Source: Verrucomicrobia bacterium LW23
GTDB taxonomy: Bacteria; Verrucomicrobiota; Verrucomicrobiia; Methylacidiphilales; UBA1321
NCBI GenBank assembly: GCA_003054695.1
Contig: QAZA01000021.1
Location: forward strand, 1 to 64,000
Reading direction: 5' to 3'
DNA length: 64,000 nucleotides
In this document: in pieces, positions 1-64,000 of the stretch
Position numbering within the stretch: the stretch's first letter is position 1
How the letters are laid out: the number at the start of each line of letters is the position of its first letter
The notes under the pieces: model-generated
Database searches by the model: none
Seen by the model: only the letters and a program-made list of their open reading frames with translations
What the model was told of the DNA's origin: nothing
Program-made: the position numbers and the translations under genes

Positions 1-954
1 CAGGCCCAGGGCAAGCATCACCGCAAAGGGCTCGTCCAGACTCCAGGCCAGCGGCTGCATCTCGGTGGTGTAGAGTTTGATGATGTAGCTGCCCTGGTGA
101 TAAAAGGGTAACAGAAGGCGTTGGTAGCCAAACGGGTTGATCATGCAGCACGTCAGCAGCAGCGCAAAGCCGCCCGCCCAGGCGAGGATGTGGCTGGAGG
201 AGAGGGCGGCAATGAGCGAGAGCGGCTTTCCCTCCCCCTGTGCCACCGCGCGATTCGCAAGTACCTCACGCACAAGGGCTTCGCACGCAAATGCGGCGTA
301 TATCACCAGGCCGAGAACAAAGCCGCTGTGGAATCCGGCCCACACTGTCTGCAGCAGCCCCAGCGGCCAAAACTCCCACCACGCGCGCGGGGGACGGCGC
401 AGATAGCTCAGTAACCACAGCATCGTCACCACAAGGCCAAGGCAGGTAAAGACTTCCGGCCGAAAGTTCATGCGGTTGCCGGAGAGGACAAGCGTCACGA
501 TTACCATCGACGCCGTTATCACGCCCAGGCCCCGACTGCGCCAGGCCACGACAATGGGCGCCAGGCAGATGAACAGCCAGGCCAGCACGTTAAGCGCGGC
601 GACCAGGCGCTCGTTTACGGAGACGAGGCTGTAGAGAAGCAGCTGGTAGAGGACGTACTCGTTAACAAGGGCGTGGCCCCGGTTGGGGTAGTTGAAGACG
701 TCCTCGGCAAGCACACGGCCGCTCTCCACCATCCAGCGGCCTTGCGCCAGATGCCAGCCTAAGTCGTTGGGGCGCAACGGTGGCGTCAGAGCCCAGGTGG
801 CCACGGTGCACGCCACAATCAGCACAAAAACGACCGGCACCAGCGTCTCCGCCGTGCGCAGCAGGCTGGCCACGGAGAAGGACGGGGCGCCGTCGTCGGT
901 GGCCCCGGCGTCGTCGCGGGGCGGCTGCGTGGGGGGTGCGGACTCAGGAACCAT
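1..954 (-). CDS. Polytopic membrane protein, C-terminus beyond window
   Basis: This frame is open on the minus strand from an ATG at 954 to the window edge, so the C-terminus is missing. After a Pro-rich N-terminus come several long hydrophobic segments (for example around PVVFVLIVACTVATWAL) and a loop containing DLGWHLAQGRWMVESG followed by EDVFNYPN. A pattern of Asp, Trp-His and Gly in the first periplasmic loop is common in GT39/DUF2029-like lipid-linked sugar transferases and related hypothetical membrane proteins. Function is therefore only suggested. An upstream in-frame ATG at 1047 is also possible; it would add 31 residues of unremarkable sequence. Confidence 0.7.
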   Translation of the reverse strand, partial: MVPESAPPTQPPRDDAGATDDGAPSFSVASLLRTAETLVPVVFVLIVACTVATWALTPPLRPNDLGWHLAQGRWMVESGRVLAEDVFNYPNRGHALVNEYVLYQLLLYSLVSVNERLVAALNVLAWLFICLAPIVVAWRSRGLGVITASMVIVTLVLSGNRMNFRPEVFTCLGLVVTMLWLLSYLRRPPRAWWEFWPLGLLQTVWAGFHSGFVLGLVIYAAFACEALVREVLANRAVAQGEGKPLSLIAALSSSHILAWAGGFALLLTCCMINPFGYQRLLLPFYHQGSYIIKLYTTEMQPLAWSLDEPFAVMLALGL

Positions 955-1268
955 GGGGGAGGGCGGCGGCGCGACGGTGCGCGGGCACGCATCACCTCGT
1001 AGCAGACGGCCCGCGGGGTGTCCAGCATGGGATGGCTGCCGGAGCATTGGCTGAACGGCCCCATCCCAGCCCGGCCCAGGCGGAGGCGATCATCGCTTTG
1101 GGCGCGTGCTGCGTTGGTCTTGCTCCATTAATTGCTACCCGTGACCGGGAATGATGCAGTAAGGCAGCCGAATGTACTATATAATTGCGCCCAATAAATT
1201 GTTACCTTTTGTCCCGAAATCGCACGTTAGTAGTTGATGGATACGCCAACCGCGTGCACATTACCGGG

Positions 1269-1709
1269 ATGGCTACCACTGCTTCCCGCCAATCCGACTC
1301 CGACCCCGTTCCGGCGGCAGGCTCGCAGCCTGGCACAGGCGCCTCCACCGCCGCGTCGGCCTCCCCAGTCCCGCGCATTGCGCCATGGCAGGTTGCGGCG
1401 TTGCTCAGCCTGGTGCTGGTGAGCTGCCTGGTGGTGGCGCTGAAGCCGGGCTCCACCTTTATGCCGGCGTACAGCTACTACGTTATGCCGGATACGATTT
1501 TGTATGACGCTAAAACCAAGGGGCGCGCCGCCATTATTCTGGACGTGGGTCCGCATACCTTCCCCGATGGCTCGCAGGAGCGCGGCGTGCGGGTGCGCGT
1601 GGTAAAGGGCAGCGACCAGTGGCGCGCCTGGGGCGTTACCGGCGAGACCGGGTGGATACGTGCCAGCCTTATCCAGGAGCATTTTCTGGTGCGCGCGGCC
1701 GATCCGTAA
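1269..1709 (+). CDS. Single-pass membrane protein with SH3-like C-terminus
   Basis: A 146-residue protein starting at the ATG at 1269. A more upstream TTG at 1185 is less likely. Residues about 1-37 are Ser/Ala/Pro rich; one hydrophobic helix (QVAALLSLVLVSCLVVAL) follows; the remainder is an exported beta-rich stretch ending in WGVTGETGWIRASLI, which resembles the closing strands of a bacterial SH3 domain. No catalytic motif is visible. It probably sits in the inner membrane with the SH3-like part outside. The assignment of the fold is by motif only; the biological role is unknown. Confidence 0.6.
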   Translation: MATTASRQSDSDPVPAAGSQPGTGASTAASASPVPRIAPWQVAALLSLVLVSCLVVALKPGSTFMPAYSYYVMPDTILYDAKTKGRAAIILDVGPHTFPDGSQERGVRVRVVKGSDQWRAWGVTGETGWIRASLIQEHFLVRAADP

Positions 1710-2006
1710 ACCCGGGCGAACCCGTGTCCCCAAGTTCAACTCCCTCAATTCCAACTTCTAACCTCAACGATAAGGAGCCCCCCTTTGGCGCCGCCCGCCT
1801 GATTCCCGCGGCACTCCCCTACCCTCACTTTACGCGACACTCCCAGCATGGGCCGCTTCGCCACGCAACCGCCCGCCTTGTTGCGTCGGTGGTGACGCAG
1901 CGTACCAGGACACCCCCCTCCGTACCACTCGAACGCCCGCACATCCGCCCCGCCCCACCGGCACCCTGCGACATCGGGCGCGCCTTCCCCCCCCGAGCAC
2001 GACGCC
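1710..2006. other. C-rich intergenic stretch, nothing recognised
   Basis: About 300 bases of strongly pyrimidine-rich (C-rich) plus strand between the SH3-like gene and the YihY gene. No convincing ORF, terminator or repeat is visible; frames open here on either strand look like composition artefacts. Confidence 0.4.
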
Positions 2007-3227
2007 ATGCCGAGCAGCAGCGATACCCCCAATACCCCCGCCCCCTACGCGACAACCCCGCGAATTTCCCCCTGGCAGCAGCACCCCCACGCGCAACCCA
2101 GCAGGCAGCTACAGGATCACAATTCACCGGTGTCGTACCCGACGTCGGGCCCGCGCACGGACGCGGCGGAGGCAGCGCGCCACCAGCGCTGGACAACCAT
2201 GGCCACCCGGACATCTTACTCTTTCTTTACGCTGATGTATCAGTCCGTCCTCCGCTTTTACGAGGACAACGGGCCGCGCATGTCCGCCGCGCTGGCCTAT
2301 TACACGGTGTTCAGCATCCCTGGCATGCTGTTCATTGCGATTGCCGTTGCGGGCAGCGTGTTTGGGCAGGCGGCGGCGGAGAAGGAGCTGCATAACCAGA
2401 TCGTCTCCACGGTGGGCAAAACGGCGGCCGATGCCATTGAGGGAATGGTGAGCAACACCAACAAACCGGGCGCGGGCATCATGGCCACGGTCGTCGGCCT
2501 GGCCACGCTTATTTTTGGTGGCTCCGGCGTGTTTCTGGAGCTGCAGAGCTCGCTCAATATCATCTGGCGGGTGCCCACGTCCAAGTATGCCACCGTTGCC
2601 GGCTTTATCTGGCAACGCGTCGTCTCTTTCCTGATGGTCTTTGGCATTGGGCTTATCCTGTTGGCCTCGCTGGTGCTGAGCGCCACCGTCTCCGCCGTCG
2701 GGCAATTTGTACAGGCCAACCTGCCGGGCGTGTTTCCCTGGATGCGCCTGGGCGAGCTGAGCATCTCCTTTATCTCCGTACTGGCGCTGTTTGCGATGAT
2801 CTACAAGATCATTCCCGACCGCCGCGTGCTGTGGAGCGACGTCTGGCTGGGCGCCACCGTCACCGCCGTGCTCTTCACCTTTGGCAAGTACGGCATAGGC
2901 CTGTACCTGGCGCATAGCAGCGTCAGCAGCACCTACGGCGCGGCGGGGTCGATCATCATCATCCTCATCTGGGTCTACTTCTCCGCGCAGATTTTATTGC
3001 TGGGTGCGGAGCAAACCTACGTCTATGCGCGGGACTTTGGCTCCCTGCGCACCAGCCACGCCCACGCCCGCAAGCTGGATCAGACCGGCTCCGTCTCCGC
3101 CCTGCAGGAAGCCGAGCCCGAAGGCACCGAGGCGGCCGCCGAGGAGCGGGCCGAAGCCGCTGCGGCTTCTTCTTCGTCCTCCGCCCCCTCCACAACGCCG
3201 CGAGATCGCGGCGACACCGTTGTGTGA
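2007..3227 (+). CDS. YihY/BrkB family inner-membrane protein
   Basis: A 406-residue protein of the YihY/virulence factor BrkB family (UPF0761). The core begins with RFYEDNGPRMSAALAYYTVF, matching the family signature in which the first helix carries Ala-Ala-Leu-Ala-Tyr-Tyr, and continues through about six transmembrane helices to YGAAGSIIIILIWVYFSAQI, another conserved block. The C-terminal 60 residues are a charged, Ala/Ser-rich cytoplasmic tail. The molecular function of the family is not settled. The ATG at 2007 gives a long Pro-rich N-terminal extension; the ATG at 2200, just before the conserved core, is an equally plausible start. Confidence 0.88.
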   Translation: MPSSSDTPNTPAPYATTPRISPWQQHPHAQPSRQLQDHNSPVSYPTSGPRTDAAEAARHQRWTTMATRTSYSFFTLMYQSVLRFYEDNGPRMSAALAYYTVFSIPGMLFIAIAVAGSVFGQAAAEKELHNQIVSTVGKTAADAIEGMVSNTNKPGAGIMATVVGLATLIFGGSGVFLELQSSLNIIWRVPTSKYATVAGFIWQRVVSFLMVFGIGLILLASLVLSATVSAVGQFVQANLPGVFPWMRLGELSISFISVLALFAMIYKIIPDRRVLWSDVWLGATVTAVLFTFGKYGIGLYLAHSSVSSTYGAAGSIIIILIWVYFSAQILLLGAEQTYVYARDFGSLRTSHAHARKLDQTGSVSALQEAEPEGTEAAAEERAEAAAASSSSSAPSTTPRDRGDTVV

Positions 3228-3495
3228 ACAAGCGGGCGGAAAGCACGCCGGCACTCCACAGGAATTATGTACCGATTGACTCCCGAGTGAGGCATTACAC
3301 AGCCAAAAGGTACGGACCTGCTAAAAAACGTGCGTACGCTAAATTTGTATTTCTACTAATTGAGATTATGATATGATGGGCGAAAAACCAGAGGAAACAG
3401 GGAGGAAAACGAGAAGAAGCCCGCTCTGCCACGGAGACGCCGTGGCGTTTAGCTGATTAAGCGAGCCAAGCCTCCCCTGCCCCACCCACCAGATC
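3228..3495. promoter_or_regulatory. AT-rich leader of the GYF_2 gene
   Basis: An AT-rich stretch (about 3310-3380) unlike the flanking GC-rich DNA contains a TATGAT hexamer preceded by TTGTAT-like sequence, a possible sigma-70 type promoter for the gene at 3496. A 7-bp hairpin (GCCACGG/CCGTGGC) lies at 3428-3446. Both are weak, by-eye assignments. Confidence 0.3.
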
Positions 3496-5055
3496 ATGGC
3501 TGAATTGTACTTGTGGATTGATGGCGCCCAGGCCGGGCCCTTCACCGAAGATGAACTGCGCTCCAAAGACGCGGGCGGCGAGATGTCCGATGAGTCAATT
3601 CTCGTGACTACGGACCTTGGGCAAAGCTGGGCTCCTGTAACGGAGTTCCGAGAACGCTGGGCAGGCCTGCCCCCCGTTGCGCCCTCTGCCCGGCCCCCTG
3701 CCGCCGCATTGCCCTCCGCCGTGCGCACAGGCGGCGCCAAAAAAGACAACTACCCGCCGGGCTACGCCCCGACGATGAAGTTTGACATCCCCGACCCCGG
3801 CTCGCGGCCCGGCAGCGCCATCCGCCGCAGCCCGGCGGCGCGACCCGCCAGCGTCTCCCAGGGCGCGCCCGCCGTCCAGCAGGCGCCCCCCTCGGAGGCC
3901 TCCAACGTGCCCAAAGCGTTTGTGCCCGCGGCGCGGCCCGGGGCGGACAAAGGCGTGGTGCAGCCCAGCTTTGCGCGCGATCGCGACATTCATATTGGTG
4001 CGGCGTCCACCATCAAGATCGACATTCCCGACACCAACTCCAAAAAGAGCATTGCGCCCTCCAGCGTATCGGCCGGCGCTGTCAAACCTTCGGCGCAGCA
4101 GCGGCCGCCCTCGCAGGGCATCCCCTCCTCCCTGGCTGCTGCCGCCAACCTGCCCCCCGCCCCAGCCATCAAGCCGCAGGGCCTGCCGCCGGCCGGGCGC
4201 CCCATCCCCTCCAGCGTGGCGGGGGCCGTGCCTGGGGCCGGGGCCGCCTCAGTGCCGCCCGCCGGGCGCTCCGTACCGCCCGCCAGCCTGGCTGGTGCAG
4301 TACCCGGCGCGGCCCCGGCCGGCCTGCCCCCCGCGGCGCCCGCCAGGCCGTCGTCGCTGGCCACCCCCCCTGCCTCCCTGGCAGGCAAAGCCCCTTCGTC
4401 CAGGCCCGCGCCGTCGTCGGGCTCGGCCTCCGCCTCCGCAACACCTGCCTCCGACAGCACCCCCGCATCCGAGGGTGCTGACGCGGCCCCCGCCTCAGCG
4501 CCCGCACGCCCGGGATCCACAGCCGGCAAGAAAGGCATCTCGCCGTCGATGAACGCCGCGGTATCCGCATCGGCGTCCAACCTGGCCGCCATGGTCAAGG
4601 CCGCCGAGGCCGCCAGCGAGGCCGCGGCCGCCAACCCCGGCGCCGCGTTTGCCAAGCCCATCGAAGTCGATCCGGTCGATCCCTATGCGCGCGAGGACCT
4701 TGCGTCGCAAATCGGTATGCTCGGCGGCGTGCTGCTGCTGGCCGGCGCCTTCTGCCCCTTCCTGCGCGCTGCGCCCACGGGGGATTCCGTTGCGCTGCGC
4801 GACTTTGCCGCCGGCTACGGCGCCATCCTGCTGGGCATCATCGCCATTTTCCTGGCGTGGGATCGCCGGTTTATCGGCCTCTGGGGCACCAGCGTGGCCA
4901 CCGTGGGCCTGCTCGCCTACTTCTACTTCGCTATCGTCCCCACCCTGGGCGAGGCGCCGGAGTGGCAGTGGGGCATCGGCATTGTTGTGCTCGGCATCGT
5001 CCTGCAAATCGTCTCCGCGGCCTTAAGCATGATGGGCAAAAAGCCCACCAAATAG
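3496..5055 (+). CDS. GYF_2 (DUF4339) domain membrane protein
   Basis: A 519-residue protein. Residues 3-50 form a GYF_2 domain (LYLWIDGAQAGPFTEDEL, then W at the SWAPV strand), a fold that binds proline-rich or other linear peptides in PVC bacteria. Residues 60-385 are an extremely Pro/Ala/Ser-rich linker. It carries two near-identical short motifs, TMKFDIPD (about 93) and TIKIDIPD (about 172), each followed by a Ser-rich basic stretch. Four transmembrane helices occupy about 404-513. So the GYF domain faces the cytoplasm on a long tether from the membrane. A strong terminator follows at 5085. The role is not known. Confidence 0.8.
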   Translation: MAELYLWIDGAQAGPFTEDELRSKDAGGEMSDESILVTTDLGQSWAPVTEFRERWAGLPPVAPSARPPAAALPSAVRTGGAKKDNYPPGYAPTMKFDIPDPGSRPGSAIRRSPAARPASVSQGAPAVQQAPPSEASNVPKAFVPAARPGADKGVVQPSFARDRDIHIGAASTIKIDIPDTNSKKSIAPSSVSAGAVKPSAQQRPPSQGIPSSLAAAANLPPAPAIKPQGLPPAGRPIPSSVAGAVPGAGAASVPPAGRSVPPASLAGAVPGAAPAGLPPAAPARPSSLATPPASLAGKAPSSRPAPSSGSASASATPASDSTPASEGADAAPASAPARPGSTAGKKGISPSMNAAVSASASNLAAMVKAAEAASEAAAANPGAAFAKPIEVDPVDPYAREDLASQIGMLGGVLLLAGAFCPFLRAAPTGDSVALRDFAAGYGAILLGIIAIFLAWDRRFIGLWGTSVATVGLLAYFYFAIVPTLGEAPEWQWGIGIVVLGIVLQIVSAALSMMGKKPTK

Positions 5056-5084
5056 CGCGCAAAGCCCGTAAAGAGAGCCCATCC

Positions 5085-5121
5085 AACGGCGCCTGCACAT
5101 TGCGTGCGGCGCCGTTTTTTT
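5085..5121 (+). terminator. Rho-independent terminator after GYF_2 gene
   Basis: A perfect 9-bp stem AACGGCGCC / GGCGCCGTT (5085-5093 and 5108-5116), extendable into the loop, is followed immediately by seven T residues (5115-5121). It separates the GYF_2 gene from the pilin cluster. Confidence 0.9.
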
Positions 5122-5465
5122 GGGTTTCGACGACGCTATGGGGCGGGAGAAAGATCCATCCGGCAAAGAGAAACCGGCAAGAATTACCTAGCCCAACAGG
5201 ATTTACACGGCTCTTTTTGAGGATCAGGCAAGGATTTCCGGGCAAGAACGACCCTTAAACCGGAAAAATCCTCAAAGTGCAGCAACCTCGTATTGGAAAC
5301 TTTAGAATTGTTTTTACGCGTTTTAAAGGAAAAACACGCATGTATCAATCACGCGCCGCAAATTTTTTCAGATTTTTTCCTTCCACTTTCAGAGAGCATT
5401 TGGTTCAATTCCACTCATCAGGCAACACTATACGTCGCCTGATGGGAAGGAGGTGAAAAGATACA
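5122..5465 (+). promoter_or_regulatory. Structured leader of the first pilin gene
   Basis: No gene fits these 340 bases. They hold a nested hairpin: TGAGGAT (5218-5224) with ATCCTCA (5268-5274) outside and TTTCCGG (5235-5241) with CCGGAAA (5260-5266) inside. The segment AGGAT at 5231-5235 could pair with the same ATCCT, giving an alternative fold. Downstream, an 8-bp hairpin CATCAGGC/GCCTGATG (5416-5423, 5437-5444) ends directly against the Shine-Dalgarno GGAAGGAGGTGA (5445 onward). The A/T-rich middle (5290-5400) is the likely promoter area. The structures are read from the sequence; a regulatory role is inferred. Confidence 0.45.
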
Positions 5466-5669
5466 ATGATGACCAAAATTCTTTCCAAGTTCAAGTCCCT
5501 TAAGGCTCGCAAGAGCAAGTCCGGTCAGACCCTCGTGGAATACGCGCTGATCCTGGCGTTCATTTCCGTGGTCGCGATCCTGGTTCTCCAGCAGCTCGGT
5601 GGTGAAATCACCAAGGTGTTCGGCACGATCAAGAGCAAGCTTCAGGAAGCGCAGGTTGCTTCCACGTAA
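5466..5669 (+). CDS. Flp/Fap-type pilin subunit 1
   Basis: A 67-residue class IVb prepilin. A short, basic leader (MMTKILSKFKSLKARKSKSG) ends in Gly, after which QTLVEYALILAFISVVAIL gives the Flp signature: cleavage after Gly, Glu at +5, Tyr at +6, then a 20-residue hydrophobic helix. A TadV/PilD-type prepilin peptidase would cleave it in the membrane for assembly by a Tad secretion apparatus. No assembly genes lie in this window. The Shine-Dalgarno AAGGAGGTGA, 10 bases upstream, fixes the start. Downstream lies a hairpin with the conserved CAGTCCAATCCTG loop. The mature part is nearly identical to subunit 2. Confidence 0.93.
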   Translation: MMTKILSKFKSLKARKSKSGQTLVEYALILAFISVVAILVLQQLGGEITKVFGTIKSKLQEAQVAST

Positions 5670-5687
5670 TTGTGGAACTGCATTCCA

Positions 5688-5730
5688 GATCCTCGAGCTT
5701 GGCAGTCCAATCCTGTTTAGCTCGATGATC
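5688..5730 (+). ncRNA. Pilin 3' hairpin element, copy 1
   Basis: Starts 19 bases after the pilin 1 stop codon. The stem TCGAGCT/AGCTCGA (5693-5699, 5719-5725) is perfect and extends outward, past one mismatch, by GATC/GATC. The apical part holds CAGTCCAATCCTG (5703-5715), in which CAG can pair with CTG around TCCAATC. No T tract follows, so it is not a classical terminator. Copies 2 and 3 share the 13-mer but have different stem sequences. Confidence 0.6.
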
Positions 5731-5802
5731 CCCTTCCCCCAGGCTTTCACGCATTAGGCAGCAGCCAGTGGCAGTCGCAAAAAAAGCAACTTCTCTCAGT
5801 AC

Positions 5803-5847
5803 CCGCCTTTAGAGGACACAGGTCCACAACATTGGCGGATTTTTTTT
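5803..5847 (+). terminator. Probable terminator between pilin 1 and pilin 2
   Basis: CCGCC (5803-5807) pairs with GGCGG (5834-5838), with an inner GGAC/GTCC hairpin, followed by a run of eight T (5840-5847). The stem is short and the loop large, so efficiency is uncertain. Confidence 0.5.
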
Positions 5848-5906
5848 GCAACGAATTTTCCAGCACGCGTCTAACAAGCACAAGCACGGGCAACGCACCC
5901 GGCTGA

Positions 5907-5916
5907 AAGGAGGTGA
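5907..5916 (+). promoter_or_regulatory. Strong Shine-Dalgarno that sets the pilin 2 start
   Basis: AAAGGAGGTGA-type sequence lies about 9 bases before ATG 5925. An in-frame GTG at 5913 lies inside this site and therefore cannot be the true start. The same near-perfect anti-SD complement precedes pilins 1 and 3 (about 5447 and 6465) and the Cys-rich peptide gene at 12480. Confidence 0.8.
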
Positions 5917-5924
5917 AAGTACAA

Positions 5925-6131
5925 ATGATGACCCAAATTATTTCGAAGCTCAAGACTCTGGCTCTTCGCCGCAAGAGCAAGTCCGGTCAGACCCTGGTTG
6001 AATACGCCCTTATCCTGGCGTTTATCTCCGTGGTCGCCATCCTGGTCCTCCAGCAGCTCGGTGGTGAAATCACCAAGGTGTTCGGCACGATCAAGAGCAA
6101 GCTCCAGGAAGCGCAGATCGCCTCTACGTAA
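5925..6131 (+). CDS. Flp/Fap-type pilin subunit 2
   Basis: A 68-residue prepilin, a close paralogue of subunit 1. The leader is MMTQIISKLKTLALRRKSKSG and the processed protein again starts QTLVEYALILAFISVV with Glu at +5; the C-terminal half (GGEITKVFGTIKSKLQEAQ) matches subunit 1 almost exactly at protein and nucleotide level, pointing to recent tandem duplication. The start is ATG 5925, chosen because the Shine-Dalgarno overlaps the more upstream GTG. It has its own leader, its own 3' hairpin (6155-6194) and its own terminator (6267-6293), so it can be transcribed separately. Confidence 0.93.
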   Translation: MMTQIISKLKTLALRRKSKSGQTLVEYALILAFISVVAILVLQQLGGEITKVFGTIKSKLQEAQIAST

Positions 6132-6154
6132 TCCTGTACCGGCTACCTTTGAAT

Positions 6155-6194
6155 TCCTCAGGTGTTTTCAGTCCAATCCTGGAAATCCTGAGGA
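6155..6194 (+). ncRNA. Pilin 3' hairpin element, copy 2
   Basis: The stem TCCTCAGG/CCTGAGGA (6155-6162, 6187-6194) is 8 bp and perfect. The apical region contains CAGTCCAATCCTG (6169-6181), flanked by TTT and GAAA that can extend the CAG/CTG pairing with one bulge. The stem sequence is unrelated to that of copy 1 apart from its position. Confidence 0.6.
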
Positions 6195-6266
6195 TGATCT
6201 GTTTACAGCCCCCTGGAGTCACTCGCAGAAGCAGCTTCTGACGTATTGCACTGGGCAACTATTTCC

Positions 6267-6293
6267 TCCCGTGTTCCACACGGGATTTTTTTT
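6267..6293 (+). terminator. Rho-independent terminator after pilin 2
   Basis: A 7-bp stem TCCCGTG/CACGGGA (6267-6273, 6279-6285) with a 5-nt loop is followed by eight T (6286-6293). It lies about 75 bases beyond the copy 2 hairpin, showing that the hairpin and the terminator are separate elements. Confidence 0.85.
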
Positions 6294-6487
6294 GCCCAGG
6301 TCAAGTATTGCCGCCCCCCTGCGTCCCCTTGCCTGCGCATCCAATTCGGACAGCGAACCGCCGGCACTATTGTGGCCCCTTTGTGAAGATTTACATCAGG
6401 ACAGCGCTTTTAGCTTTCCATTTCGCTCAATCTGTCATAGTAGTTAGAATCATAGCGTTCTCGTAAAGGAGGTGGATAAAATATATC

Positions 6488-6712
6488 ATGAGCCATATCC
6501 TTTCTGTTTTCCGATCTCATATGGATCGTCGTCGTCGCCATCAACGTAAATCCGGCCAGACACTGGTTGAGTATGCGCTGATTCTGGCGTTCATTTCCGT
6601 CGTCGCCATCCTCGTGCTCCAGCAACTGGGCGGCGAAGTCGTCAACGTCTACAACAAGATTTACACGAAGATTCAGGAGGCCCCCACCGCTTCGTCCGGC
6701 TTCAGCGGGTAA
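6488..6712 (+). CDS. Flp/Fap-type pilin subunit 3
   Basis: A 74-residue prepilin. The leader is longer and more basic (MSHILSVFRSHMDRRRRHQR, then KSG), and the mature part starts with the same QTLVEYALILAFISVVAILV block. The C-terminal part diverges (GGEVVNVYNKIYTKIQEA, then PTASSGFSG), so this may be a minor or differently used subunit. The AAAGGAGGTG at 6465-6474 sets the start. A third copy of the CAGTCCAATCCTG hairpin follows. Product and processing are confidently predicted from the signature; its role relative to subunits 1 and 2 is unknown. Confidence 0.92.
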   Translation: MSHILSVFRSHMDRRRRHQRKSGQTLVEYALILAFISVVAILVLQQLGGEVVNVYNKIYTKIQEAPTASSGFSG

Positions 6713-6787
6713 CCGCCTGTTTCTCCTGTCGCGGGGTCCGGAAATCCGTCCCTTTCTGTTACCTTTCCGGTACCTTGCAGTTTCCAA

Positions 6788-6830
6788 GGGATTCGAGTCC
6801 CGCAGTCCAATCCTGCTGACTCGAACGCCC
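6788..6830 (+). ncRNA. Pilin 3' hairpin element, copy 3
   Basis: The stem TTCGAGTC/GACTCGAA (6792-6799, 6818-6825) is 8 bp and perfect, with a possible outer GGG/CCC. Inside, GCAG/CTGC closes the conserved TCCAATC loop, so CAGTCCAATCCTG is at 6803-6815. The position is 79 bases after the pilin 3 stop. No T tract follows. Confidence 0.6.
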
Positions 6831-7008
6831 GCCTGTCCTCTCAGCATGCGCAGGTGCGCAAACGCCCGAGCGCCCCCGGAGCCATCGCCGCTTCCCATAC
6901 TTGCCGAAAGAGGAGTTTGCCTGAGGCGAGACGTATGGATGAAGTGGGCGAACCGAGCGTAGCTTACGCCCGCAACGTGCTTCGCCTCAAGTCCCGCAGC
7001 CACTCAGC

Positions 7009-7989
7009 TCAGGCTGCCGGCACCGCTGCGAGGAGAGCGCGCGTTTCCGCAACCACGCGGTCGGCAAACGACGGGTTGCGGGAGAGTGCCGAGCCTTGCA
7101 TCGGCAGGCCGGCCTGGTTGTAATAAACGCCGGTTTGCGCGGAGGTGGCGGTGAGGAGTTTTGTAATGACGCGGCCGGCACGTTGTGGGTTGCTCCAGTG
7201 CTTCATAAAGGGCGCCATCAGCGGCATGATGTTGTCCGCCAGGAAGCCGAGAAGCGCTCCGGCCTCCCGGTGCAGCCCTGTGTTGGGGATAAAGCCCGGC
7301 TCCACCACGTTAAAGCGCAGCCGCGGCATCTCGCGCGCGAAGGCCCTGGCCGTGACTATGTTGCATTGCTTGGACGTCGCGTAAGCATCCATGGCGGGCA
7401 TGCTGGAGCCGCCGGGCATCCACTCGCCGCGCGCGCTCGCCTCGGCGGAGATGTAGCGTGCGCCGCGAATGCCGAACGTCTTTGCAGGCTCGTGGTCGGG
7501 ATCCTCCGTGGCCGAGCCGACGAAGAGCACCTGCGCTCCATCCGGCAAATGCGGCACAAGCGCTTCCGTCAGCGCAAACGCGCCGAGATGGTTTGTTGCG
7601 AAGGTGAGATCCCAGCCCTGCGCGCTCTTTGCGTCCGGTTTTCTCAGGCCGGCGTTATTCAGCAGCCCGGCGATGGGGAGCCCGAGCGCGATGATCTCCG
7701 CCGCCGCGCGACGCACGCTTGCAATATCTGAAAAATCGCACACGACAGGGATGGCGCGCCGGCCCACGCTCCCTTCCCCGCCTTCGCCTCCCTGCTCGGA
7801 GCCGCGCTTTTGGTCGATAAGGAAACTCAATGCATCGAGCTTTGCAGCATTGCGGCCGACGAGGACGATCGTGCCAGGGACCTGTACGGCAAGCTCAAGC
7901 GCCACGCAGCGGCCGATGCCGGAGGTCGGCCCGGTGATGATGTATGCGTTGTCAGCGGCTGTCTGGTCAGATGAAAGGGGAATTGCCAT
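7009..7989 (-). CDS. Short-chain dehydrogenase/reductase
   Basis: A 326-residue SDR-family NAD(P)-dependent oxidoreductase. The cofactor-binding motif TGPTSGIG lies near residue 20, NNAG follows, and the catalytic pair is in YATSK. The length is longer than the usual 250 residues, as in protochlorophyllide-reductase-like or retinol-dehydrogenase-like SDRs, so the substrate cannot be named. The ATG at 7989 is preferred because AGAGAGAAG precedes it by a few bases; an ATG at 8028 would add 13 residues. The gene is transcribed towards the pilin cluster and has no obvious partner. Confidence 0.9.
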   Translation of the reverse strand: MAIPLSSDQTAADNAYIITGPTSGIGRCVALELAVQVPGTIVLVGRNAAKLDALSFLIDQKRGSEQGGEGGEGSVGRRAIPVVCDFSDIASVRRAAAEIIALGLPIAGLLNNAGLRKPDAKSAQGWDLTFATNHLGAFALTEALVPHLPDGAQVLFVGSATEDPDHEPAKTFGIRGARYISAEASARGEWMPGGSSMPAMDAYATSKQCNIVTARAFAREMPRLRFNVVEPGFIPNTGLHREAGALLGFLADNIMPLMAPFMKHWSNPQRAGRVITKLLTATSAQTGVYYNQAGLPMQGSALSRNPSFADRVVAETRALLAAVPAA

Positions 7990-8088
7990 GGTTCTTCTCT
8001 CTGTGTAATTGTGTGTCTGGTCAGTCATTCATATGGAATCATTTGATTCGCTGATCATCCAGCGGGCCTCAGCCGGGGTCTCGTGTGG

Positions 8089-8220
8089 TTATCCCGCCAG
8101 CGCCCGCCACAGCGCGTCGAAGGCTACCCGGGAGCGTTTGTCCGCATCCGCGGCGGGATCGCGAAGCACGTAGTCCTTGGAGGCATCCACCACTACCATC
8201 TCGCGGTTAATGTGTCGATT
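8089..8220 (-). pseudogene. 3' remnant of a truncated gene
   Basis: Reading the minus strand from 8220 gives an open frame NRHINREMVVVDASKDYVLR followed by DPAADADKRSRVAFDALWRA and a TAA at 8091-8089. Codon use is like that of the GC-rich host genes. The frame is closed upstream by TGA exactly where the AT-rich SMI1/KNR4 islet begins. I read it as the last about 43 codons of a gene whose 5' part was lost when the islet arrived. The family is not recognised. Confidence 0.45.
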
Positions 8221-8224
8221 TCAC

Positions 8225-8632
8225 TTACTGATATTCTTCAATAAGCTTGTCAAATAGAGAAGGGAGATCTTTGAATCTGTATACAATATCGGAGTATGCG
8301 CTGGATGTCATTGGAAACGCAACCGCTTCTGCCTCACCGTTAGAGCAATCGTAACCGTAAAACTGAGAACTATCATCTGCAATAACAAGCATTGTTGGAA
8401 ATTTTATGTCAATGCGATAATCTTTATTCCAGTCTGGAATTACATCCGTAGACCACATAGTTAAATACGTTTCAGAAAACTCCCCTTCTCCTCCATTGGA
8501 CCATCGTAGGAACTTCAAGTATTCTCCGGGAAGCCTGATTGGAATAACTTTCTGAAGGGCAGCAATATCGATCTCTGATGCGGGCGACTTTTTGTGCCAC
8601 GATCCGGAAAAATAGCTTTGAATAGTTTTCAC
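8225..8632 (-). CDS. SMI1/KNR4 family protein
   Basis: A 135-residue protein with the SMI1/KNR4 (SUKH) pattern: the helix start SEIDIAALQKVIPIRLPGEY, then LKFLRWSNGGEGEFSETYL, with a beta core ending GYDCSNGEAEAVAF and a C-terminal helix FDKLIEEY. SUKH proteins often neutralise contact-dependent or polymorphic toxins, and lone copies are common. No toxin gene is visible next to it. The gene is markedly AT-rich compared with everything around it and ends at the broken gene fragment at 8089-8220, consistent with horizontal acquisition. Confidence 0.85.
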   Translation of the reverse strand: MKTIQSYFSGSWHKKSPASEIDIAALQKVIPIRLPGEYLKFLRWSNGGEGEFSETYLTMWSTDVIPDWNKDYRIDIKFPTMLVIADDSSQFYGYDCSNGEAEAVAFPMTSSAYSDIVYRFKDLPSLFDKLIEEYQ

Positions 8633-8966
8633 GGACAGAAAGCTCCCTTGAGTCGACGTACTTATAGGCTTGTTTTACGGCCCTTTACAACCTGGCCCAG
8701 AAACTCCGCCGCATATCAATGCGCTTGATTCCATAGGCCCAACATACGGCTGAGCGACTGATCAGTCAATAATAAATTAAACGCTGGGTGTGCAATTGTG
8801 AGGCACCCATGCCCTCAGGAATCTCGCAATAGCAACCTGCACAACTTAAGGCGCCACTTACCTACACCCTGCAACTCCCCCCGCAAACGCTTACCCGATT
8901 CATCCCGCACTAGAGAAACCCTTTGGTTTCCCACCCCTCCGCCCCGGCCGGGCGGCTCAGGCGGCG
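8633..8966. other. Intergenic region, no gene seen
   Basis: About 330 bases between the SMI1/KNR4 gene and the end of the GH127 gene, partly AT-rich. A small GAAACC/GGTTTC hairpin is at 8915-8930. No ORF with supportable coding features was found. Confidence 0.4.
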
Positions 8967-10895
8967 TCACGCGATAGGCAGCCACACTTTCATCGCGCCG
9001 GGGCGACGATTGTCCCACGCAAAATAGGGGACGGCCGTGAAGGCGCATCGCCTGATGGTGCGCTGAAGTGCTACGTATGGAGTGGGGCCCGTAGGGAGAG
9101 AGGCGGTTCGGAAAACGGCGCCGGAGGGAGACTCCAGGAGCGTGACGCCGCCGAGCATTGTGGGCTCGTGACGTGCTTCCAGGCCGGAATCCACGTCCAG
9201 AGAGAGATTCAGGACACTTTCTTCAGCCGGATTCGCGTAGTCCGCATCCTCCACGCAGTACACAAACGGGCCCCGCTGGAGCGCAACCAGGCCGTTGTTG
9301 CTGGTGATTTTGGGATTGCTGGCGAGATAGCGCACGGGCATCTCGAAACGGAGCTCAATAACGTCGCCGGAGTTAAAGCGACCCTGAATCAGGGCGTAAC
9401 CGCCTGAGATTTCGAAGGGGACATGGCGCGAGGCGACTCCTTTCGCGGGACGAATAGCCATGCGCAGGTTGCTTGCCCAGTCAGGAATTCTTATGTGCAA
9501 TGCAAGATCTTCAGTCAATTCGTCGCTATTGTATTCTATATGGATTGCCATATTTCCATTCCATGGCATTTCACCCTTCTGTGTCAGCTTCAAGTCGGCA
9601 CCATTCTTCAATCTTACGGTCGCGGAAGATCCGATGAAATGATGAATCCATATATCCAAGGATTCCGCGTTGTAGGAATATATGTAGTCCCCCAGGGAAC
9701 CAAGCAATCGCGAAAGATTGGAGGGGCAGCACGCGCAGACGAACCACTGCTGGCGATGCCAGCTTCCGTCAGATGCCAAAGGGCTCTGATAGAAGAAGCT
9801 TTCTCCGTTTAGTGACATTCCGCACAAAGCGTTGTTGTACAAGGCACGCTCCACGATCTCCGCATACCGGACGTCGCCTTTGCGCTGTAGCATGCGGTGC
9901 GCCCAAAAGATAAGACCCACCCCGGCACACGTTTCGCAATAGGCGGTGCCGTTTGGTAAATCATAATCCCCGCCAAAGCCTTCGTTATGAGCATAGCTGC
10001 CTATTCCACCCGTAATGTACATTTTTGTGCCTGCAAGATTCTCCCAAAGGCGCTCGCATGCTTCGTACATGGAGGCATCATTCATTTCGCGGGCGACATC
10101 AGCCATTGCCGAATACAGGTAAACGGCGCGAACGGCATGGCCCACGGCTTCTTTCTGCTCTCGGACAGGAAGGTGCGCCTGGACGTAAGCGTGTGTCGAT
10201 ATCCCTGGGGTGGCGCCGATCTCGCTGTCAAAGTAGTATGGCTTTTGCCCCCGTTCCTCTACAAAATAAACGGCAAGATCTCGGTAACGGATGTTGCCCG
10301 TGGCCTTATATAGTTTTATCAGGGCGAGTTCAATTTCTTCGTGGCCACAATAGCCTTTCCATTTGCCATTTTCCCGCCCAAAGAGAGAATCTATGTAATC
10401 AGCGTAGCGACATGCTGCCTGAAGAAGGTGATCTTTTCCGGTGAAATGATAATGCGCCACCGCCGCCTCAAAGATATGGCCGGCGCAATACAACTCATGA
10501 TTATCGCGAAGATTCTTCCATCGCAGCTCTTTGTCCAGCTGAGTAAAATAGCTGTTGATATAGCCGTCAGGCTGTTGTGCATGGATAATGAGCTGAGCTA
10601 CTTCCTCTATGCGGTCAAGAAGTACTGCATCGACCATCTGGCCCTGCATTTGCCGTTGACAGGCAATGTAGCATGCCGCTTCCAGCCATTTGGCAGTATC
10701 CGAGTCATAGAAGATATGAGGGCGATGAGGTTCGCCTTCTTTCCAGTTTAGCTTAAGCGCATCAAAGCGGCCGGTGGATTTGCAAAGATCATATTGCTTT
10801 GGCAGAGATTGCTCTCCGTTGACATGCAGCCGTTCATTCCAGAACGGATCGTCTATACACACAAGCGCGGCGGGTACGGGAACGAGTTGGAACAT
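8967..10895 (-). CDS. GH127-family beta-L-arabinofuranosidase-like glycosidase
   Basis: A 642-residue protein of the GH127/DUF1680 family (HypBA1 type). An (alpha/alpha)6 barrel is followed by beta-sandwich domains. Expected active-site elements are present: Glu305 in NEGFGGDYDLPN (acid/base position), Glu321 and Cys323 in YCETC, and the Cys389-Cys390 pair in CACCPSN; in HypBA1 these positions bind zinc and supply the cysteine nucleophile. No signal peptide is seen, so it is probably cytoplasmic and acts on imported oligosaccharides. GC content is lower than in neighbours. The divergent AraC gene at 11050 is the likely regulator. Exact substrate is inferred only. Confidence 0.9.
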   Translation of the reverse strand: MFQLVPVPAALVCIDDPFWNERLHVNGEQSLPKQYDLCKSTGRFDALKLNWKEGEPHRPHIFYDSDTAKWLEAACYIACQRQMQGQMVDAVLLDRIEEVAQLIIHAQQPDGYINSYFTQLDKELRWKNLRDNHELYCAGHIFEAAVAHYHFTGKDHLLQAACRYADYIDSLFGRENGKWKGYCGHEEIELALIKLYKATGNIRYRDLAVYFVEERGQKPYYFDSEIGATPGISTHAYVQAHLPVREQKEAVGHAVRAVYLYSAMADVAREMNDASMYEACERLWENLAGTKMYITGGIGSYAHNEGFGGDYDLPNGTAYCETCAGVGLIFWAHRMLQRKGDVRYAEIVERALYNNALCGMSLNGESFFYQSPLASDGSWHRQQWFVCACCPSNLSRLLGSLGDYIYSYNAESLDIWIHHFIGSSATVRLKNGADLKLTQKGEMPWNGNMAIHIEYNSDELTEDLALHIRIPDWASNLRMAIRPAKGVASRHVPFEISGGYALIQGRFNSGDVIELRFEMPVRYLASNPKITSNNGLVALQRGPFVYCVEDADYANPAEESVLNLSLDVDSGLEARHEPTMLGGVTLLESPSGAVFRTASLPTGPTPYVALQRTIRRCAFTAVPYFAWDNRRPGAMKVWLPIA

Positions 10896-11049
10896 GATTG
10901 CTGTTATAGGATCCGTATGCCTGGGCTGCGACAGGAGTTTTTGGTAGATTGACGGAGTAAAACCGACTAATTTCTACCGCCGGAGTTAATCCGTACAAGC
11001 CCGAGCGCTCCGGGGCAATCGAGGCGGCGAATTCCGGTCGAAGATTCCA
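10896..11049. promoter_or_regulatory. Divergent promoter region, GH127 / AraC regulator
   Basis: The 154 bases between two divergently transcribed genes must hold both promoters. It includes a TTGACGG hexamer near 10949 and a moderately AT-rich segment around 10955-10975. No clear operator repeat was identified. Confidence 0.4.
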
Positions 11050-11925
11050 ATGGACCCGCTACACCTCTATCTCTCACCTCCAGTTCGCGCCGAGAACGGC
11101 GGCCTTTTCGTGTCTCCTGGGCACGGAATCCATCCGGATCGCGTCATCTCGTCGCACGAGCTCATCCTGGTGAAATCCGGTACCTTGCACATTGCGGAGG
11201 AAAGCCGCGTATTCGCCGTGGCCGCCGGAGAGATTCTGTTGCTCTGGCCCGGCCGCCGCCATCGCGGCGTGCGCACATACCTGCCGGACCTCTCGTTCTA
11301 CTGGGTACACTTTCAGCTAAACGGCGCTGCGCCCGGGCTGGACAACCCTGCGCAGCACGCGCAAACGCAACGATTTCTGCCTCAGCACAGCCGCGCGCCG
11401 CGAGCCGATCGCCTCGCCGATCTCTTCCAGCAGCTCTTCGAGGCGCAGGAACGCGACGAGCCGGATTCCCTGATCGCCGACCTCATCGTCGCGCAAATGC
11501 TGGCGGAATCCGCGCCGCATGGGGACAGCAGCCACGCCCGCCACGGCGAGAGATTCTCGGGTGCCACGTCGCTTCGCCGCAACGACGAAGCGCTGGCCGG
11601 GCGCGCGCATCGCTTTGTGGGAGAGAACTTTGCGCGCGGCCTCCATGCCGGGGATGTCGCTCGCGCGCTTGGCCGCAATGCGGACTACATCGGGCGCGTA
11701 TACAAGCGCGTTTACGGCCACACTCTCAGCTCCGCCATCCACCGCCGCCAGGTCAGCCACGCCCGCATGCTTCTGCGCAGCAGCTACGGCACCATCGAGG
11801 AGACGGCCCTGGCCTGCGGTTTTCGCGAGCCCCGTTACTTCCGCGAGGTGTTTGCCGAGCATCAGGGCATGAGTCCCTCCGCCTACCGCCGCCTCTACAC
11901 CCGCTGGCGCGTTAACTCGGGGTAA
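11050..11925 (+). CDS. AraC-family transcriptional regulator
   Basis: A 291-residue regulator. Residues about 10-110 look like a cupin ligand-binding domain (GTLHIAEESRVFAVAAGEIL, a typical beta-roll). The C-terminal 100 residues carry the two AraC helix-turn-helix motifs, the second ending in the family signature EETALACGFREPRYFREVF and MSPSAYRR. It is divergent from the GH127 gene and most likely activates it in response to a sugar. Nothing is truncated. Confidence 0.9.
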   Translation: MDPLHLYLSPPVRAENGGLFVSPGHGIHPDRVISSHELILVKSGTLHIAEESRVFAVAAGEILLLWPGRRHRGVRTYLPDLSFYWVHFQLNGAAPGLDNPAQHAQTQRFLPQHSRAPRADRLADLFQQLFEAQERDEPDSLIADLIVAQMLAESAPHGDSSHARHGERFSGATSLRRNDEALAGRAHRFVGENFARGLHAGDVARALGRNADYIGRVYKRVYGHTLSSAIHRRQVSHARMLLRSSYGTIEETALACGFREPRYFREVFAEHQGMSPSAYRRLYTRWRVNSG

Positions 11926-12067
11926 AGCGAATTTTCGGATCGAGCTTCAGCAACTGTTGCCTGGTGCAGAGAGCCTGTTTTGCCGGCGCCGCCGGTTTCC
12001 GCATTGATGTCCTGCGCACGGACGAAAAAATCACGACACTCCAGATATCAGTTGCGAAGAGGTCGTG

Positions 12068-12093
12068 CATCGGTATTATCCGATATACCGATG
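12068..12093. promoter_or_regulatory. ArsR operator overlapping its own start codon
   Basis: A perfect inverted repeat CATCGGTAT (12068-12076) / ATACCGATG (12085-12093) with an 8-bp spacer. The right arm includes the ATG of the arsR gene at 12091. ArsR/SmtB repressors bind such palindromes and autoregulate; the overlap with the start codon is a clear structural sign of repression at this promoter. Confidence 0.65.
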
Positions 12094-12477
12094 CGCGACC
12101 TCATTCTCTTCTGCAAAGCGCTTAGTGATCCGACGCGGGTGCGCATCGTAAAATTGTTGTGCATGACGGAGGCGTGTGTCTGCGAGTTGTGCGATGCGCT
12201 GGAAATAAGCCAGTCGACGCTTTCGACACATCTTCAGGTCATTCGGCAGGCAGGATTAGTCGCTACCCGAAAGAAGGGGACATGGATCTACTACAGTATT
12301 GATCCGACAATCATGGGTCTTCTCGAGACTTTGTTCGCCCATAATCAGGATGCGCTCAGCTCCGACAGGCGAATGGAAACGGACAAACAACGAATGCAAC
12401 AGCGCACTGCCCTGCGCGAAGCTGGAGAGTGCCTGCTTGGATTCGATGTACTTCAAACAGGAAAGGAGGTGAAATAA
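12091..12477 (+). CDS. arsR: ArsR-family metalloregulator (first copy)
   Basis: A 128-residue winged-helix repressor. The helix-turn-helix is ISQSTLSTHLQVIRQAGLV, with the beta-wing ATRKKGTWIYYSI. The As(III)/metal site is indicated by CVCELC at residues 29-34, just before the recognition helix, as in ELCVCDL-type ArsR proteins. The ATG at 12091 follows the family length; earlier in-frame codons would add an unrelated N-terminus. Its stop codon lies 2 bases before the ATG of the Cys-rich peptide gene, whose Shine-Dalgarno is inside the arsR coding end, implying coupled translation. Confidence 0.9.
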   Translation: MRDLILFCKALSDPTRVRIVKLLCMTEACVCELCDALEISQSTLSTHLQVIRQAGLVATRKKGTWIYYSIDPTIMGLLETLFAHNQDALSSDRRMETDKQRMQQRTALREAGECLLGFDVLQTGKEVK

Positions 12478-12479
12478 TC

Positions 12480-12638
12480 ATGATTCGAATCATTATGCTG
12501 GCTGCCTGCTGCGCAGCTCTCTTTTCGGCCCAATCAGTATATGCCTCTGAGGGCGGAAACTGTGCCGCGAGTTCAGGATGTTGCTCGGATTCACAATGTT
12601 CAGATCGGCAGGAATGCCCTCCCTGTGAGCAGTGCTGA
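12480..12638 (+). CDS. Small Cys-rich exported peptide
   Basis: A 52-residue peptide. The AAAGGAGGTGA at 12462-12472 selects ATG 12480. Residues 1-22 (MIRIIMLAACCAALFSAQSV then YA) form a signal peptide; the mature 30 residues contain seven cysteines arranged as C..GCC..QC..EC..C..C. This suggests a periplasmic or secreted metal or metalloid ligand. It does not match a family I recognise. It is directly downstream of an ArsR regulator in an arsenic island, so binding of As(III) or a soft metal is a reasonable inference. A hairpin at 12661 probably ends the transcript. Confidence 0.75.
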   Translation: MIRIIMLAACCAALFSAQSVYASEGGNCAASSGCCSDSQCSDRQECPPCEQC

Positions 12639-12660
12639 CAAAGGGCGTTGGATTGCTGAG

Positions 12661-12687
12661 AAATCGGAGGTCCCATCCCTCCGATTT
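12661..12687 (+). terminator. Hairpin after the Cys-rich peptide gene
   Basis: A perfect 10-bp stem AAATCGGAGG/CCTCCGATTT (12661-12670, 12678-12687) with a 7-nt loop lies 22 bases after the stop codon. There is no good T tract, so it may be a weak or Rho-assisted terminator or an mRNA-stabilising end. Confidence 0.55.
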
Positions 12688-13020
12688 GCGATTTGAAGTC
12701 TATGGAGCCGCGGCCTGCTCCACGGTTGCTGCGTCACAAGTCGCAAGATAACCCTCGGCATCAATCTCCGCGCGAAAGGGGCGGATTCGGCTCAAGTTGG
12801 ACCTATAAAGTGCCGACGTCACTTGGGTAGGTTTCAATCCTTTCATGAATGGGGCGCTTCACGCCCCAGGGAGAAAATCTCCCTCCCGATAAAAGGGCGC
12901 ACTGGAATGCGAAAATTGAAAGAGTTGTAAACACATGTTATTCTACAAGTAACGCCATCTCATGTCGTCCCGAGAGATCCAGGCGGATGTGAGAGTGCAA
13001 AGTTCATTTTAAGCGACGCC
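12688..13020 (+). promoter_or_regulatory. Leader of the PhnD-like gene with tandem hairpins
   Basis: No gene is visible. Two adjacent perfect hairpins occur: GGGGCG/CGCCCC (12851-12856, 12862-12867) and AGGGAGA/TCTCCCT (12868-12874, 12878-12884). They lie about 140 bases before the start of the binding-protein gene, in an otherwise AT-rich leader (12900-12960). Confidence 0.4.
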
Positions 13021-13959
13021 ATGAGCCCTTTTCCCAAATTCAAGTCTGTGCGGGCTGCCGTGGTCGTGCTCGTGCTGGCCTGTCTCTTTCTTTGTCCTCT
13101 CATTCATGCCCAGGATGCTAAAGACAGCGGAGAAGAGGGCAGCAGACCAGTCCGCATTGCATTGTCCGCTGCTTTTGTCTCCGAGTCCGGAATGCCGGTT
13201 TTTCAGAAAATAAACGATTACCTTTCGAAAAAGTCGGGGCTGCGATGTGAGCTGATTACTGGTCTCTCCTATGGAACAATCAACAAGATGCTGGGAGACG
13301 GTGCAATCGATTCAGCTTATGTCTGCGGGCTGCCTTACGTGATTGAGCGGGATAAAGCCCAACCCACAGTGGATCTTCTCGTCGCTCCCATCATGAAGGG
13401 AGAGCGCTACAAAGGGCAGCCTAAGTACTTTTCCGATCTTATTGTCAAGAAGGACAGCCCAGTCCAGGGCCTGGCGGATTTGCGTGGCAAGACTTACGTT
13501 TACAACGAGGAGCTTTCCAACTCCGGTTACAATATGCCGCGCCATAAGCTGGTGGAATCTGGCGAAACCAAAGGCTTTTTCGGAAGGGTTCTCAGGTCTG
13601 GCTCTCACGAAGAATCTATCCGCATGGTAGCCGAGGGGCAGGCGGACGCCAGCTACGTGGATAGTCTTGTTCTGGATTATGACAGGGCGAAAGGCCTGGG
13701 CTACGCAGCCAGGGTGCGTGTTATCGAAAGCCGTGGCCCCGCCGGAATCTGTCCGGTGGTGGTTTCGGTGAAAGTTCCTGACAGCGTTCGGAAAAAGCTG
13801 CAGGATGCTTTTGTTGGAATGGATAAAGATCCCGAGGGACGAAAGATCCTGGATGAAGCGCTGGTGGAACGGTTCGAGGTAGTCCGTGATGACAACTATG
13901 ACGACATCCGCAAAATGAAAAAAGCCGCTGAAGAGGCCCGTTTCAGCGTGATCAAGTAA
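13021..13959 (+). CDS. PhnD/AioX-like periplasmic binding protein
   Basis: A 312-residue exported protein. Residues 1-30 are a signal peptide ending near IHAQD. The rest is the PhnD/phosphonate-type periplasmic binding domain (PF12974-like): KINDYLSKKSGLRCELITG, then DSAYVCGLPYVIERD, LADLRGKTYVYNEELSNSGY and the hinge GQADASYVDSLVLDYD. Proteins of this type without ABC transporter genes but next to histidine kinases act as ligand-binding partners of the kinase, as AioX does for AioS in arsenite signalling. Cys102 in the YVCG loop is the sort of residue used by AioX to bind As(III); that role is inferred. The two following genes encode the kinases. Confidence 0.88.
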   Translation: MSPFPKFKSVRAAVVVLVLACLFLCPLIHAQDAKDSGEEGSRPVRIALSAAFVSESGMPVFQKINDYLSKKSGLRCELITGLSYGTINKMLGDGAIDSAYVCGLPYVIERDKAQPTVDLLVAPIMKGERYKGQPKYFSDLIVKKDSPVQGLADLRGKTYVYNEELSNSGYNMPRHKLVESGETKGFFGRVLRSGSHEESIRMVAEGQADASYVDSLVLDYDRAKGLGYAARVRVIESRGPAGICPVVVSVKVPDSVRKKLQDAFVGMDKDPEGRKILDEALVERFEVVRDDNYDDIRKMKKAAEEARFSVIK

Positions 13960-14013
13960 TCCGCCTGGCCTCCGCAATGTCTCGCAGTCACCATCAAGCG
14001 ACCACCGCCACCT

Positions 14014-15990
14014 ATGCGCTCCTCCATCCGCACCCTAAAACGCAGCCTGATGCTGAAGCTGCTGGTGCTTTTGGTTATACTGGCGGGCCTGCTCTTTTAC
14101 TCAAACCGCACGGCTATAAGCGTCATTCTTGACGGACGCCAGGCGACAGAGATCATTAACGCAACGGGGCGCCAGCGAATGCTTGTTCAGCAGTTCGTGC
14201 GTCAGGCCAATCTGGCCCTTGTGGGGCTCTCCCTTTCGGATTGGGATACACTGCTGGAGCAGCGTAAGCTCAGCGCGGAGACCTCTGCTCAGTTTGATGA
14301 GTCCATGCATGCGCTCCTTGAAGGCGGGCAGACGCGGCTGGGAGCCTCCACGGTAACGCTGCCGCGCATTGAGGCGACCGATATCCGGGCGGGCTTAATG
14401 GAAATCTCCGCGCTCTGGGATGAGGTAAAGCGCATTTCTGTAAAGGTATTGCGGTCTGACCAGAACCAGCTTCGCGATCATCCCGATTTAGCTCGGTTGC
14501 AATCGACCGCAATACGACTGGTGGCGAAAGTGGATGATACGTTGCAACTGATGCAGTTAAGGGAGCTCCAGCGCTCCAGCCAGCTTATCTTTTACCAGAA
14601 CAGCTTGTTACTGGGCGGGTTACTGGTCTTCGCGCTGCTGGCAGCGTTTGTCTATCGCAGTATTGTCAACCCGCTCGCAGAGACTATTGAGAAGCTTGAC
14701 CAAAGTGAAATCCAGCTTCGCAATCTTTACGATGCCGCTCCCGTCGGCTTATGGCAGGCCAATCTGGCCGATGGGCAGCTCCTCAAGACGAACTCGCTTA
14801 TGGCCCGGCATCTGCAGTGCACAGGGGATTGCGATGAGGGGTGTGACAGTGAAAAGTCACTTTATTCACTGTTGCCCGGTAACGCTGTCGTATTTAAGTC
14901 TGCGCTGGAACGCGAGGGCGAAGTCACGGATTTTGAAACGTGTGTGCCCGAAGCAGACGGGAGTAAAAGAACTCTGCTCATCTCCGCCCGTCACTATCCC
15001 GATAAGGGGCTCGGAGAGGGAGCTGTTATCGATATTACCGCCCGCAAACGGACTGAGGCGGAGCTTGCGGCTGTCCACAAGCAGCTTATTCAAACATCGC
15101 ATCAGGCAGGTATGGCGGAGGTGGCGGCGAGCGTTCTTCACAATGTCGGCAATGTGCTCAACAGCCTCAACACCTCGTCGACACTTATCGCTACGCAGAT
15201 CCAGAAGTCGAAGGTCGCGAGCCTGCCCAGGATTGCCAGGGTGATAAAGGATAAGGGCAACGACGTAGGCGAGTATCTCAATCACGACCCCAAAGGGAAA
15301 CAGTTGCCGGACTTCCTGTGTCAGCTTGCGGATCATCTGGTCAAGGACCAGGCCACCCAGCTAAAGGAGATGGAACTGCTCCAGGAGAATATCGAGCACA
15401 TCAAGGAAATTGTGGCGATGCAGCAAAGCTACGCAAAGATTTCAGGAGTTGTGGAGACGGTAGTCATCGCGGATCTTATAGAAGACTCACTTCGCCTTAA
15501 CCTGGGAGCTTTGCAGCGTCACGGTGTCGAGGTGCGCCGCGAGTTTGAGGAGGTGCCTCCCGTGGATGTCGAAAAGCACAAGATCCTTCAGGTCCTCGTC
15601 AATCTGGTACGTAACGCCAAGTATGCCTGTGATGAGTCCGGGCGAAGCGACAAGATCATGACGATTCGCCTGGCGAAGGCAGAGAACCGGCTACGTATAT
15701 CGATTCTCGATAACGGCGTTGGAATTCCTCAGGAAAACATGACGCTGATATTCAGCCACGGGTTTACCACCAGGAAGGACGGACATGGGTTCGGCCTGCA
15801 CAGCGCGGTCCTGGCCGCTACAGAAATGGGAGGTTCGCTGACTGCCCAAAGTGACGGCCCCGGCAAAGGAGCCTGCTTTACCCTCGAAGTGCCTTTCACT
15901 CCGCATAGGATTCCGTCCTCCGATCCCGCATCGAAGGCATGTATGGAACTCGTTGAAACGCGGAACCACAACCACATTGCAGCGATATGA
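14014..15990 (+). CDS. Transmembrane sensor histidine kinase with PilJ-like and PAS domains
   Basis: A 658-residue kinase. TM1 is at about 13-30 and TM2 at about 197-214; the periplasmic part between them begins [20 protein letters not shown], the PilJ/NarX-like four-helix sensor signature. A PAS domain covers 232-345 and contains a cysteine cluster C-x3-C-x3-C (residues 269, 273, 277). The phosphoacceptor is His376 in [12 protein letters not shown], an atypical dimerisation motif, followed by a HATPase domain ([24 protein letters not shown]). It most likely receives the ligand state of the PhnD/AioX-like protein. It overlaps the next gene by ATGA. Confidence 0.9.
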
Positions 15991-17819
15991 AAATCGATCC
16001 CTCCCAAAATCGCCGCATTCTGGTCATCGATGACAACAGTGCCATCCATAAGGACTTCCGTAAGATCCTCTCTGCAGAAGACCGCGAGTTGTTCGATCTC
16101 AACGCGGCCGAAGCTGCCATATTTGAAGATGACGGAGAAGTGGCGGAACCTGAGGCCCAGTCACCGGTTTTCGAAATCGACTCGGCCTACCAGGGGCAGG
16201 AAGGACTGGAACTCATCAGGAAAAGCCTCGAAGAGAATCGCCCCTACTCCATGGCTTTTGTGGACGTACGCATGCCTCCGGGGTGGGATGGTATCGAAAC
16301 AACAACCAACATCTGGAAGACGTACGGCGACCTTCAAGTCGTCATTTGCACCGCGTATTCCGACTATTCCTGGGAGGATATCCTGAAGCGCTTCGGATAT
16401 TCCGATCGCCTGGTTATCCTCAAAAAGCCCTTCGACGCAATTGAAGTTTTGCAGTTAGCCATTTCCCTGACAGAAAAGTGGAAGCTTTATCAACAGACCA
16501 GGCATCATCTCGCCCATCTTGAAGAACTGGTAAAGGAACGGACGTCTGAACTTGAGGATACCAACCAGCAGCTAAACGCCGCGAATCAAAGCTTGCTGAG
16601 CGCTACACAAAGGGCGCATTTCATGGCTCAGGAAGCACTGATGGCCAGCAAGGCGAAAAGTGAATTCCTGGCAAATATGAGCCACGAGATCCGAACGCCG
16701 ATGAACGGAGTCATCGGTATGGTCACCTTCCTGCTCGAAAGCAACCTGACCGCCGAGCAACGGGAATTTGCCAGTACGATCAAGGCAAGCGCCGATGCCC
16801 TCCTCTTCATCCTCAATGACATCCTTGATTTCTCCAAGATTGAAGCCGGCAAGATGACACTCGAATGTGTCGACTTCGACCTTCGCCTTCTGGTCGACGA
16901 TACGATGAAAATGATGAATATGCAGGCCAGAACGAAGTGCATCGATCTGAACACATTCGTCGAGCCGAACATTTATCCCGTCCTGGTGGGTGATCCGAAC
17001 AGGCTCCGGCAAATACTTCTGAATCTGCTGGGTAACGCCATCAAGTTTACGGAGCGCGGAAGCGTGGCGCTAAGCATTGTCTCCGAGGCCGAATCACCAG
17101 AATCAGAAACGGAACAGCGCCTGACATTCTCCGTAAGGGACACCGGAATAGGCATACCCCCGCACGTGCAGGAAAGGCTCTTTCAGTCCTTTACCCAGGC
17201 GGACACCTCGACGACGAGAAGGTTTGGCGGCACCGGCCTCGGCCTGGCCATCAGCCGCAAGCTGGTGGAAGCCATGGGAGGGAAGCTATCCGTAGCGAGT
17301 ACGCCCGGCCAGGGCTCCACATTTTCCTTCGCACTGCGCTTTCCCAAGCATGTGACCTCTGAGTCCAACGCCGCATGCGCCGCGGCGCACACGGATGTCG
17401 CGCCATCTGTCGCAGAACCGTTTAGAAACAATATCCATGTTCTCCTGGCTGAGGATGGCAAAGTAAACGCAATGGTCGCGGTACGCATGCTTCAGCAGCT
17501 GGGATACGATGTCGATACCGTAACGAATGGAGCTCGGGCGGTGGAAGCCTGGCGCCAGAATCACTATCCCATCATCCTTATGGATTGCCAGATGCCCGAA
17601 ATGGATGGTTACACGGCATCCCGCAAAATCAGGGAGATTGAGAGCAGCTTAAACCTCAAGCCAACGCATATCATCGCGCTTACAGCGAGTGCCATGCAGG
17701 GAGATCGCGATTTATGCCTGGCGGCCGGCATGAACGATCACGCTCCCAAGCCAATAAGCAAGAAGACCTTGAAAGAGGTGCTCGACCGTGCCGTAGCGCA
17801 AATCCTTGCGGCGGTGTAA
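15987..17819 (+). CDS. Hybrid histidine kinase with receiver domains at both ends
   Basis: A 610-residue cytoplasmic protein with no transmembrane segment. The N-terminal receiver ([14 protein letters not shown]; Asp93 in [12 protein letters not shown]) has an unusual insert of about 30 acidic residues after its first helix. A coiled coil follows at about 165-220, then HisKA with His233 in [15 protein letters not shown], a HATPase domain with [13 protein letters not shown] and RDTGIGIP, and a C-terminal receiver ([14 protein letters not shown]; Asp533 in [11 protein letters not shown]). This is a relay: the upstream membrane kinase can phosphorylate Asp93, and the core kinase Asp533. No DNA-binding output is present, so a further partner elsewhere is expected. 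Confidence 0.9.
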
Positions 17820-18001
17820 AGCCCTTTTCTCAAACGTCCGGCTCCGCTGTTCCCGGAGACGGGCAAACTTGCGACAAGCTATCTGGAAAATGCTCGAGGC
17901 TGGGAGAGCGCCGTCTTTAGTGACGCCGAAATCGGCCGAGGGACGCCAAGAATTTTCAGGATCAGAGCACGTGATTTTGTGACGGAGAGGATGCCACAGG
18001 T

Positions 18002-18064
18002 TTGCATGGCACATGCAATGTCTTGAATATGTCACTTTACATATATGCGTTTTAATGCATATAT
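18002..18064. promoter_or_regulatory. Promoter/operator of the arsR-arsC-acr3 operon
   Basis: Two perfect palindromes precede the second arsR: TTGCATG/CATGCAA (18002-18008, 18012-18018) and ATATATGC/GCATATAT (18041-18048, 18057-18064). The second lies 7 bases before the arsR start at 18072 and is the better ArsR operator candidate. The DNA here is AT-rich, in contrast to the surroundings, and contains a TTGAAT hexamer at 18023. Confidence 0.55.
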
Positions 18065-18071
18065 TGCGTGC

Positions 18072-18443
18072 ATGCAGCTCATCCAGATTTACCAGTGCTT
18101 CTGCGACGAAACCCGGCTTCGCATCATCCATCTGCTGACCAAGGGACCGCTCTGTGTGTGCCATTTCCAGGATATCCTGGAGGTGCCGCAGACGAAAGTT
18201 TCGCAGCACCTGGCCTATTTGCGTAAGCGGGAGATCGTGGAGTGCAAGCGCCGGGGTGCCTGGATGATCTACAGCCTGCCCGCCCAGCCTTCCGCAGAAC
18301 TGGAAACCAACCTGAAGTGCCTCCAGGACTGTGTTCAGACAATTCCTGTTTTTCGCTCCGACCTCGAGAAGCTTCCGGCCGCCCGCGAGAATGAAGCGGC
18401 GTGGCTGGACGAAGCCGCCAGTAAAACCTGTGACTGCACATGA
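18072..18443 (+). CDS. arsR: ArsR-family repressor of the ars operon (second copy)
   Basis: A 123-residue ArsR. LCVCHFQ (Cys at about 28 and 30) is the ELCVCDL-type As(III) site; VPQTKVSQHLAYLRKREIVE is the recognition helix and RRGAWMIYSL the wing. The C-terminus carries two further cysteines (KTCDCT). The start ATG 18072 (MQLIQIYQCF) matches family length; an upstream ATG at 18045 falls inside the operator palindrome. It is only moderately similar to the first ArsR and heads a five-gene set with 4-base or very short overlaps. It overlaps the next gene (ATGA at 18440). Confidence 0.92.
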   Translation: MQLIQIYQCFCDETRLRIIHLLTKGPLCVCHFQDILEVPQTKVSQHLAYLRKREIVECKRRGAWMIYSLPAQPSAELETNLKCLQDCVQTIPVFRSDLEKLPAARENEAAWLDEAASKTCDCT

Positions 18444-18895
18444 ACTCCCCCTTCAAAATCCTGTTTCTTTGCAAAGGTAACTCCGCTCGCAGCATTATCG
18501 CCGAACATCTGATTCGCCGCATCGCCCCTCACGATTTCGAGAGCCACAGCGCGGGCTCGGAGCCCAAGCCGCGTCCTCATCCCTTGGCGCTGAAGGTGTT
18601 GTCCGAAAAGTACGGTGCCGATGTTTCCAACGCCCGCAGCAAGTCGTGGGAGGAGTATCGGAACACAAAGTTCGATTTCATCATCACGCTCTGCGACAAG
18701 GAGCTGGAACCGTGCCCGGACTGGCCCGGAAAACCGATTCTCGCCTCGTGGAGCATGCCGGATCCCGCCGCTGTGGAAGGAACCCCCGACAGGCAGGAGC
18801 GGGCATTCTGGCAGATTGCCGAGCAAATCAACCGTCGCCTCAAAATGTTCACCTCTCTGCCTGCCGAGAAGCTCGAAGCCCTCAGCGTGGGCTGA
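18440..18895 (+). CDS. arsC: Arsenate reductase, thioredoxin-coupled LMW-PTP type
   Basis: A 151-residue protein of the low-molecular-weight phosphatase fold. The P-loop is CKGNSARS with Cys11 as nucleophile. Cys85 and Cys92 in TLCDKELEPCPDWPG supply the second and third cysteines of the thioredoxin-coupled arsenate reductase cascade seen in S. aureus ArsC. The MPDPAAVEGT motif carries the general acid Asp. It reduces As(V) to As(III), which the ACR3 pump downstream can export. It is cytoplasmic and co-transcribed with arsR. Confidence 0.93.
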   Translation: MNSPFKILFLCKGNSARSIIAEHLIRRIAPHDFESHSAGSEPKPRPHPLALKVLSEKYGADVSNARSKSWEEYRNTKFDFIITLCDKELEPCPDWPGKPILASWSMPDPAAVEGTPDRQERAFWQIAEQINRRLKMFTSLPAEKLEALSVG

Positions 18896-18937
18896 CGCTC
18901 CTCTCACTTTAACTTCATAGCCTCAAGAAAACATCAC

Positions 18938-19471
18938 ATGAACCAGTCTGAATTTGTTGCCCTCCTCAATGCCAATCCCGACTCGGAACTTCGCTTTATC
19001 CTTCCTGATGGCGACGTCGTCGCCGTCCATGCCCACGTCACAGAAATCGGCAGAGTGGAAAAGCTCTTTATTGACTGCGGCGGAAAGCCGCACCGCACCG
19101 TTACCAGTCACTTGCAGGTGTGGGAATACACGGATACGGATCACCGTCTCACACCTGGCGTTCTGGCCCGTATCTTTGAAAAGGCCGCTCCGATTTTTGG
19201 CGGCGAGGATTACCCCATCGAGGTGGAGTTTGAACAATGCGTCATTTCCCAGTATCCGGTGAAAAGCGGCGCTGTGGAAGATGGCAAACTGGTCTTTACG
19301 CTGGAAACCAAGCACACCGCCTGTATAGCCATGGAGCGTTGCGGTCTCGCTCCCGGCGAAGAAGGCGAAGGAAGCGGCTGCTGCGGCGGCGGCGATTGCG
19401 ATGAGGAAGAAAAAGCGGAACCGGCGGAAGCCGCGAGCTGCTGCTCACCTAAATCGGGATGCTGCTCATGA
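18938..19471 (+). CDS. DUF6428-like protein with Cys-rich tail
   Basis: A 177-residue cytoplasmic protein. Residues 1-125 match the DUF6428 pattern found in ars operons (PDGDVVAVHAHVTEIGRVEK, then HLQVWEYTDTDHRLTPGVLA and YPIEVEFEQCVISQYPV). The last 45 residues are an acidic, Cys-rich tail with CC pairs (SGCCGGGDC and ASCCSPKSGCC), nine cysteines in all. The location between arsC and acr3, with ATGA overlap to acr3, implies a role in arsenic handling, such as an As(III) chaperone or buffer; the biochemical function of the family is not known to me. Confidence 0.8.
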   Translation: MNQSEFVALLNANPDSELRFILPDGDVVAVHAHVTEIGRVEKLFIDCGGKPHRTVTSHLQVWEYTDTDHRLTPGVLARIFEKAAPIFGGEDYPIEVEFEQCVISQYPVKSGAVEDGKLVFTLETKHTACIAMERCGLAPGEEGEGSGCCGGGDCDEEEKAEPAEAASCCSPKSGCCS

Positions 19472-20589
19472 GCAATCATGCCACTGACACCTCCGTAAAG
19501 CGCCTCGATTTCTTCGAGCGCTACCTGTCGCTCTGGGTCGCCGCCTGCATGGTCGCAGGCATCGCGTTCGGCAGGCTGCTGCCGGACGTAACGAAGCAGC
19601 TCAGCTCGTGGGAATTCGGCAAGGATTCCCACGTCAACGTGCCGATCGCGATTCTCATCTGGCTCATGATCTACCCGATGATGCTGAAGATCGATTTCGG
19701 CGGCATTCGCGGCGTCTTCGGCAAGCCAAAGGGCCTGCTTGTCACTCTGTTCGTCAACTGGCTGGTCAAGCCATTCAGTATGGCGGTGCTCGGCTGGATC
19801 TTCATTCAGGGGCTGTTTTCCAACACGTTGGGTTGGATACCCGCTGATACTGCCAGGAACTACGTTGCAGGGTTAATCATCCTTGCCGCGGCGCCCTGCA
19901 CAGCAATGGTGTTTGTCTGGAGCTACCTCACCGACGGCGATGGCCCTTACACGCTTGCTCAGGTGGCGATCAACGATCTGATCATGGTCTTTGCCTTCGC
20001 GCCGATCGTGATGTTCCTGGTGGGTGTCAGCGGCGTGCATGTGCCGTGGGAAGTTCTCCTCACCTCGGTGATCGTGTTTATCGTCATCCCGCTTGTCGCC
20101 GGTTGGCTGAGCCGCACGCTTGCCATCCGCGTTGCGGGCGCCGACTGGCTGGAGCACAAGCTGCTCCCTCTCTTCCGCCCCGTGGCGATTATCTCGCTGC
20201 TGGCGACGCTTACTCTGATCTTCGCCTTCCAGGCTGACAACATCCTCACCAACTGGGTTGTGGTCTTCCTGCTGGCGGTGCCGATCCTGATCCAGGTTTA
20301 CTTCAATGCAGGGCTTACCTACGGCCTCATGAAATGGCTGGGCGTACCGCACAATGTGGCGACACCCGGCGCCCTTATCGGTGCCAGCAACTTCTTCGAA
20401 CTCGCCGTAGCGGTGGCCATCACGCTCTTTGGTCCCGCCAGCCCCGCGGCGCTCGCCACGGTTGTAGGCGTGCTTGTTGAAGTGCCCGCAATGCTCTCCG
20501 TCTGCTCCATGTGCCTGCAAAGCCGCAGGTGGTATGAGAACGCTTCTGAAAACCAACCCGACAAAAACACATCCTCGGCAACACTATGA
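19468..20589 (+). CDS. acr3: ACR3-family arsenite efflux transporter
   Basis: A 373-residue, ten-helix membrane protein of the ACR3 (arsenical-resistance-3, BASS superfamily) type. Conserved blocks are [38 protein letters not shown] with the essential Cys of helix 4, and [18 protein letters not shown] with the Glu of helix 9. It exports As(OH)3 using the proton motive force. The start ATG 19468 overlaps the DUF6428 stop (ATGA); its own stop overlaps the next arsC (ATGA at 20586). Expression is therefore tied to ArsR control at 18041. Confidence 0.95.
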
Positions 20590-21035
20590 CCAAACCCGTC
20601 GTCCTCATTCTTTGCACAGGTAACTCCTGCCGCAGCCACATGGCCGAAGGCATCCTTCGCGCCGCTGCGGGCGACATCCTTGACGTCCGGAGCGCCGGTT
20701 CCAAACCGGCGGGCTATGTGCATCCCAAAGCCATCGAAGCGTTGAAGGAAATCGGTATTGATATCTCCGGCCACCGCTCCAAGCACCTCCAGGAATTCCT
20801 GCAAAGCGACGTCGAAACGGTGATCACCGTGTGCGGCAACGCCGATCAGGCCTGCCCTCTCTTCCCTGGCCAGCTCAACCGGCACCACTGGGGTTTCGAC
20901 GATCCCGCCCACGCCACAGGAACCGACGAGGAAATCATGGCCGTATTCCGCCGCGTCCGCGACGAAATCCGCAGCACGTTTGAAGCCTATGCGGCAGGCA
21001 GAATCGACCAGATCAAAGCTGCTGTTCCCGCTTGA
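20586..21035 (+). CDS. arsC: Second arsenate reductase, LMW-PTP type
   Basis: A 149-residue paralogue of the arsC at 18440. The P-loop is CTGNSCRS (Cys10, with an extra Cys15) and the redox pair is Cys83 and Cys90 in [28 protein letters not shown] carries the acid Asp. It shares the fold and cysteine triad with the first ArsC but is clearly diverged in sequence, so the two may differ in kinetics or electron donor. It closes the ars operon; the next gene is convergent. Confidence 0.92.
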
Positions 21036-21050
21036 GACGGACCGACCAAA

Positions 21051-21971
21051 CTAGGGGAGAGCCGCGCCCGACGTGTGCCGGGCCAGGAAGTCCGTCATCT
21101 CGTCCATCATGCGGCGGAGGCTTTCCGGCCTCGCGAAGCCGTGGCCTTCGCCGTCGATAACGACGAGGCGGATGGAGCGGTTCGCTTTCTCCATAGCGGC
21201 GGCGAAGGCTTCCGATTGCTTTACCGAGACGATCTGGTCGTCGCGACCGTGGAGGATCAGCACCGGGGCGGTTGCAGCGTCAATATGGAGCAGCGGCGAG
21301 GCCTCGCGCGCGGCGGGGCCGCTGGGCTTGCCGGCAAACAGGCGCCCCCGCAGTTGGTCGCCCAGCGGGCGCCAGAGGCCCACGGCAAAGTTTTGCGTCA
21401 GGTCCGTAGGCCCGGCCAGGTTAATGGCGGCGCAAACGCGGCTGGAGTGCTGCGTCAGCGCGGCGCCATGCGGGTGAAGCGTCTCGCACGTGGCCAGCAG
21501 GGTAACCAGGTGACCGCCGGCGGAGCCCCCGCACGCCGAGATCCGCTTCGGGTCGACCGCATACCTTGCGGCGTTCTCCCGCAGCCAGCGCACGGCCAGC
21601 TGCACATCGTCAATCTGCGCCGGCCACGTGTTGCGCGTGCCTTCCTCATTCATCAGGCGGTAGCTGATGGAGATGGCCACGTAGCCGCGGTTGGCCAGGG
21701 CGATGGCGATGTCGCGCATCTCCTCCTTGTTGCCCTCCTGCCACGCGCCGCCGTGTACCACCACCACAGCCGCGCGAAGCTCGCCCGGCGCCGGCTTCGC
21801 CTTCGGCCGGTAGATGTCGAGCAGCAGCTTCTGGCCGTCGGCCACGCCGTACTGCACGTTGCCCTCAAAGCGGACATTGCGCACCGACTCCGCAGCACGC
21901 ACCGGTACGGGGAGCAAATGCGCTGCCACGAGGCAAAAGAGCGCCGTTACCATGGTGCGATAGAGGGCCAT
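21051..21971 (-). CDS. Exported alpha/beta hydrolase (BD-FAE/lipase-like esterase)
   Basis: A 306-residue esterase with an N-terminal signal peptide (MVTALFCLVAAHLLPVPVRA). The oxyanion loop is HGGAW, the nucleophile elbow GGSAGG, the acid Asp in LILHGRDDQIVSV and the catalytic His in DGEGHGF, in the order of the BD-FAE/HSL-like carboxylesterases. The family includes feruloyl and acetylxylan esterases. It likely acts in the periplasm on plant-type or glycan esters. It is convergent to the ars operon and unlinked to it functionally. Confidence 0.88.
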   Translation of the reverse strand: MALYRTMVTALFCLVAAHLLPVPVRAAESVRNVRFEGNVQYGVADGQKLLLDIYRPKAKPAPGELRAAVVVVHGGAWQEGNKEEMRDIAIALANRGYVAISISYRLMNEEGTRNTWPAQIDDVQLAVRWLRENAARYAVDPKRISACGGSAGGHLVTLLATCETLHPHGAALTQHSSRVCAAINLAGPTDLTQNFAVGLWRPLGDQLRGRLFAGKPSGPAAREASPLLHIDAATAPVLILHGRDDQIVSVKQSEAFAAAMEKANRSIRLVVIDGEGHGFARPESLRRMMDEMTDFLARHTSGAALP

Positions 21972-22155
21972 GGCCTCTCATGCTATTCTGCTGCGCGCGC
22001 GGCGCAATCGCTGTTTTTGCATGACAGAATGCATACAGCTGGCCGCGTCGGCATGCGGCGCGCCGGCCTGCCCCCCCTGCCCTTCTGTAACCATCCCCTA
22101 TTGCATCGCCTGTGCATGGCGGGCGGCGTTGCGGGGCGTATAGTAGATACTACAT

Positions 22156-22374
22156 ATGAGCCCGGACCTCGTGCTTCGCGTCTTTTTCACCACGCTTTTC
22201 ATCCTCAATCTCATCGGCGGCGTTTACCTCTATCGCAACAACGAGCGGTTCTTTGGCCGCGATGCCGGCTTTCACACCGACACCCGCGGCGCGCAGGAGT
22301 ACAACATGCTGCAAGTCTGGGCCACGTGGCTGCATATCGCCCTGCTTACGGGCGCGTTTGCAATCTTCCTGTAA
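22156..22374 (+). CDS. Small two-helix membrane protein
   Basis: A 72-residue protein with two hydrophobic helices (LVLRVFFTTLFILNLIGGVY and WATWLHIALLTGAFAIFL) joined by a polar loop. No family is recognised. The coding frame uses host-like codons, and it lies 33 bases before the PHP phosphatase gene in the same direction, so the two are probably co-transcribed. Confidence 0.6.
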   Translation: MSPDLVLRVFFTTLFILNLIGGVYLYRNNERFFGRDAGFHTDTRGAQEYNMLQVWATWLHIALLTGAFAIFL

Positions 22375-22407
22375 GTCGCATATGCTGGCGGCGACACACT
22401 TCCATCC

Positions 22408-23310
22408 ATGACAGACGTATCACCCGCCGCCGCCGCACCCACCTCTTTCGACAGCGCCAACAGCGCCCACCCCGCAGCACCCGTGTTGTACGAGACGCAC
22501 TCGCACACCCCGCTTTGCAAACACTCCGTGGGCATGCCGGACGAGTTTGCCGAGGTTGCCGTGGCGCGCGGCCTGCGCGGGTACACCATTACCTGCCACT
22601 GCCCCATGGAGGACGGCTACCACGCCAGCTGCCGCATGGCGCAGGAGCAGTTTGACGAGTACCTGCGCCTGGTGCGCAAAGCCACAGCCACGTGGGCCGG
22701 GCGCCTGGATGTTCTGCTGGGCATGGAGAGCGATTACGTGCCCGGCTGCGAGGCCTACATCCGCCGCCTGCACCAGCGGGCCGATTTCCACTACATCCTG
22801 GGCTCTGTACACCCGCAGGTGCGCGAGTACAAACAGCTGTATTACAAGGGCGATCCCTTCGCCTATCAGCGCCTCTACTTTACCCACCTGGCCGAAGCCG
22901 CCGAAACCGGCCTGTACGACTGCCTGGCCCACCCGGACCTGGTGAAAAACGAGTTCCCTAGCGCCTGGAACGTGGAGCGCGCCCTGCCGTTTATCTGCGA
23001 AGCGCTGGACCGGATTGCCGCCACCGGCATCGCCATGGAGATCAACACCTCCGGCGTCAACAAAGCCATCTCGCAGATGAATCCCGGCCCCGAAATCCTG
23101 CGCGAAATCGCGCAGAGGGGCATCCCCATGGTCATCGGCGCCGACGCCCACAAGCCCGGCCGCGTGGCGGACCGCTTTGAGGAGGCGCTTGGCCACCTGA
23201 AAGACGCCGGCTTCACCCACATCCATCTCTTTCGCGAGCGCAAAAAGCAGGCCATCGCGATCGACATCGCGCTTGCCTCCCTGCGCCCGGCGGCGGCCGC
23301 CGTAAGGTAA
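22408..23310 (+). CDS. PHP-domain histidinol-phosphatase (HisK/HisJ type)
   Basis: A 300-residue PHP-domain metal-dependent phosphatase. The metal ligands are in YETHSHTPLCKHS, TCHCP, the Glu of GMESDY, HYILGSVH, CLAHPD and the final Asp-His in GADAHKP. This order matches HisJ/HisK-type histidinol-phosphate phosphatases, which carry out the penultimate step of histidine synthesis; related PHP phosphoesterases of unknown substrate look similar. The first 25 residues are a non-conserved Ala/Pro-rich extension. Confidence 0.88.
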   Translation: MTDVSPAAAAPTSFDSANSAHPAAPVLYETHSHTPLCKHSVGMPDEFAEVAVARGLRGYTITCHCPMEDGYHASCRMAQEQFDEYLRLVRKATATWAGRLDVLLGMESDYVPGCEAYIRRLHQRADFHYILGSVHPQVREYKQLYYKGDPFAYQRLYFTHLAEAAETGLYDCLAHPDLVKNEFPSAWNVERALPFICEALDRIAATGIAMEINTSGVNKAISQMNPGPEILREIAQRGIPMVIGADAHKPGRVADRFEEALGHLKDAGFTHIHLFRERKKQAIAIDIALASLRPAAAAVR

Positions 23311-23393
23311 GGAGTCGCAAGAGAACAAGCTGTAGAACTTATTCCCTGGCGACTCCCAAGCCAGGGCAAGCTCCAGCTCCCCTCCAGCTCGCC

Positions 23394-25514
23394 CTACGGC
23401 ACCCCGCCGGCGCCACGGTTAAAGCGGTAGTTCTCCTCCGGCGGCGCGGACTGCCCGGCGGGCTGGGGAGCCTTGCGACGCATCCCTTCGGGCGAGATAG
23501 TGCGCGCACCGCCCTGGTCGTCGGCGCCGGAGCCATCCTGGGTGCCGCCGTCGGGATTGAGCGGGCGCAGGCGCGAGAGCGACTGCTGGCGACGGGTCTC
23601 CGCCGCGTTCGTCTCGGCATCCGCCAGCGCGGCCTCGCCGGAGCTGCGGCTGGTGATGGTAGTGGTGCCGGCGCCATCCTTGCCGTTGCCATAGCGCAGC
23701 GTCAGGCGCCCGTTTGCGGGGGCGGCGGCGGGGCGGTGCGACTCCTTCTCGGCGCGGGCCATCGCGGCGCGTGCCTGGGGCGGCGTCATCGCGACCGATG
23801 CCGAATCAATGGTTCTGAACTTACCCGTGCTGAAATCGAGCCAGATGACCTTGCCGTTGCGCTGCACGCCCGTGCGTACGCCGGCCAGGTTGTCCAGGCG
23901 GGTAAACGCGCCGTCCTCGGGCTGGCAAAAGCTGGTGTCGGTCAGCGGCAGCTCCGCGTAGGAGAGGAGGGTGCCCATGCTGTCCAGGAAATAGCGGCTG
24001 GGCTCCAGGTAGGCGGTTTCGGTGGGGACCTCCACGCCAAGCAGGCACAGGCCGGGTTTCTCGCTCAGCATCAGGCCGCCGCAGGGCTGGGCAAACTCGG
24101 CGCGAAGGTAGTCGGTAGGTTCAATCGCCTTGCCATTGCGCACCAGGCGCACCGCCAGGGCATGGAGCGTGCAGCGCCCCGGACCGCTGGAAGACCACCC
24201 CAGCACCACGCCGCGCTCGCTCGTCAGGAAGCGAGAGACATGCACCAGCGCCGGCGCATAGCGGTTTCGGGCCGGGTCGGTGGTAATTTGCAACGCAGGT
24301 GCGTCGCGGAACAGGACGCGGATGCCCGCGGAGTAGTAGGTATCCGCAGGCAGCCCCGGCATAGGGAAGAGCTCCACGCGCAGCACCGGCGTGCGGTTTT
24401 TGAGCGCCAGCGCCTCCGTCATGCGGTAGAGGGGATCCGGGTGCAATGTGTCGCCCCTGGGCGGCGGCTCCTCGTAGTCCGGCCGGCGCGCCAGCGGCAG
24501 CGTCTCCGGCGGAATGTGCGAAGCGGGGTCCGTAGCAGGGGCCGGCGAGGGCGGCGGCAGATCTTTGTGGAGATCCCCCTTGGTGGTGGTTGTCGTCACC
24601 GTCTCCTCCTCACCGCCTAAGCCATGGGGCCCCGTTGCCATGTTGCGGGGGGAACCCGGCGAGCCCACACCGCCCGGCACCTTGCGCGTGGTGGTGGTTG
24701 TGGTGGTAGCGCCGGTATCTTTATCGGTGGCCGTGGACGTGGATGTGGAAGAGAGCGATCCGTCGTCGTTCACCTCCATGCGAGGCTTGGGCGGGGCGGG
24801 CACGGGCGGGCGCGGCGGCGGAGCAGGGGCTTCGGCCATGTGGCTGGGCCCTTCAGATCCATCGGCGCGGACGGTTTCCTGCGCCGGGTACTCCGAGGGA
24901 TCGGCCATGCGCTGCTTTGCGTCGGCGGGCGCTGGTTCGGTGGAGGCCGCGTGTACGGGGCCGGTCGAGCCGTCGGCGCGGACCGTTTCCTGCGCGGGGT
25001 AGTCGTTGGTGCTGGCGGCGCGCAGCTTGCGCTCGGTGGCCGGGGCGGCGGCGAGAGGCTGATCGGGGACAGCGGTCCCGTCAGCCCGCACGGTCTCCTG
25101 CGTGGGGAGATCCGCCGTTGTGGCGGCGCGGTAAGTGCGCGGCGGTTTGGTTTCGCCGGCCGGGGCTGGCGTCGGGGTTGCGGCGGTATCGGCAAGATTT
25201 TCCGCGCTGGGCCGGGGCAGCGGAGGCCCGGCAACCGGCTGGTTCTCCGCGACTTGCGGCGTAACGTCGGTCGATGCCGGCGCTTTGCCTCTGGATTTGG
25301 CCTTGCCGGAGGTTTTGGCTTTAGCCGTGCCCGTGCTGCCGGACGATGCGCCGTCTTTTTTCCTGGGCGTAGCTTTGGCGGAAGGCTCCGCAAGCAGCGG
25401 TGGCAGCGGGCCGGCGGCCATCAGGCCGGCAGTCATGCAAAGCCATGCGGCGCAAAGCATTGCGCGCTGCCGCGGGAACCCGGCGGCGGATGGGTAAGAG
25501 TGGAACTTGCGCAT
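23394..25514 (-). CDS. Exported Pro/Thr-rich protein with internal repeats
   Basis: A 706-residue protein of unknown function. ATG 25514 gives a signal peptide (AMLCAAWLCMTAGLMAAGPL); an earlier ATG at 25601 would bury it. Residues about 50-400 are low-complexity Ala/Pro/Thr sequence carrying three imperfect copies of a unit ending in PAQETVRADGS (one begins PTQETVRADGT). Residues about 350-560 are ordinary and probably folded (VLRVELFPMPGLPADTYYSA, GIRVLFRD, GWSSSGPGRCTLHALAVRLV). The tail is Arg/Ala/Gly-rich. I see no catalytic motif. Confidence 0.7.
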   Translation of the reverse strand: MRKFHSYPSAAGFPRQRAMLCAAWLCMTAGLMAAGPLPPLLAEPSAKATPRKKDGASSGSTGTAKAKTSGKAKSRGKAPASTDVTPQVAENQPVAGPPLPRPSAENLADTAATPTPAPAGETKPPRTYRAATTADLPTQETVRADGTAVPDQPLAAAPATERKLRAASTNDYPAQETVRADGSTGPVHAASTEPAPADAKQRMADPSEYPAQETVRADGSEGPSHMAEAPAPPPRPPVPAPPKPRMEVNDDGSLSSTSTSTATDKDTGATTTTTTTRKVPGGVGSPGSPRNMATGPHGLGGEEETVTTTTTKGDLHKDLPPPSPAPATDPASHIPPETLPLARRPDYEEPPPRGDTLHPDPLYRMTEALALKNRTPVLRVELFPMPGLPADTYYSAGIRVLFRDAPALQITTDPARNRYAPALVHVSRFLTSERGVVLGWSSSGPGRCTLHALAVRLVRNGKAIEPTDYLRAEFAQPCGGLMLSEKPGLCLLGVEVPTETAYLEPSRYFLDSMGTLLSYAELPLTDTSFCQPEDGAFTRLDNLAGVRTGVQRNGKVIWLDFSTGKFRTIDSASVAMTPPQARAAMARAEKESHRPAAAPANGRLTLRYGNGKDGAGTTTITSRSSGEAALADAETNAAETRRQQSLSRLRPLNPDGGTQDGSGADDQGGARTISPEGMRRKAPQPAGQSAPPEENYRFNRGAGGVP

Positions 25515-25724
25515 GAGAAGGGGGGAACGCGAAGGGGTGGAACGTTCAGCGATGTCCACTTTAGAAAGGAAGCGGCGCGGAGGCAATTTATTTTTACGCA
25601 ATTGTATTTATAAATTCGCGCAGATAGCTTTTGAACAGCATCTTGCATAAGCATAATACAGCTCCATTAACGTTCGCCCCCGCTTTTTATGTCCACACGC
25701 GCGGCCATCTCACTACAATGCCGC

Positions 25725-26621
25725 ATGCCTTCGCTCGCACGCACTGCCTTTGTCCTCGGGGCCGGACTCGGCACCCGCCTGTTGCCCTGGACGCAATCGT
25801 GGCCCAAGCCGCTGCTGGAGATTGGCGGCCAGCCGCTCGTCACCTACGCGTTTCGACATCTGCAATCCGTTGGCGTGGAGCGCTTTATCGTCAACACCCA
25901 CCACTGCGCGGAGCGCTGGGCGCAGGTCTTTCCCAAGGCAGAGTGGAACGGCATTCCCATTACCTTTCGCCACGAGCCCGTGCTGCTGGAAACCGGCGGC
26001 GGCCTGCGCAATATCGAGGACCTGCTGCCCGGCGGCACGGACTCCGACGAACCGCTGCTCGTCTATAACGGCGACGTGATTACCGATACGCCGCTGGAGC
26101 CCCTGCTGCATCACCACGCGCAATCCGCCGCCGAGGTTACCCTGGCGGTGCGCGACGACGGCGGGCCGGCGCACATCAACTTTACGCCCGATGCCGCGGA
26201 CGGCCTGCTGGACGACGAGCACGGCCCGCTTGCGGTTGTGCCGGGCCGCGTCACGGATATCCGCGGCGCCCTCGGCGCGCCGCCCGGCACGGCCTGCCTG
26301 TTTACCGGCCTGTACGTGGTGCAGCCCCGCTTTTTGCGCCGGCTGGAGCCCGGCGTCAAGGCGTCGGTTATCCCGGCGTTTCTCCAGCTCATCCGCGAGG
26401 CGGCGGGCGGCGGTGCGGGGCTGGGCGCCGTGCTGCTGCGTCAGGGCACCTGGTGCGACGTCGGCACTTGCGCCACGTTTGCGGAGAAGGACGCCGAGCT
26501 TCGCGCCGCCGCCGGGCTGCCGGCGTCGGATTGCGAATCGACGCCGCCGTGGCCCACTAATCCTGCAAGGGCAGCGGCCGCGCCCGTGTCATCCGCACCA
26601 CGGCGTTCAACCAGCCCATAG
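25725..26621 (+). CDS. Sugar-phosphate nucleotidyltransferase (MurU/RmlA-like)
   Basis: A 298-residue NTP-transferase. The start of the Rossmann-like core is AFVLGAGLGTRLLPWT with the signature GxGTRL, followed by WPKPLLEIGGQPL, whose Lys contacts the sugar phosphate. LLVYNGDVITD gives the metal-binding Asp. The overall pattern (GGGLRNIEDLLPGG; VGTCATFAEKD at the end) is closest to MurNAc-1-phosphate uridylyltransferase or GDP-mannose pyrophosphorylase-like enzymes in cell-wall or glycan recycling. ATG 25725 puts the core 7 residues from the start; an ATG at 25689 is possible. The last 35 residues are Pro/Ala-rich. Confidence 0.85.
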   Translation: MPSLARTAFVLGAGLGTRLLPWTQSWPKPLLEIGGQPLVTYAFRHLQSVGVERFIVNTHHCAERWAQVFPKAEWNGIPITFRHEPVLLETGGGLRNIEDLLPGGTDSDEPLLVYNGDVITDTPLEPLLHHHAQSAAEVTLAVRDDGGPAHINFTPDAADGLLDDEHGPLAVVPGRVTDIRGALGAPPGTACLFTGLYVVQPRFLRRLEPGVKASVIPAFLQLIREAAGGGAGLGAVLLRQGTWCDVGTCATFAEKDAELRAAAGLPASDCESTPPWPTNPARAAAAPVSSAPRRSTSP

Positions 26622-26925
26622 CGGAATGAAGTATGCAAGCGAAAATTCTTGAGATCTGAAATAAAATCGCGAATGATTAGGTTTCAGTGGTTAGCGGGAT
26701 ACGTCCCAGATAAAAGATGCACCGTCTTTTTACAACATTCACGTACAAGTCTTGTAAACGACGGCGCAATCGCTTATTCTTTCCATAAATCCCCTTCCCT
26801 GGCCGCACGCTCAGGCGGAAATTGTGTCGCACAATGTTGCGACTGTTGTATCTGCCGCGGCGCGCAACACTTCCCTCCTGCGGATTTTTTTCACTGGATT
26901 CGCTGTCTGCTCCGGACCTTTACCG
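26622..26925. promoter_or_regulatory. AT-rich leader of the kinase-HDOD gene
   Basis: About 300 bases without a gene. The left half (26640-26790) is AT-rich for this genome and probably contains the promoter. A frame open from a GTG at 26824 continues into the kinase gene, but ATG 26926 is preferred as start. Confidence 0.35.
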
Positions 26926-29499
26926 ATGCTTGACGATTTTCCCACCCCCCATTCTTCCGACGAAGGCGCGGAACAGCGATCCACCTATCGGGGACATGGA
27001 ACCTCCAAAGGCGACGGCTCGCATCGGGACCACCATGCGCCCGCGCAGTACAATGGGCACGATGCGCCGGAAGGCTTTGAGTCGATCCCCGAAGGTTTTG
27101 AGCAAATGCCGGAGGGCTTTGAGCCCCTGCCGGAAGGCTTTGAGCCGCTGGAGGATGAGGCGCAGTACGAGCCCGAAGAGGAAGAAGGCGGCCACCATGG
27201 CGGCTTTCTCGGCCCGGTGCTGACGCAGCCCATGAACCCCGGCGACTCCGCGGCCGGTGGCAGCGGCGGCGGCGGGCAAAATAACGCGCACGGCGGGCAC
27301 CATCCCGGCGCTCAGTCGCACGGCGTGCACGGCTACCACCAGATACCCGAGCACCTGCAGGGCGGCAAGTACACCCAGTCCCTGGGGTACACCCAGTCGG
27401 TTGGCCAGGGTGAAAATGATGGCGACGGCTATTACGCGAACGATCCCCAGTACGGCGCACCCCAGCACGGCCACTACGCCGATGGCGAACTGACGCAGGC
27501 TGGCCTTTACAGCACGCAAGGGCAGGATAACCCGCTGACCACCCAGGGCGGCGGATTTCAGCAGTACACCCAGCTGCAGCCGGGCGAGCGCCTGGACCAG
27601 TTTGAGATTGTGCGCGAGGTGGCCCACGGCGGTATGGGTACCGTGTACAAGGCGCGCGATACCACGCTGGACCGCATCGTCGCCATCAAGATTCTGCACG
27701 ATACGTACGCCGCGAGCCCGCAGCACCAGGCCCAGTTTATCCAGGAGGCCCAGGCGGCCGCCGTGCTGCGTCACGCCAACATCGTACCGCTCTACTATGT
27801 CGGCCATCAGGGCAGCACCAACTATTTTGCGATGGCCTTTATCGAAGGCCTGACACTGGACCAGTACGTTGCCGCCAACGGCTGGCTGGACGGCCACCGC
27901 GCCCTGTGGTTTATGAAGCAGGCCGTCTCCGCCCTGGAGTACGCCGCGCGCTTCGGCATCATCCACCTGGATATCAAGCCCGGTAACTTCATCGTCGACC
28001 CGGACGACCTCATCATGCTCACCGACTTCGGTCTGGCCCGCCGCCGCCGCGAGGGTGAGGAAGAAGAGGACCAGGAACTGCTCGGCACCCCGCTCTACGC
28101 CAGCCCGGAGCACGTAACGCAGGGCCGCCCGGACATCCGCACGGACATGTACTGCCTGGGCGCCACGCTGTTCCACATGATGGCCGGCCGCCCGCCCTAC
28201 GAGTACGAGGAGCTGGAAGCCATCGCCCGCGCGCACCTGGAGGAGCCGTTCCCCACGCAAAAAGCGATCGACTGCGGCATCAGCACCGGCTGGATCTCCC
28301 TGATGCGCCGCCTGATGGAGAAGGACCCCGAAGCGCGCTTCCAGACGCACGCGGAGATTCACGAAGTGCTGGCCAGGGTGGAGGATTACCGCTACGGCCC
28401 CGGCCTCATCTGCGTCCCGCCCACGCACCGCACCCGCGGCGTACCGCGCGGCACCGGCAGCACGCCGGAGAGCCTGTTTGGCCTGCTGCCCTGGGGCGTG
28501 GAGGTGGAGATCGGCGAGATCCGCTTCTCCGAAATGGCCCGCCACGACATGGTGGAGGACCTCATCAAAAACCGCTGCAACTACATGAAGTTGCAGATGT
28601 TGCTGACCGACATCAAGGAGCTGTGCACCCCCGCGGACAGCCACAATCTGGTGGAACTCGTTACCCTGATGGACCAGGAGCCGACCTTTGCGGCCACCAT
28701 CAGCGAGCTGGCCGAATTCATGGCCAAGCTGATGCGCACCCGCGTGACGGAAGAGCGCATGAAGCTCGAGCTCGTCGGCATGAGCCGCGCCAGCAACCTG
28801 GCCCTCACCGTCACCATGCTTAAAAACGCATGGCAAAGCCCCCAAAGCCCGTTGCACTGGAACGGTTTGTGGCAGCACGGCATCTACACCGGCCTGCTGA
28901 TGGAGATGATGTTTGAGATGCTCGAACTGCCCCAAAGCGGCCAGGAGTACACCTGCGGCCTGCTGCACGACGTCGGCAAACTGGTGCTGCACGAGCTCTT
29001 TCCCAGCCTCTACCCGCGCATCATTTTGCAAAGCATGCGCACCGATACCGACCTGTGCGAGGTAGAACGCGAAGTCCTCGGCATGGACCACGCCGAAGCC
29101 GGCTTCCTGTGGCTGCGCCAGAACCGCCTGCCGCGCAACCTCTTCCGCGTCGTCGGCAGCCACGAGTGCCCGTCCGAGCCCATCAGCGCCGGCATGAGCC
29201 TCCTGAGCACCACCGGCTCCCTCTTCGGCGGCGGCGGCCCCAAGCTCGACGTGGAGCTGTGCAGCCACGCCGCCTACAGCGCCAGCCACCTGGCCAAACT
29301 CCTGGGCCTCGGCTTTACCGGCAACACCGTGATGGAGCAAAAAGACTGGGGCATGCTCCACAGCACCCAGTTTCTCTGGAACAGCCGCGTCAAACAAGAC
29401 GTCGCCTGGGAAGACTTCATCGCCTTCTTCACCAAAGACTGCGCGGAACTCCCCGACCTCTCCGTAGCCAAGCTGGCCCGCGCGGCGGACCAGGAGTAG
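26926..29499 (+). CDS. Ser/Thr protein kinase fused to an HDOD domain
   Basis: An 857-residue fusion. Residues about 46-80 hold four tandem heptads of the form PEGFEPL; a Gly/His/Gln-rich linker follows. The PknB-like kinase is at about 226-490: glycine loop VAHGGMGTVYKARD, VAIK lysine, HLDIKPGNF (Asp349, Lys351), DFGLARR and GTPLYASPEH. The residue before the catalytic Asp is Leu, so it is not an RD kinase. Residues about 560-800 are an HDOD module (LLHDVGKLVLHELFP), usually a signalling or protein-interaction domain without hydrolase activity. It likely phosphorylates cytoplasmic partners. No transmembrane helix is present. ATG 26926 was chosen over an upstream GTG. Confidence 0.9.
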   Translation: MLDDFPTPHSSDEGAEQRSTYRGHGTSKGDGSHRDHHAPAQYNGHDAPEGFESIPEGFEQMPEGFEPLPEGFEPLEDEAQYEPEEEEGGHHGGFLGPVLTQPMNPGDSAAGGSGGGGQNNAHGGHHPGAQSHGVHGYHQIPEHLQGGKYTQSLGYTQSVGQGENDGDGYYANDPQYGAPQHGHYADGELTQAGLYSTQGQDNPLTTQGGGFQQYTQLQPGERLDQFEIVREVAHGGMGTVYKARDTTLDRIVAIKILHDTYAASPQHQAQFIQEAQAAAVLRHANIVPLYYVGHQGSTNYFAMAFIEGLTLDQYVAANGWLDGHRALWFMKQAVSALEYAARFGIIHLDIKPGNFIVDPDDLIMLTDFGLARRRREGEEEEDQELLGTPLYASPEHVTQGRPDIRTDMYCLGATLFHMMAGRPPYEYEELEAIARAHLEEPFPTQKAIDCGISTGWISLMRRLMEKDPEARFQTHAEIHEVLARVEDYRYGPGLICVPPTHRTRGVPRGTGSTPESLFGLLPWGVEVEIGEIRFSEMARHDMVEDLIKNRCNYMKLQMLLTDIKELCTPADSHNLVELVTLMDQEPTFAATISELAEFMAKLMRTRVTEERMKLELVGMSRASNLALTVTMLKNAWQSPQSPLHWNGLWQHGIYTGLLMEMMFEMLELPQSGQEYTCGLLHDVGKLVLHELFPSLYPRIILQSMRTDTDLCEVEREVLGMDHAEAGFLWLRQNRLPRNLFRVVGSHECPSEPISAGMSLLSTTGSLFGGGGPKLDVELCSHAAYSASHLAKLLGLGFTGNTVMEQKDWGMLHSTQFLWNSRVKQDVAWEDFIAFFTKDCAELPDLSVAKLARAADQE

Positions 29500-29603
29500 G
29501 GTTTCAGTCGGAGTGCACACCAGAGCCCTCTGAAATCCCCGAATTTCCCCCCATCCTCGTGCTTGCGTCTCGGCATGGGTAATGCTAGGCTGCTCCGCTC
29601 CAC

Positions 29604-30893
29604 ATGCTTGACATCAAGATTTTCCGGGAACAGCCCGATGAGACGCGACGCAGACTCGCGACGCGCGGCCGTGGCGACGAAACGCGGGTGACCGAAGTGC
29701 TGGAGCAGGACGAACTGCGCCGCAAGCTCATTGCCACCGTGGAGGCCCTCAAGGCCGAGCGCAATCGCATCTCCAAAGAAGTCGGCATCCGCAAAGCGCA
29801 AAAGCTCTCCGCCGACGACCTGTTCGCCAAGATCAAGAGCATCCCCGAGGAGATCGCCCTCCTCGACGCCAAGCTTACCGAGGTCGACGCCTCGCGCGAC
29901 GCCCTCCTGCTTACCCTGCCCAACCTCCCGCACGAGAGCGTGCCCGAGGGCGACGAAAGCGCCAACCGCGTGGAGCGCAGCTGGGGCGAGAAACCTGTTT
30001 TCCCCGAAGGCTTTACGCCGCTGCCCCACTGGGAGCTGGCGGAAAAGCTCGGCATCCTGGATTTAGGCCGCGCCACCAAGGTCAGCGGCAGCGGGTTCGT
30101 CGTGTTTAAAGGCGCCGGCGCGCGGCTGGAACGCGTTCTGGTGCAATACCTTCTGGATATCCACACCCGCGAGCACGGCTATACGGAAATCAATACCCCG
30201 TTCGTCGTGCGCCGCGAGTGCATGGTAGGCACCGGCCAGCTCCCCAAGTTTGAGGAGGACATGTACGGCATTCGCGACGACGAACTCTTTCTCATCCCCA
30301 CGTCGGAAGTCTCGGTAACCAACCTGCACCGCGACGAACTTCTGCGCCATGACGAACTGCCCATCCGCTACGCCGCCTACTCGCCATGCTTTCGCCGCGA
30401 GGCGGGCAGCGCGGGCAAGGATACGCGCGGCATGATTCGCGTACATCAATTTGATAAAGTCGAACTGGTGCATATAGTAAGAGCGGAGGATTCGTACGCC
30501 ACGCTCGAGACTCTCGTTGGCCACGCGGAGCGCATCCTCCAGGATCTGGGCCTGCACTATCGCGTGCTGTGCCTCAGCACGGGCGACATGGGCTTCACCG
30601 CGGCAAAATGTTACGATATAGAAGTGTGGGCTCCCGGCCTGGGTACATGGCTGGAAGTATCTTCTTGCAGTAACTGCGAAGATTTTCAGGCAAGACGCAT
30701 GAACTTGCGCTATAAAGATAAAGATGGAAAAAACGTTCCGTGCCACACATTGAACGGATCTGGCACGGCACTTGCCCGCCTTTTTATCGCGCTTGTGGAA
30801 ACCTACCAGCGGCCCGACGGCTCCATCCACCTCCCCGAAAAACTCCGGCCTTACTTTGGCTCCGATATCATTCCCCCTCTCCCCTCCGTATGA
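29604..30893 (+). CDS. serS: Seryl-tRNA synthetase
   Basis: A 429-residue class II synthetase that charges tRNA-Ser. The N-terminal antiparallel coiled-coil arm (about 25-105) begins MLDIKIFREQPDETRRRL. The catalytic domain has motif 2 in FRREAGSAGKDTRGMIRVHQF and motif 3 in LNGSGTALARLFIALVETYQ; IPTSEVSVTNLH and SSCSNCEDFQARRMNLRY are SerS-specific blocks. Length and order are normal. It overlaps the protease gene by ATGA at 30890, so the two are probably translated from one mRNA. Confidence 0.98.
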   Translation: MLDIKIFREQPDETRRRLATRGRGDETRVTEVLEQDELRRKLIATVEALKAERNRISKEVGIRKAQKLSADDLFAKIKSIPEEIALLDAKLTEVDASRDALLLTLPNLPHESVPEGDESANRVERSWGEKPVFPEGFTPLPHWELAEKLGILDLGRATKVSGSGFVVFKGAGARLERVLVQYLLDIHTREHGYTEINTPFVVRRECMVGTGQLPKFEEDMYGIRDDELFLIPTSEVSVTNLHRDELLRHDELPIRYAAYSPCFRREAGSAGKDTRGMIRVHQFDKVELVHIVRAEDSYATLETLVGHAERILQDLGLHYRVLCLSTGDMGFTAAKCYDIEVWAPGLGTWLEVSSCSNCEDFQARRMNLRYKDKDGKNVPCHTLNGSGTALARLFIALVETYQRPDGSIHLPEKLRPYFGSDIIPPLPSV

Positions 30894-33313
30894 ACACCAG
30901 GCGCGGCGCAATCACTTGCATCCCAACGGCTAAGGCAGCGTTCTCTGCAGCACTCCCCGTGCTGGCAAGCCTGCTCATTCTCCAGCCCTCCACCTGCGTA
31001 AAGGCTGGCGACGCCCCGCTTCTGCAGACCGGCCCCGGCACCTCCATCACCGCCCCGGCCCCGGCTGAAGATGCACAACTTGCCGAGGCCATGCGGCAAA
31101 TCCTGCTGGCCCAGGAGACACCCGCGCCGGCCGCCGCTACCAACGCGCCCGCAGCCGACGCGCCGGAAGTGGCCAAGACGGACAGCAAGGTAACGCCCGC
31201 GACGCAGGATCAGCGCCCCGTCATCAAGCGCACCGTCAAGCAGAACAATCCGCAGAAAGACGGCAAGATCATCATGAGCGTCAGCAAAATGATGGAGCGC
31301 ATGCACTACCTGCAGCGCTCCATGGACGCCGCGATGTCGCAGAAGATACTGCGCGCCTACATGGAGTACCTGGACTACAACCACCTCATCTTCCTGCAGA
31401 GCGACTTTGACGAGTTTGACGCCAAGTATGGCAAAAAATTTGGTGACTACTATGAGCGCGGCGACGCCACCCCCGCCTTCAACATCTTCAACCGCTTCCT
31501 CGAGCGCCTGGAGCAGCGCACCGCGCTAATCGACCGCCTGGTGAAGGAAAAGTACGACTTCACCGCCACCGACGTCTACCTGCCCGACCGCGAGAAAGCC
31601 GCCTGGCCCAAGGACGACGCCGAGGCCGAGACGCTGTGGCGCAGCCGCGTGAAGCTGGACCTGCTGGCCGGCCGCCTGGAGAAGACGCCCGAGGAGACCG
31701 TCATCAAACGTATCGTGCGCCGCCACAACAACTTGCTTAAGGACATGGGCGAGTACGACGACGAGGAAGTGGTGACCGCGTTCCTCAACGCCATGACGCG
31801 CGTGTACGACCCGCACTCGGACTACATGAACCAGAGCGAGTCCGAGAACTTCAAGATCTCCATGATGGACATGAAGCTCACCGGCATCGGCGCCGAGCTT
31901 CGCACCGAGGACGGCTACGCCAAGGTCGTCCGCCTCGTCCCCGGCGGCCCCGCCGAAAAGGACAAGCGCCTGAAGCCGAATGACCGCATCGTCTCCGTCG
32001 CCCAGGGCGACGAGCCGAGCGTGGACGTCGTCGACATGAAGCTGCAAAAAGTCGTCGAGCTGATACGCGGCAAAAAAGGCTCCACCGTACGCCTGAGCGT
32101 GCTGCCCGCCGGCGCCCCCGAAGGCGCGCCCCGCGTGGAAATCACCATCAAGCGTGACGAAATCAAGCTGGTCGATCAAAAAGCGACTGGCAAGGTGTAC
32201 GATATTACGACAGCCACCGGCGAAAAGCGCATCGGCTACGTCTCCCTCCCGTCTTTCTACCGCAACACGAGTGACGACGTGGAGAAGATCATCAAGCGCC
32301 TGAAAGAGGAGAAAGTCTCCGGCATTATTCTGGACCTGCGCCGCAACGGTGGCGGCCTGCTCGACGAAGCCGTCGACCTCGCCGGCCTGTTCTTCAAGCG
32401 CGGCCCCGTGGTGCAAGTCAAGGACAGCTTTGGCCGCACGCAGACGCTGCAGGACAGCAACCCCACCATCGTGTACGACGGGCCCCTGATCGTCCTGGTC
32501 GGCCACCTCAGCGCCTCCGCGTCGGAGATCGTCGCCGGCGCGCTGCAGGACATGGGCCGCGCCGTCATCGTGGGCGACAAAAGCACGCACGGCAAAGGCA
32601 CGGTGCAAAACCTCATTGAGCTGAAGAGCGCCATCCCCGGCCTGGGCGACAGCGGCAACCTCAAAATCACGGTGCAGAAGTTCTTCCGCATCAGCGGCGG
32701 TTCCACCCAGGTCAAAGGCGTCGAGTCCGACATCAACCTGCCCTCCCTGTACGACTACTACGACATGGGCGAAGGCAAGCTGCCCAACAGCCTCCCCTAC
32801 GATGTCGTCGACAAAGTGCCTTTTACCATGGACGACCGCGTCAGCTCCTACCTCTCCGACCTGCGCACCAAATCGCAGGCCCGCGTGAAGGACAGCCAGG
32901 ACTTTAAATACGTGCAGGAGGACATTGACCGCTGGCTCAAGAAAAAGACCAACCTCACCATCAGCCTCAACGAGGCGGACCGCGTGAAGGAAAAGGACGA
33001 AATCGCCGCCATCGCCGCCGCCCGCAAGAAGGAACGCGCCGCCCGGCCCACCAACGGCCCCAAAGTGTGGGACCTGACGCTGGACGCCGCGGAAAAGAAG
33101 CTGCCCCTTACAGAAGCCAAGAAGAAGGAGCCCAGCCCCGTCCCGAACCCCACGCAGGACAGCAGCTCCGCCAGCAACCCCGTCAACGCCGAAGAAGAAG
33201 ACAACGCCCCCACCTTCGACCCGCAACTCGACGAGTCGCTCAACATCATGGTCGACTACATCGACATGCTGAATAACAAGCACACGCCCGAGACGTCGAC
33301 GGTGAAAAAGTAG
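30890..33313 (+). CDS. prc: Tail-specific periplasmic protease (S41, Prc-like)
   Basis: An 807-residue carboxy-terminal processing protease. A signal peptide lies within the first 35 residues (FSAALPVLASLLILQPS). The N-terminal Prc domain contains YLDYNHLIFLQSDFDEF; a PDZ domain (LTGIGAELRTEDGYAKV, VVRLVPGGPAEKD) follows. The S41 catalytic dyad is Ser in SASASEIVAG (Ser543) and Lys569 in THGKGTVQ. A C-terminal DUF3340-like part completes the E. coli Prc plan. It degrades periplasmic proteins from their C-termini. The C-terminal 90 residues are charged and partly low complexity. A palindromic element begins 8 bases past the stop. Confidence 0.95.
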   Translation: MNTRRGAITCIPTAKAAFSAALPVLASLLILQPSTCVKAGDAPLLQTGPGTSITAPAPAEDAQLAEAMRQILLAQETPAPAAATNAPAADAPEVAKTDSKVTPATQDQRPVIKRTVKQNNPQKDGKIIMSVSKMMERMHYLQRSMDAAMSQKILRAYMEYLDYNHLIFLQSDFDEFDAKYGKKFGDYYERGDATPAFNIFNRFLERLEQRTALIDRLVKEKYDFTATDVYLPDREKAAWPKDDAEAETLWRSRVKLDLLAGRLEKTPEETVIKRIVRRHNNLLKDMGEYDDEEVVTAFLNAMTRVYDPHSDYMNQSESENFKISMMDMKLTGIGAELRTEDGYAKVVRLVPGGPAEKDKRLKPNDRIVSVAQGDEPSVDVVDMKLQKVVELIRGKKGSTVRLSVLPAGAPEGAPRVEITIKRDEIKLVDQKATGKVYDITTATGEKRIGYVSLPSFYRNTSDDVEKIIKRLKEEKVSGIILDLRRNGGGLLDEAVDLAGLFFKRGPVVQVKDSFGRTQTLQDSNPTIVYDGPLIVLVGHLSASASEIVAGALQDMGRAVIVGDKSTHGKGTVQNLIELKSAIPGLGDSGNLKITVQKFFRISGGSTQVKGVESDINLPSLYDYYDMGEGKLPNSLPYDVVDKVPFTMDDRVSSYLSDLRTKSQARVKDSQDFKYVQEDIDRWLKKKTNLTISLNEADRVKEKDEIAAIAAARKKERAARPTNGPKVWDLTLDAAEKKLPLTEAKKKEPSPVPNPTQDSSSASNPVNAEEEDNAPTFDPQLDESLNIMVDYIDMLNNKHTPETSTVKK

Positions 33314-33320
33314 GCGTCTA

Positions 33321-33483
33321 AGACCAATTGTCGGAATAAACCGGTACACTGGTAGAGGCGATTTGAGATGAGGGCAAGGCGAGGCTGAGGGAGTGCATTT
33401 GAAAAATGCATGACCGAAGACTCAACGCCGCCCTCGCTCAAAAGCGTCCCGCTAATGTACCGGTTTATTCCAATAATTGGTCT
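33321..33483 (+). repeat. AGACCAATT palindromic element, copy A
   Basis: A 163-bp element whose ends are inverted repeats (AGACCAATTGTCGGAATAAA at the left; the right end is its near-complement ending AATTGGTCT). Terminal arms match over about 30 positions with a few mismatches. The centre includes a TGCATTT/AAATGCA hairpin. It occupies the gap between the convergent prc gene and the gene at 33592. There is no transposase. Copies B and C are at 51360 and 58036. Confidence 0.85.
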
Positions 33484-33591
33484 AAGCGGCGTGCGCGCAG
33501 GGACTTGCGCTTTCGATAGCGCGTGCTGAGCAAACCTTAACGACAAAGCCCGGATCTGAAAAGGCCCGGGCTTTTTTCATTGTGCATCGCG

Positions 33592-34254
33592 CTACTGCCG
33601 AGTTTCCGAAAACCGAATCTCCATGTAGACGCGGTTGCCCCCGGGCGAATCATCTGTTTTCTTCACGATGCCAAAGAGCGTAGATTTGCCTGTCCACATG
33701 GCGGCGATGGTTCGGAAGCGAGGCAGCGAGCGATCCTTCTCCAGCCAGGTCGCAGCGCCAGGATTCAGTACCACATGCCTGGCAAGCATCGTGACGGCGG
33801 CCTCGGCCACCTTCTTGTCGTCGATTGAATAGGTGTCAATATGGTTGCTGTCCAGTTCGCCCTGGCGCAACGTCAGCCTATTTGCGCTCACAAATCGCTC
33901 CAGATTCGCCTCGGGAACCTCCACGCATGCCCAGTATCGATTAATCCCGTTGGCTTCACGGTGAGTCGCGGCAAGCAGCCTCGCGCCGGCCAACTTAAGC
34001 GAGGAGCCTGCGGCCAGTTGCTCCACGCCAATGGGCTTGGGCCTTAGCCAGTCCTCAATGCTGTTGCCGACGTGTTCAAGCTGTGTGGTCAGTAATGAAA
34101 ACAGCACGACGGCGACAATATCAAGGCCGTTAAAGCCGCCTCTCTTGAGAACACAATAGTTAAAAGCCCGCCATAAAACGTAGATAGCCAGAAATGCATA
34201 GCCACAAACGACGACTACGAGAATGGCCCAAATTTCATCGCTGGATAGCGTCAT
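33592..34254 (-). CDS. Two-helix membrane protein of unknown function
   Basis: A 220-residue protein. ATG 34254 has GGAG ten bases upstream; a longer frame to 34371 is less likely. Two hydrophobic helices (IWAILVVVVCGYAFLAIYVL and LDIVAVVLFSLLTTQLEHVG) are followed by a soluble 150-residue part (SLKLAGARLLAATH, INRYWACVEVPEANLERFVS, GNRVYMEIRFSE) with no known motif. It is not recognised. Confidence 0.6.
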   Translation of the reverse strand: MTLSSDEIWAILVVVVCGYAFLAIYVLWRAFNYCVLKRGGFNGLDIVAVVLFSLLTTQLEHVGNSIEDWLRPKPIGVEQLAAGSSLKLAGARLLAATHREANGINRYWACVEVPEANLERFVSANRLTLRQGELDSNHIDTYSIDDKKVAEAAVTMLARHVVLNPGAATWLEKDRSLPRFRTIAAMWTGKSTLFGIVKKTDDSPGGNRVYMEIRFSETRQ

Positions 34255-34397
34255 AATGTAACTCCGGCCTGGCAGAGCTTTAACATTGCCGTCCAACTTG
34301 TGTGCCCTTTGATCCTTTGCCAAGCACAAAGTGGGAGTGCACTTGGTACCCGAATGCGTTTTACTTTCCACACCGCCCCGCGCTACACTGGCGCTAC

Positions 34398-35822
34398 ATG
34401 TTTGTTCCGCGTAACAGGCTGCTGATTGTCTTTGCCCTGATTGGCGTGCCCGCGATGGGGTTTGTGGGGCTGGGCGGGGCGTTGCTGGTGCCGGGGATAG
34501 CGGCGCTGGCCATCCTACTGGGCGTGGTGATTGTGGATGTAGTTGGGGGCAAGCGACTTATCGAAGGATTGCGCATCGAGTACCCGCCGGATACGCGGAT
34601 GCCGAAGGAGAAGGCGGGAGAGTTTGCGTTTACGCTGGGCAATTTCGACTCCGACGCGACGGAAGTGCTTTGTGCTGTGCCGTTTCCGCTGGAGATCTCC
34701 ACCGCGGTGGAGGCGCTGCCCATCAGGGTGCCGCCTGTCGGCCAGCAAACGCAGGTCACCTTTCCCTGCCTGCCGCGCCGGCGCGGCGTGTACATGCTGC
34801 AAGGCGCGTACTTGGAGGCGACCTCGCCCCTCGGCCTGTGGGGCGTGCGCGCCGTGCTGCCCGCCGCCGGGCGTCTGCACGTGTATCCCAACCTCCAGTT
34901 CGATCGCAAAGAGTTGGCCGCGTTGTTCTTACGTCGCGGCGACATGGGCCTGCACACGCAGCGGCAAATGGGCAAGGGGCGCGAGTTTGAGAAGCTGAGG
35001 GAGTATTTTCCCGGCGACGACATTGGCGATATCCACTGGAAAGCCACCGCTCGCCGCGGCCATCCCGTCACCAAGGTTTTTCAGATAGAGCGCACGCAAG
35101 AGGTTTATGTCGTGATGGATGCGTCGCGCCTCAGCGCCCGCCCTGCCGGCGTCGCCTCGCGCCAGGCCACGGAAATGCTCGCCCGCGTGCGCCAGCGCTC
35201 GCTGGAGATGCGCGGCGAGCTGGAGGTGATCGAGCCGGACGTGGATATCAACGTCTCCCCCATGCTGGACCGCTACATGATGGCCGCGCTTATGCTCGCG
35301 CAAGTCAGTCAGCGCCAGGGGGATATGTTTGGCTTAAGCGTCTTCAGCGATCGCGTCCACACCTTCCTTCGCGCCAAATCGGGCAGCGCCCACTACCACA
35401 CCTGCCGCGACGCCCTCTCCGCCGTCGAGCCTCGCCTCGTCGCCCCGGACTTTGGCGACGCCGCCGCCACCCTGCGCGCCAAGTTGCGCCGGCGTGCGCT
35501 GCTCATCATCATGACGTCGCTGGAGGACCCTGCGATCGCCGAGCACCTGGAGACCAACGTCGGCCTCCTCACCCGCCAGCACCTCGTGCTCGTCTGCATG
35601 ATTCGCCCCCCCGGCGTGGCCCCCATGTTTGAGGACCCCCACGCCTCCACAGGCGCGGACGTCTACCGCCACCTCTCCGGCCAGCTGCGCTGGGAGGAGC
35701 TGCGCGAGCGCGAAGCCCGCCTCCGCAAAGCCGGCGCCCACTTTTGCCTGCTGCCCAACAACCGCTTCAGCGCCGATATCGTGTCAGAGTACATCAACAT
35801 CAAGCGCCGGCAGCTGATATAG
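34398..35822 (+). CDS. DUF58 domain protein
   Basis: A 474-residue protein. Two N-terminal transmembrane helices (residues about 8-45) are followed by a beta-rich region and the DUF58 block: GKGREFEKLREYFPGDDIGD, then IHWKATARRGHPVTKVFQIE, with the following vWA-like strand VYVVMDASRL. DUF58 proteins usually work with MoxR AAA+ ATPases, for which no gene is visible here. The role is therefore only by family. The start is ATG 34398 after the family pattern. Confidence 0.88.
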   Translation: MFVPRNRLLIVFALIGVPAMGFVGLGGALLVPGIAALAILLGVVIVDVVGGKRLIEGLRIEYPPDTRMPKEKAGEFAFTLGNFDSDATEVLCAVPFPLEISTAVEALPIRVPPVGQQTQVTFPCLPRRRGVYMLQGAYLEATSPLGLWGVRAVLPAAGRLHVYPNLQFDRKELAALFLRRGDMGLHTQRQMGKGREFEKLREYFPGDDIGDIHWKATARRGHPVTKVFQIERTQEVYVVMDASRLSARPAGVASRQATEMLARVRQRSLEMRGELEVIEPDVDINVSPMLDRYMMAALMLAQVSQRQGDMFGLSVFSDRVHTFLRAKSGSAHYHTCRDALSAVEPRLVAPDFGDAAATLRAKLRRRALLIIMTSLEDPAIAEHLETNVGLLTRQHLVLVCMIRPPGVAPMFEDPHASTGADVYRHLSGQLRWEELREREARLRKAGAHFCLLPNNRFSADIVSEYINIKRRQLI

Positions 35823-36099
35823 TCAATATCTTGATATCCCCGTGGCGAGATGAGGAGGGGACAAGGGCCTCCATATTTTCTTTTTTGAGCGAGGGATATC
35901 TGATAATCATTAGCAAGCGCCGAAATAAGGATTTCCGCGGTGCAAGAGTGGCGGTTGCGGATCGTAGATGTAGAGGCAATGCAAAGCGGCCCTGATTGGT
36001 GCGATACCTGCTCGAACGTGCGTAAACGTGCGTGAATCCATGCCGCTCCCGCCCACGGCCACACCTTTCCGTTATCCCCCCACATTATCTCCGAAAGCC

Positions 36100-36504
36100 A
36101 TGACACCTTCCGCGCAGGCTCCCGCAACCTCAGCCGCTACTCCCGCAAAGCGCAAATACGTGTGCCCGGGACTGGGCCTGTGCAACCGCACATGGACGGC
36201 CAGCGCCTTGCTGGTGCTGGTGCTGCTGACGGGCTACATGCTGAGTATCGGCCCCGTGGCCTACTTCTCGTGCAAGCTTAGCCTGGGTTCCTCCCGTTAC
36301 TCGTATGTTATTGCGCCCGCGGTGCACCCCACCACCCACGCCTACGTCATGGAAGGCACGGCCGTCTCCAACCCGCACCCGATTGTCGAGCGTATCTACC
36401 TGCCGCTCATGCTTTTCTGCACCTACGTGCCCTATGCGGACACCGCCATGAACTCCTACCTTAAATTGTGGGATAAAACTTTCCTCATTGAGAAAAAGGT
36501 GTAG
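36100..36504 (+). CDS. Membrane protein, first of a paralogous pair
   Basis: About 134 residues. A basic, Cys-containing N-terminus precedes one hydrophobic helix (ASALLVLVLLTGYMLSIGPV). The following sequence contains AYFSC, APAVHPTTHAYVMEG, IYLPLMLFC and AMNSYLKLWDKTF. It is homologous to the gene at 36619 (SxGPVA, AP.V, AM..YL.LW). The start is uncertain: ATG 36100 is used here; ATG 36040 would add 20 residues. No known family recognised. Confidence 0.55.
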   Translation: MTPSAQAPATSAATPAKRKYVCPGLGLCNRTWTASALLVLVLLTGYMLSIGPVAYFSCKLSLGSSRYSYVIAPAVHPTTHAYVMEGTAVSNPHPIVERIYLPLMLFCTYVPYADTAMNSYLKLWDKTFLIEKKV

Positions 36505-36618
36505 ATTAAGCAACCGCGCGCCAAACGCAGCCACCCACCCTCTCCTCACCCAGGTTGCCCGCCCGCCCGTCCGCACCCTCCTTGCCGCGAAAGTGAAAAC
36601 GCCATGATGTAGACGCGC

Positions 36619-37413
36619 ATGTCCTCTTCGCTCCCCAGCCCCTTCCGCAGCAACGGCAGGCAGGACGCCACCGGGAGCAAGGGTGTCGCTACGGGCACGG
36701 AGGCATTTAGCCAACGCTGCGCTTACCGTAAACGCTCCGCAGCAGCATCCTCCGCCCAGGCGCAGTGGAGTGCCTTTGCGGTTGTCCTATCCGTCATGCT
36801 GGTGTGCCTCTACCCGCTCAGCGTCGGCCCCGTGGCCTGGGGGTGGGACAACGTAGTGCTGGCACAAGACGGCGGTCGCCAGTTGCGAACCGGCCCCGTC
36901 CCCTTTGCGCCCGCCCCGGCCGCGCCGCTGGGCAACAGCTTTAGCGTGGCTCCCGGCGTCTACTACCCGATTATGTGGGCCTACGGCTCCGTGCCCACCG
37001 TGCAGCATGCCATGGACGGCTACCTGCGATTGTGGGGCCGCCTGCTGCGCGTGCAGCCGCTGTACAGCTTTACATTTCGTATCACCCCGCTCAGCCCGTG
37101 GGAGGAGATCGCCTCCGAAATCGCCGCATGCAACTGGCCCTGCATGCAGATCCCCGGCGCAACGCCCGCCGCCGGCGCCGCCCACCCCCCGCACAGCGGT
37201 GCAATGCTCGAATTACGATTCGACGCCCTTGAGGGGCTCGGCGCCTTCGGCGACTCCGTTCAGTACTATCTGGATCTGAGCCTCCCCTACGCCTTCGGCG
37301 AAGCGCCCGCAGCCGAAAGCCCAGCCCCCGCCGCCCCAACGCCTACCCAAAGCCCCGGCTCCAACCCCGGTACGCCGGATACGGCAGGCGCCCTAGAATC
37401 GCCCCAGCCGTAG
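36619..37413 (+). CDS. Membrane protein, second of a paralogous pair
   Basis: A 264-residue protein. A hydrophobic helix (FAVVLSVMLVCLYPLSVGPV) is followed by the same signature as its neighbour: VGPVAW, SVAPGVYYPIMWAYG, VQHAMDGYLRLWGRLL. An extra C-terminal 100 residues, Pro/Ala-rich at the end, are unique to it. It is in the same direction, 114 bases after its paralogue. The family is not known to me; the pair may act together in the membrane. Confidence 0.65.
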   Translation: MSSSLPSPFRSNGRQDATGSKGVATGTEAFSQRCAYRKRSAAASSAQAQWSAFAVVLSVMLVCLYPLSVGPVAWGWDNVVLAQDGGRQLRTGPVPFAPAPAAPLGNSFSVAPGVYYPIMWAYGSVPTVQHAMDGYLRLWGRLLRVQPLYSFTFRITPLSPWEEIASEIAACNWPCMQIPGATPAAGAAHPPHSGAMLELRFDALEGLGAFGDSVQYYLDLSLPYAFGEAPAAESPAPAAPTPTQSPGSNPGTPDTAGALESPQP

Positions 37414-37491
37414 CCGGCGTAGCCGCCCACAGGCCGCTATGCTTCGGACGAGGCATCCAGGAGTCCGCCGAGCTTAGCGCGTCGCACTTTT

Positions 37492-37562
37492 GCAAGTTGT
37501 TGATAGTAAGGAGCTTAATCTATGGAGCCAAAATGTCTCATCGTTAATAATCAACGACTTGC
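37492..37562. repeat. Imperfect inverted repeat
   Basis: GCAAGTTGTTGAT (37492-37504) and ATCAACGACTTGC (37550-37562) pair over 12 of 13 positions around a 45-nt centre. It lies between convergent genes, so it could be a bidirectional terminator or a small remnant of a mobile palindrome. Confidence 0.4.
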
Positions 37563-37636
37563 GACTTAAGCCCGACAGGCTCATAGCGTCACAACAACAA
37601 GTTACGTTGGCGTTAGCCCCTTCCGCACCCGCAAGA

Positions 37637-38110
37637 TCAGAACCCTTCCAGCCCCGTCTCCTTGCCGGCCTCGCGCGCTTTCTCCTCGTTCTGGTAATCC
37701 ACATAAACAAACGTGAGGGACCGAGGCGTCTTCTCGTAATAACCTTCGGCCTTCTTGTCCTTGCGCGCCAGGTTAATAACCCCGTCCTTCTCCTCACTCG
37801 TCCACGGCTGGTTCTCACTGTTGCGCATGCTGAGCAGCGCAATTTCCGCCGGTGTAAACACGCCGCCCTTGGAGTAAGTGATGCGCGAACAGCGGCCATT
37901 CCAGATGATCACTTCAACATCAATACCGCTCTTGGTAAACGTATAAAACTGCGCATCCGGAACACCCTCGCAGGCCCCCTTTTTGGCAAACATACCGTAG
38001 CGATCGCGGCACTGCTGCAGATTCTCGCCAAGACGCGCCTGAGCGCTTTGCATGGCAAGTGTAGAGATAAAAAGTACAACCAGGGCAAAAAGCCCAATGC
38101 TATATTTCAT
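37637..38110 (-). CDS. Small exported protein with C-x-x-RYG motif
   Basis: A 157-residue protein. ATG 38110 gives a signal peptide (YSIGLFALVVLFISTLAMQS); upstream in-frame codons would extend it without features. The mature N-terminus reads ARLGENLQQCRDRYG, a motif that I associate with small secreted proteins of Verrucomicrobiota; a later Cys pair (KKGACEG, NGRCSR) may form a disulfide. The remainder predicts a beta-rich domain of about 100 residues. The function is unknown. Confidence 0.65.
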   Translation of the reverse strand: MKYSIGLFALVVLFISTLAMQSAQARLGENLQQCRDRYGMFAKKGACEGVPDAQFYTFTKSGIDVEVIIWNGRCSRITYSKGGVFTPAEIALLSMRNSENQPWTSEEKDGVINLARKDKKAEGYYEKTPRSLTFVYVDYQNEEKAREAGKETGLEGF

Positions 38111-38227
38111 GCTTAAGGCATAATCCAACCAAGCCGCAGTTACCATCAAAATCCTGCGCAAAATATTTGTTCGCCGCACAAAAGATCGCGCTGGATCTGT
38201 CGCAACCATAGTGCTAGGCTGACCTCC

Positions 38228-39454
38228 ATGAACCGGATGGACCGACTTGTCGGCCTGATTTTGCTGCTGCAAGGCAAGCGCGTCATTACCGCCGAGGAAA
38301 TGGCGGCGCACTTTGAGATCAGCCTGCGCACCATCTATCGCGACCTCGCCGCACTAAGCGAAGCCGGCGTCCCCATCGCCGCCGAAGCCGGCGTGGGCTA
38401 CAGCCTCATGCGCGGCTATCACGTTCCCCCCGTGATGTTTACGGAGGAAGAAGCCGCCGCGCTCTACATTAGCGGCGAGATCGCCGAGCGCCTGGCCGAC
38501 GCCTCCCTGCGCGCCTCCCTCAAAAGCGCCATGCTCAAAATCAGCTCCATCCTCCCCGCCAACCGCCGGGAGTACGTGAGCCGCCTGCGCCGCGCCGTGT
38601 CCGTCTGGCCCCTCATGGCCCCCACCGCGCCCCCCGCCGACGAGGACGACGCCCCGCCCCCCGAGCAACGCGCCGCCTTTATGCCGCTGCAGGACGCCGT
38701 GGTGCGCCGCAAGTGCGTAGCCCTGCGCTACAACGCCGCCGGTCGCGGCGACATCTCCCAACGCATTGTGGAGCCGCTCGGCCTCGTCTTCTACTCCCGG
38801 CAATGGCACCTCATCGCCCACTGCCGCATGCGGCGCGACTTCCGCGACTTTCGCCTGGACCGCGTGGCCGCCTGGGAAGTGCTGGAGGAAACATACGACG
38901 GCCATGAGTCCTTCTCGCTCAACGACTTCCTGCGCGAAAGCATCGACCGCCACGAGCTCTACCCCGCCGTCCTCCACGTTTGCCCGGGCCTCGTCGATCG
39001 CCTCCTGGCCGCCGCGCCCGGAGCCTTCGGCGGCGCCGGCCCCACCCCGCGCACCCAGCGCCTGCCCGACGGCCGCATCCGCCTGGAGATACTGCTTTTT
39101 TCCATCCGCTGGACGGCCACGTGGCTGCTCGGATTCGGCACCGGCGTGCAAGCAGTGGAGCCCCCAGAACTTGTTGCGGCTGTGCAAGATGCAGCGCGGC
39201 AGACACTAAGCCTCTACGCCCCGCCGGCCCCACCGCCAGCGGAGGCCGCCCCGCGCGACCGAAAAATCAGCACTCCCGCAACGGCTGCTGACATAGGGCT
39301 GTCAGTGGACCGTGATGTAATGGCCGCAGATTCGAAAAGCGAGCGCAAACGCCCGCCGGCGCGCCGGCCCGCAAAGCCGCCGACCGCGGGTACAACTCGC
39401 CTTCACTCACCACAACACATTCACCATCAAGCACTAACATCCTCACCTACATGA
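38228..39454 (+). CDS. YafY-like HTH/WYL transcriptional regulator
   Basis: A 408-residue regulator. The N-terminal winged helix (MDRLVGLILLLQGKRVITAE, then HFEISLRTIYRDL) is the DeoR/HTH_11 type. The WYL domain is at about 165-260: RKCVALRYNAAGRGDISQR, VEPLGLVFYSRQWHLIAHC, RDFRLDRV. WYL domains sense ligands, often nucleotides. The C-terminal 100 residues beyond the WCX region are Ala/Pro/Arg-rich and disordered. ATGA overlap with the VOC gene suggests it regulates or is co-expressed with it. Confidence 0.88.
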   Translation: MNRMDRLVGLILLLQGKRVITAEEMAAHFEISLRTIYRDLAALSEAGVPIAAEAGVGYSLMRGYHVPPVMFTEEEAAALYISGEIAERLADASLRASLKSAMLKISSILPANRREYVSRLRRAVSVWPLMAPTAPPADEDDAPPPEQRAAFMPLQDAVVRRKCVALRYNAAGRGDISQRIVEPLGLVFYSRQWHLIAHCRMRRDFRDFRLDRVAAWEVLEETYDGHESFSLNDFLRESIDRHELYPAVLHVCPGLVDRLLAAAPGAFGGAGPTPRTQRLPDGRIRLEILLFSIRWTATWLLGFGTGVQAVEPPELVAAVQDAARQTLSLYAPPAPPPAEAAPRDRKISTPATAADIGLSVDRDVMAADSKSERKRPPARRPAKPPTAGTTRLHSPQHIHHQALTSSPT

Positions 39455-39846
39455 GCACCGCATCCCCCGCTGCCGTCCGCAACGCCCTCAACTGGTTCGA
39501 GATCGCCGTCGGCGACATCGCCGCCGCCCGCACCTTCTACAGCGCCATCCTCAACGCCCCGCTCGGCGAGCCCTCCAGCTGCGGCGAAGGCTCCATGGTC
39601 CTTCTGCCCGGTAACGTGGAGGAAGGCGTTGGCGGCTCCCTCACCCAGTCGCCCCAGCTGAAACCTGGCGCCGGCGGCACCCTCGTTTACCTCAATGTGG
39701 AAGGCGACCTCGACGGCGTCGTAAGCCGCATCCCCGCCGCCGGCGGCAAGGTCATCGTGGCGCGCAAAGCCATTCCGCCGCACGGGTTTATCGCCATTTT
39801 CAGCGACCCCGAAGGCAACGTCGTCGGCCTCCACAGCCTTACCTAA
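39451..39846 (+). CDS. VOC-family (glyoxalase-like) protein
   Basis: A 131-residue protein with the vicinal-oxygen-chelate fold: LNWFEIAVGDIAAARTFYSA at the start, the second module DLDGVVSRIPAAGGKVIVAR and the end FIAIFSDPEGNVVGLHS, whose Glu/His positions fit the metal-binding pattern in part. Substrate cannot be assigned. It is translationally coupled to the WYL regulator upstream. Confidence 0.88.
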   Translation: MSTASPAAVRNALNWFEIAVGDIAAARTFYSAILNAPLGEPSSCGEGSMVLLPGNVEEGVGGSLTQSPQLKPGAGGTLVYLNVEGDLDGVVSRIPAAGGKVIVARKAIPPHGFIAIFSDPEGNVVGLHSLT

Positions 39847-39860
39847 AGGGCCCGGGCAAT

Positions 39861-39915
39861 CCAGAGGTTGTTTCAACAATCCGCGCGCCACGGGGATTTC
39901 TGGAATGACCTCTGG
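39861..39915. terminator. Hairpin downstream of the VOC gene
   Basis: CCAGAGGT (39861-39868) and ACCTCTGG (39908-39915) form an 8-bp stem around a 39-nt centre, 14 bases after the stop codon. There is no T tract. Confidence 0.35.
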
Positions 39916-40118
39916 TACAAGCAGCTTGCAAGCGCGGCCGGCACGCGATAACCTCGCCATGTCGTCCGCGCTTCCGTTGCGTCGAGATCCCGCCCTCTCG
40001 CAACAAGCACCCTTCCGGCGTTGTTCCTGCCGGGGGCCACTTCCGCCCACGCGTTGCGGAGCGCCTGGGTGAAATGTGCGCATTCCCATGTGCGCATCCC
40101 ACACAACACCAGCATTTT

Positions 40119-40667
40119 ATGAGACATCTCGTCTCCCTTCGCACACCTCCCGCGACAGCAGGCACCCGTTCCCTGTTCGTCCATTTGCTCGCGCTTGTTG
40201 CCGCACTTGTGTTAACAACCAGCCTCACCAACGCCCTCGCCGCCACCGACGGAAAGGCGCCCGCGGAAGGTACATCCCGCTCCCCCGTCGCGGGAGACTT
40301 CACCGGCTCCTATGGCTACGACGACCCCACAGCGCCCCTCACCAGCTTTTCGCTCACCCTCACCGATGTCTCGCGACAGGTCGACAACCCGGACCGCTTC
40401 ACCATCAAAGGAGTGATGAGCGAGCCGCGCACCAACTTTGGCCCCGAAGATGTCGACACTCTAACCTCCACATTTGAAGGCACTTATGCCGTCGACGCCA
40501 AAGGTATTGCCCACGTCCGCATTACCAAGACGTACGACTACGACAAACAGCACAAGGTAGAGTACAAAGGCTCCTTCGACGAGGACGCCAAAATATTTAC
40601 CGGCAAATGGGCCATCGGCACAGCCAGCGGCCCCTTCACCCTCAGCGATCTCACAACCAAAAAGTGA
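40119..40667 (+). CDS. Exported protein of unknown function
   Basis: A 182-residue protein. ATG 40119 gives a signal peptide (SLFVHLLALVAALVLTTSLT then NALA). The mature protein is beta-rich, with regularly spaced strands (FSLTLTDVSRQ, FTIKGVMSE, STFEGTYAVD, HKVEYKGSFD, FTGKWAIGT), suggesting a small lipocalin- or avidin-like barrel. No family is confidently recognised. Convergent with purC. Confidence 0.65.
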   Translation: MRHLVSLRTPPATAGTRSLFVHLLALVAALVLTTSLTNALAATDGKAPAEGTSRSPVAGDFTGSYGYDDPTAPLTSFSLTLTDVSRQVDNPDRFTIKGVMSEPRTNFGPEDVDTLTSTFEGTYAVDAKGIAHVRITKTYDYDKQHKVEYKGSFDEDAKIFTGKWAIGTASGPFTLSDLTTKK

Positions 40668-40692
40668 GGCCGTCGCCACAACATCCGCAAAG

Positions 40693-41583
40693 CTATTGCG
40701 TAAGTAAGTCCAACGCCTCCTGATACTTACGCAGCGTGCCCTGTACGACGCCTTCCGGAAGCGACGGCCCGGGCGGATTCTTGTCCCACAAGCCCGTATC
40801 CACAAGCCCCTGAAGGTAATCGCGCAGATACTGCTTGTCGAAGCTCGGCTGCGAGCGGCCCGCCACATACTCCGCAGCCGGCCAAAAGCGTGAGCTGTCC
40901 GGCGTAAGTGCTTCATCGATAAGGATGATCTCATCGCCCACGCGTCCAAACTCAAACTTGGTGTCCGCAATAATGATACCGCGTCGGCGCGCATACTCCC
41001 GCGCAAACCCATAAAGCTCAAGAGTTAACGCCGACAGCTTATCGTACAGGGGCTGACCCAGCTTTGCGATCGCTTCCGCCGGAGTCAGGTTTTCGTCGTG
41101 TGCATCTATCTTGGCCGCCGGCGTAAAAATCGGGTGCGGAAGTTCTGCGGATTCAATAAGCCCGGCCGGCATGGGATGCCCGCCCACGGTACCACACTGC
41201 TGGTACTCCTTCCAGCCCGAGCCCGCAAGATACCCTCGCGCAACGCATTCCACGGGAATCACTTCCGTACGGCGCGCCCTCACCAGGCGCCCTTCCCACC
41301 AGGTCAGCGGAAGCGAGTCTGGCACGCTATAGCCAAGAACGTGGTTAGGGACAATAGCTTGCGTTTTCTCAAACCAGAACTTCGATAACTGCGTGAGTAT
41401 CACGCCCTTGTGGGGGATTTCCGTCGGCATGATGCAATCAAACGCCGAGATGCGATCCGAAGCCACCAGCCAAAGCTCGTCCTGAAAGCGATAGAGATCG
41501 CGCACTTTGCCGCTGCGCACCGGCGTAATCCCAAAATACGCAAGTTCCTGCGGCGTAGGCTGATAGAGAGAAGAAATTTCCAT
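40693..41583 (-). CDS. purC: SAICAR synthase (PurC)
   Basis: A 296-residue phosphoribosylaminoimidazole-succinocarboxamide synthase, the step of purine synthesis that joins CAIR and aspartate using ATP. Family blocks: GKVRDLYRFQDELWLVASDR, SAFDCIMPTEIPHKGVIL, ECVARGYLAGSGWKEYQ, and IIADTKFEFGR with DEALTPDSSRFWP. Length matches the longer, yeast/alpha-like PurC form with the TGLWDKNPPGP tail. No other pur genes are adjacent. Confidence 0.97.
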   Translation of the reverse strand: MEISSLYQPTPQELAYFGITPVRSGKVRDLYRFQDELWLVASDRISAFDCIMPTEIPHKGVILTQLSKFWFEKTQAIVPNHVLGYSVPDSLPLTWWEGRLVRARRTEVIPVECVARGYLAGSGWKEYQQCGTVGGHPMPAGLIESAELPHPIFTPAAKIDAHDENLTPAEAIAKLGQPLYDKLSALTLELYGFAREYARRRGIIIADTKFEFGRVGDEIILIDEALTPDSSRFWPAAEYVAGRSQPSFDKQYLRDYLQGLVDTGLWDKNPPGPSLPEGVVQGTLRKYQEALDLLTQ

Positions 41584-41684
41584 GATGGCAAAGGTCTGCG
41601 GCGCTCCGACCGCTCCCTAGTAATGGCGCTTTCGCGCAGTTCATGCGAGTCAAATCGCAGGTTGAGGCAGATCGCCGCCCGCTT

Positions 41685-41713
41685 TCAAACAATTGTTTTA
41701 AACAATCGTTTGA
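41685..41713. promoter_or_regulatory. Palindromic operator upstream of tetR
   Basis: A 29-bp near-perfect palindrome: TCAAACAATTGTTT and AAACAATCGTTTGA around one central T, with a single mismatch between arms (13 of 14). Long palindromes of this size are typical TetR-family operators. It precedes the cecR-like gene at 41769, and no second site was seen before the efflux genes. Confidence 0.7.
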
Positions 41714-41768
41714 CTTACTTTCAACCTGCATGATATTAACTCTGTTGCCCCCTTCTCCCCCATCGCCC

Positions 41769-42563
41769 ATGCCCACCCCCTCCCCATCCCAGGCCGCTCC
41801 ACCCCCCGCAGAATCCAACCGCGGCGACCGCGCCCGTGAGCGCCTGATTGATGCCGCGATGGAGATCTTCAGCGAGCGCAATCTGGAAGGCGCCCGCACC
41901 CGCGAAATCGCGGCCGCGGCGGAGCAAAACGTGGCCTCCATCTCCTACTACTTTGGCAGCAAGGAGGGCCTCTATCATGCTGTGTTTGAACGCATTGCGT
42001 CGGATCTCCGCCAGACTATGGGTGCGCAGATCAAGGAGATCGAACAGCTCCATGCCGCTCACGCCATCACCCGCCCCCTCGCCGTCAGCCTCCTCAAGCG
42101 CCTGATGCGAACGCTTTACATCCACGTTCGCACCAAGGATAGCCAGGGCAACGGCGGCGTCGGCCGCCTCATTGTACGCGAGCAGATAGCGCCCACCCCC
42201 GCTTTCGATATCGTCTACGAGAGGGCGATCCGCGTTGTGCACGAGACCACAGCCATCCTCGTCGCCGCCTACCTGGAAGCCGATCCCAAAGACCCGATCA
42301 TCATCATACGGACGCATGCCCTTTTGGGCCAACTACTTGTGTTTGTTACGGCCCGCGAAACGATCCGCCGCCGCCTAGGCCTCCCCCCCTTCGGCAAACT
42401 CCCGCCCGAGACCGAACACCGGGTCCGCGATACGATTGCGCGAATCCTCGAAGAGCAAGCCGAGGCGCAGCTTGTTGGGCTTGCAGCCTGTAATTTCCCC
42501 ACAATCGCCAGCCCGGATGCGTTGCATCGTGTAATATCTCCCATACAACAGGATCCAACATAA
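41769..42563 (+). CDS. TetR-family regulator, CecR (YbiH)-like
   Basis: A 264-residue TetR regulator. The HTH is at about 14-60: RERLIDAAMEIFSERNLEGA, TREIAAAAEQNVASISYYFG and SKEGLYHAVFERI. The longer C-terminal ligand-binding domain resembles CecR/YbiH (DUF1956), which in E. coli controls the ybhGFSR efflux genes. Here the same set follows directly, supporting the assignment. ATG 41769 is used; ATG 41730 and an upstream codon at 41643 would place coding sequence near or over the operator. Confidence 0.88.
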   Translation: MPTPSPSQAAPPPAESNRGDRARERLIDAAMEIFSERNLEGARTREIAAAAEQNVASISYYFGSKEGLYHAVFERIASDLRQTMGAQIKEIEQLHAAHAITRPLAVSLLKRLMRTLYIHVRTKDSQGNGGVGRLIVREQIAPTPAFDIVYERAIRVVHETTAILVAAYLEADPKDPIIIIRTHALLGQLLVFVTARETIRRRLGLPPFGKLPPETEHRVRDTIARILEEQAEAQLVGLAACNFPTIASPDALHRVISPIQQDPT

Positions 42564-42676
42564 TATTCTTATACCTTTTCTCCAAGTAATCCTGCTTATC
42601 TGTATATTAGCTCTTTGGATACGTTGCTATCCGTCACATCACTTTTTCAGCTCACACCCACCTCCTACGCATCCCC

Positions 42677-43678
42677 ATGAACAGAAAGCTCCTCATCGTG
42701 GCACTCGTTCTCGCCGGTGCTGCCCTGGCATACGGGGCATGGATCTTCGGCCCCAGGCCGGATGCATCCGCGATCACTCTTTACGGAAACATTGACATTC
42801 GCGAAGTCAACCTGGGCTTTCGCGTCTCCGGGCGCATTCTGGAAGTCCTTAAGGATGAGGGCGATAGCGTAAAGGCGGGTGACATCGTGGCGCGTCTGGA
42901 CGCCGAGCCCTATCGCAGACAGGTCGATCAGGCCAAAGCACAAATCGCCTCGCTGGCAGCACGCCTCAAAATGCTGGAGTCCGGCTACCGTCGCGAGGAT
43001 ATCGAGACCGCGCAGGCTGCTGTCAGGGAGCGGGAGGCTACACTCGACAACGCGGAGATCAACTTTCAGCGGCAGCAGGAGCTTATGTCCAAACGCGTGG
43101 TTTCGCAGCAGGATTTTGACAATGCCAATCAGGCGCTCAAGGAAGCCAAAGCCCGCCTCAACTCCGCCCGCGCCCAGCTTGAGATGCAAAAGGCGGGCTA
43201 TCGCCCCGAGGAGATCGACCAGGCCCGCGCTGAACTCGCCCGCGCCGAAGCCTCGCTCGCTACGGCGCAGATCTCTTTGGAGGACACAGAGATACGCGCC
43301 CCGTCCAGCGGTGTTGTGATGACTCGCGCCCTCGAGCCCGGCGCCATTGTACAACCCGGTGCCACGGTTGTGTCAGTCTCGCTTTCGGATCCCGTCTGGG
43401 CCCGAGTCTACGTTAATGAACCAGAGCTCGGCCTGATTTACCCGGGGATGCCCGCCGAAGTGTATACAGATGCGCGACCCGACAAGCCATATTCCGGGCA
43501 GATCGGTTTCATCTCGCCACGGGCAGAGTTCACGCCTAAATCTGTGGAGACAAAAGAGTTACGCACATCGCTCGTCTACCGCCTCCGCGTCATTATTTCC
43601 AATGTGGACTCCGGCTTACGCCAGGGCATGCCCGTTACCGTCAAGCTTAAGCGAACCACCCCGGGCAAGAAATCCTGA
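42677..43678 (+). CDS. ybhG: HlyD-type membrane fusion protein, YbhG-like
   Basis: A 333-residue periplasmic adaptor. An N-terminal anchor helix (LLIVALVLAGAALAYGAWIF) is followed by the biotinyl-lipoyl strand (LYGNIDIREVNLGFRVSGRI), a long alpha-helical hairpin (about 100-200, including KRVVSQQDFDNANQALKEAK) and the second lipoyl half (IRAPSSGVVMTRALEPGAIV). FVSPRAEFTPK-like sequence (GFISPRAEFTPKSVETKELR) is the YbhG hallmark. It links the ABC pump to an outer-membrane exit duct. It is 14 bases before the ATPase gene. Confidence 0.92.
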   Translation: MNRKLLIVALVLAGAALAYGAWIFGPRPDASAITLYGNIDIREVNLGFRVSGRILEVLKDEGDSVKAGDIVARLDAEPYRRQVDQAKAQIASLAARLKMLESGYRREDIETAQAAVREREATLDNAEINFQRQQELMSKRVVSQQDFDNANQALKEAKARLNSARAQLEMQKAGYRPEEIDQARAELARAEASLATAQISLEDTEIRAPSSGVVMTRALEPGAIVQPGATVVSVSLSDPVWARVYVNEPELGLIYPGMPAEVYTDARPDKPYSGQIGFISPRAEFTPKSVETKELRTSLVYRLRVIISNVDSGLRQGMPVTVKLKRTTPGKKS

Positions 43679-43691
43679 CCGATTGTTGTCC

Positions 43692-45461
43692 ATGAGTGAA
43701 CAACATGTTGTTATTACATTAACTGAGATTGGCAAAGATTTCCCCGATCCCGCCAATCCCAAAGGCGCGCCCAGGCCCGCACTGCACAGCATCAGCGCGG
43801 GCATTCGAACCGGTGTTATCACCGGGCTGGTGGGTCCGGATGGCGCTGGTAAGTCGACGATGATTCGCCTGATGGCCGGCCTGCTGAAGCCCACCCGGGG
43901 CACGGTGCGCACGCTCGGCATGGACCCGATCGGCGAGGCGGAAGCTTTGCGGCACCGCATAGGTTACATGCCGCAAAAGTTTGGCCTGTACGAGGATTTG
44001 AGTGTGCAGGAGAACTTGAATCTTTATGCGGATCTGCGCGGCGTGCTTGGCGAGGAGCGCCGCGTATCCTTCGCTCGATTGCTGGAATTTACTGCGCTGC
44101 AACGCTTTACGGAGCGTCGGGCCGGCCGGCTTTCCGGCGGTATGAAGCAGAAACTGGGCCTGGCGTGCGCGCTGCTTGGCCAGCCTCGCGTGCTGCTGCT
44201 GGATGAACCCGGCGTTGGAGTCGACCCAATTTCCCGCCGCGAGCTGTGGAAAATGGTGGAAGACCTTGCGCGAAGCGGCCTTGCCGTGCTGTGGAGCACC
44301 GCCTACCTGGACGAGGCGGAACTTTGTGACGAAGTTTTGCTGCTGAACGAGGGGCAACTGCTCTTTGACGGCCCACCTAAGTCCTTGACGGACAAGGTGA
44401 AAGCGCGGTGCATGCATGTGTTTGGGATTGAGGGAAACCGCCGGCAGGTGCTGAAGCGGGCGCTGGATCAGGACGAAGTGATGGACGGCGTCATTCAGGG
44501 TCGCAACGTGCGTATCCTGTTGCGGGACAGCGAGAAACATCCGGATCTTGCGAGGCTTGGCGCCGGGCCGGATGCGGGCATCCGCAATGTGGCGCCTCAC
44601 TTTGAGGACGGGTTTATCGACATTCTGGGTGGTGGTCCGGGCGGCGAGTCGGTGCTGGCGGAGCGGTTGACGCAGATACCGCTGGACGGCGCGGTTGTTA
44701 TTGAAGCTCAACATCTTACCAAACAGTTTGGGGACTTTACCGCAACGGATGATGTCACCTTTAAGGTGACTCGCGGCGAGATTTTTGGGCTGTTGGGGCC
44801 CAACGGCGCCGGCAAATCCACCACCTTCAAGATGATGTGCGGGCTGCTGACACCGACCTCCGGCACGGCCATGGTTGCGGGGTACGATTTGAAGCGTAGC
44901 GGTAGCGCGGCGCGCCAGCAACTCGGGTACATGGCGCAAAAGTTCTCGCTCTACAGCACGTTGTCGGTGCGGCAGAATCTGGATTTTTTCTCCGGCGTTT
45001 ATGGCTTGTACGGGGCGAAGCAGCGGGCGGCGGTGGAGGAGATGACGGAGGTCTTTAATCTCGCGCAATTCCTTGATGCTGCGCCAGATACGTTGCCGCT
45101 AGGCTATCGGCAGCGACTGGCATTGGCGTGCGCCATTATGCACGAGCCGTCTATTTTGTTTCTGGACGAACCCACATCCGGCGTCGATCCGGTGACGCGG
45201 CGTGAGTTTTGGACACACATCAACGGCATCGTCGAAAAAGGGGTGACGGTGATGGTGACGACGCACTTTATGGACGAGGCGGAGTACTGCGACCGCATCG
45301 GGCTGGTCTCCGCTGGGGAGCTGATTGCGACGGGGACGCCCGATGACCTCAAGGAAATGGTGGCCGGCGGGACGCGGGATGACCCCACGATGGAGGATGC
45401 GTTTATCCTTCTGGTTCAACAACATGCGGAGGAACGCGCGCGTACTGCGAAGGCGGCATGA
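43692..45461 (+). CDS. ybhF: Double ABC ATPase, YbhF-like
   Basis: A 589-residue protein with two fused ABC ATPase domains. Domain 1 has Walker A GPDGAGKST, signature LSGGMKQKL and Walker B LLLDEPGVGVDP. Domain 2 has GPNGAGKST, FLDEPTSGVDP and a degenerate signature LPLGYRQRLALACA, the same deviation found in E. coli YbhF. It drives the ABC-2 permeases that follow. Start ATG 43692 follows the family pattern; the longer open frame overlaps ybhG. Confidence 0.95.
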   Translation: MSEQHVVITLTEIGKDFPDPANPKGAPRPALHSISAGIRTGVITGLVGPDGAGKSTMIRLMAGLLKPTRGTVRTLGMDPIGEAEALRHRIGYMPQKFGLYEDLSVQENLNLYADLRGVLGEERRVSFARLLEFTALQRFTERRAGRLSGGMKQKLGLACALLGQPRVLLLDEPGVGVDPISRRELWKMVEDLARSGLAVLWSTAYLDEAELCDEVLLLNEGQLLFDGPPKSLTDKVKARCMHVFGIEGNRRQVLKRALDQDEVMDGVIQGRNVRILLRDSEKHPDLARLGAGPDAGIRNVAPHFEDGFIDILGGGPGGESVLAERLTQIPLDGAVVIEAQHLTKQFGDFTATDDVTFKVTRGEIFGLLGPNGAGKSTTFKMMCGLLTPTSGTAMVAGYDLKRSGSAARQQLGYMAQKFSLYSTLSVRQNLDFFSGVYGLYGAKQRAAVEEMTEVFNLAQFLDAAPDTLPLGYRQRLALACAIMHEPSILFLDEPTSGVDPVTRREFWTHINGIVEKGVTVMVTTHFMDEAEYCDRIGLVSAGELIATGTPDDLKEMVAGGTRDDPTMEDAFILLVQQHAEERARTAKAA

Positions 45462-45479
45462 CGCAGGCGGGAAAATGCC

Positions 45480-46658
45480 ATGACAACGCCTGAGGCATCG
45501 CAAAATGAGCCCCGATTACCCGGCACAGGCGGGGTGCGCGGCTTTATGCGCCGGCTGCACGCGCTGTGCTGGAAGGAGACGCTGCAGACGGTGCGCGATC
45601 CCAGCAGCGTTCTCATCGCGTTTATCCTGCCGGTGGTGATGATTTTCATCTTTGGCTTTGCGATTAACCTGGATTCCACACGCATCAATATCGGGCTTGT
45701 GCTGGAGGACAATGGTGTTGAGGCGCAACGGTTTGCATCGAGCCTGGAGGGTTCGCCGTATCTGAACCTAAAGCGCGGCACGCGGAAGGAGATGGAACGC
45801 GCGATGATGGACGAGCGGGTGCGCGGCTTTGTGATTGTGATGCAGGATTTCTCCAAGCGCCTGGAGCATCCGGGCGAAGTAACTGCGGTGCAAGTGGTTA
45901 CAGATGGCACGGAGCCGAACATCGCCGTATTTGTGGAGAACTACGCGCGCGGGGCCTGGCAATCGTGGCTGGGACAGCGGTCCCTGGCGCGCGGGGAGGA
46001 GATGCCGCCGGACATCCAAATGGAAGCTCGCTACTGGTTTAACCCGGCGGCGGAAAGTCGTAACTACATTATACCGGGTTCCATTACTATTATCATGACG
46101 GTTATCGGCGCGCTCTTTACATCATTAGTGGTAGCACGGGAGTGGGAGCGCGGAACGATGGAGGCCCTGCTGGCGACGCCGGTGACGCGGACGGAACTTC
46201 TTCTGAGCAAGCTGCTTCCGTACTATGTGCTAGGCATTCTCTCCCTGCTGTTGTGCGTGGCGGTATCGGTATTTGTTTTGAGTGTCCCTTACCGGGGATC
46301 CATCGTTATGCTGGTTGCGGTATCTTCGCTCTTTCTATTGAGTGCTTTGGGTGTTGGTTTGCTGCTATCTACGCTATTGCGCAACCAGTTTAATGCAGCT
46401 CAGGCCGCTTTGAATGCAGCCTTTTTGCCGGCGATGATGCTTTCGGGCTTTATCTATGAGATCGCGAGCATGCCCCATTTTCTGCAGATTGTGACGTACA
46501 TACTGCCTGCCCGCTACTTTGTTACGTCTATACAAACGCTTTTTCAGGCGGGGGATATTCTTTCTCTTTTGTGGCGAGATATGTTGTATCTTTTTCTGGC
46601 AGGCGCATTTTTCATTGGGCTCAGCTTTTATCATACGAAGCGGCGGCTTGATGATTAA
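45480..46658 (+). CDS. ybhS: ABC-2 type permease, YbhS-like
   Basis: A 392-residue ABC-2 membrane subunit. After a 20-residue Pro/Gly-rich N-terminus comes LCWKETLQTVRDPSSVLIAF and the first helix; the periplasmic domain (NIGLVLEDNGVEAQRFASSL) and the five-helix core (YIIPGSITIIMTVIGALFTS, REWERGTMEALLATPVTRTE, LPAMMLSGFIYEIASMPHFL) follow. It pairs with YbhR to form the channel. The gene is 18 bases after ybhF. GC content falls towards its end. Confidence 0.94.
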   Translation: MTTPEASQNEPRLPGTGGVRGFMRRLHALCWKETLQTVRDPSSVLIAFILPVVMIFIFGFAINLDSTRINIGLVLEDNGVEAQRFASSLEGSPYLNLKRGTRKEMERAMMDERVRGFVIVMQDFSKRLEHPGEVTAVQVVTDGTEPNIAVFVENYARGAWQSWLGQRSLARGEEMPPDIQMEARYWFNPAAESRNYIIPGSITIIMTVIGALFTSLVVAREWERGTMEALLATPVTRTELLLSKLLPYYVLGILSLLLCVAVSVFVLSVPYRGSIVMLVAVSSLFLLSALGVGLLLSTLLRNQFNAAQAALNAAFLPAMMLSGFIYEIASMPHFLQIVTYILPARYFVTSIQTLFQAGDILSLLWRDMLYLFLAGAFFIGLSFYHTKRRLDD

Positions 46659-46670
46659 CTGAAATTTTTC

Positions 46671-47789
46671 ATGTTTCACCGCATTCGAACACTTATTATC
46701 AAGGAGCTTCAGACACTGCTTCGTGATCCCGAAGGCAGGCGTTTTCTTATCTTGCCCGTTCTTATGCAGTTATGTCTCTTTCCTTTTGTTACGATGGAAG
46801 TTCGACATAATACGCTGGGGATTATGAATCATGATGATGGCCCGATATCCGCGGAGTTGATCCAGCGCTTTTCGCAGGCGAGGGCGTTTGAGAAGGTGGT
46901 GTGGATCAAAAGCGAGCATGAGCTGAAGGAGACAGTGGAGCAGCAGAAGGCGTTGCTGGTGCTCCGCTTTCCGTCGGATTTTTCGCGCACGCTGGAGGCG
47001 GGAAAGTCGCCATCGCTGCAGGTTGTGCTGGATGGCCGGCGCAGCACAACGGGCCAGGTGGCAATGGGTTACATTGCGGACATCCTGCAAGACTACAGCA
47101 TGGAGCGCGCGCAGGCGCGGGGTGCGGTGACGGCGGGCTCGCCTCCTTTGACATCGCTGGTGGTGCGGCACTGGTTCAATCCGAATCTGGACTTTACCTG
47201 GTATATTTTGCCCAGCCTGGTGGCGATTATTACTACTATTGGCGCACTTATTGTAACCTCTTTAAGTATAGCCCGGGAGAGAGAGCAAGGGACTTTTGAT
47301 CAGCTTCTGGTTTCGCCCTTAACGCCGGGGATGATTATGCTGGGCAAGGCAATACCTGCTATTATTATATCGATGTCGCAGGGAACTGTTATTTTTCTGG
47401 CGGCGGTTTTTGTGTATCAGGTTCCGTTTTCGGGAAGCGTGTTTTTATTGTATGGAAGCATGTTCTTTTATATGTTGTCGCTGGTGGGGTTTGGATTGTT
47501 TATTTCATCGATATGTTCCAGCCAGCAGCAGGCGTTTCTGGGGACGTTTTCGTTTATGATGCCGGCGATGCTTCTTTCCGGCTACAGTGCGCCTATTGAT
47601 AATATGCCGCAGTGGCTGCAGACGTTGACGTGGTTTAATCCGTTGCGACATTTTATTGTAATATCGAAGGATGTATTTTTGAAGAACATTGATGTGTACA
47701 CGGTGGCGATGCATGTCTGGCCTCTGCTGGTGATTACGGCCATCACCATGTCCATGGCTGCGTTTATTTTCCGTTATCGATTGGGATAG
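46671..47789 (+). CDS. ybhR: ABC-2 type permease, YbhR-like
   Basis: A 372-residue ABC-2 membrane subunit, homologous to the preceding gene: IKELQTLLRDPEGRRFLILP at the start, the family block ITTIGALIVTSLSIAREREQ and GTFDQLLVSPLTPGMIMLGK in the core, and MMPAMLLSGYSAPIDNMPQW near the end. With YbhS it forms a heterodimeric efflux permease. The gene has lower GC content and more A/T-ending codons than the rest of the window. It ends the operon. Confidence 0.94.
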   Translation: MFHRIRTLIIKELQTLLRDPEGRRFLILPVLMQLCLFPFVTMEVRHNTLGIMNHDDGPISAELIQRFSQARAFEKVVWIKSEHELKETVEQQKALLVLRFPSDFSRTLEAGKSPSLQVVLDGRRSTTGQVAMGYIADILQDYSMERAQARGAVTAGSPPLTSLVVRHWFNPNLDFTWYILPSLVAIITTIGALIVTSLSIAREREQGTFDQLLVSPLTPGMIMLGKAIPAIIISMSQGTVIFLAAVFVYQVPFSGSVFLLYGSMFFYMLSLVGFGLFISSICSSQQQAFLGTFSFMMPAMLLSGYSAPIDNMPQWLQTLTWFNPLRHFIVISKDVFLKNIDVYTVAMHVWPLLVITAITMSMAAFIFRYRLG

Positions 47790-48016
47790 GGTGCGTTACG
47801 AATGTTTATCCGCGCTGGGCTAAAACAAGAAGTTCATGCCGGCATGTCGCGGAAATCGGGGGTTTGTCGCAATGTGTGGCGAGATGTGGCGGGAAAACAG
47901 GTTTCAGCAAAAACTTTTGCTTATCAGGCACTTGCAATGGAATGATTTAGGGGCTTTGTCGCGTATCTGATACAATATTCAGGTGAATGTGAGGAAAACT
48001 TCAGCGTCTTAAGGAT

Positions 48017-48340
48017 ATGAAACTTATTCTTACTCTCGCTTTCGCGGTTTTCGCTCTTTCGTCGGTGACGGTAACCTCGCAGGCGGGCCCCGCAGCTCTG
48101 GCCCCTGGGGCGGATGTGGCGGGGAAGGCGGTGCTCGGCCGCGGCCATCATCACCACGACCATGGGCACTATCACGGCCATCGCCATCGTTGCCGCTATG
48201 GGGTGTGGGGTTGCTATCGCCGCGGTCATCATCATCACCACTTCCACGGCCACAGGCATGGACACGGACATGGACATGGACATGGACCTGGGCACGGACA
48301 TGGGCACGGCCCGGGGCATGGGCACGGGCATCGCCGCTAA
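48017..48340 (+). CDS. His/Gly-rich exported peptide
   Basis: A 107-residue peptide. A signal peptide (LILTLAFAVFALSSVTVTSQ then AGP) precedes a mature part in which about a third of residues are histidine, in runs (HHHHDHGHYHGHRH) and in alternating Gly-His repeats to the end. Two Cys flank the middle (HRCRYGVWGCYRR). Such sequences bind Ni, Zn or Cu. The repeat part alternates G-G-H codons and may vary in length. No known family. A terminator follows at 48364. Confidence 0.75.
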   Translation: MKLILTLAFAVFALSSVTVTSQAGPAALAPGADVAGKAVLGRGHHHHDHGHYHGHRHRCRYGVWGCYRRGHHHHHFHGHRHGHGHGHGHGPGHGHGHGPGHGHGHRR

Positions 48341-48363
48341 AGGGCGGCTATAGCATTTGACGG

Positions 48364-48405
48364 CCTGGGGTTGTCGGCGCGCATGCCGGCGACCCCGGGC
48401 TTTTT
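48364..48405 (+). terminator. Rho-independent terminator after His-rich peptide gene
   Basis: A 15-bp stem (48364-48378 with 48385-48399) with three G-U pairs, a 6-nt loop and five T (48401-48405). The stem arms are CCTGGGGTTGTCGGC and GCCGGCGACCCCGGG. Confidence 0.85.
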
Positions 48406-48702
48406 GTTTCGTGGGGGTGCTTTGGCTATAGCGCAAAGGAGGGTGCCAGCTTGTATTATACAAGAAGATGCACGCCTCGCGCATTCTTTTGCATGTTGTT
48501 CCGTGCCAATTGTTTGGACCAGGCCTGATGCATCAGGTCTTTTGTGGCGTGTTGGCCGTTTAAACCTCCTAACTAAAAAAGCGGTGCGCTTTAGAATATA
48601 GATATTGAAGTTCTTTAGTGTCTCTCTATAGGATACAACGCAACATCATGCGGGGCTTTCGCCCGCCCGCCATCGCACACGCCCCCTCTTTCGTCCTATC
48701 CC
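48406..48702. other. Intergenic, contains a 14-bp perfect palindrome
   Basis: No gene is supported. CCTGATGCATCAGG at 48524-48537 is a perfect palindrome, with flanking GACC/GGTC that could extend it. AT-rich DNA at 48560-48630 may contain the promoter of the next gene. Confidence 0.35.
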
Positions 48703-50016
48703 ATGGCCTCCATCGAGACAGATCCCGCGGCGAAACTGCGCGGGCTTATATTGGGCACGGCGGTGGGGGATTCCCTGGGGCTGCCGTACGAGGGGCGCGG
48801 GCCCCGCTTTGCCGGCGGCGACGCCTCGCGGGCGGGCAAGGGCGGCGGCGGCGCCATCGCCATCACGGCGGAGACATCGACGCCCACGGGTCTGTGGCCG
48901 CAAAGCATGGTCATGGGTCACGGGCTGGTGAGCGACGACACGGAGCAGACACTGCTGGTACTGGAGGCGATGGCTTCCGCTCCGCAGGACCTGGAGGCGT
49001 TTCAGCGCAACCTGGCCATGCGGCTGCGCTGGTGGTTTTTGGCTCTGCCCCCGGGCATTGGCCGGGCCACGCTGATTGCGTGCCTGCGGCTGTGCCTGGG
49101 TGTCTCCCCCAAGCGCACGGGGGTGGATAGCGGCGGCAACGGCGCAGCCATGCGGTCGGCGCTGATTGGCGCGCTGCGATGGGAGACCAAACCGGGGCGG
49201 CGCCAGGCCATTGTGCGGGCCTCCGGCACCATTACGCACAGCAGCCCGCTGGCGCTGATCGGCGCCGAGGCGGTGGCCGAGGTGGCCGCCTGGGAGATGC
49301 GCCGGGGCATCGCCGCCGCCGACGAGGAGGGAGTAACTTTGCCGTCCATCGACGACCTGGAAAAGCTGTTGCTGGAGCTGCCGAGTGCCGCACAGGTGGC
49401 GGACTGGGCAGGCATCGTCGGCAAAATCCGCGAAGCGGCCGAGACCCGCGAGACGGTGGCCGAGTTTTGCGCGCGGCTGGACAAGCTGGACATCCACAAA
49501 GGCGTCACCGGCTTTACGCTGCACACGGTGCCCGTGGCCATCTACGCCTGGCTGCGCCACTACGGGGAGTTCCCCGACGCCATTGTGGCGGTGCTGGAGC
49601 GCGGGGGCGACACGGATACGGTGGCGGCCATCACCGGCGCTTTGGCCGGGTGCACGTGCGGGGATGAGAATATTCCCGAGGAGTGGCGCGGCAAAATCGT
49701 GACGATGCCCTTTGCCCTGCCACGCGCGTACGAGCTTGCCGAGGTGTTAATGGCGGGCGATTCCGTTACCGGGGCGACGTACGTGGCCGCAAAGGCCGCC
49801 GCCGCGCGCAATGCCATGGGGGCGACGCCGGAAGCCGCCGCAGCAGCGGCAGCCGCCAGGGATCACGCCATAGCCGTGGCGGGCAGCTCGGCCCTGGCAA
49901 TGGCCAAGCGCACGCCCTCCCCCGCGTTGCGCTATCCGCTGCATCTGCTGCGCAATGTGCTGACGATTCCGCTGTTGCTGGCGCATATCATTCTGGTGCT
50001 GGTTAAGGCGAGGTAG
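48703..50016 (+). CDS. ADP-ribosylglycohydrolase family protein
   Basis: A 437-residue DraG-like hydrolase. Metal-binding motifs are present: GTAVGDSLGLPYEG, LVSDDTEQTL (Ser-Asp-Asp-Thr) and RGGDTDTVAAITGALAG. Other family blocks are DSGGNGAAMRSALIGA and ASGTITHSSPLALIGAEAV. Such enzymes remove ADP-ribose from Arg or Ser residues, or hydrolyse ADP-ribosylated small molecules. The last 45 residues contain a hydrophobic helix (NVLTIPLLLAHIILVLVKAR), unusual for the family, suggesting membrane attachment. No ADP-ribosyltransferase is nearby. Confidence 0.92.
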   Translation: MASIETDPAAKLRGLILGTAVGDSLGLPYEGRGPRFAGGDASRAGKGGGGAIAITAETSTPTGLWPQSMVMGHGLVSDDTEQTLLVLEAMASAPQDLEAFQRNLAMRLRWWFLALPPGIGRATLIACLRLCLGVSPKRTGVDSGGNGAAMRSALIGALRWETKPGRRQAIVRASGTITHSSPLALIGAEAVAEVAAWEMRRGIAAADEEGVTLPSIDDLEKLLLELPSAAQVADWAGIVGKIREAAETRETVAEFCARLDKLDIHKGVTGFTLHTVPVAIYAWLRHYGEFPDAIVAVLERGGDTDTVAAITGALAGCTCGDENIPEEWRGKIVTMPFALPRAYELAEVLMAGDSVTGATYVAAKAAAARNAMGATPEAAAAAAAARDHAIAVAGSSALAMAKRTPSPALRYPLHLLRNVLTIPLLLAHIILVLVKAR

Positions 50017-50531
50017 CGGGTAATGCGGGTGTTGGGTCCGGATGGCGGGGCGTGGAGACAGCGCCCGGCAACACCCCCGCAGCTTCGGCAGCGCGCAACT
50101 GCAAAATGCGTGGGACGAAGAGCGACGCGCATGCAAATCGCACGGCGCGGAGGGAGCGCTGGAGGAAGGATGCGCCGGCGTAAATCGATAAGATTTTGCG
50201 CATGAGCATGTTACGCTTACGTCCTCAAGGTTGGCATGGCATTTGCGGTAGATAAAGATGTCCACGCATTGGCTTCACTTCATATCTCATCCAAAAAAAT
50301 CTGAGGTCGGCGCGGGCACAAAATCGGGTTTCTATCTATACGTTCAAATAATTGCAGGCGAACTCCTGTCAGCAAAATCTCTCTCCCTCTCTCTCTCTCA
50401 GGCTCTGCACAACCCTTGCGCTGTCAGAGGCAGTTTCCAGCGCCGCCTTCCTACGGGGGGGCGGCGCTTTCCGCTGCGGGTTGCAGCATCGTTACTTTTA
50501 GCAACACAACCTAATGGAGGAAAGCCGACCT
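50017..50531. other. Intergenic leader with CT repeat and hairpin
   Basis: No gene is supported in about 500 bases. It has a CT-dinucleotide tract (50380-50400) and a GC-rich hairpin AGCGCCGCC/GGCGGCGCT (50439-50447, 50460-50468), 64 bases before the start of the small membrane peptide gene, in its likely 5' leader. Confidence 0.35.
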
Positions 50532-50696
50532 ATGCTCTGGGGCCTTGTCGCCATACTAATCATGTTTTGGGTACTGGGTAACGTTATGGCCTACACCGCA
50601 GGCGGACTGCTCCATCTTCTGGTAGTCGCCGCCGTCATTATTTCGATCATCAGACTGCTGGGCATCGGAGGTCGCCGGGGCGGGCCGTTTGGTTAG
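50532..50696 (+). CDS. lmo0937-like small membrane protein (DUF5670)
   Basis: A 54-residue protein. The pattern MLWGLVAILIMFWVLGNVMA, then YTAGGLLHLLVVAAVI and a basic Gly-rich end, matches the lmo0937/DUF5670 family of two-helix stress-associated membrane peptides. The start is set by GGAGG at about 50516-50520; an in-frame ATG in that site cannot be used. Its role in the family is not established. Confidence 0.8.
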   Translation: MLWGLVAILIMFWVLGNVMAYTAGGLLHLLVVAAVIISIIRLLGIGGRRGGPFG

Positions 50697-50781
50697 CCGA
50701 GCGCCATCGAATTGCGCATGATCTGGAGCCGTGTGGAGTGTATCCTGAGTCGAAGGCGGATACTCCCTTATCCTTGGCTCA

Positions 50782-50904
50782 TTCCCCCCTTTGCGTCCTT
50801 AGCGTCCTTTGCGTAAAATCGGGTAAAGATTCCGACGTACGAGCAGGTTCCGCAATACGTGGACCCGATTTCGCGCAAAGGTCGCAAAGGTCGCAAGGGG
50901 GGAA
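50782..50904. repeat. Imperfect palindromic element
   Basis: TTCCCCCCTTTGCGTCCTTA...GCG and its near-complement CGC...GCAAGGGGGGAA form a long imperfect inverted repeat with ACCCGATTT near the centre. It contains iterated TTTGCG/CGCAAA units. It resembles the other palindromes in this cluster in design but not in sequence. Confidence 0.55.
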
Positions 50905-50981
50905 CGGGATTCAGATAGGATGGGCAGGAAATCGTCGACTCAGGACAAAAGGGACGCGCCGTTATTGGTGATTCTCTGCTT

Positions 50982-51136
50982 GGAGGCTGTCGAAATTTCC
51001 GAATTCTGCGGTTCCCCTTGGCGATCTTTCCGCCCTTGGCGTTAAAAATCTGGGCGATGAATGCTGGGGGGAGTTTTAACGCCAAGGTCGGAAAGCTCTC
51101 CAAGATTGGGGAAAGGTAAATGATGTCGACAGCATC
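50982..51136. repeat. GTCGAC palindromic element, diverged copy 1
   Basis: Ends GAGGCTGTCGAAATTT (left) and GATGTCGACAGCATC (right) are diverged versions of the termini of the copies at 51190 and 58201. The interior arms CTTTCCGCCCTTGGCGTTAAAA and TTTTAACGCCAAGG pair. Confidence 0.65.
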
Positions 51137-51189
51137 TACAGCGGTGTAAACCCATGTGTAAGACTAATGAGTAGAGCTATTTGGTCTTA

Positions 51190-51358
51190 GAGGCTGTCGA
51201 CATTTCCGCAGCATCCCCTTGGCGAAACTTTCCGTCCTTGGCGATACTATCTGCCTTGGATCTACGGACCTTCAGATAACATCGCCAAGGGCGGAAAGTT
51301 TCGCCAAGGGGATGCTTCCAGGGGATAAAGGGGGAGGAGGCCAAATGTCGACAGCCTC
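51190..51358 (+). repeat. GTCGAC palindromic element, copy 2
   Basis: A 169-bp inverted repeat. The ends are GAGGCTGTCGACATTT and AAATGTCGACAGCCTC, perfect complements. Interior arms CATCCCCTTGGCGAAACTTT and AAAGTTTCGCCAAGGGGATG are also perfect; a GATCTACGGACC loop lies at the centre. It abuts copy B of the AGACCAATT element with one base between. Confidence 0.85.
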
Positions 51359-51359
51359 T

Positions 51360-51523
51360 AGACCAATTATCGGAATAAACTGGTACATTGACGGGACGCT
51401 TTTGAGCGAGGGCGGCGTTGAGTCTTCGGTCATGCATTTTTCAAATGCACTCCCTCAGCCTCGCCTTGCCCTCATCTCAAAATCGCCTCCACCCATGTAC
51501 CGGCTTATTCCGACAATTGGTCT
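51360..51523 (-). repeat. AGACCAATT palindromic element, copy B
   Basis: A 164-bp copy in inverse orientation to copies A and C. The right end AATTGGTCT finishes at 51523, which is the last base of the stop codon (minus strand TAA, 51525-51523) of the gene at 51523-52377, so the element sits exactly against a coding end. Confidence 0.85.
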
Positions 51524-52377
51524 TACTCGCGGTTGTAGGTGGCGGCGGCTTCTTCGGCGGCTTTGCGGGCCATGGCTTCGCGGATGGCACGGGCGCGTTC
51601 CTCGGCGATGCGGGAGGCGATGGCGACGCGGCGCATTTCGACGGTGTCGAGCGTCGTCATGCGATCCTCCGCGTGCGGGCGGCTTTCGCCGACGGGGCGC
51701 ATGTCCAGGGCGCGCAGAGTGCGGCGCACCAGCTCCTCGCGGCGGTCGCCGTCGGAGACAAACGTGGCGGGTTCCACCATGCGGGAAAGCTCGGCAAGTT
51801 CGTCGTCCAGAAAATCCAGGATGGCGGCGCGGCGCGCATCCCCGGCGGCGCTGCCGCCGCGGAGAAGCGCCGTGTCGTACAGCAGCCATACGGTGGGGCC
51901 AAGGACGCGCAGCCAGGCGCGCACGGCGGCTGCCTGGGCGGAGAGGGAGGCGGGGGCGGCGGAGCCATCCTGCTTTGCGGAGGCCGCCGCTGCTGAGGAG
52001 GACGGTGCCGCGCCGGGCGATGCCCCCCTGGCCTTGGCCATGCCCTTGCCGTACTTCCCTCCACCAGCGCCGGCCGCAGCAGCAGCAGCGGCGGCAGCCT
52101 GCCCGGCGGAGTCAGCCGCGCCGCGCACGGCAACCAGCGCCGGGTTACGCGCGCCGGCGGCCTGCACGCTACGGTACACGGCGGCCTCGTGGGCGGCCAG
52201 GCGCTCGTAGCCGGCGGCGGCCAGCCAGTCGTTCAGCAGTGCGTCCACGTGCAGCGTACCGGCATGGCCCATGGCGGCTTCCGGTGAGTCCTCCAGCCAG
52301 GGGGCAAGCTGAAACTCCGCGGGGCACTCCGCAAGCCGGCGAAGCAGGGGCTCCAGGGGCGGTCCTTCGGTTTTCAT
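51523..52377 (-). CDS. Ala-rich protein of unknown function
   Basis: A 284-residue protein. ATG 52377 (MKTEGPPLEPLLRRLAECPA) is preferred over a codon at 52533. An N-terminal helical part (LHVDALLNDWLAAAGYERLA) is followed by a poly-Ala/Gly linker (about 95-150), then an alpha-helical region (VRAWLRVLGPTVWLLYDTAL, LDFLDDELAELSRMVEPATF) and an Arg/Ala/Glu-rich coiled C-terminus. No family is recognised. The stop codon is contributed in part by the end of the palindromic element. Confidence 0.6.
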   Translation of the reverse strand: MKTEGPPLEPLLRRLAECPAEFQLAPWLEDSPEAAMGHAGTLHVDALLNDWLAAAGYERLAAHEAAVYRSVQAAGARNPALVAVRGAADSAGQAAAAAAAAAGAGGGKYGKGMAKARGASPGAAPSSSAAAASAKQDGSAAPASLSAQAAAVRAWLRVLGPTVWLLYDTALLRGGSAAGDARRAAILDFLDDELAELSRMVEPATFVSDGDRREELVRRTLRALDMRPVGESRPHAEDRMTTLDTVEMRRVAIASRIAEERARAIREAMARKAAEEAAATYNRE

Positions 52378-52603
52378 GCGACGAGTGTGTGCGGGCAAGG
52401 CGGGGCTACGAGCCATCCTAGTGGGGATTTGGCGAAGTGGAAACGCCAAAACGCTGCGTCCCGCACCGCTCCCTATCGGCCGGGTTCCCCATCGCCTTCC
52501 AGAAGCATCTGTAATCCCGCGCATTAACGGCACTCATTCCTCCGTGCGGGCGATGGTTTGCGCTTTGTCAAACATGGGGGGGCGGGGTATGATGTCGGGA
52601 CAT

Positions 52604-53443
52604 ATGCAACTTACACTCGGGCACTCGCCGGATCCGGACGACGCCTTCATGTTTTTCGCTTTGGCGCAGCACCGCATCCCCATGGGTAACTACGAGTTCA
52701 CCCATATTTTGCAGGACATCCAGACGCTCAACGAGCGTGCCATTCGCGCGGAGCTGGACATTACCGCCGTTTCATTCCACGCCTCCGCTTACGTGCTGGA
52801 TAACTACGCCATCCTGCGCTGCGGGGCCAGCATGGGCGACAACTATGGGCCGATGCTGGTAGCCAAGCAGGGCTACACGCGCGACGACATGTACTCCGCG
52901 CGCATCGCCATCCCCGGCCGCATGACGAGCGCCTTTCTGGCCCTGCAAATGTACCTCGGGGTCAAGGCGGAGGAGCTCAACCTCATCACCGTGCCGTTCG
53001 ACGAGATTTTTGACGCGCTGGACGCCGGCACCGCCGATGTGGGCCTGATCATCCACGAAGGGCAGCTGACTTACCAGGACTCCGGCTTTGTGCTGTGCGA
53101 GGACCTGGGCCGGTGGTGGTACAGCCACACAGGCGGGCTGCCGCTGCCGCTGGGCTGCAACGTCATCCGCAAAAGCCTGGGGGAGAAGGTGATCGCAGAG
53201 ATATCCGACATCCTGCATGAGAGCATTAAATACGGCCTGGTGCACCGCGCCGAAGGCGTGGCCCACGCCCTGCCCCTTGGCCGCGGCCTGGACAGCCAGC
53301 GCGCCGACGAGTTTATCGGCATGTACGTTAACGACCTCACCGTCGACTACGGCGACCGCGGCCGCCGGGCCGTGGAGGAATTTATGAAGCAAGCCCACGA
53401 ACAGGGCCTCATCCCCGCCCCGCGCGAGCTGCAGTTTGTGTAG
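52604..53443 (+). CDS. mqnD: 1,4-dihydroxy-6-naphthoate synthase (MqnD)
   Basis: A 279-residue MqnD of the futalosine route to menaquinone; it converts cyclic de-hypoxanthinylfutalosine into 1,4-dihydroxy-6-naphthoate. Family blocks: LGHSPDPDDAFMFFALAQ, DITAVSFHASAYVLDNYAIL, GPMLVAKQ and VPFDEIFDALDAGTADVGLI with HEGQLTY, then LPLPLGCNVIRK. The start ATG 52604 gives the usual N-terminus (MQLTLGHSPDPDD); open sequence extends upstream. Other mqn genes must be elsewhere. Confidence 0.95.
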   Translation: MQLTLGHSPDPDDAFMFFALAQHRIPMGNYEFTHILQDIQTLNERAIRAELDITAVSFHASAYVLDNYAILRCGASMGDNYGPMLVAKQGYTRDDMYSARIAIPGRMTSAFLALQMYLGVKAEELNLITVPFDEIFDALDAGTADVGLIIHEGQLTYQDSGFVLCEDLGRWWYSHTGGLPLPLGCNVIRKSLGEKVIAEISDILHESIKYGLVHRAEGVAHALPLGRGLDSQRADEFIGMYVNDLTVDYGDRGRRAVEEFMKQAHEQGLIPAPRELQFV

Positions 53444-53473
53444 GGAGTGGGGTCGTGGGGAGAAGGGGATTAG

Positions 53474-53761
53474 TTAACCACGAATGACACGAATAGTACG
53501 GAGGGGAAATTGGGGGAGGGGATAATTAACCACGGAGCACACGGAATTTACAGAGGGGACGAAAGGATAATTAGCTTCAGATGTTACAATGGGAAAGTGG
53601 CAAGTAGTTGTAGAGTGCCCCTGGAGTCCTGCTCCTTCCCCTTCGTCCCCTCCGCAAATTCCGTGTGCTTCGTGTGATCCGTGGTTAAAAAGCTCCCCTG
53701 TCCCCTCCCCCCCATTCGTCCCTTCCCCAATATTCGTGTCATTCGTGATATTCGTGGTTAA
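53474..53761. repeat. Nested inverted repeat (TTAACCACGAAT type)
   Basis: A 288-bp element. The outer arms begin TTAACCACGAATGACACGAA and end TTCGTGGTTAA. An inner second pair begins TTAACCACGGAGCACACGGA and ends TCCGTGGTTAA. The region also has polypurine/polypyrimidine arms (GGGGAAATTGGGGGAGGGG and the opposite). Elements that begin TTAACCACGAAT are widespread in large PVC genomes. No gene is inside. Confidence 0.75.
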
Positions 53762-53837
53762 ATAATCCCCTCCCTCCCCCTTCCCCCGCCGGATTTCCAT
53801 TGCATCTTGCCACACGTCTCGCTTATTTCAGATTCCC

Positions 53838-54719
53838 ATGGATTTTGCCCGTTACTGGTCGACGCGTCAGGAGCGCGTTGAACAAGCACTCAATACCGTA
53901 TTACCCTCTGCCGAAACCCGCCCGCGCACGATACACGATGCGATGCGCTACAGCATCTTTGCCGGTGGCAAACGGCTTCGCCCCATCCTGTGCCTGGCGG
54001 CCGCCGAGGTCATTGGCGGCGAGTACGAGAACGCCCTGCCCCTGGCCTGCGCGGTGGAGATTGTGCACACCTACTCGCTTATTCACGACGACCTGCCGTG
54101 TATGGACAACGACGACTTTCGCCGCGGCAAACCCACCAGCCACAAAGTCTACGGCGAAGGCATGGCCGTGCTGGCCGGCGACGCCCTGCTGACCATCGCA
54201 TTTGAAGCCGCAGCCGGCGCCCGCGCCACGGAGCGCTACAACCACGCCGCCATGATTCTGGAGCTGGCCCGCGCCAGCGGCAGCCAGGGCATGGTGGCCG
54301 GCCAGGTGGCCGATATAGAGGGCGAAGGCAAGAAGATCAGCGTGGAGGACCTGCAGTACATCCACCTCAACAAAACCGCCGCGCTCATCACCGCCTCCAT
54401 CCGCCTGGGCGGCATGGCCGCGAATGCCGAGCCCGCGCAACTGGACGCCCTCACCACCTTCGGCCGCAGCCTCGGCCTGGCGTTCCAGGTCATCGACGAC
54501 ATCCTGGACATTACGCAAACTACCGAGCAGCTGGGCAAAAGCGCCGGCAAAGACGTGGCCGCCCAAAAAGCCACCTACCCCGCCCTCCTCGGCCTGGACC
54601 GCGCCCGCGAAATCGCCGACGAGCTCACCACCGCCAGCCGTTCCGCCCTGCAACCCTTTGGCGAGAAAGGCAAGCCGCTGGAGATGATCGCGGACTACCT
54701 GCTGGACCGGAAGAATTAG
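53838..54719 (+). CDS. ispA: Polyprenyl synthetase (farnesyl diphosphate synthase type)
   Basis: A 293-residue short-chain isoprenyl diphosphate synthase. The first aspartate-rich motif is LIHDDLPCMDNDDFRRG (DDxxxxD type of bacterial FPPS), the second DDILD in VIDDILDITQTTEQLGKSAG. GGKRLRPILCLAAAE and GDALLTIAFE are family blocks; the Lys/Thr/Tyr in AQKATYPAL complete the signature. It condenses IPP with DMAPP/GPP for ubiquinone/menaquinone side chains, undecaprenyl carriers and hopanoids. Neighbour mqnD suggests a shared quinone context but there is no tight linkage. Confidence 0.95.
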   Translation: MDFARYWSTRQERVEQALNTVLPSAETRPRTIHDAMRYSIFAGGKRLRPILCLAAAEVIGGEYENALPLACAVEIVHTYSLIHDDLPCMDNDDFRRGKPTSHKVYGEGMAVLAGDALLTIAFEAAAGARATERYNHAAMILELARASGSQGMVAGQVADIEGEGKKISVEDLQYIHLNKTAALITASIRLGGMAANAEPAQLDALTTFGRSLGLAFQVIDDILDITQTTEQLGKSAGKDVAAQKATYPALLGLDRAREIADELTTASRSALQPFGEKGKPLEMIADYLLDRKN

Positions 54720-54778
54720 CGCAGGATAAGCGGAGGTGCCGGGCGCTCACAAAAGGAGATCGGGTCCAGCTTCACGCT

Positions 54779-54999
54779 GGTCCGAGAACGGCGGGAGCCG
54801 TTCCACAACGTAGCCCGGCCTAGGCGAGGCTTCCGCTGTCGGCCGAGGATTGCCAGAGCAACGAACGAGCGCCAACGGTTCAACGGAAGAACGCTTCGCG
54901 TAAGGTTCCTGAGTCCAGCGTACCCGGGGTACTCCTCGCATCAGAATGCTGCGGGCAACCCGGGGCTATCTTATGGAACGGCTCCGCCGGTCGCGGACC
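54779..54999. repeat. Inverted repeat in the gap before the oligopeptidase gene
   Basis: The arm at 54779-54820 (GGTCCGAGAACGGCGGGAGC, then CGTTCCACAACGTAGCCCGG) is nearly complementary to the arm at 54959-54999 (CCCGGGGCTATCTTATGGAA, then CGGCTCCGCC and GGTCGCGGACC). The first arm also holds a small hairpin GAACGG/CCGTTC. The remaining gap 54720-55132 has no supported gene. Confidence 0.6.
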
Positions 55000-55132
55000 A
55001 CTTCGCCCCGGCAAAGCCCTTTCGCAAACGCCCGGCTCGCCGCCGCTCTCAGCACCTGTGCACGCCTTAGACCTGCCAAGCGTTACGTTAGTTGCAATAG
55101 TGAGACGGGTATGTTAATCTCCGCCATCTGAT

Positions 55133-57976
55133 ATGAGTCCGAAGACGATTGTTATCCTCACCTGTGTCTTTTGCTTCTTTGTAATGGGGATTCTCTGGTA
55201 CGTGGCGAACGAGTTTGACAAGGTTCTGGCCGAGCGTAGGGACAGACCGGTGCCGGCCTATGTGGCGCGCAATACCAAACTGCCCTACCCGGCCAGCCGG
55301 CGCGAAACCAATTTTGACGTCTACTTTGGCACGCGGGTGTCCGATCCCTACCGGTGGCTGGAGGACGGCGACAGCAAGGAGGTGAAGGAGTGGACCGCCG
55401 CGCAGGACAAGTTTACGCGGGAATACCTGGCCAAACTCCCCGAACGCGCCCCGCTGCTCAAGCGCTTTAAGGAGATCGTCTACACGCCCCGCGTCTTCCC
55501 GCCCGTCAAGTACGGCAAGCGCTACTTTTACATGAAGCGCGACCCGGCCAAGGAGAAGGAGCTGTACTGCTATCGCGACGGCCTGGACGGCGACGAGGTT
55601 ATCCTCATCGACCCGAATGACGCCACTCTCTTCCCCCCGGCGGCAGGCGAATCGCTCGGCGGCGTCTCCCCCAGCTACGATGGAAAGCTCGTCGCGTTTG
55701 GCAAAAACCCCAACAATGCGGATGAATCGACGCTCTACGTTATGGACGTCGCCACCCGCAAAGTGTCGGAAGTCGACAAGATTGAAGGCGCCAAGTACGC
55801 CACGCCCAGCTGGACGCCCGACGGCGCCGGCTTCTACTACGTGTACCTGCCGCCGGTGCCGGAGGAGAAAATCCCCGAGCGCCCCGCCCTGGCCGAGGTG
55901 CGCTACCACAAGCTGGGCACGCCGCAAAAGGACGACGTGCTGATGCACGAGAAGGTGGGCGATGCCAGCATGTTTATCGACGCCTCGCTCTCCCGCGACG
56001 GCCGCTGGCTGCTGTGCACCATCACGCCCAGCTGGTCCAGCAACAAGGTGTATGTGCTGGATCTGCAGGCACAAGGCGTCGGCACCGGCCTGGCGACTTC
56101 CGGCGATGCCAATGCGTCCCGCCCGTCGTCGCCCACCAAATCGCCCGCAGAGGGGGACTGGAAGCCGCTTGCCGTGGGCGCGCCCGCCGATCCCGCCGGG
56201 TACGATGCGGCCAGGGGGCAGGAGGCGATCTACTCCGTTACCCCATGGCGCGGGCACTTCTACATTTTTACCAACGAGAAGGCGCCGCGCTACAAGCTGG
56301 TGCGCACGCCTACTGACAAACCGGGTCGCGAGAACTGGGAGGAAATCATCCCGGAGCGCGCAGACAGCACCCTGCGCAGCGTCCACTTTGCCGGCGACAA
56401 GCTGGTGACCGTGCACCTGAAGGACGTCCTGCCCGTGGTGGAAGTGGTTGACCTGGAAGGCTATGCGGTCATCTACCCCGGCCGCAAACCGCTTACCTGG
56501 GGCGACCCCGGCATGCCCGCCGCCCCGCCCGAGCCTCCCCCGCCCCCGCCAGAGCCCGATCCCGCAGCCGCACCGCACCCCCCCTCGGATCCCTCCATGG
56601 CCCCGCCCGAAGGCGCCGCGCCCGGCGACCCCAACGCGCCGCCTGCGGCCCCGGGCGACCCCAGCACCGCGCCCGCCCCGGCCCCCGCCCCCATGATGCA
56701 TGCCGACGCCATGCCGTCGGAGCCGCCGGCGCCTGCACCTGCGGCTGAATCCACCAACCCGCCCGCGCCTGCCCCGGCGCCCGTGGCCGGCCCGCCCGCG
56801 CCCGCCCAGCCTGCGTCGGCAGATACGCCACCCGCCGCCCCCGGCGAGGCCCCCTCCTTCTCCCCGCCCACCACCGTAACGGTGGACGGCCAGCCGGCCG
56901 CGCCGCCGGAGCCGCCGCGTCTGCGCGGGCTGGGCCTGCAAATCGCCATGCCCGGCATGGGCGCCGTGTCGGAGATCAGCGGCGAACCGGAGGAGGACGA
57001 GTTTCTGCTCACCTTCAGCTCGCCCGTGCAGCCGCTTACCATTTACCGCGGCAGCGCGTCCAACGGCACCCTCACGGAGTGGCAGCGAAACGTGTGTCCG
57101 GCGGATCTGAGCCCCTACATGGTGGAGCAAATCTGGTACAACAGCAGCAGTGCGCGCATCCCCATGTTTGTCATCCGCCGCAAGGACCTGGTGCCCAACG
57201 GCCAGACGCCCTTTCTGCTGACAGCCTACGGCGGCTTTGGCGACAGCTACCTGCCGGAGTTTAACGCGGCATGGATCCCCTGGCTGGAGGCGGGCGGCGG
57301 CTGCGCCATTGCCAACATTCGCGGCGGCGGCGAGTTTGGCGAGGACTGGCACAAGGCGGCCATGCGCATGCAAAAGCGGCGCTCCTTTGAGGACTTTAAG
57401 GCAGCCGCCCAACATCTGGACAGGCTCAGCTACACCCGCTACGCGCGCCTGGCTATTGAGGGCAGCAGCAACGGCGGTCTCCTTGTCGGCGCCGTTATCA
57501 CCATGAGCCCCAACAGCTTCCAGGCCGCCATATGCGGCGTGCCGCTGCTGGACATGCTGCGCTACCCCAAATTTGGCAGCGGCCGCACATGGGTGACAGA
57601 GTACGGATCGCCCGACAACGAGCAGGAGTTCCGCACGCTGCATCTCTACTCCCCCTACCACCAGGTAGGCACCGGCCGCACCTACCCGTTTGTGATGTTT
57701 GACAGCAGCGCCAACGACGACCGCGTGGACCCCATGCACGCCCGCAAGATGGCCGCCGCCATGCAGCACTTTGCCACACCCGCCCGGCACATCCTCCTGC
57801 GCGTGGAAGGCAGCGCCGGCCACGGCGGCGCGGACGCCCTGGCCGCCCGCGTCGTCAGCCTGGCTGACAACTACGCTTTCCTGATGAAGCACGTGGGCCT
57901 AACGCCCGTCGGCATGGAGAAGCCGGCCGAGGGCAAGCCCAAAGCGAAAGCCAAGGCGTCGCCCGCTGCAAAATAG
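55133..57976 (+). CDS. S9 prolyl oligopeptidase with Pro-rich insert
   Basis: A 947-residue prolyl oligopeptidase-type serine protease. The N-terminus has one membrane helix (IVILTCVFCFFVMGILWYVA) followed by FDVYFGTRVSDPYRWLEDGD, the usual S9A beginning. Most of residues 70-460 form a beta-propeller. Residues about 462-600 are a Pro/Ala-rich insert (PPAAPGDPSTAPAPAPAP-like), absent from normal family members. The alpha/beta hydrolase follows with the catalytic triad: Ser in IEGSSNGGLLVGA, Asp in SSANDDRVDPMHA and His in EGSAGHGGADA. A membrane-anchored, periplasmic peptidase is inferred. The C-terminus is Lys/Ala-rich. Confidence 0.92.
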   Translation: MSPKTIVILTCVFCFFVMGILWYVANEFDKVLAERRDRPVPAYVARNTKLPYPASRRETNFDVYFGTRVSDPYRWLEDGDSKEVKEWTAAQDKFTREYLAKLPERAPLLKRFKEIVYTPRVFPPVKYGKRYFYMKRDPAKEKELYCYRDGLDGDEVILIDPNDATLFPPAAGESLGGVSPSYDGKLVAFGKNPNNADESTLYVMDVATRKVSEVDKIEGAKYATPSWTPDGAGFYYVYLPPVPEEKIPERPALAEVRYHKLGTPQKDDVLMHEKVGDASMFIDASLSRDGRWLLCTITPSWSSNKVYVLDLQAQGVGTGLATSGDANASRPSSPTKSPAEGDWKPLAVGAPADPAGYDAARGQEAIYSVTPWRGHFYIFTNEKAPRYKLVRTPTDKPGRENWEEIIPERADSTLRSVHFAGDKLVTVHLKDVLPVVEVVDLEGYAVIYPGRKPLTWGDPGMPAAPPEPPPPPPEPDPAAAPHPPSDPSMAPPEGAAPGDPNAPPAAPGDPSTAPAPAPAPMMHADAMPSEPPAPAPAAESTNPPAPAPAPVAGPPAPAQPASADTPPAAPGEAPSFSPPTTVTVDGQPAAPPEPPRLRGLGLQIAMPGMGAVSEISGEPEEDEFLLTFSSPVQPLTIYRGSASNGTLTEWQRNVCPADLSPYMVEQIWYNSSSARIPMFVIRRKDLVPNGQTPFLLTAYGGFGDSYLPEFNAAWIPWLEAGGGCAIANIRGGGEFGEDWHKAAMRMQKRRSFEDFKAAAQHLDRLSYTRYARLAIEGSSNGGLLVGAVITMSPNSFQAAICGVPLLDMLRYPKFGSGRTWVTEYGSPDNEQEFRTLHLYSPYHQVGTGRTYPFVMFDSSANDDRVDPMHARKMAAAMQHFATPARHILLRVEGSAGHGGADALAARVVSLADNYAFLMKHVGLTPVGMEKPAEGKPKAKAKASPAAK

Positions 57977-58035
57977 GGCATGTGCAAAGCGTTTCAACCC
58001 GCACTTATTCCGCTCCGTCCACAAACGGGGATATA

Positions 58036-58199
58036 AGACCAATTATCGGAATAAGCCGGTACATTGGTGGAGGCGATTTTGAGATGAGGGCAAGGCGAGG
58101 CTGAGGGAGTGCATTTGAAAAATGCATGACCGAAGACTCAACGCCGCCCTCGCTCAAAAGCGTCCCGCCAATGTACCGGTTTATTCCGATAATTGGTCT
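58036..58199 (+). repeat. AGACCAATT palindromic element, copy C
   Basis: A 164-bp copy in the same orientation as copy A. The left terminus is AGACCAATTATCGGAATAAG and the right terminus ends AATTGGTCT. It abuts the GTCGAC element at 58201 with one base between, mirroring the arrangement at 51190-51523 in inverted order. Confidence 0.85.
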
Positions 58200-58200
58200 C

Positions 58201-58475
58201 GAGGCTGTCGACATTTGGCCTCCTCCCCCTTTATCCCTGCTTAGGGGCTTGTATCCCTTAGAGCGAGACATCTGTGAAGCCGTACTGCAATATGGAGGAG
58301 AATGTCTCGCTCTAAGGGGGAACGTAAGGAAGGTTGAACATTGTGGAAGCAACCCTCTTGGCGAAACTTTCCGCCCTTGGCGATGTTATCTGAAGGTCCG
58401 TAGATCCAAGGCAGATAGTATCGCCAAGGACGGAAAGTTTCGCCAAGGGGATGCTGCGGAAATGTCGACAGCCTC
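58201..58475 (-). repeat. GTCGAC palindromic element, copy 3 with internal insertion
   Basis: Reverse orientation of the copy at 51190. Relative to that copy it has an extra segment of about 113 bp (about 58238-58350) carrying its own 17-bp perfect inverted repeat CCCTTAGAGCGAGACAT (58255-58271) / ATGTCTCGCTCTAAGGG (58302-58318). The element ends AAATGTCGACAGCCTC at 58475. Confidence 0.8.
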
Positions 58476-58810
58476 TAAGCCGCTAAATGGGGATAAAGGG
58501 GGACGGGGGATGAGGACGGGGAAGGGTGAAATGCGTAGCGGAGTGCGCTTCGCGTCTCTGCCTGAGCAGGCGATGGAGGCGGGGCGCCGGCCTGGTCGCG
58601 ATTCGGTCTTTTCATGCATTTTTGCAAAAAAGCATCTACCCCGGCGCTGGTATGTGCTATATAGCTTTGATCGTCCGGGTGATGTTCCCCGGACGTCCCG
58701 AACCGGCGCTGCGGTAACGCCCGGCTTGCCTGCAAGCTTTGCCCGCGCGCGCGTTACCCTCTACCCTGTCAGCCGAGCACGCTCCCTCCCCCGGCACCCA
58801 CGACGCGACG
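58476..58810. other. Intergenic region, no gene seen
   Basis: About 330 bases between the palindromes and the cNMP-binding gene. Open frames here do not resemble known proteins. The promoter of the gene at 58811 should lie within it (AT-rich patch at 58610-58670). Confidence 0.35.
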
Positions 58811-59848
58811 ATGAGTACCAACGAACACCTCCACTTCTTCCAATACCTGCGCAACCTGGCGCCAGAGTGGCAGGAATCTTTCGATCAGCTGGCCGAAGTG
58901 CGGCAGATCCCCGCCGGTGCCAACATCTGCCGCCAGTCCGAGCCCTCTGACGCCGTCTTTATCATTGAGGAAGGCGTGGCGGAGGTGCTGCTGGAGAGCG
59001 ACGACTTTACCCGGCAGCGCCGCGTCGGCTACCTCTCGCCCGGCGACATCTTTGGCGAGCTGGGGCTGCTCAACAGCGATCCCCGCAGCGCCACCGTGCG
59101 CGCCAAGGTGGACGTGCGGGCGCGACGCCTGGACCGCGAAGTTTTTCTGGAGTTCCTTGACGACCTGCCCGGCTTCGGCCGCTTTATCTCCTGCATGCTG
59201 GCCAGCCGCTTCAAGCTGCTGACCGCCGAGGTGAAATACCAGAGCCACTGCCTGCACCTGCGCGGCAACCTCCCCCTGTTCGATCTGCTGATGGTGTTCC
59301 AGACCATCCGCGACAGCAATGCCCAGGGTGAGCTGCTGCTGTGGGGCACAGACAACGATCCGCTCGGCGCTTTCTTCTTCAGCGGCAACACCATACAAAG
59401 CGCCAAACACGGCCAGCTTAAGGGGCTGGAGGCCATCTGGCAAGCGCTGTGCGACGGCTCCGCCAAAGGCACCTTCGCGTTCCAGATGATGGCCCAGCCC
59501 ATCACCGAGTTCGAGCCCAGCTGTACTGTCAGCGCCGACCTCACCGACATCCTGATGCAGGGCGCGATGAAGCGCGACTACTTTGCCCAGCTGTCCGAGC
59601 CCCTGCGCCGCATGCGCGGCACCATCACCCTCTGGGCCGACACCCTCGACTGGCCCGACCGCGAAACGCTCCCCGCCGCCGAACGCATCATCGACGCCCT
59701 GAAAGAAGCGCCCCGCCCCGTCGAAGACGTGTGGCGTGAGTCCCTCGTCTGCACCCTCACCTTCGGCCAGATCATCGAAGAACTCATCCGCACCCGGCAA
59801 ATCACGCTGGAGGAGGAAGAAGTCTACCCCCTCGTCGCCCAGGCATAG
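58811..59848 (+). CDS. cNMP-binding domain / DUF4388 protein
   Basis: A 345-residue protein. Residues 15-130 are a Crp-type cyclic-nucleotide-binding domain (IPAGANICRQSEPSDAVFII, EEGVAEVLLES, SPGDIFGELGLLN, SATVRAKVDV), although the FGE-L...R-A phosphate cassette shows Ser-Ala-Thr in place of Arg-x-Ala. A DUF4388 (PATAN-like) region follows (FDLLMVFQTIRDSNAQGELL, GAFFFSGNTIQSAKHGQLKG, LEAIWQ), as in gliding or c-di-GMP-linked signal proteins. No HTH. ATG 58811 is preferred over an upstream in-frame ATG at 58739. Functions as a cytoplasmic signal sensor or scaffold by inference. Confidence 0.85.
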   Translation: MSTNEHLHFFQYLRNLAPEWQESFDQLAEVRQIPAGANICRQSEPSDAVFIIEEGVAEVLLESDDFTRQRRVGYLSPGDIFGELGLLNSDPRSATVRAKVDVRARRLDREVFLEFLDDLPGFGRFISCMLASRFKLLTAEVKYQSHCLHLRGNLPLFDLLMVFQTIRDSNAQGELLLWGTDNDPLGAFFFSGNTIQSAKHGQLKGLEAIWQALCDGSAKGTFAFQMMAQPITEFEPSCTVSADLTDILMQGAMKRDYFAQLSEPLRRMRGTITLWADTLDWPDRETLPAAERIIDALKEAPRPVEDVWRESLVCTLTFGQIIEELIRTRQITLEEEEVYPLVAQA

Positions 59849-60188
59849 GGATTGGAGGGGGACTGCAGAGAGAGGGAGAGGGAATTGCCAAGCGACTGCC
59901 GGGAGGCGACTTTTGGGTGGCGTAAATCCATTCGCAGCGCTCGCTGTCCAAGCACAGGGGCGTACTGTTTACGCCTCCAATATTTCTTCTGCATTCGCCA
60001 TTCTGTGCTTGTTGCAGCGGGGTGTTTCTGGCGAAAGTATCAAGGAACAGGGATCGCTTCGTCGATACTTTATACAGAGACAGACACGATAGTGCCTTGC
60101 CCGAGGGCGATGGCGCGTTTCCGGCTGACCCATGCCGGGGCGGCCCGCCCCCCGGCACCGCCACCGGATCACACACTCCCCCCCTGCC
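59849..60188. promoter_or_regulatory. Leader of the TIR receptor gene
   Basis: No gene is supported in 340 bases. A hairpin AAAGTATC/GATACTTT is at 60034-60041 and 60064-60071, and a longer AAGCACAG/CTGTGCTT pair (about 59953, 60003). The AT-rich section 59960-60090 is the likely promoter area. Confidence 0.35.
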
Positions 60189-63100
60189 ATGAAACCGCAA
60201 CAGGCTCGCAAACCTCCGTTCGAAGCGTATAAAGGCGTGGAGCCGTACGTCTTTATCAGCTATGCGCACAGCGACGGCGACGCCGTTTTCGAGCATCTGG
60301 AACAGTTGCGCAGCCGCGGTGTGCGGGTGTGGTACGACGAAGGCATCGACCCCGGCAACGAGTGGCCGGAGGAAATCGCCCGCGCGCTGGACCGCTGCGC
60401 CCTTTTCATCTTCTTTGTGTCGCCCCGCAGCGTCGTCTCCAAAAACTGCCGCGACGAAGTCAACTTTGCCCTCAACGCCAGCAAGCCGTTCCTCGCCATC
60501 CATATGGAGGAGACGACCCTGCCGGTGGGCCTGAGCCTGCGCATGGGCAGCATCCAGGCCATTATGCAGTACCGCATGCCGGAGGACGCCTACTGGCGCA
60601 AGGTGCTGAAGGTGCTGGACCCGTTCCGCGTGCGCGAAGGCGCCGCCGCCACCGACGCGTTTGACCAGGGCCTGCACATGCCCCCCGTCCCGGTGGATGA
60701 CGCCGTGTCCAACCCCGGCAGCGGCACCCTACCCGCGCCCCCGCCCCCGGTGGAGGGCCGCGGCGCCTCGCCCGCGCTGCCCTTATACGGTGCCGCCGGC
60801 ATGGCCGGTGTGGCCTCCGGATACACCGCCGGCAACCAGGGGCCCGGGCATCAGCCCCACCTGGGCGTACAGGGGCACCCCGGGCCTCAGGGCTACTCGC
60901 CCGCGCTCGGCGCCTCGCCCGCGCTGCCTGCCACGCATGGCGCCAGCCCGGCCGTGCCGTATGCGCAGCCCTACGCATCCCCGCCCCTGTACCCGCAGCA
61001 TCAGCAGGCCCATGGCACCGGCTATGGCGTCCAGCCCGCCGCCGCTTCCGCATCCTCGTCGTCCGCAGGTACGGTATTCAAGATCCTACTGGGCATCGGC
61101 GCGGCGTTTTTCCTCTTTATCTGCACCATTGCCGTTGGCCTGGTACTGTACATGCAGCCGTGGAAGACGGAGCCCGCCGTCGTGAACAATAATGGCGACG
61201 ACAAGAAGGAAACCGAAGTCGCCACCGTCGACATCGGCCCCGGCAAGGATGTCAGCATCGCCCCGCTCGGCTTCCTCTTCACGGTCCCCGACTCCTGGGA
61301 GGTGAAGACCAACCCCGAAATCTCCAAGTACCAGATTGCGCTGGGGCCGAAGAAGGACGACTTCACCAACAACATTAATGTGGTGGATGAAGAGTACAAA
61401 GGCACCATCGACCAGTACGTGGAAGCCAACATGGTGACGCTGCGTAAAAGCTTTAAGAACCTGAAGGTCGTCTCGTCCGGCCCGTTTGACGTGGATAGCG
61501 GCATGGACTGCCGCCGCGTGATTACGGAGCATAACACCTTTAACGACAACTACCTGCGTCAAACGTTCTACTTCTTCAAACCCAAGTCGGGCGGCGACAC
61601 CTGGGTGGTGCTGACGACTTCCTCCGCCCGCAGCAACGGCCGCGAATCCCAGCCGCTGTTTGACAGCATCGTCAAAACCGTGCGCACCAGCGGCAGCGGC
61701 AGCAGCTCCACCTCCACAGCCTCACCGGCGCCGACGCCCGCCCCTGTCACCCCCCCGGAGCCGCCCGAGCCCGAGCCGGCTCCGTCCGTACCCAACACGC
61801 CCTCGCTGACCAAAGATTTATCCAGCGACATGTTTAGCCTGAAGCTGCCCGGCAGCTGGGAGGTGCGCCCCCCGGACGACAAGTCCAAATTCCCCAAGGC
61901 CCTCGGGCCGCGGATAGATGACTTTACCTGCAACCTCAACGCCACGGACGAAGAGTACTCCGGCACCCTAAAGGAGTACGTGGACGCCAACATGCGCACG
62001 CTGCGCAAGGAGTTCAAGAACATGAAGGTGGTCTCCGACGCCAGCTTCATCACCACCTCCAACGTCCCCGGCTGGCGCGTGATTACGGAGCACAACACGT
62101 TTAACGACATCTACTTGCGCCAAACGTTCTACTTCTTCAAATCCAACGTGGCCAAAACCTACCTGGTCATCACCACCAGCGCCACGCAAAAGGCCGGGCC
62201 CGATATCCAGCCCACCTTCGACGCGATCCTCAAGTCCTTTACCCTGGAGTCCGGCGGCTCAAACAGCAGCGGCAGCAGCTCCCCCAGCACGCCACCCCCG
62301 GCTGCGCCGGAACCGCCGGCGCCCCCGAAAAGCACGGTGCCCGCCCTGACACAGGAGGTGCGCAGCCAGGAAGGCAACTTCGTCTACAAAATCCCGGCCG
62401 CCTGGACGCAAAAGCTCGATACCTCCAAGTCCAAGTACCCGCTGGCATTCGGCCCCACCACCGGCGACTTTACCAGCAACCTCAACGCCGTGGATGAATC
62501 CTACACGGGCACCATCCAAGACTACGTGGACGGCAACCTCAAGTCACTCAAGGACTTCAAGAACTTCAAAATCGTGGAGCGCTCCGCGTTTACCACCGAC
62601 AGCGGCCTGCAGGGCGTGAAGCTGGTAACGGAGCATAACAACTTTAACGAGAGGTGGTTACGCCAGGTGTTCTACTTCTTACGCGGGTCCAAAGCGGGGC
62701 AGTACCTCATCCTCACCTCCACCGCGCCGCTCTCCGTAGCCGTGGAGCAGCAGCCCATCTTCGACGCCATCCTGCGCACCTTCCGCTACACCAACACCGG
62801 CGGCCTGGCCACCCCGGCCCCCGCCACCAGCGGCTACGATACCGAGGAGGAGGAAGCCGCGGAGGAACTCGCCGGCGGCAAATCCGTGCGTATGGATACG
62901 CTGGGTTTCAGCTATACCGTGCCCAAATCCTGGAACGTCTCCACCGACACCTCGATCTCCAAGTACCCGCTGGCCCGCGGCCCGGTTAGCGACAACTTTA
63001 CCGCCAACTTTAACGCTGTAGACGAAGATTATACGGGCACTATCGACCAGTATGTCGAAGCCAATATGGTTACGCTTCGCAAAAGCTTCAAGAATCTCAC

Positions 63101-63326
63101 CGTTGTGGCGCAGGGCAAATTTACAACGGCCAGCGGACTTGATGGCCGGCGCGTGGTTACGGAGCATAACACCTTCCAGAGCAGGTACCTGCGTCAAACC
63201 TTCTACTTCTTCAAATCCCCCTTTGGCCGCAAGTGGGTGGTGCTGACCTCCAGCACCACCAAGCCACAAGGCGCCAAACTTCAGCCCCTGTTCGATGCGA
63301 TCATGCGAACTGTCAAGCGCCTGTAG
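60189..63326 (+). CDS. TIR-domain membrane receptor-like protein with four exported repeats
   Basis: A 1045-residue protein. Residues about 18-150 are a TIR domain: EPYVFISYAHSDGDAVFEHL, RVWYDEGIDPGNEWPEEIAR, LFIFFVSPRSVVSKNCRDEV; Glu90 occupies the position of the catalytic NADase glutamate. A Pro/Gly/Ala/His-rich linker (155-290) precedes one transmembrane helix (VFKILLGIGAAFFLFICTIA, about 295-325). Then come four homologous domains of about 140 residues (about 354-495, 544-687, 727-867, 897-1045), each starting with a FxxxxPxxW strand and sharing the block TEHNTFNDxYLRQTFYFFK. Their pattern resembles PsbP/DcrB-like domains. The topology puts TIR in the cytoplasm and the repeats outside. 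Start ATG 60189 is preferred to 60132. Confidence 0.9.
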   Translation: MKPQQARKPPFEAYKGVEPYVFISYAHSDGDAVFEHLEQLRSRGVRVWYDEGIDPGNEWPEEIARALDRCALFIFFVSPRSVVSKNCRDEVNFALNASKPFLAIHMEETTLPVGLSLRMGSIQAIMQYRMPEDAYWRKVLKVLDPFRVREGAAATDAFDQGLHMPPVPVDDAVSNPGSGTLPAPPPPVEGRGASPALPLYGAAGMAGVASGYTAGNQGPGHQPHLGVQGHPGPQGYSPALGASPALPATHGASPAVPYAQPYASPPLYPQHQQAHGTGYGVQPAAASASSSSAGTVFKILLGIGAAFFLFICTIAVGLVLYMQPWKTEPAVVNNNGDDKKETEVATVDIGPGKDVSIAPLGFLFTVPDSWEVKTNPEISKYQIALGPKKDDFTNNINVVDEEYKGTIDQYVEANMVTLRKSFKNLKVVSSGPFDVDSGMDCRRVITEHNTFNDNYLRQTFYFFKPKSGGDTWVVLTTSSARSNGRESQPLFDSIVKTVRTSGSGSSSTSTASPAPTPAPVTPPEPPEPEPAPSVPNTPSLTKDLSSDMFSLKLPGSWEVRPPDDKSKFPKALGPRIDDFTCNLNATDEEYSGTLKEYVDANMRTLRKEFKNMKVVSDASFITTSNVPGWRVITEHNTFNDIYLRQTFYFFKSNVAKTYLVITTSATQKAGPDIQPTFDAILKSFTLESGGSNSSGSSSPSTPPPAAPEPPAPPKSTVPALTQEVRSQEGNFVYKIPAAWTQKLDTSKSKYPLAFGPTTGDFTSNLNAVDESYTGTIQDYVDGNLKSLKDFKNFKIVERSAFTTDSGLQGVKLVTEHNNFNERWLRQVFYFLRGSKAGQYLILTSTAPLSVAVEQQPIFDAILRTFRYTNTGGLATPAPATSGYDTEEEEAAEELAGGKSVRMDTLGFSYTVPKSWNVSTDTSISKYPLARGPVSDNFTANFNAVDEDYTGTIDQYVEANMVTLRKSFKNLTVVAQGKFTTASGLDGRRVVTEHNTFQSRYLRQTFYFFKSPFGRKWVVLTSSTTKPQGAKLQPLFDAIMRTVKRL

Positions 63327-63349
63327 GAGCCTGTCCGGAAAATGCTCCA

Positions 63350-63409
63350 AGACCAATTCGCACAGTTATTTGCTCTTTATGCGGAGCAAATAACTGTGCG
63401 AATTGGTCT
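63350..63409. repeat. 60-bp perfect hairpin with AGACCAATT termini
   Basis: Arms of 26 bp, AGACCAATTCGCACAGTTAT followed by TTGCTC, pair perfectly with the right arm around the 8-nt loop TTTATGCG. The termini are the same nine bases as in the 164-bp element family. It lies between the convergent genes ending at 63326 and 63424 and could end transcription from both sides. Confidence 0.8.
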
Positions 63410-63423
63410 AACGCGCCGTCTGC

Positions 63424-64000
63424 CTAACGCGCCGAGCGGTCGATGGAGGGCGCGGCGGCGCTGTCGGGGGACTCGGGGGCGGCGGGCGCGGGGGTGGCTT
63501 TGGCGGTGGTGGCGGACTTTTCGGCAGGCTTCTCGACGGGCATTTGGGGAGCAGGCTTTGCGGACGTGCGCGGCTTGCCGGTGGGGTTGCCTTCGGCAAC
63601 GACGGGAGCGGTGGGGATCTCCGCCTGCTGCTGTTGTCGCTGCGGAGGGGTGGTGCGTGTGCGCTGCTTTTCGGGCGCTACCGGAGCTGGCGCATGGCCG
63701 GCGGCGATGGGCGAATTCATGTCGCGCGAGGAAAAGATCATCTGCGGCAGGATGACCGCGGGCGGGCCGCCGGCGGTGCCCGATCCCGTGCCGGATGCGC
63801 CGCCACTGCCGGATGTCGACCGCGCCTTCTTCTGCGAGGCCGTGCCGGTACCGGAGGCTGCGGGCGCTTTGCTCTCGCCACTGCCTCCACCGCCGGCAGG
63901 GCGCGTTGCCTCGGTGGTGGAGGCCGCGCTCTTCTCCGCGCCCTTCTTCTTTGCGGGCCTGGTTGCCGGGGCAGTCGATGCTACCGGGGCCGTGGGCACG
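63424..64000 (-). CDS. Ala/Pro/Thr-rich protein, 5' end beyond window
   Basis: An open minus-strand frame of at least 191 residues reaching the window edge; the start is not visible. The sequence is low complexity (Ala, Pro, Thr, Gly, Lys) with one ordinary patch, PPAVILPQMIFSSRDMNSPI. It is similar in composition to the linkers of other proteins in this window. No domain is recognised; it may be the C-terminal tail of a larger exported protein. Confidence 0.55.
   Translation of the reverse strand, partial: VPTAPVASTAPATRPAKKKGAEKSAASTTEATRPAGGGGSGESKAPAASGTGTASQKKARSTSGSGGASGTGSGTAGGPPAVILPQMIFSSRDMNSPIAAGHAPAPVAPEKQRTRTTPPQRQQQQAEIPTAPVVAEGNPTGKPRTSAKPAPQMPVEKPAEKSATTAKATPAPAAPESPDSAAAPSIDRSAR

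Follow-up and report, generated by a model that had tools for sequence, protein, structure and literature searches.

A hairpin with a conserved loop in the 3' untranslated regions of Flp pilin genes in a family of Verrucomicrobia

Intrinsic (Rho-independent) terminators consist of a G+C-rich hairpin downstream of a gene, directly followed by a U-tract. It is also established that hairpins lacking a U-tract can stop 3'-5' exonucleases, for example at malE, and the mRNA of the pilin papA is protected by its own terminator hairpin (PMC5927463). There is also precedent for a 3'-UTR motif tied to one gene family, namely the L17 downstream element (PMC2864571). As to loops, that of the tRNA T-arm has seven bases and carries the hallmarks G53, U54, C56, A58 and C61 (PMC7912444).

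The Flp pilin hairpins described here, found in a window of 64,000 nucleotides (the whole stretch of DNA analysed) from Verrucomicrobia bacterium LW23, share features with each of these systems. They occupy the same place after the gene as intrinsic terminators and have a U-tract in a sister genus (g3), but in the genus of LW23 the U-tract is missing, the loop sequence is conserved, and two copies are accompanied by separate terminators downstream. Like the malE and papA hairpins, they are stable post-gene structures predicted from their sequence to be able to stop 3'-5' exonucleases, again on the message of a pilus subunit; the malE and papA hairpins have no family-wide conserved loop, whereas in the pilin element the loop is kept and the stem varies (PMC5927463). 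The L17 downstream element is comparable as a structured candidate RNA motif found solely in the 3' UTRs of a single gene family, but differs in its host gene, its many G-U pairs and its GNRA tetraloops (PMC2864571). Rfam gives no hit in the window above the gathering threshold, only sub-threshold chance hits, and membership of any Rfam family was rejected on these scores. No paper on a 3' hairpin element at flp genes was found in the open-access literature. The pilin hairpin is real and restricted to one family, and it appears to be a hitherto undescribed form of 3'-UTR hairpin, with a proposed mechanism that is moderately supported.

Hairpins downstream of the six Flp pilin genes

Three Flp pilin genes lie on the forward strand of the window: gene 1 at 5466-5669 (67 aa), gene 2 at 5925-6131 (ATG at 5925) and gene 3 at 6488-6712 (74 aa). 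All three match PF04964 (Flp/Fap pilin; E-values of 1.5e-10, 6.5e-11 and 2.5e-8, respectively), in agreement with an earlier, sequence-only reading of the region. They are tandem paralogues with a DNA identity of 74-90%, the coding DNA of genes 1 and 2 being 90% identical. A near-perfect Shine-Dalgarno sequence (AAGGAGGTG) precedes each of them (5442-5460, 5905-5918 and 6466-6478), which is consistent with high expression.

Each gene is followed, 19-79 nt past its stop codon, by a forward-strand hairpin with a stem of its own. Hairpin 1 (5688-5730) is composed of the outer stem GATC-c-TCGAGCT/AGCTCGA-t-GATC, the inner stem GGCAG/CTGTT and the loop TCCAATC at 5706-5712, with a minimum free energy (MFE) of -20.8 kcal/mol, a z of -5.4 against dinucleotide shuffles and a covariance model score of 38.0 bits. 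Hairpin 2 (6155-6194) has the stem TCCTCAGG/CCTGAGGA, the inner stem TTTTCAG/CTGGAAA and the same loop at 6172-6178 (MFE -20.9 kcal/mol, z -3.8, 31.5 bits), and hairpin 3 (6788-6830) the stem TTCGAGTC/GACTCGAA, the inner stem GCAG/CTGC and again TCCAATC, at 6806-6812 (MFE -20.1 kcal/mol, z -3.2, 30.6 bits). The stability of each is matched by only 0 or 1 of 200 shuffles. The 13-mer CAGTCCAATCCTG occurs at 5703-5715, 6169-6181 and 6803-6815, each time after an Flp pilin gene, with no further site in the 6.6-Mb genome. The sequence-only reading had reported this 13-mer, its positions, the distances to the stop codons and the differing stems correctly, but had taken the whole 13-mer for the loop; because its CAG and CTG ends pair with each other, the true loop has 7 nt and not 13, UCCAAUC, closed by a G-C pair.

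Exactly six PF04964 genes are present in the whole genome, the three of the window and those on contigs C18, C21 (at 117.5 kb) and C50. The latter three have a strong hairpin soon after the stop codon, with unrelated stems and the loops G-UCCGAUU-C, G-UCCAACC-C and G-UCCGAUC-C. Position after Flp pilin genes had been suggested as a check, and the hairpin is found at all six, with the loop G-UCCRAYY-C and stems that are different and mutually compensated. Among eight aligned hairpins, double-sided changes affect 12 of 13 stem pairs and the covariation score is 0.854, against 0.307 for shuffled sequences and no more than 0.330 when the structure is slid, although these counts favour structure somewhat because the hairpins were partly picked for pairing; the cleaner set consists of the six pilins of the genome, which were taken by position alone. 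For 13 sequences of the genus g2, the score is 0.239 against 0.129. When the genome was scanned with the covariance model, its five training hairpins were recovered and only pilin-linked sites exceeded 15 bits, while the sixth, bulged hairpin was missed, so that the model is not fully sensitive.

Distribution in the family and resemblance to tRNA T-loops

The genome was placed in a Methylacidiphilales-like family of Verrucomicrobia (f1). The main pilin of genus g2 is followed by the hairpin ...GAG-A-AG UUCCAUU CU-CUC..., and in genus g3 the hairpin reads ...AAAGAG UCCAAAC CUCUUU... or ...AAAGAG UCCUAAU CUCUUU... and is followed by a U-tract. A hairpin with the loop GUYCNANYC stands after 20 of 48 f1 pilins (column-permuted motifs: mean 0.68, none above 20), a count that is only descriptive, because the motif was defined after part of the loops had been seen. 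The controls are the genome scan and 99 pilins from outside f1 (drawn from further families of its order and class and from different phyla), none of which carries it; the same loop was accordingly rejected for the Flp pilins of Methylacidiphilum-like MAGs, Selenomonadaceae, Chloroflexi and other Verrucomicrobia. Within f1, the hairpin accompanies the main pilin type and not a second type that ends in ...LLDTAQSSH or similar. The exact 13-mer has a single match among 60 relatives, in G036, which is neither part of a hairpin nor located at a pilin hit, and it was rejected as a motif elsewhere. Flp pilins of other Verrucomicrobia families (L290-L315) are often trailed by strong hairpins that have no U-tract and unrelated loops, which suggests that pilin mRNAs of the class may commonly bear a 3' hairpin.

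In a MAFFT alignment of 14 hairpins, only G53, U54, C56, A58 and C61 (tRNA numbering) are invariant, and positions 55, 57 and 59 are among the variable ones. The loop shares with the tRNA T-loop its seven bases, the closing pair G53-C61, Y60 and the identities of U54, C56 and A58, of which U54 and A58 form a reverse Hoogsteen pair in T-loops. It differs in having C55 in most copies and a position 57 that is not only purine; the pilin stem is also much longer than that of a T-arm, and no D-loop partner was found (PMC7912444). The sequence-only reading knew of no described motif with such a loop, a statement that this resemblance corrects. The pilin loop is nevertheless T-loop-like in sequence rather than a proven or canonical T-loop, since U55 and R57 never occur together in any of the hairpin loops, C55 is found in this genus, and TrmFO and TrmA, candidate readers of the T-arm, are not above the curated cut-off in the whole genome. 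The weak hits of these two are probably MnmG-like and RumA-like proteins, and both enzymes were rejected as partners of the loop. The loops of g2 are also matched by GUUCNANNC, a T-loop consensus that is applied to eukaryotic enzymes modifying this loop and is linked to Pus4/TruB. The resemblance was noticed post hoc and is thus a testable lead and not a finding; five fixed bases would match one named motif by chance about once in a thousand, by the analysis's own estimate before correction for the number of motifs that could be compared.

Origin and possible roles of the hairpin

The reading preferred here, to which about even chances are given, is that Flp pilin mRNAs carry in their 3' UTR a conserved RNA element acting in cis: a terminator-derived hairpin that would define and protect the mRNA 3' end, and whose loop would additionally be selected, probably for protein or RNA binding. 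Its basis is the comparison of a strong stem, free to vary while pairing, and a heptaloop kept as G-UYCNANY-C, after all six pilins of the genome and the main pilin of sister genera. The stem would descend from the intrinsic terminator of the pilin gene, as which it still serves in g3; in the genus of LW23, the U-tract would have been lost from the hairpin, with transcription ending further downstream. There, 3'-5' exonucleases would trim the message back to the hairpin, which would then protect the abundant pilin mRNA; like a 3'-protective hairpin, it is a stable structure 3' of the gene that lacks a U-tract. Less certain are the steps that concern the loop, which may be kept for a compact, T-loop-like fold and/or because a partner, either RNA or an RNA-binding protein, reads it; such a partner may act on all pilin copies jointly.

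If the 13-mer were common by descent only, with stems that pair by chance or are unrelated to the loop, the tandem arrangement of the three paralogues would be its natural setting. Apart from the 13-mer, however, their 3' UTRs are alike only at about the level of shuffled sequences, the stem of every copy pairs, with compensatory changes, and the loop class is common to other genera. The sequence-only reading had named duplication without paired stem changes as the outcome that would speak against selection for an RNA structure whose loop stays fixed; the six paralogous hairpins and their relatives support such selection instead, and a mere leftover of duplication is extremely improbable and in the main refuted. 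Genes 1 and 2, with 90% identity and yet such divergent 3' UTRs, show stems replaced under a retained loop rather than passive inheritance. The suggestion of the sequence-only reading that the structured region keeps the copies from recombining has no support. A further reading takes the hairpins for ordinary intrinsic terminators whose U-tract is weak or missing in this genus and whose loop is kept only for hairpin stability or folding speed. In g3 and G006, TTTTTT comes immediately after the same element, and terminators occupy this position behind most other Flp pilins of the order. Against this, the G+C-rich hairpins of LW23 have no U-tract directly after the stem in any of the six copies, which extends to the whole genome what had been noted for the window; loop sequences of terminators are usually not conserved, and the order's other pilin terminators have unrelated loops. 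Two of the copies have a separate U-tract terminator downstream: the C18 pilin and gene 2, the latter at 6267-6293 on the forward strand (TCCCGTGTTCCACACGGGA + TTTTTTTT, 6267-6285 in a shorter delimitation), the sole terminator found by a scan of the pilin 3' UTRs. That of gene 1 is weak, and none was found for three of the six genome copies, gene 3 included, so that the earlier placement of the true terminators further downstream is, within the window, clear for gene 2 only. The parallel claim that the hairpins are not terminators fits this genome, but not g3, where the same element with its U-tract is an ordinary one. Ordinary terminators are considered rather unlikely for LW23, and a terminator origin of the hairpin is probable because of the U-tract terminator in g3.

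The loop might also be the primary functional site, bound by an RNA-binding protein or a T-arm-binding enzyme (TruB-like) that coordinates the pilin copies, with the stem only presenting it. The five invariant hallmark bases (PMC7912444) and the g2 loops point in this direction, but the C55 of this genus leaves no target for pseudouridylation, TrmFO requires U54U55C56 (PMC4033218), and a protective role alone would account for the stem, which makes this reading decidedly unlikely. Coordinated control by a small RNA or a kissing partner would also be possible through a conserved loop exposed on six mRNAs. Such a base-pairing target is very improbable: conservation is interrupted at 55, 57 and 59, a pattern that fits a structured loop more readily than a seed for base pairing, because the variable positions lie between fixed ones; a search of the genome's reverse strand gave no match to the exact 13-mer, and no obvious complement was seen by eye in the pilin 5' regions. 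A family-specific 3'-UTR element with a T-loop-like cap, read by a dedicated RNA-binding factor that sets pilin mRNA levels jointly across dispersed copies, is unlikely. The element is a bacterial 3'-UTR RNA associated with a single gene family, with clear selection on structure plus loop, in a group whose RNA biology is little explored, and it connects the subunit of a surface pilus with an RNA loop of recognisable type. It also suggests a route by which a terminator hairpin may gain a second, selected feature, and the T-loop resemblance opens a direct biochemical test.

Similar hairpins elsewhere in the genome

A scan of 2.06 Mb of the genome gave only nine T-loop-like hairpins of 10 or more pairs, against an average of 3.5 for permuted motifs. 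Four are at pilin genes, two belong to a duplicated Cys-rich gene, and the pstC coding sequence contains at least one; with these numbers, a general class of 3' hairpins across the genome was rejected. One of the Cys-rich pair is a perfect 10-bp hairpin with the loop G-UCCCAUC-C at 12661-12687, about 22 nt past a small Cys-rich secreted-protein ORF (12429-12638), and the same hairpin follows a paralogue of this ORF on contig C56 (L179:5895-5921). Both ORF copies adjoin an ArsR-type regulator. Although the loop fits the pilin motif, the two hairpins may reflect simple duplication, because their stems are identical. On the reverse strand at 12700-12846, there is a short fragment similar to the C terminus of a thioredoxin reductase-like protein, which matches the end of an intact gene beside the paralogous Cys-rich locus and, judged by this match, is probably the edge of the duplicated segment.
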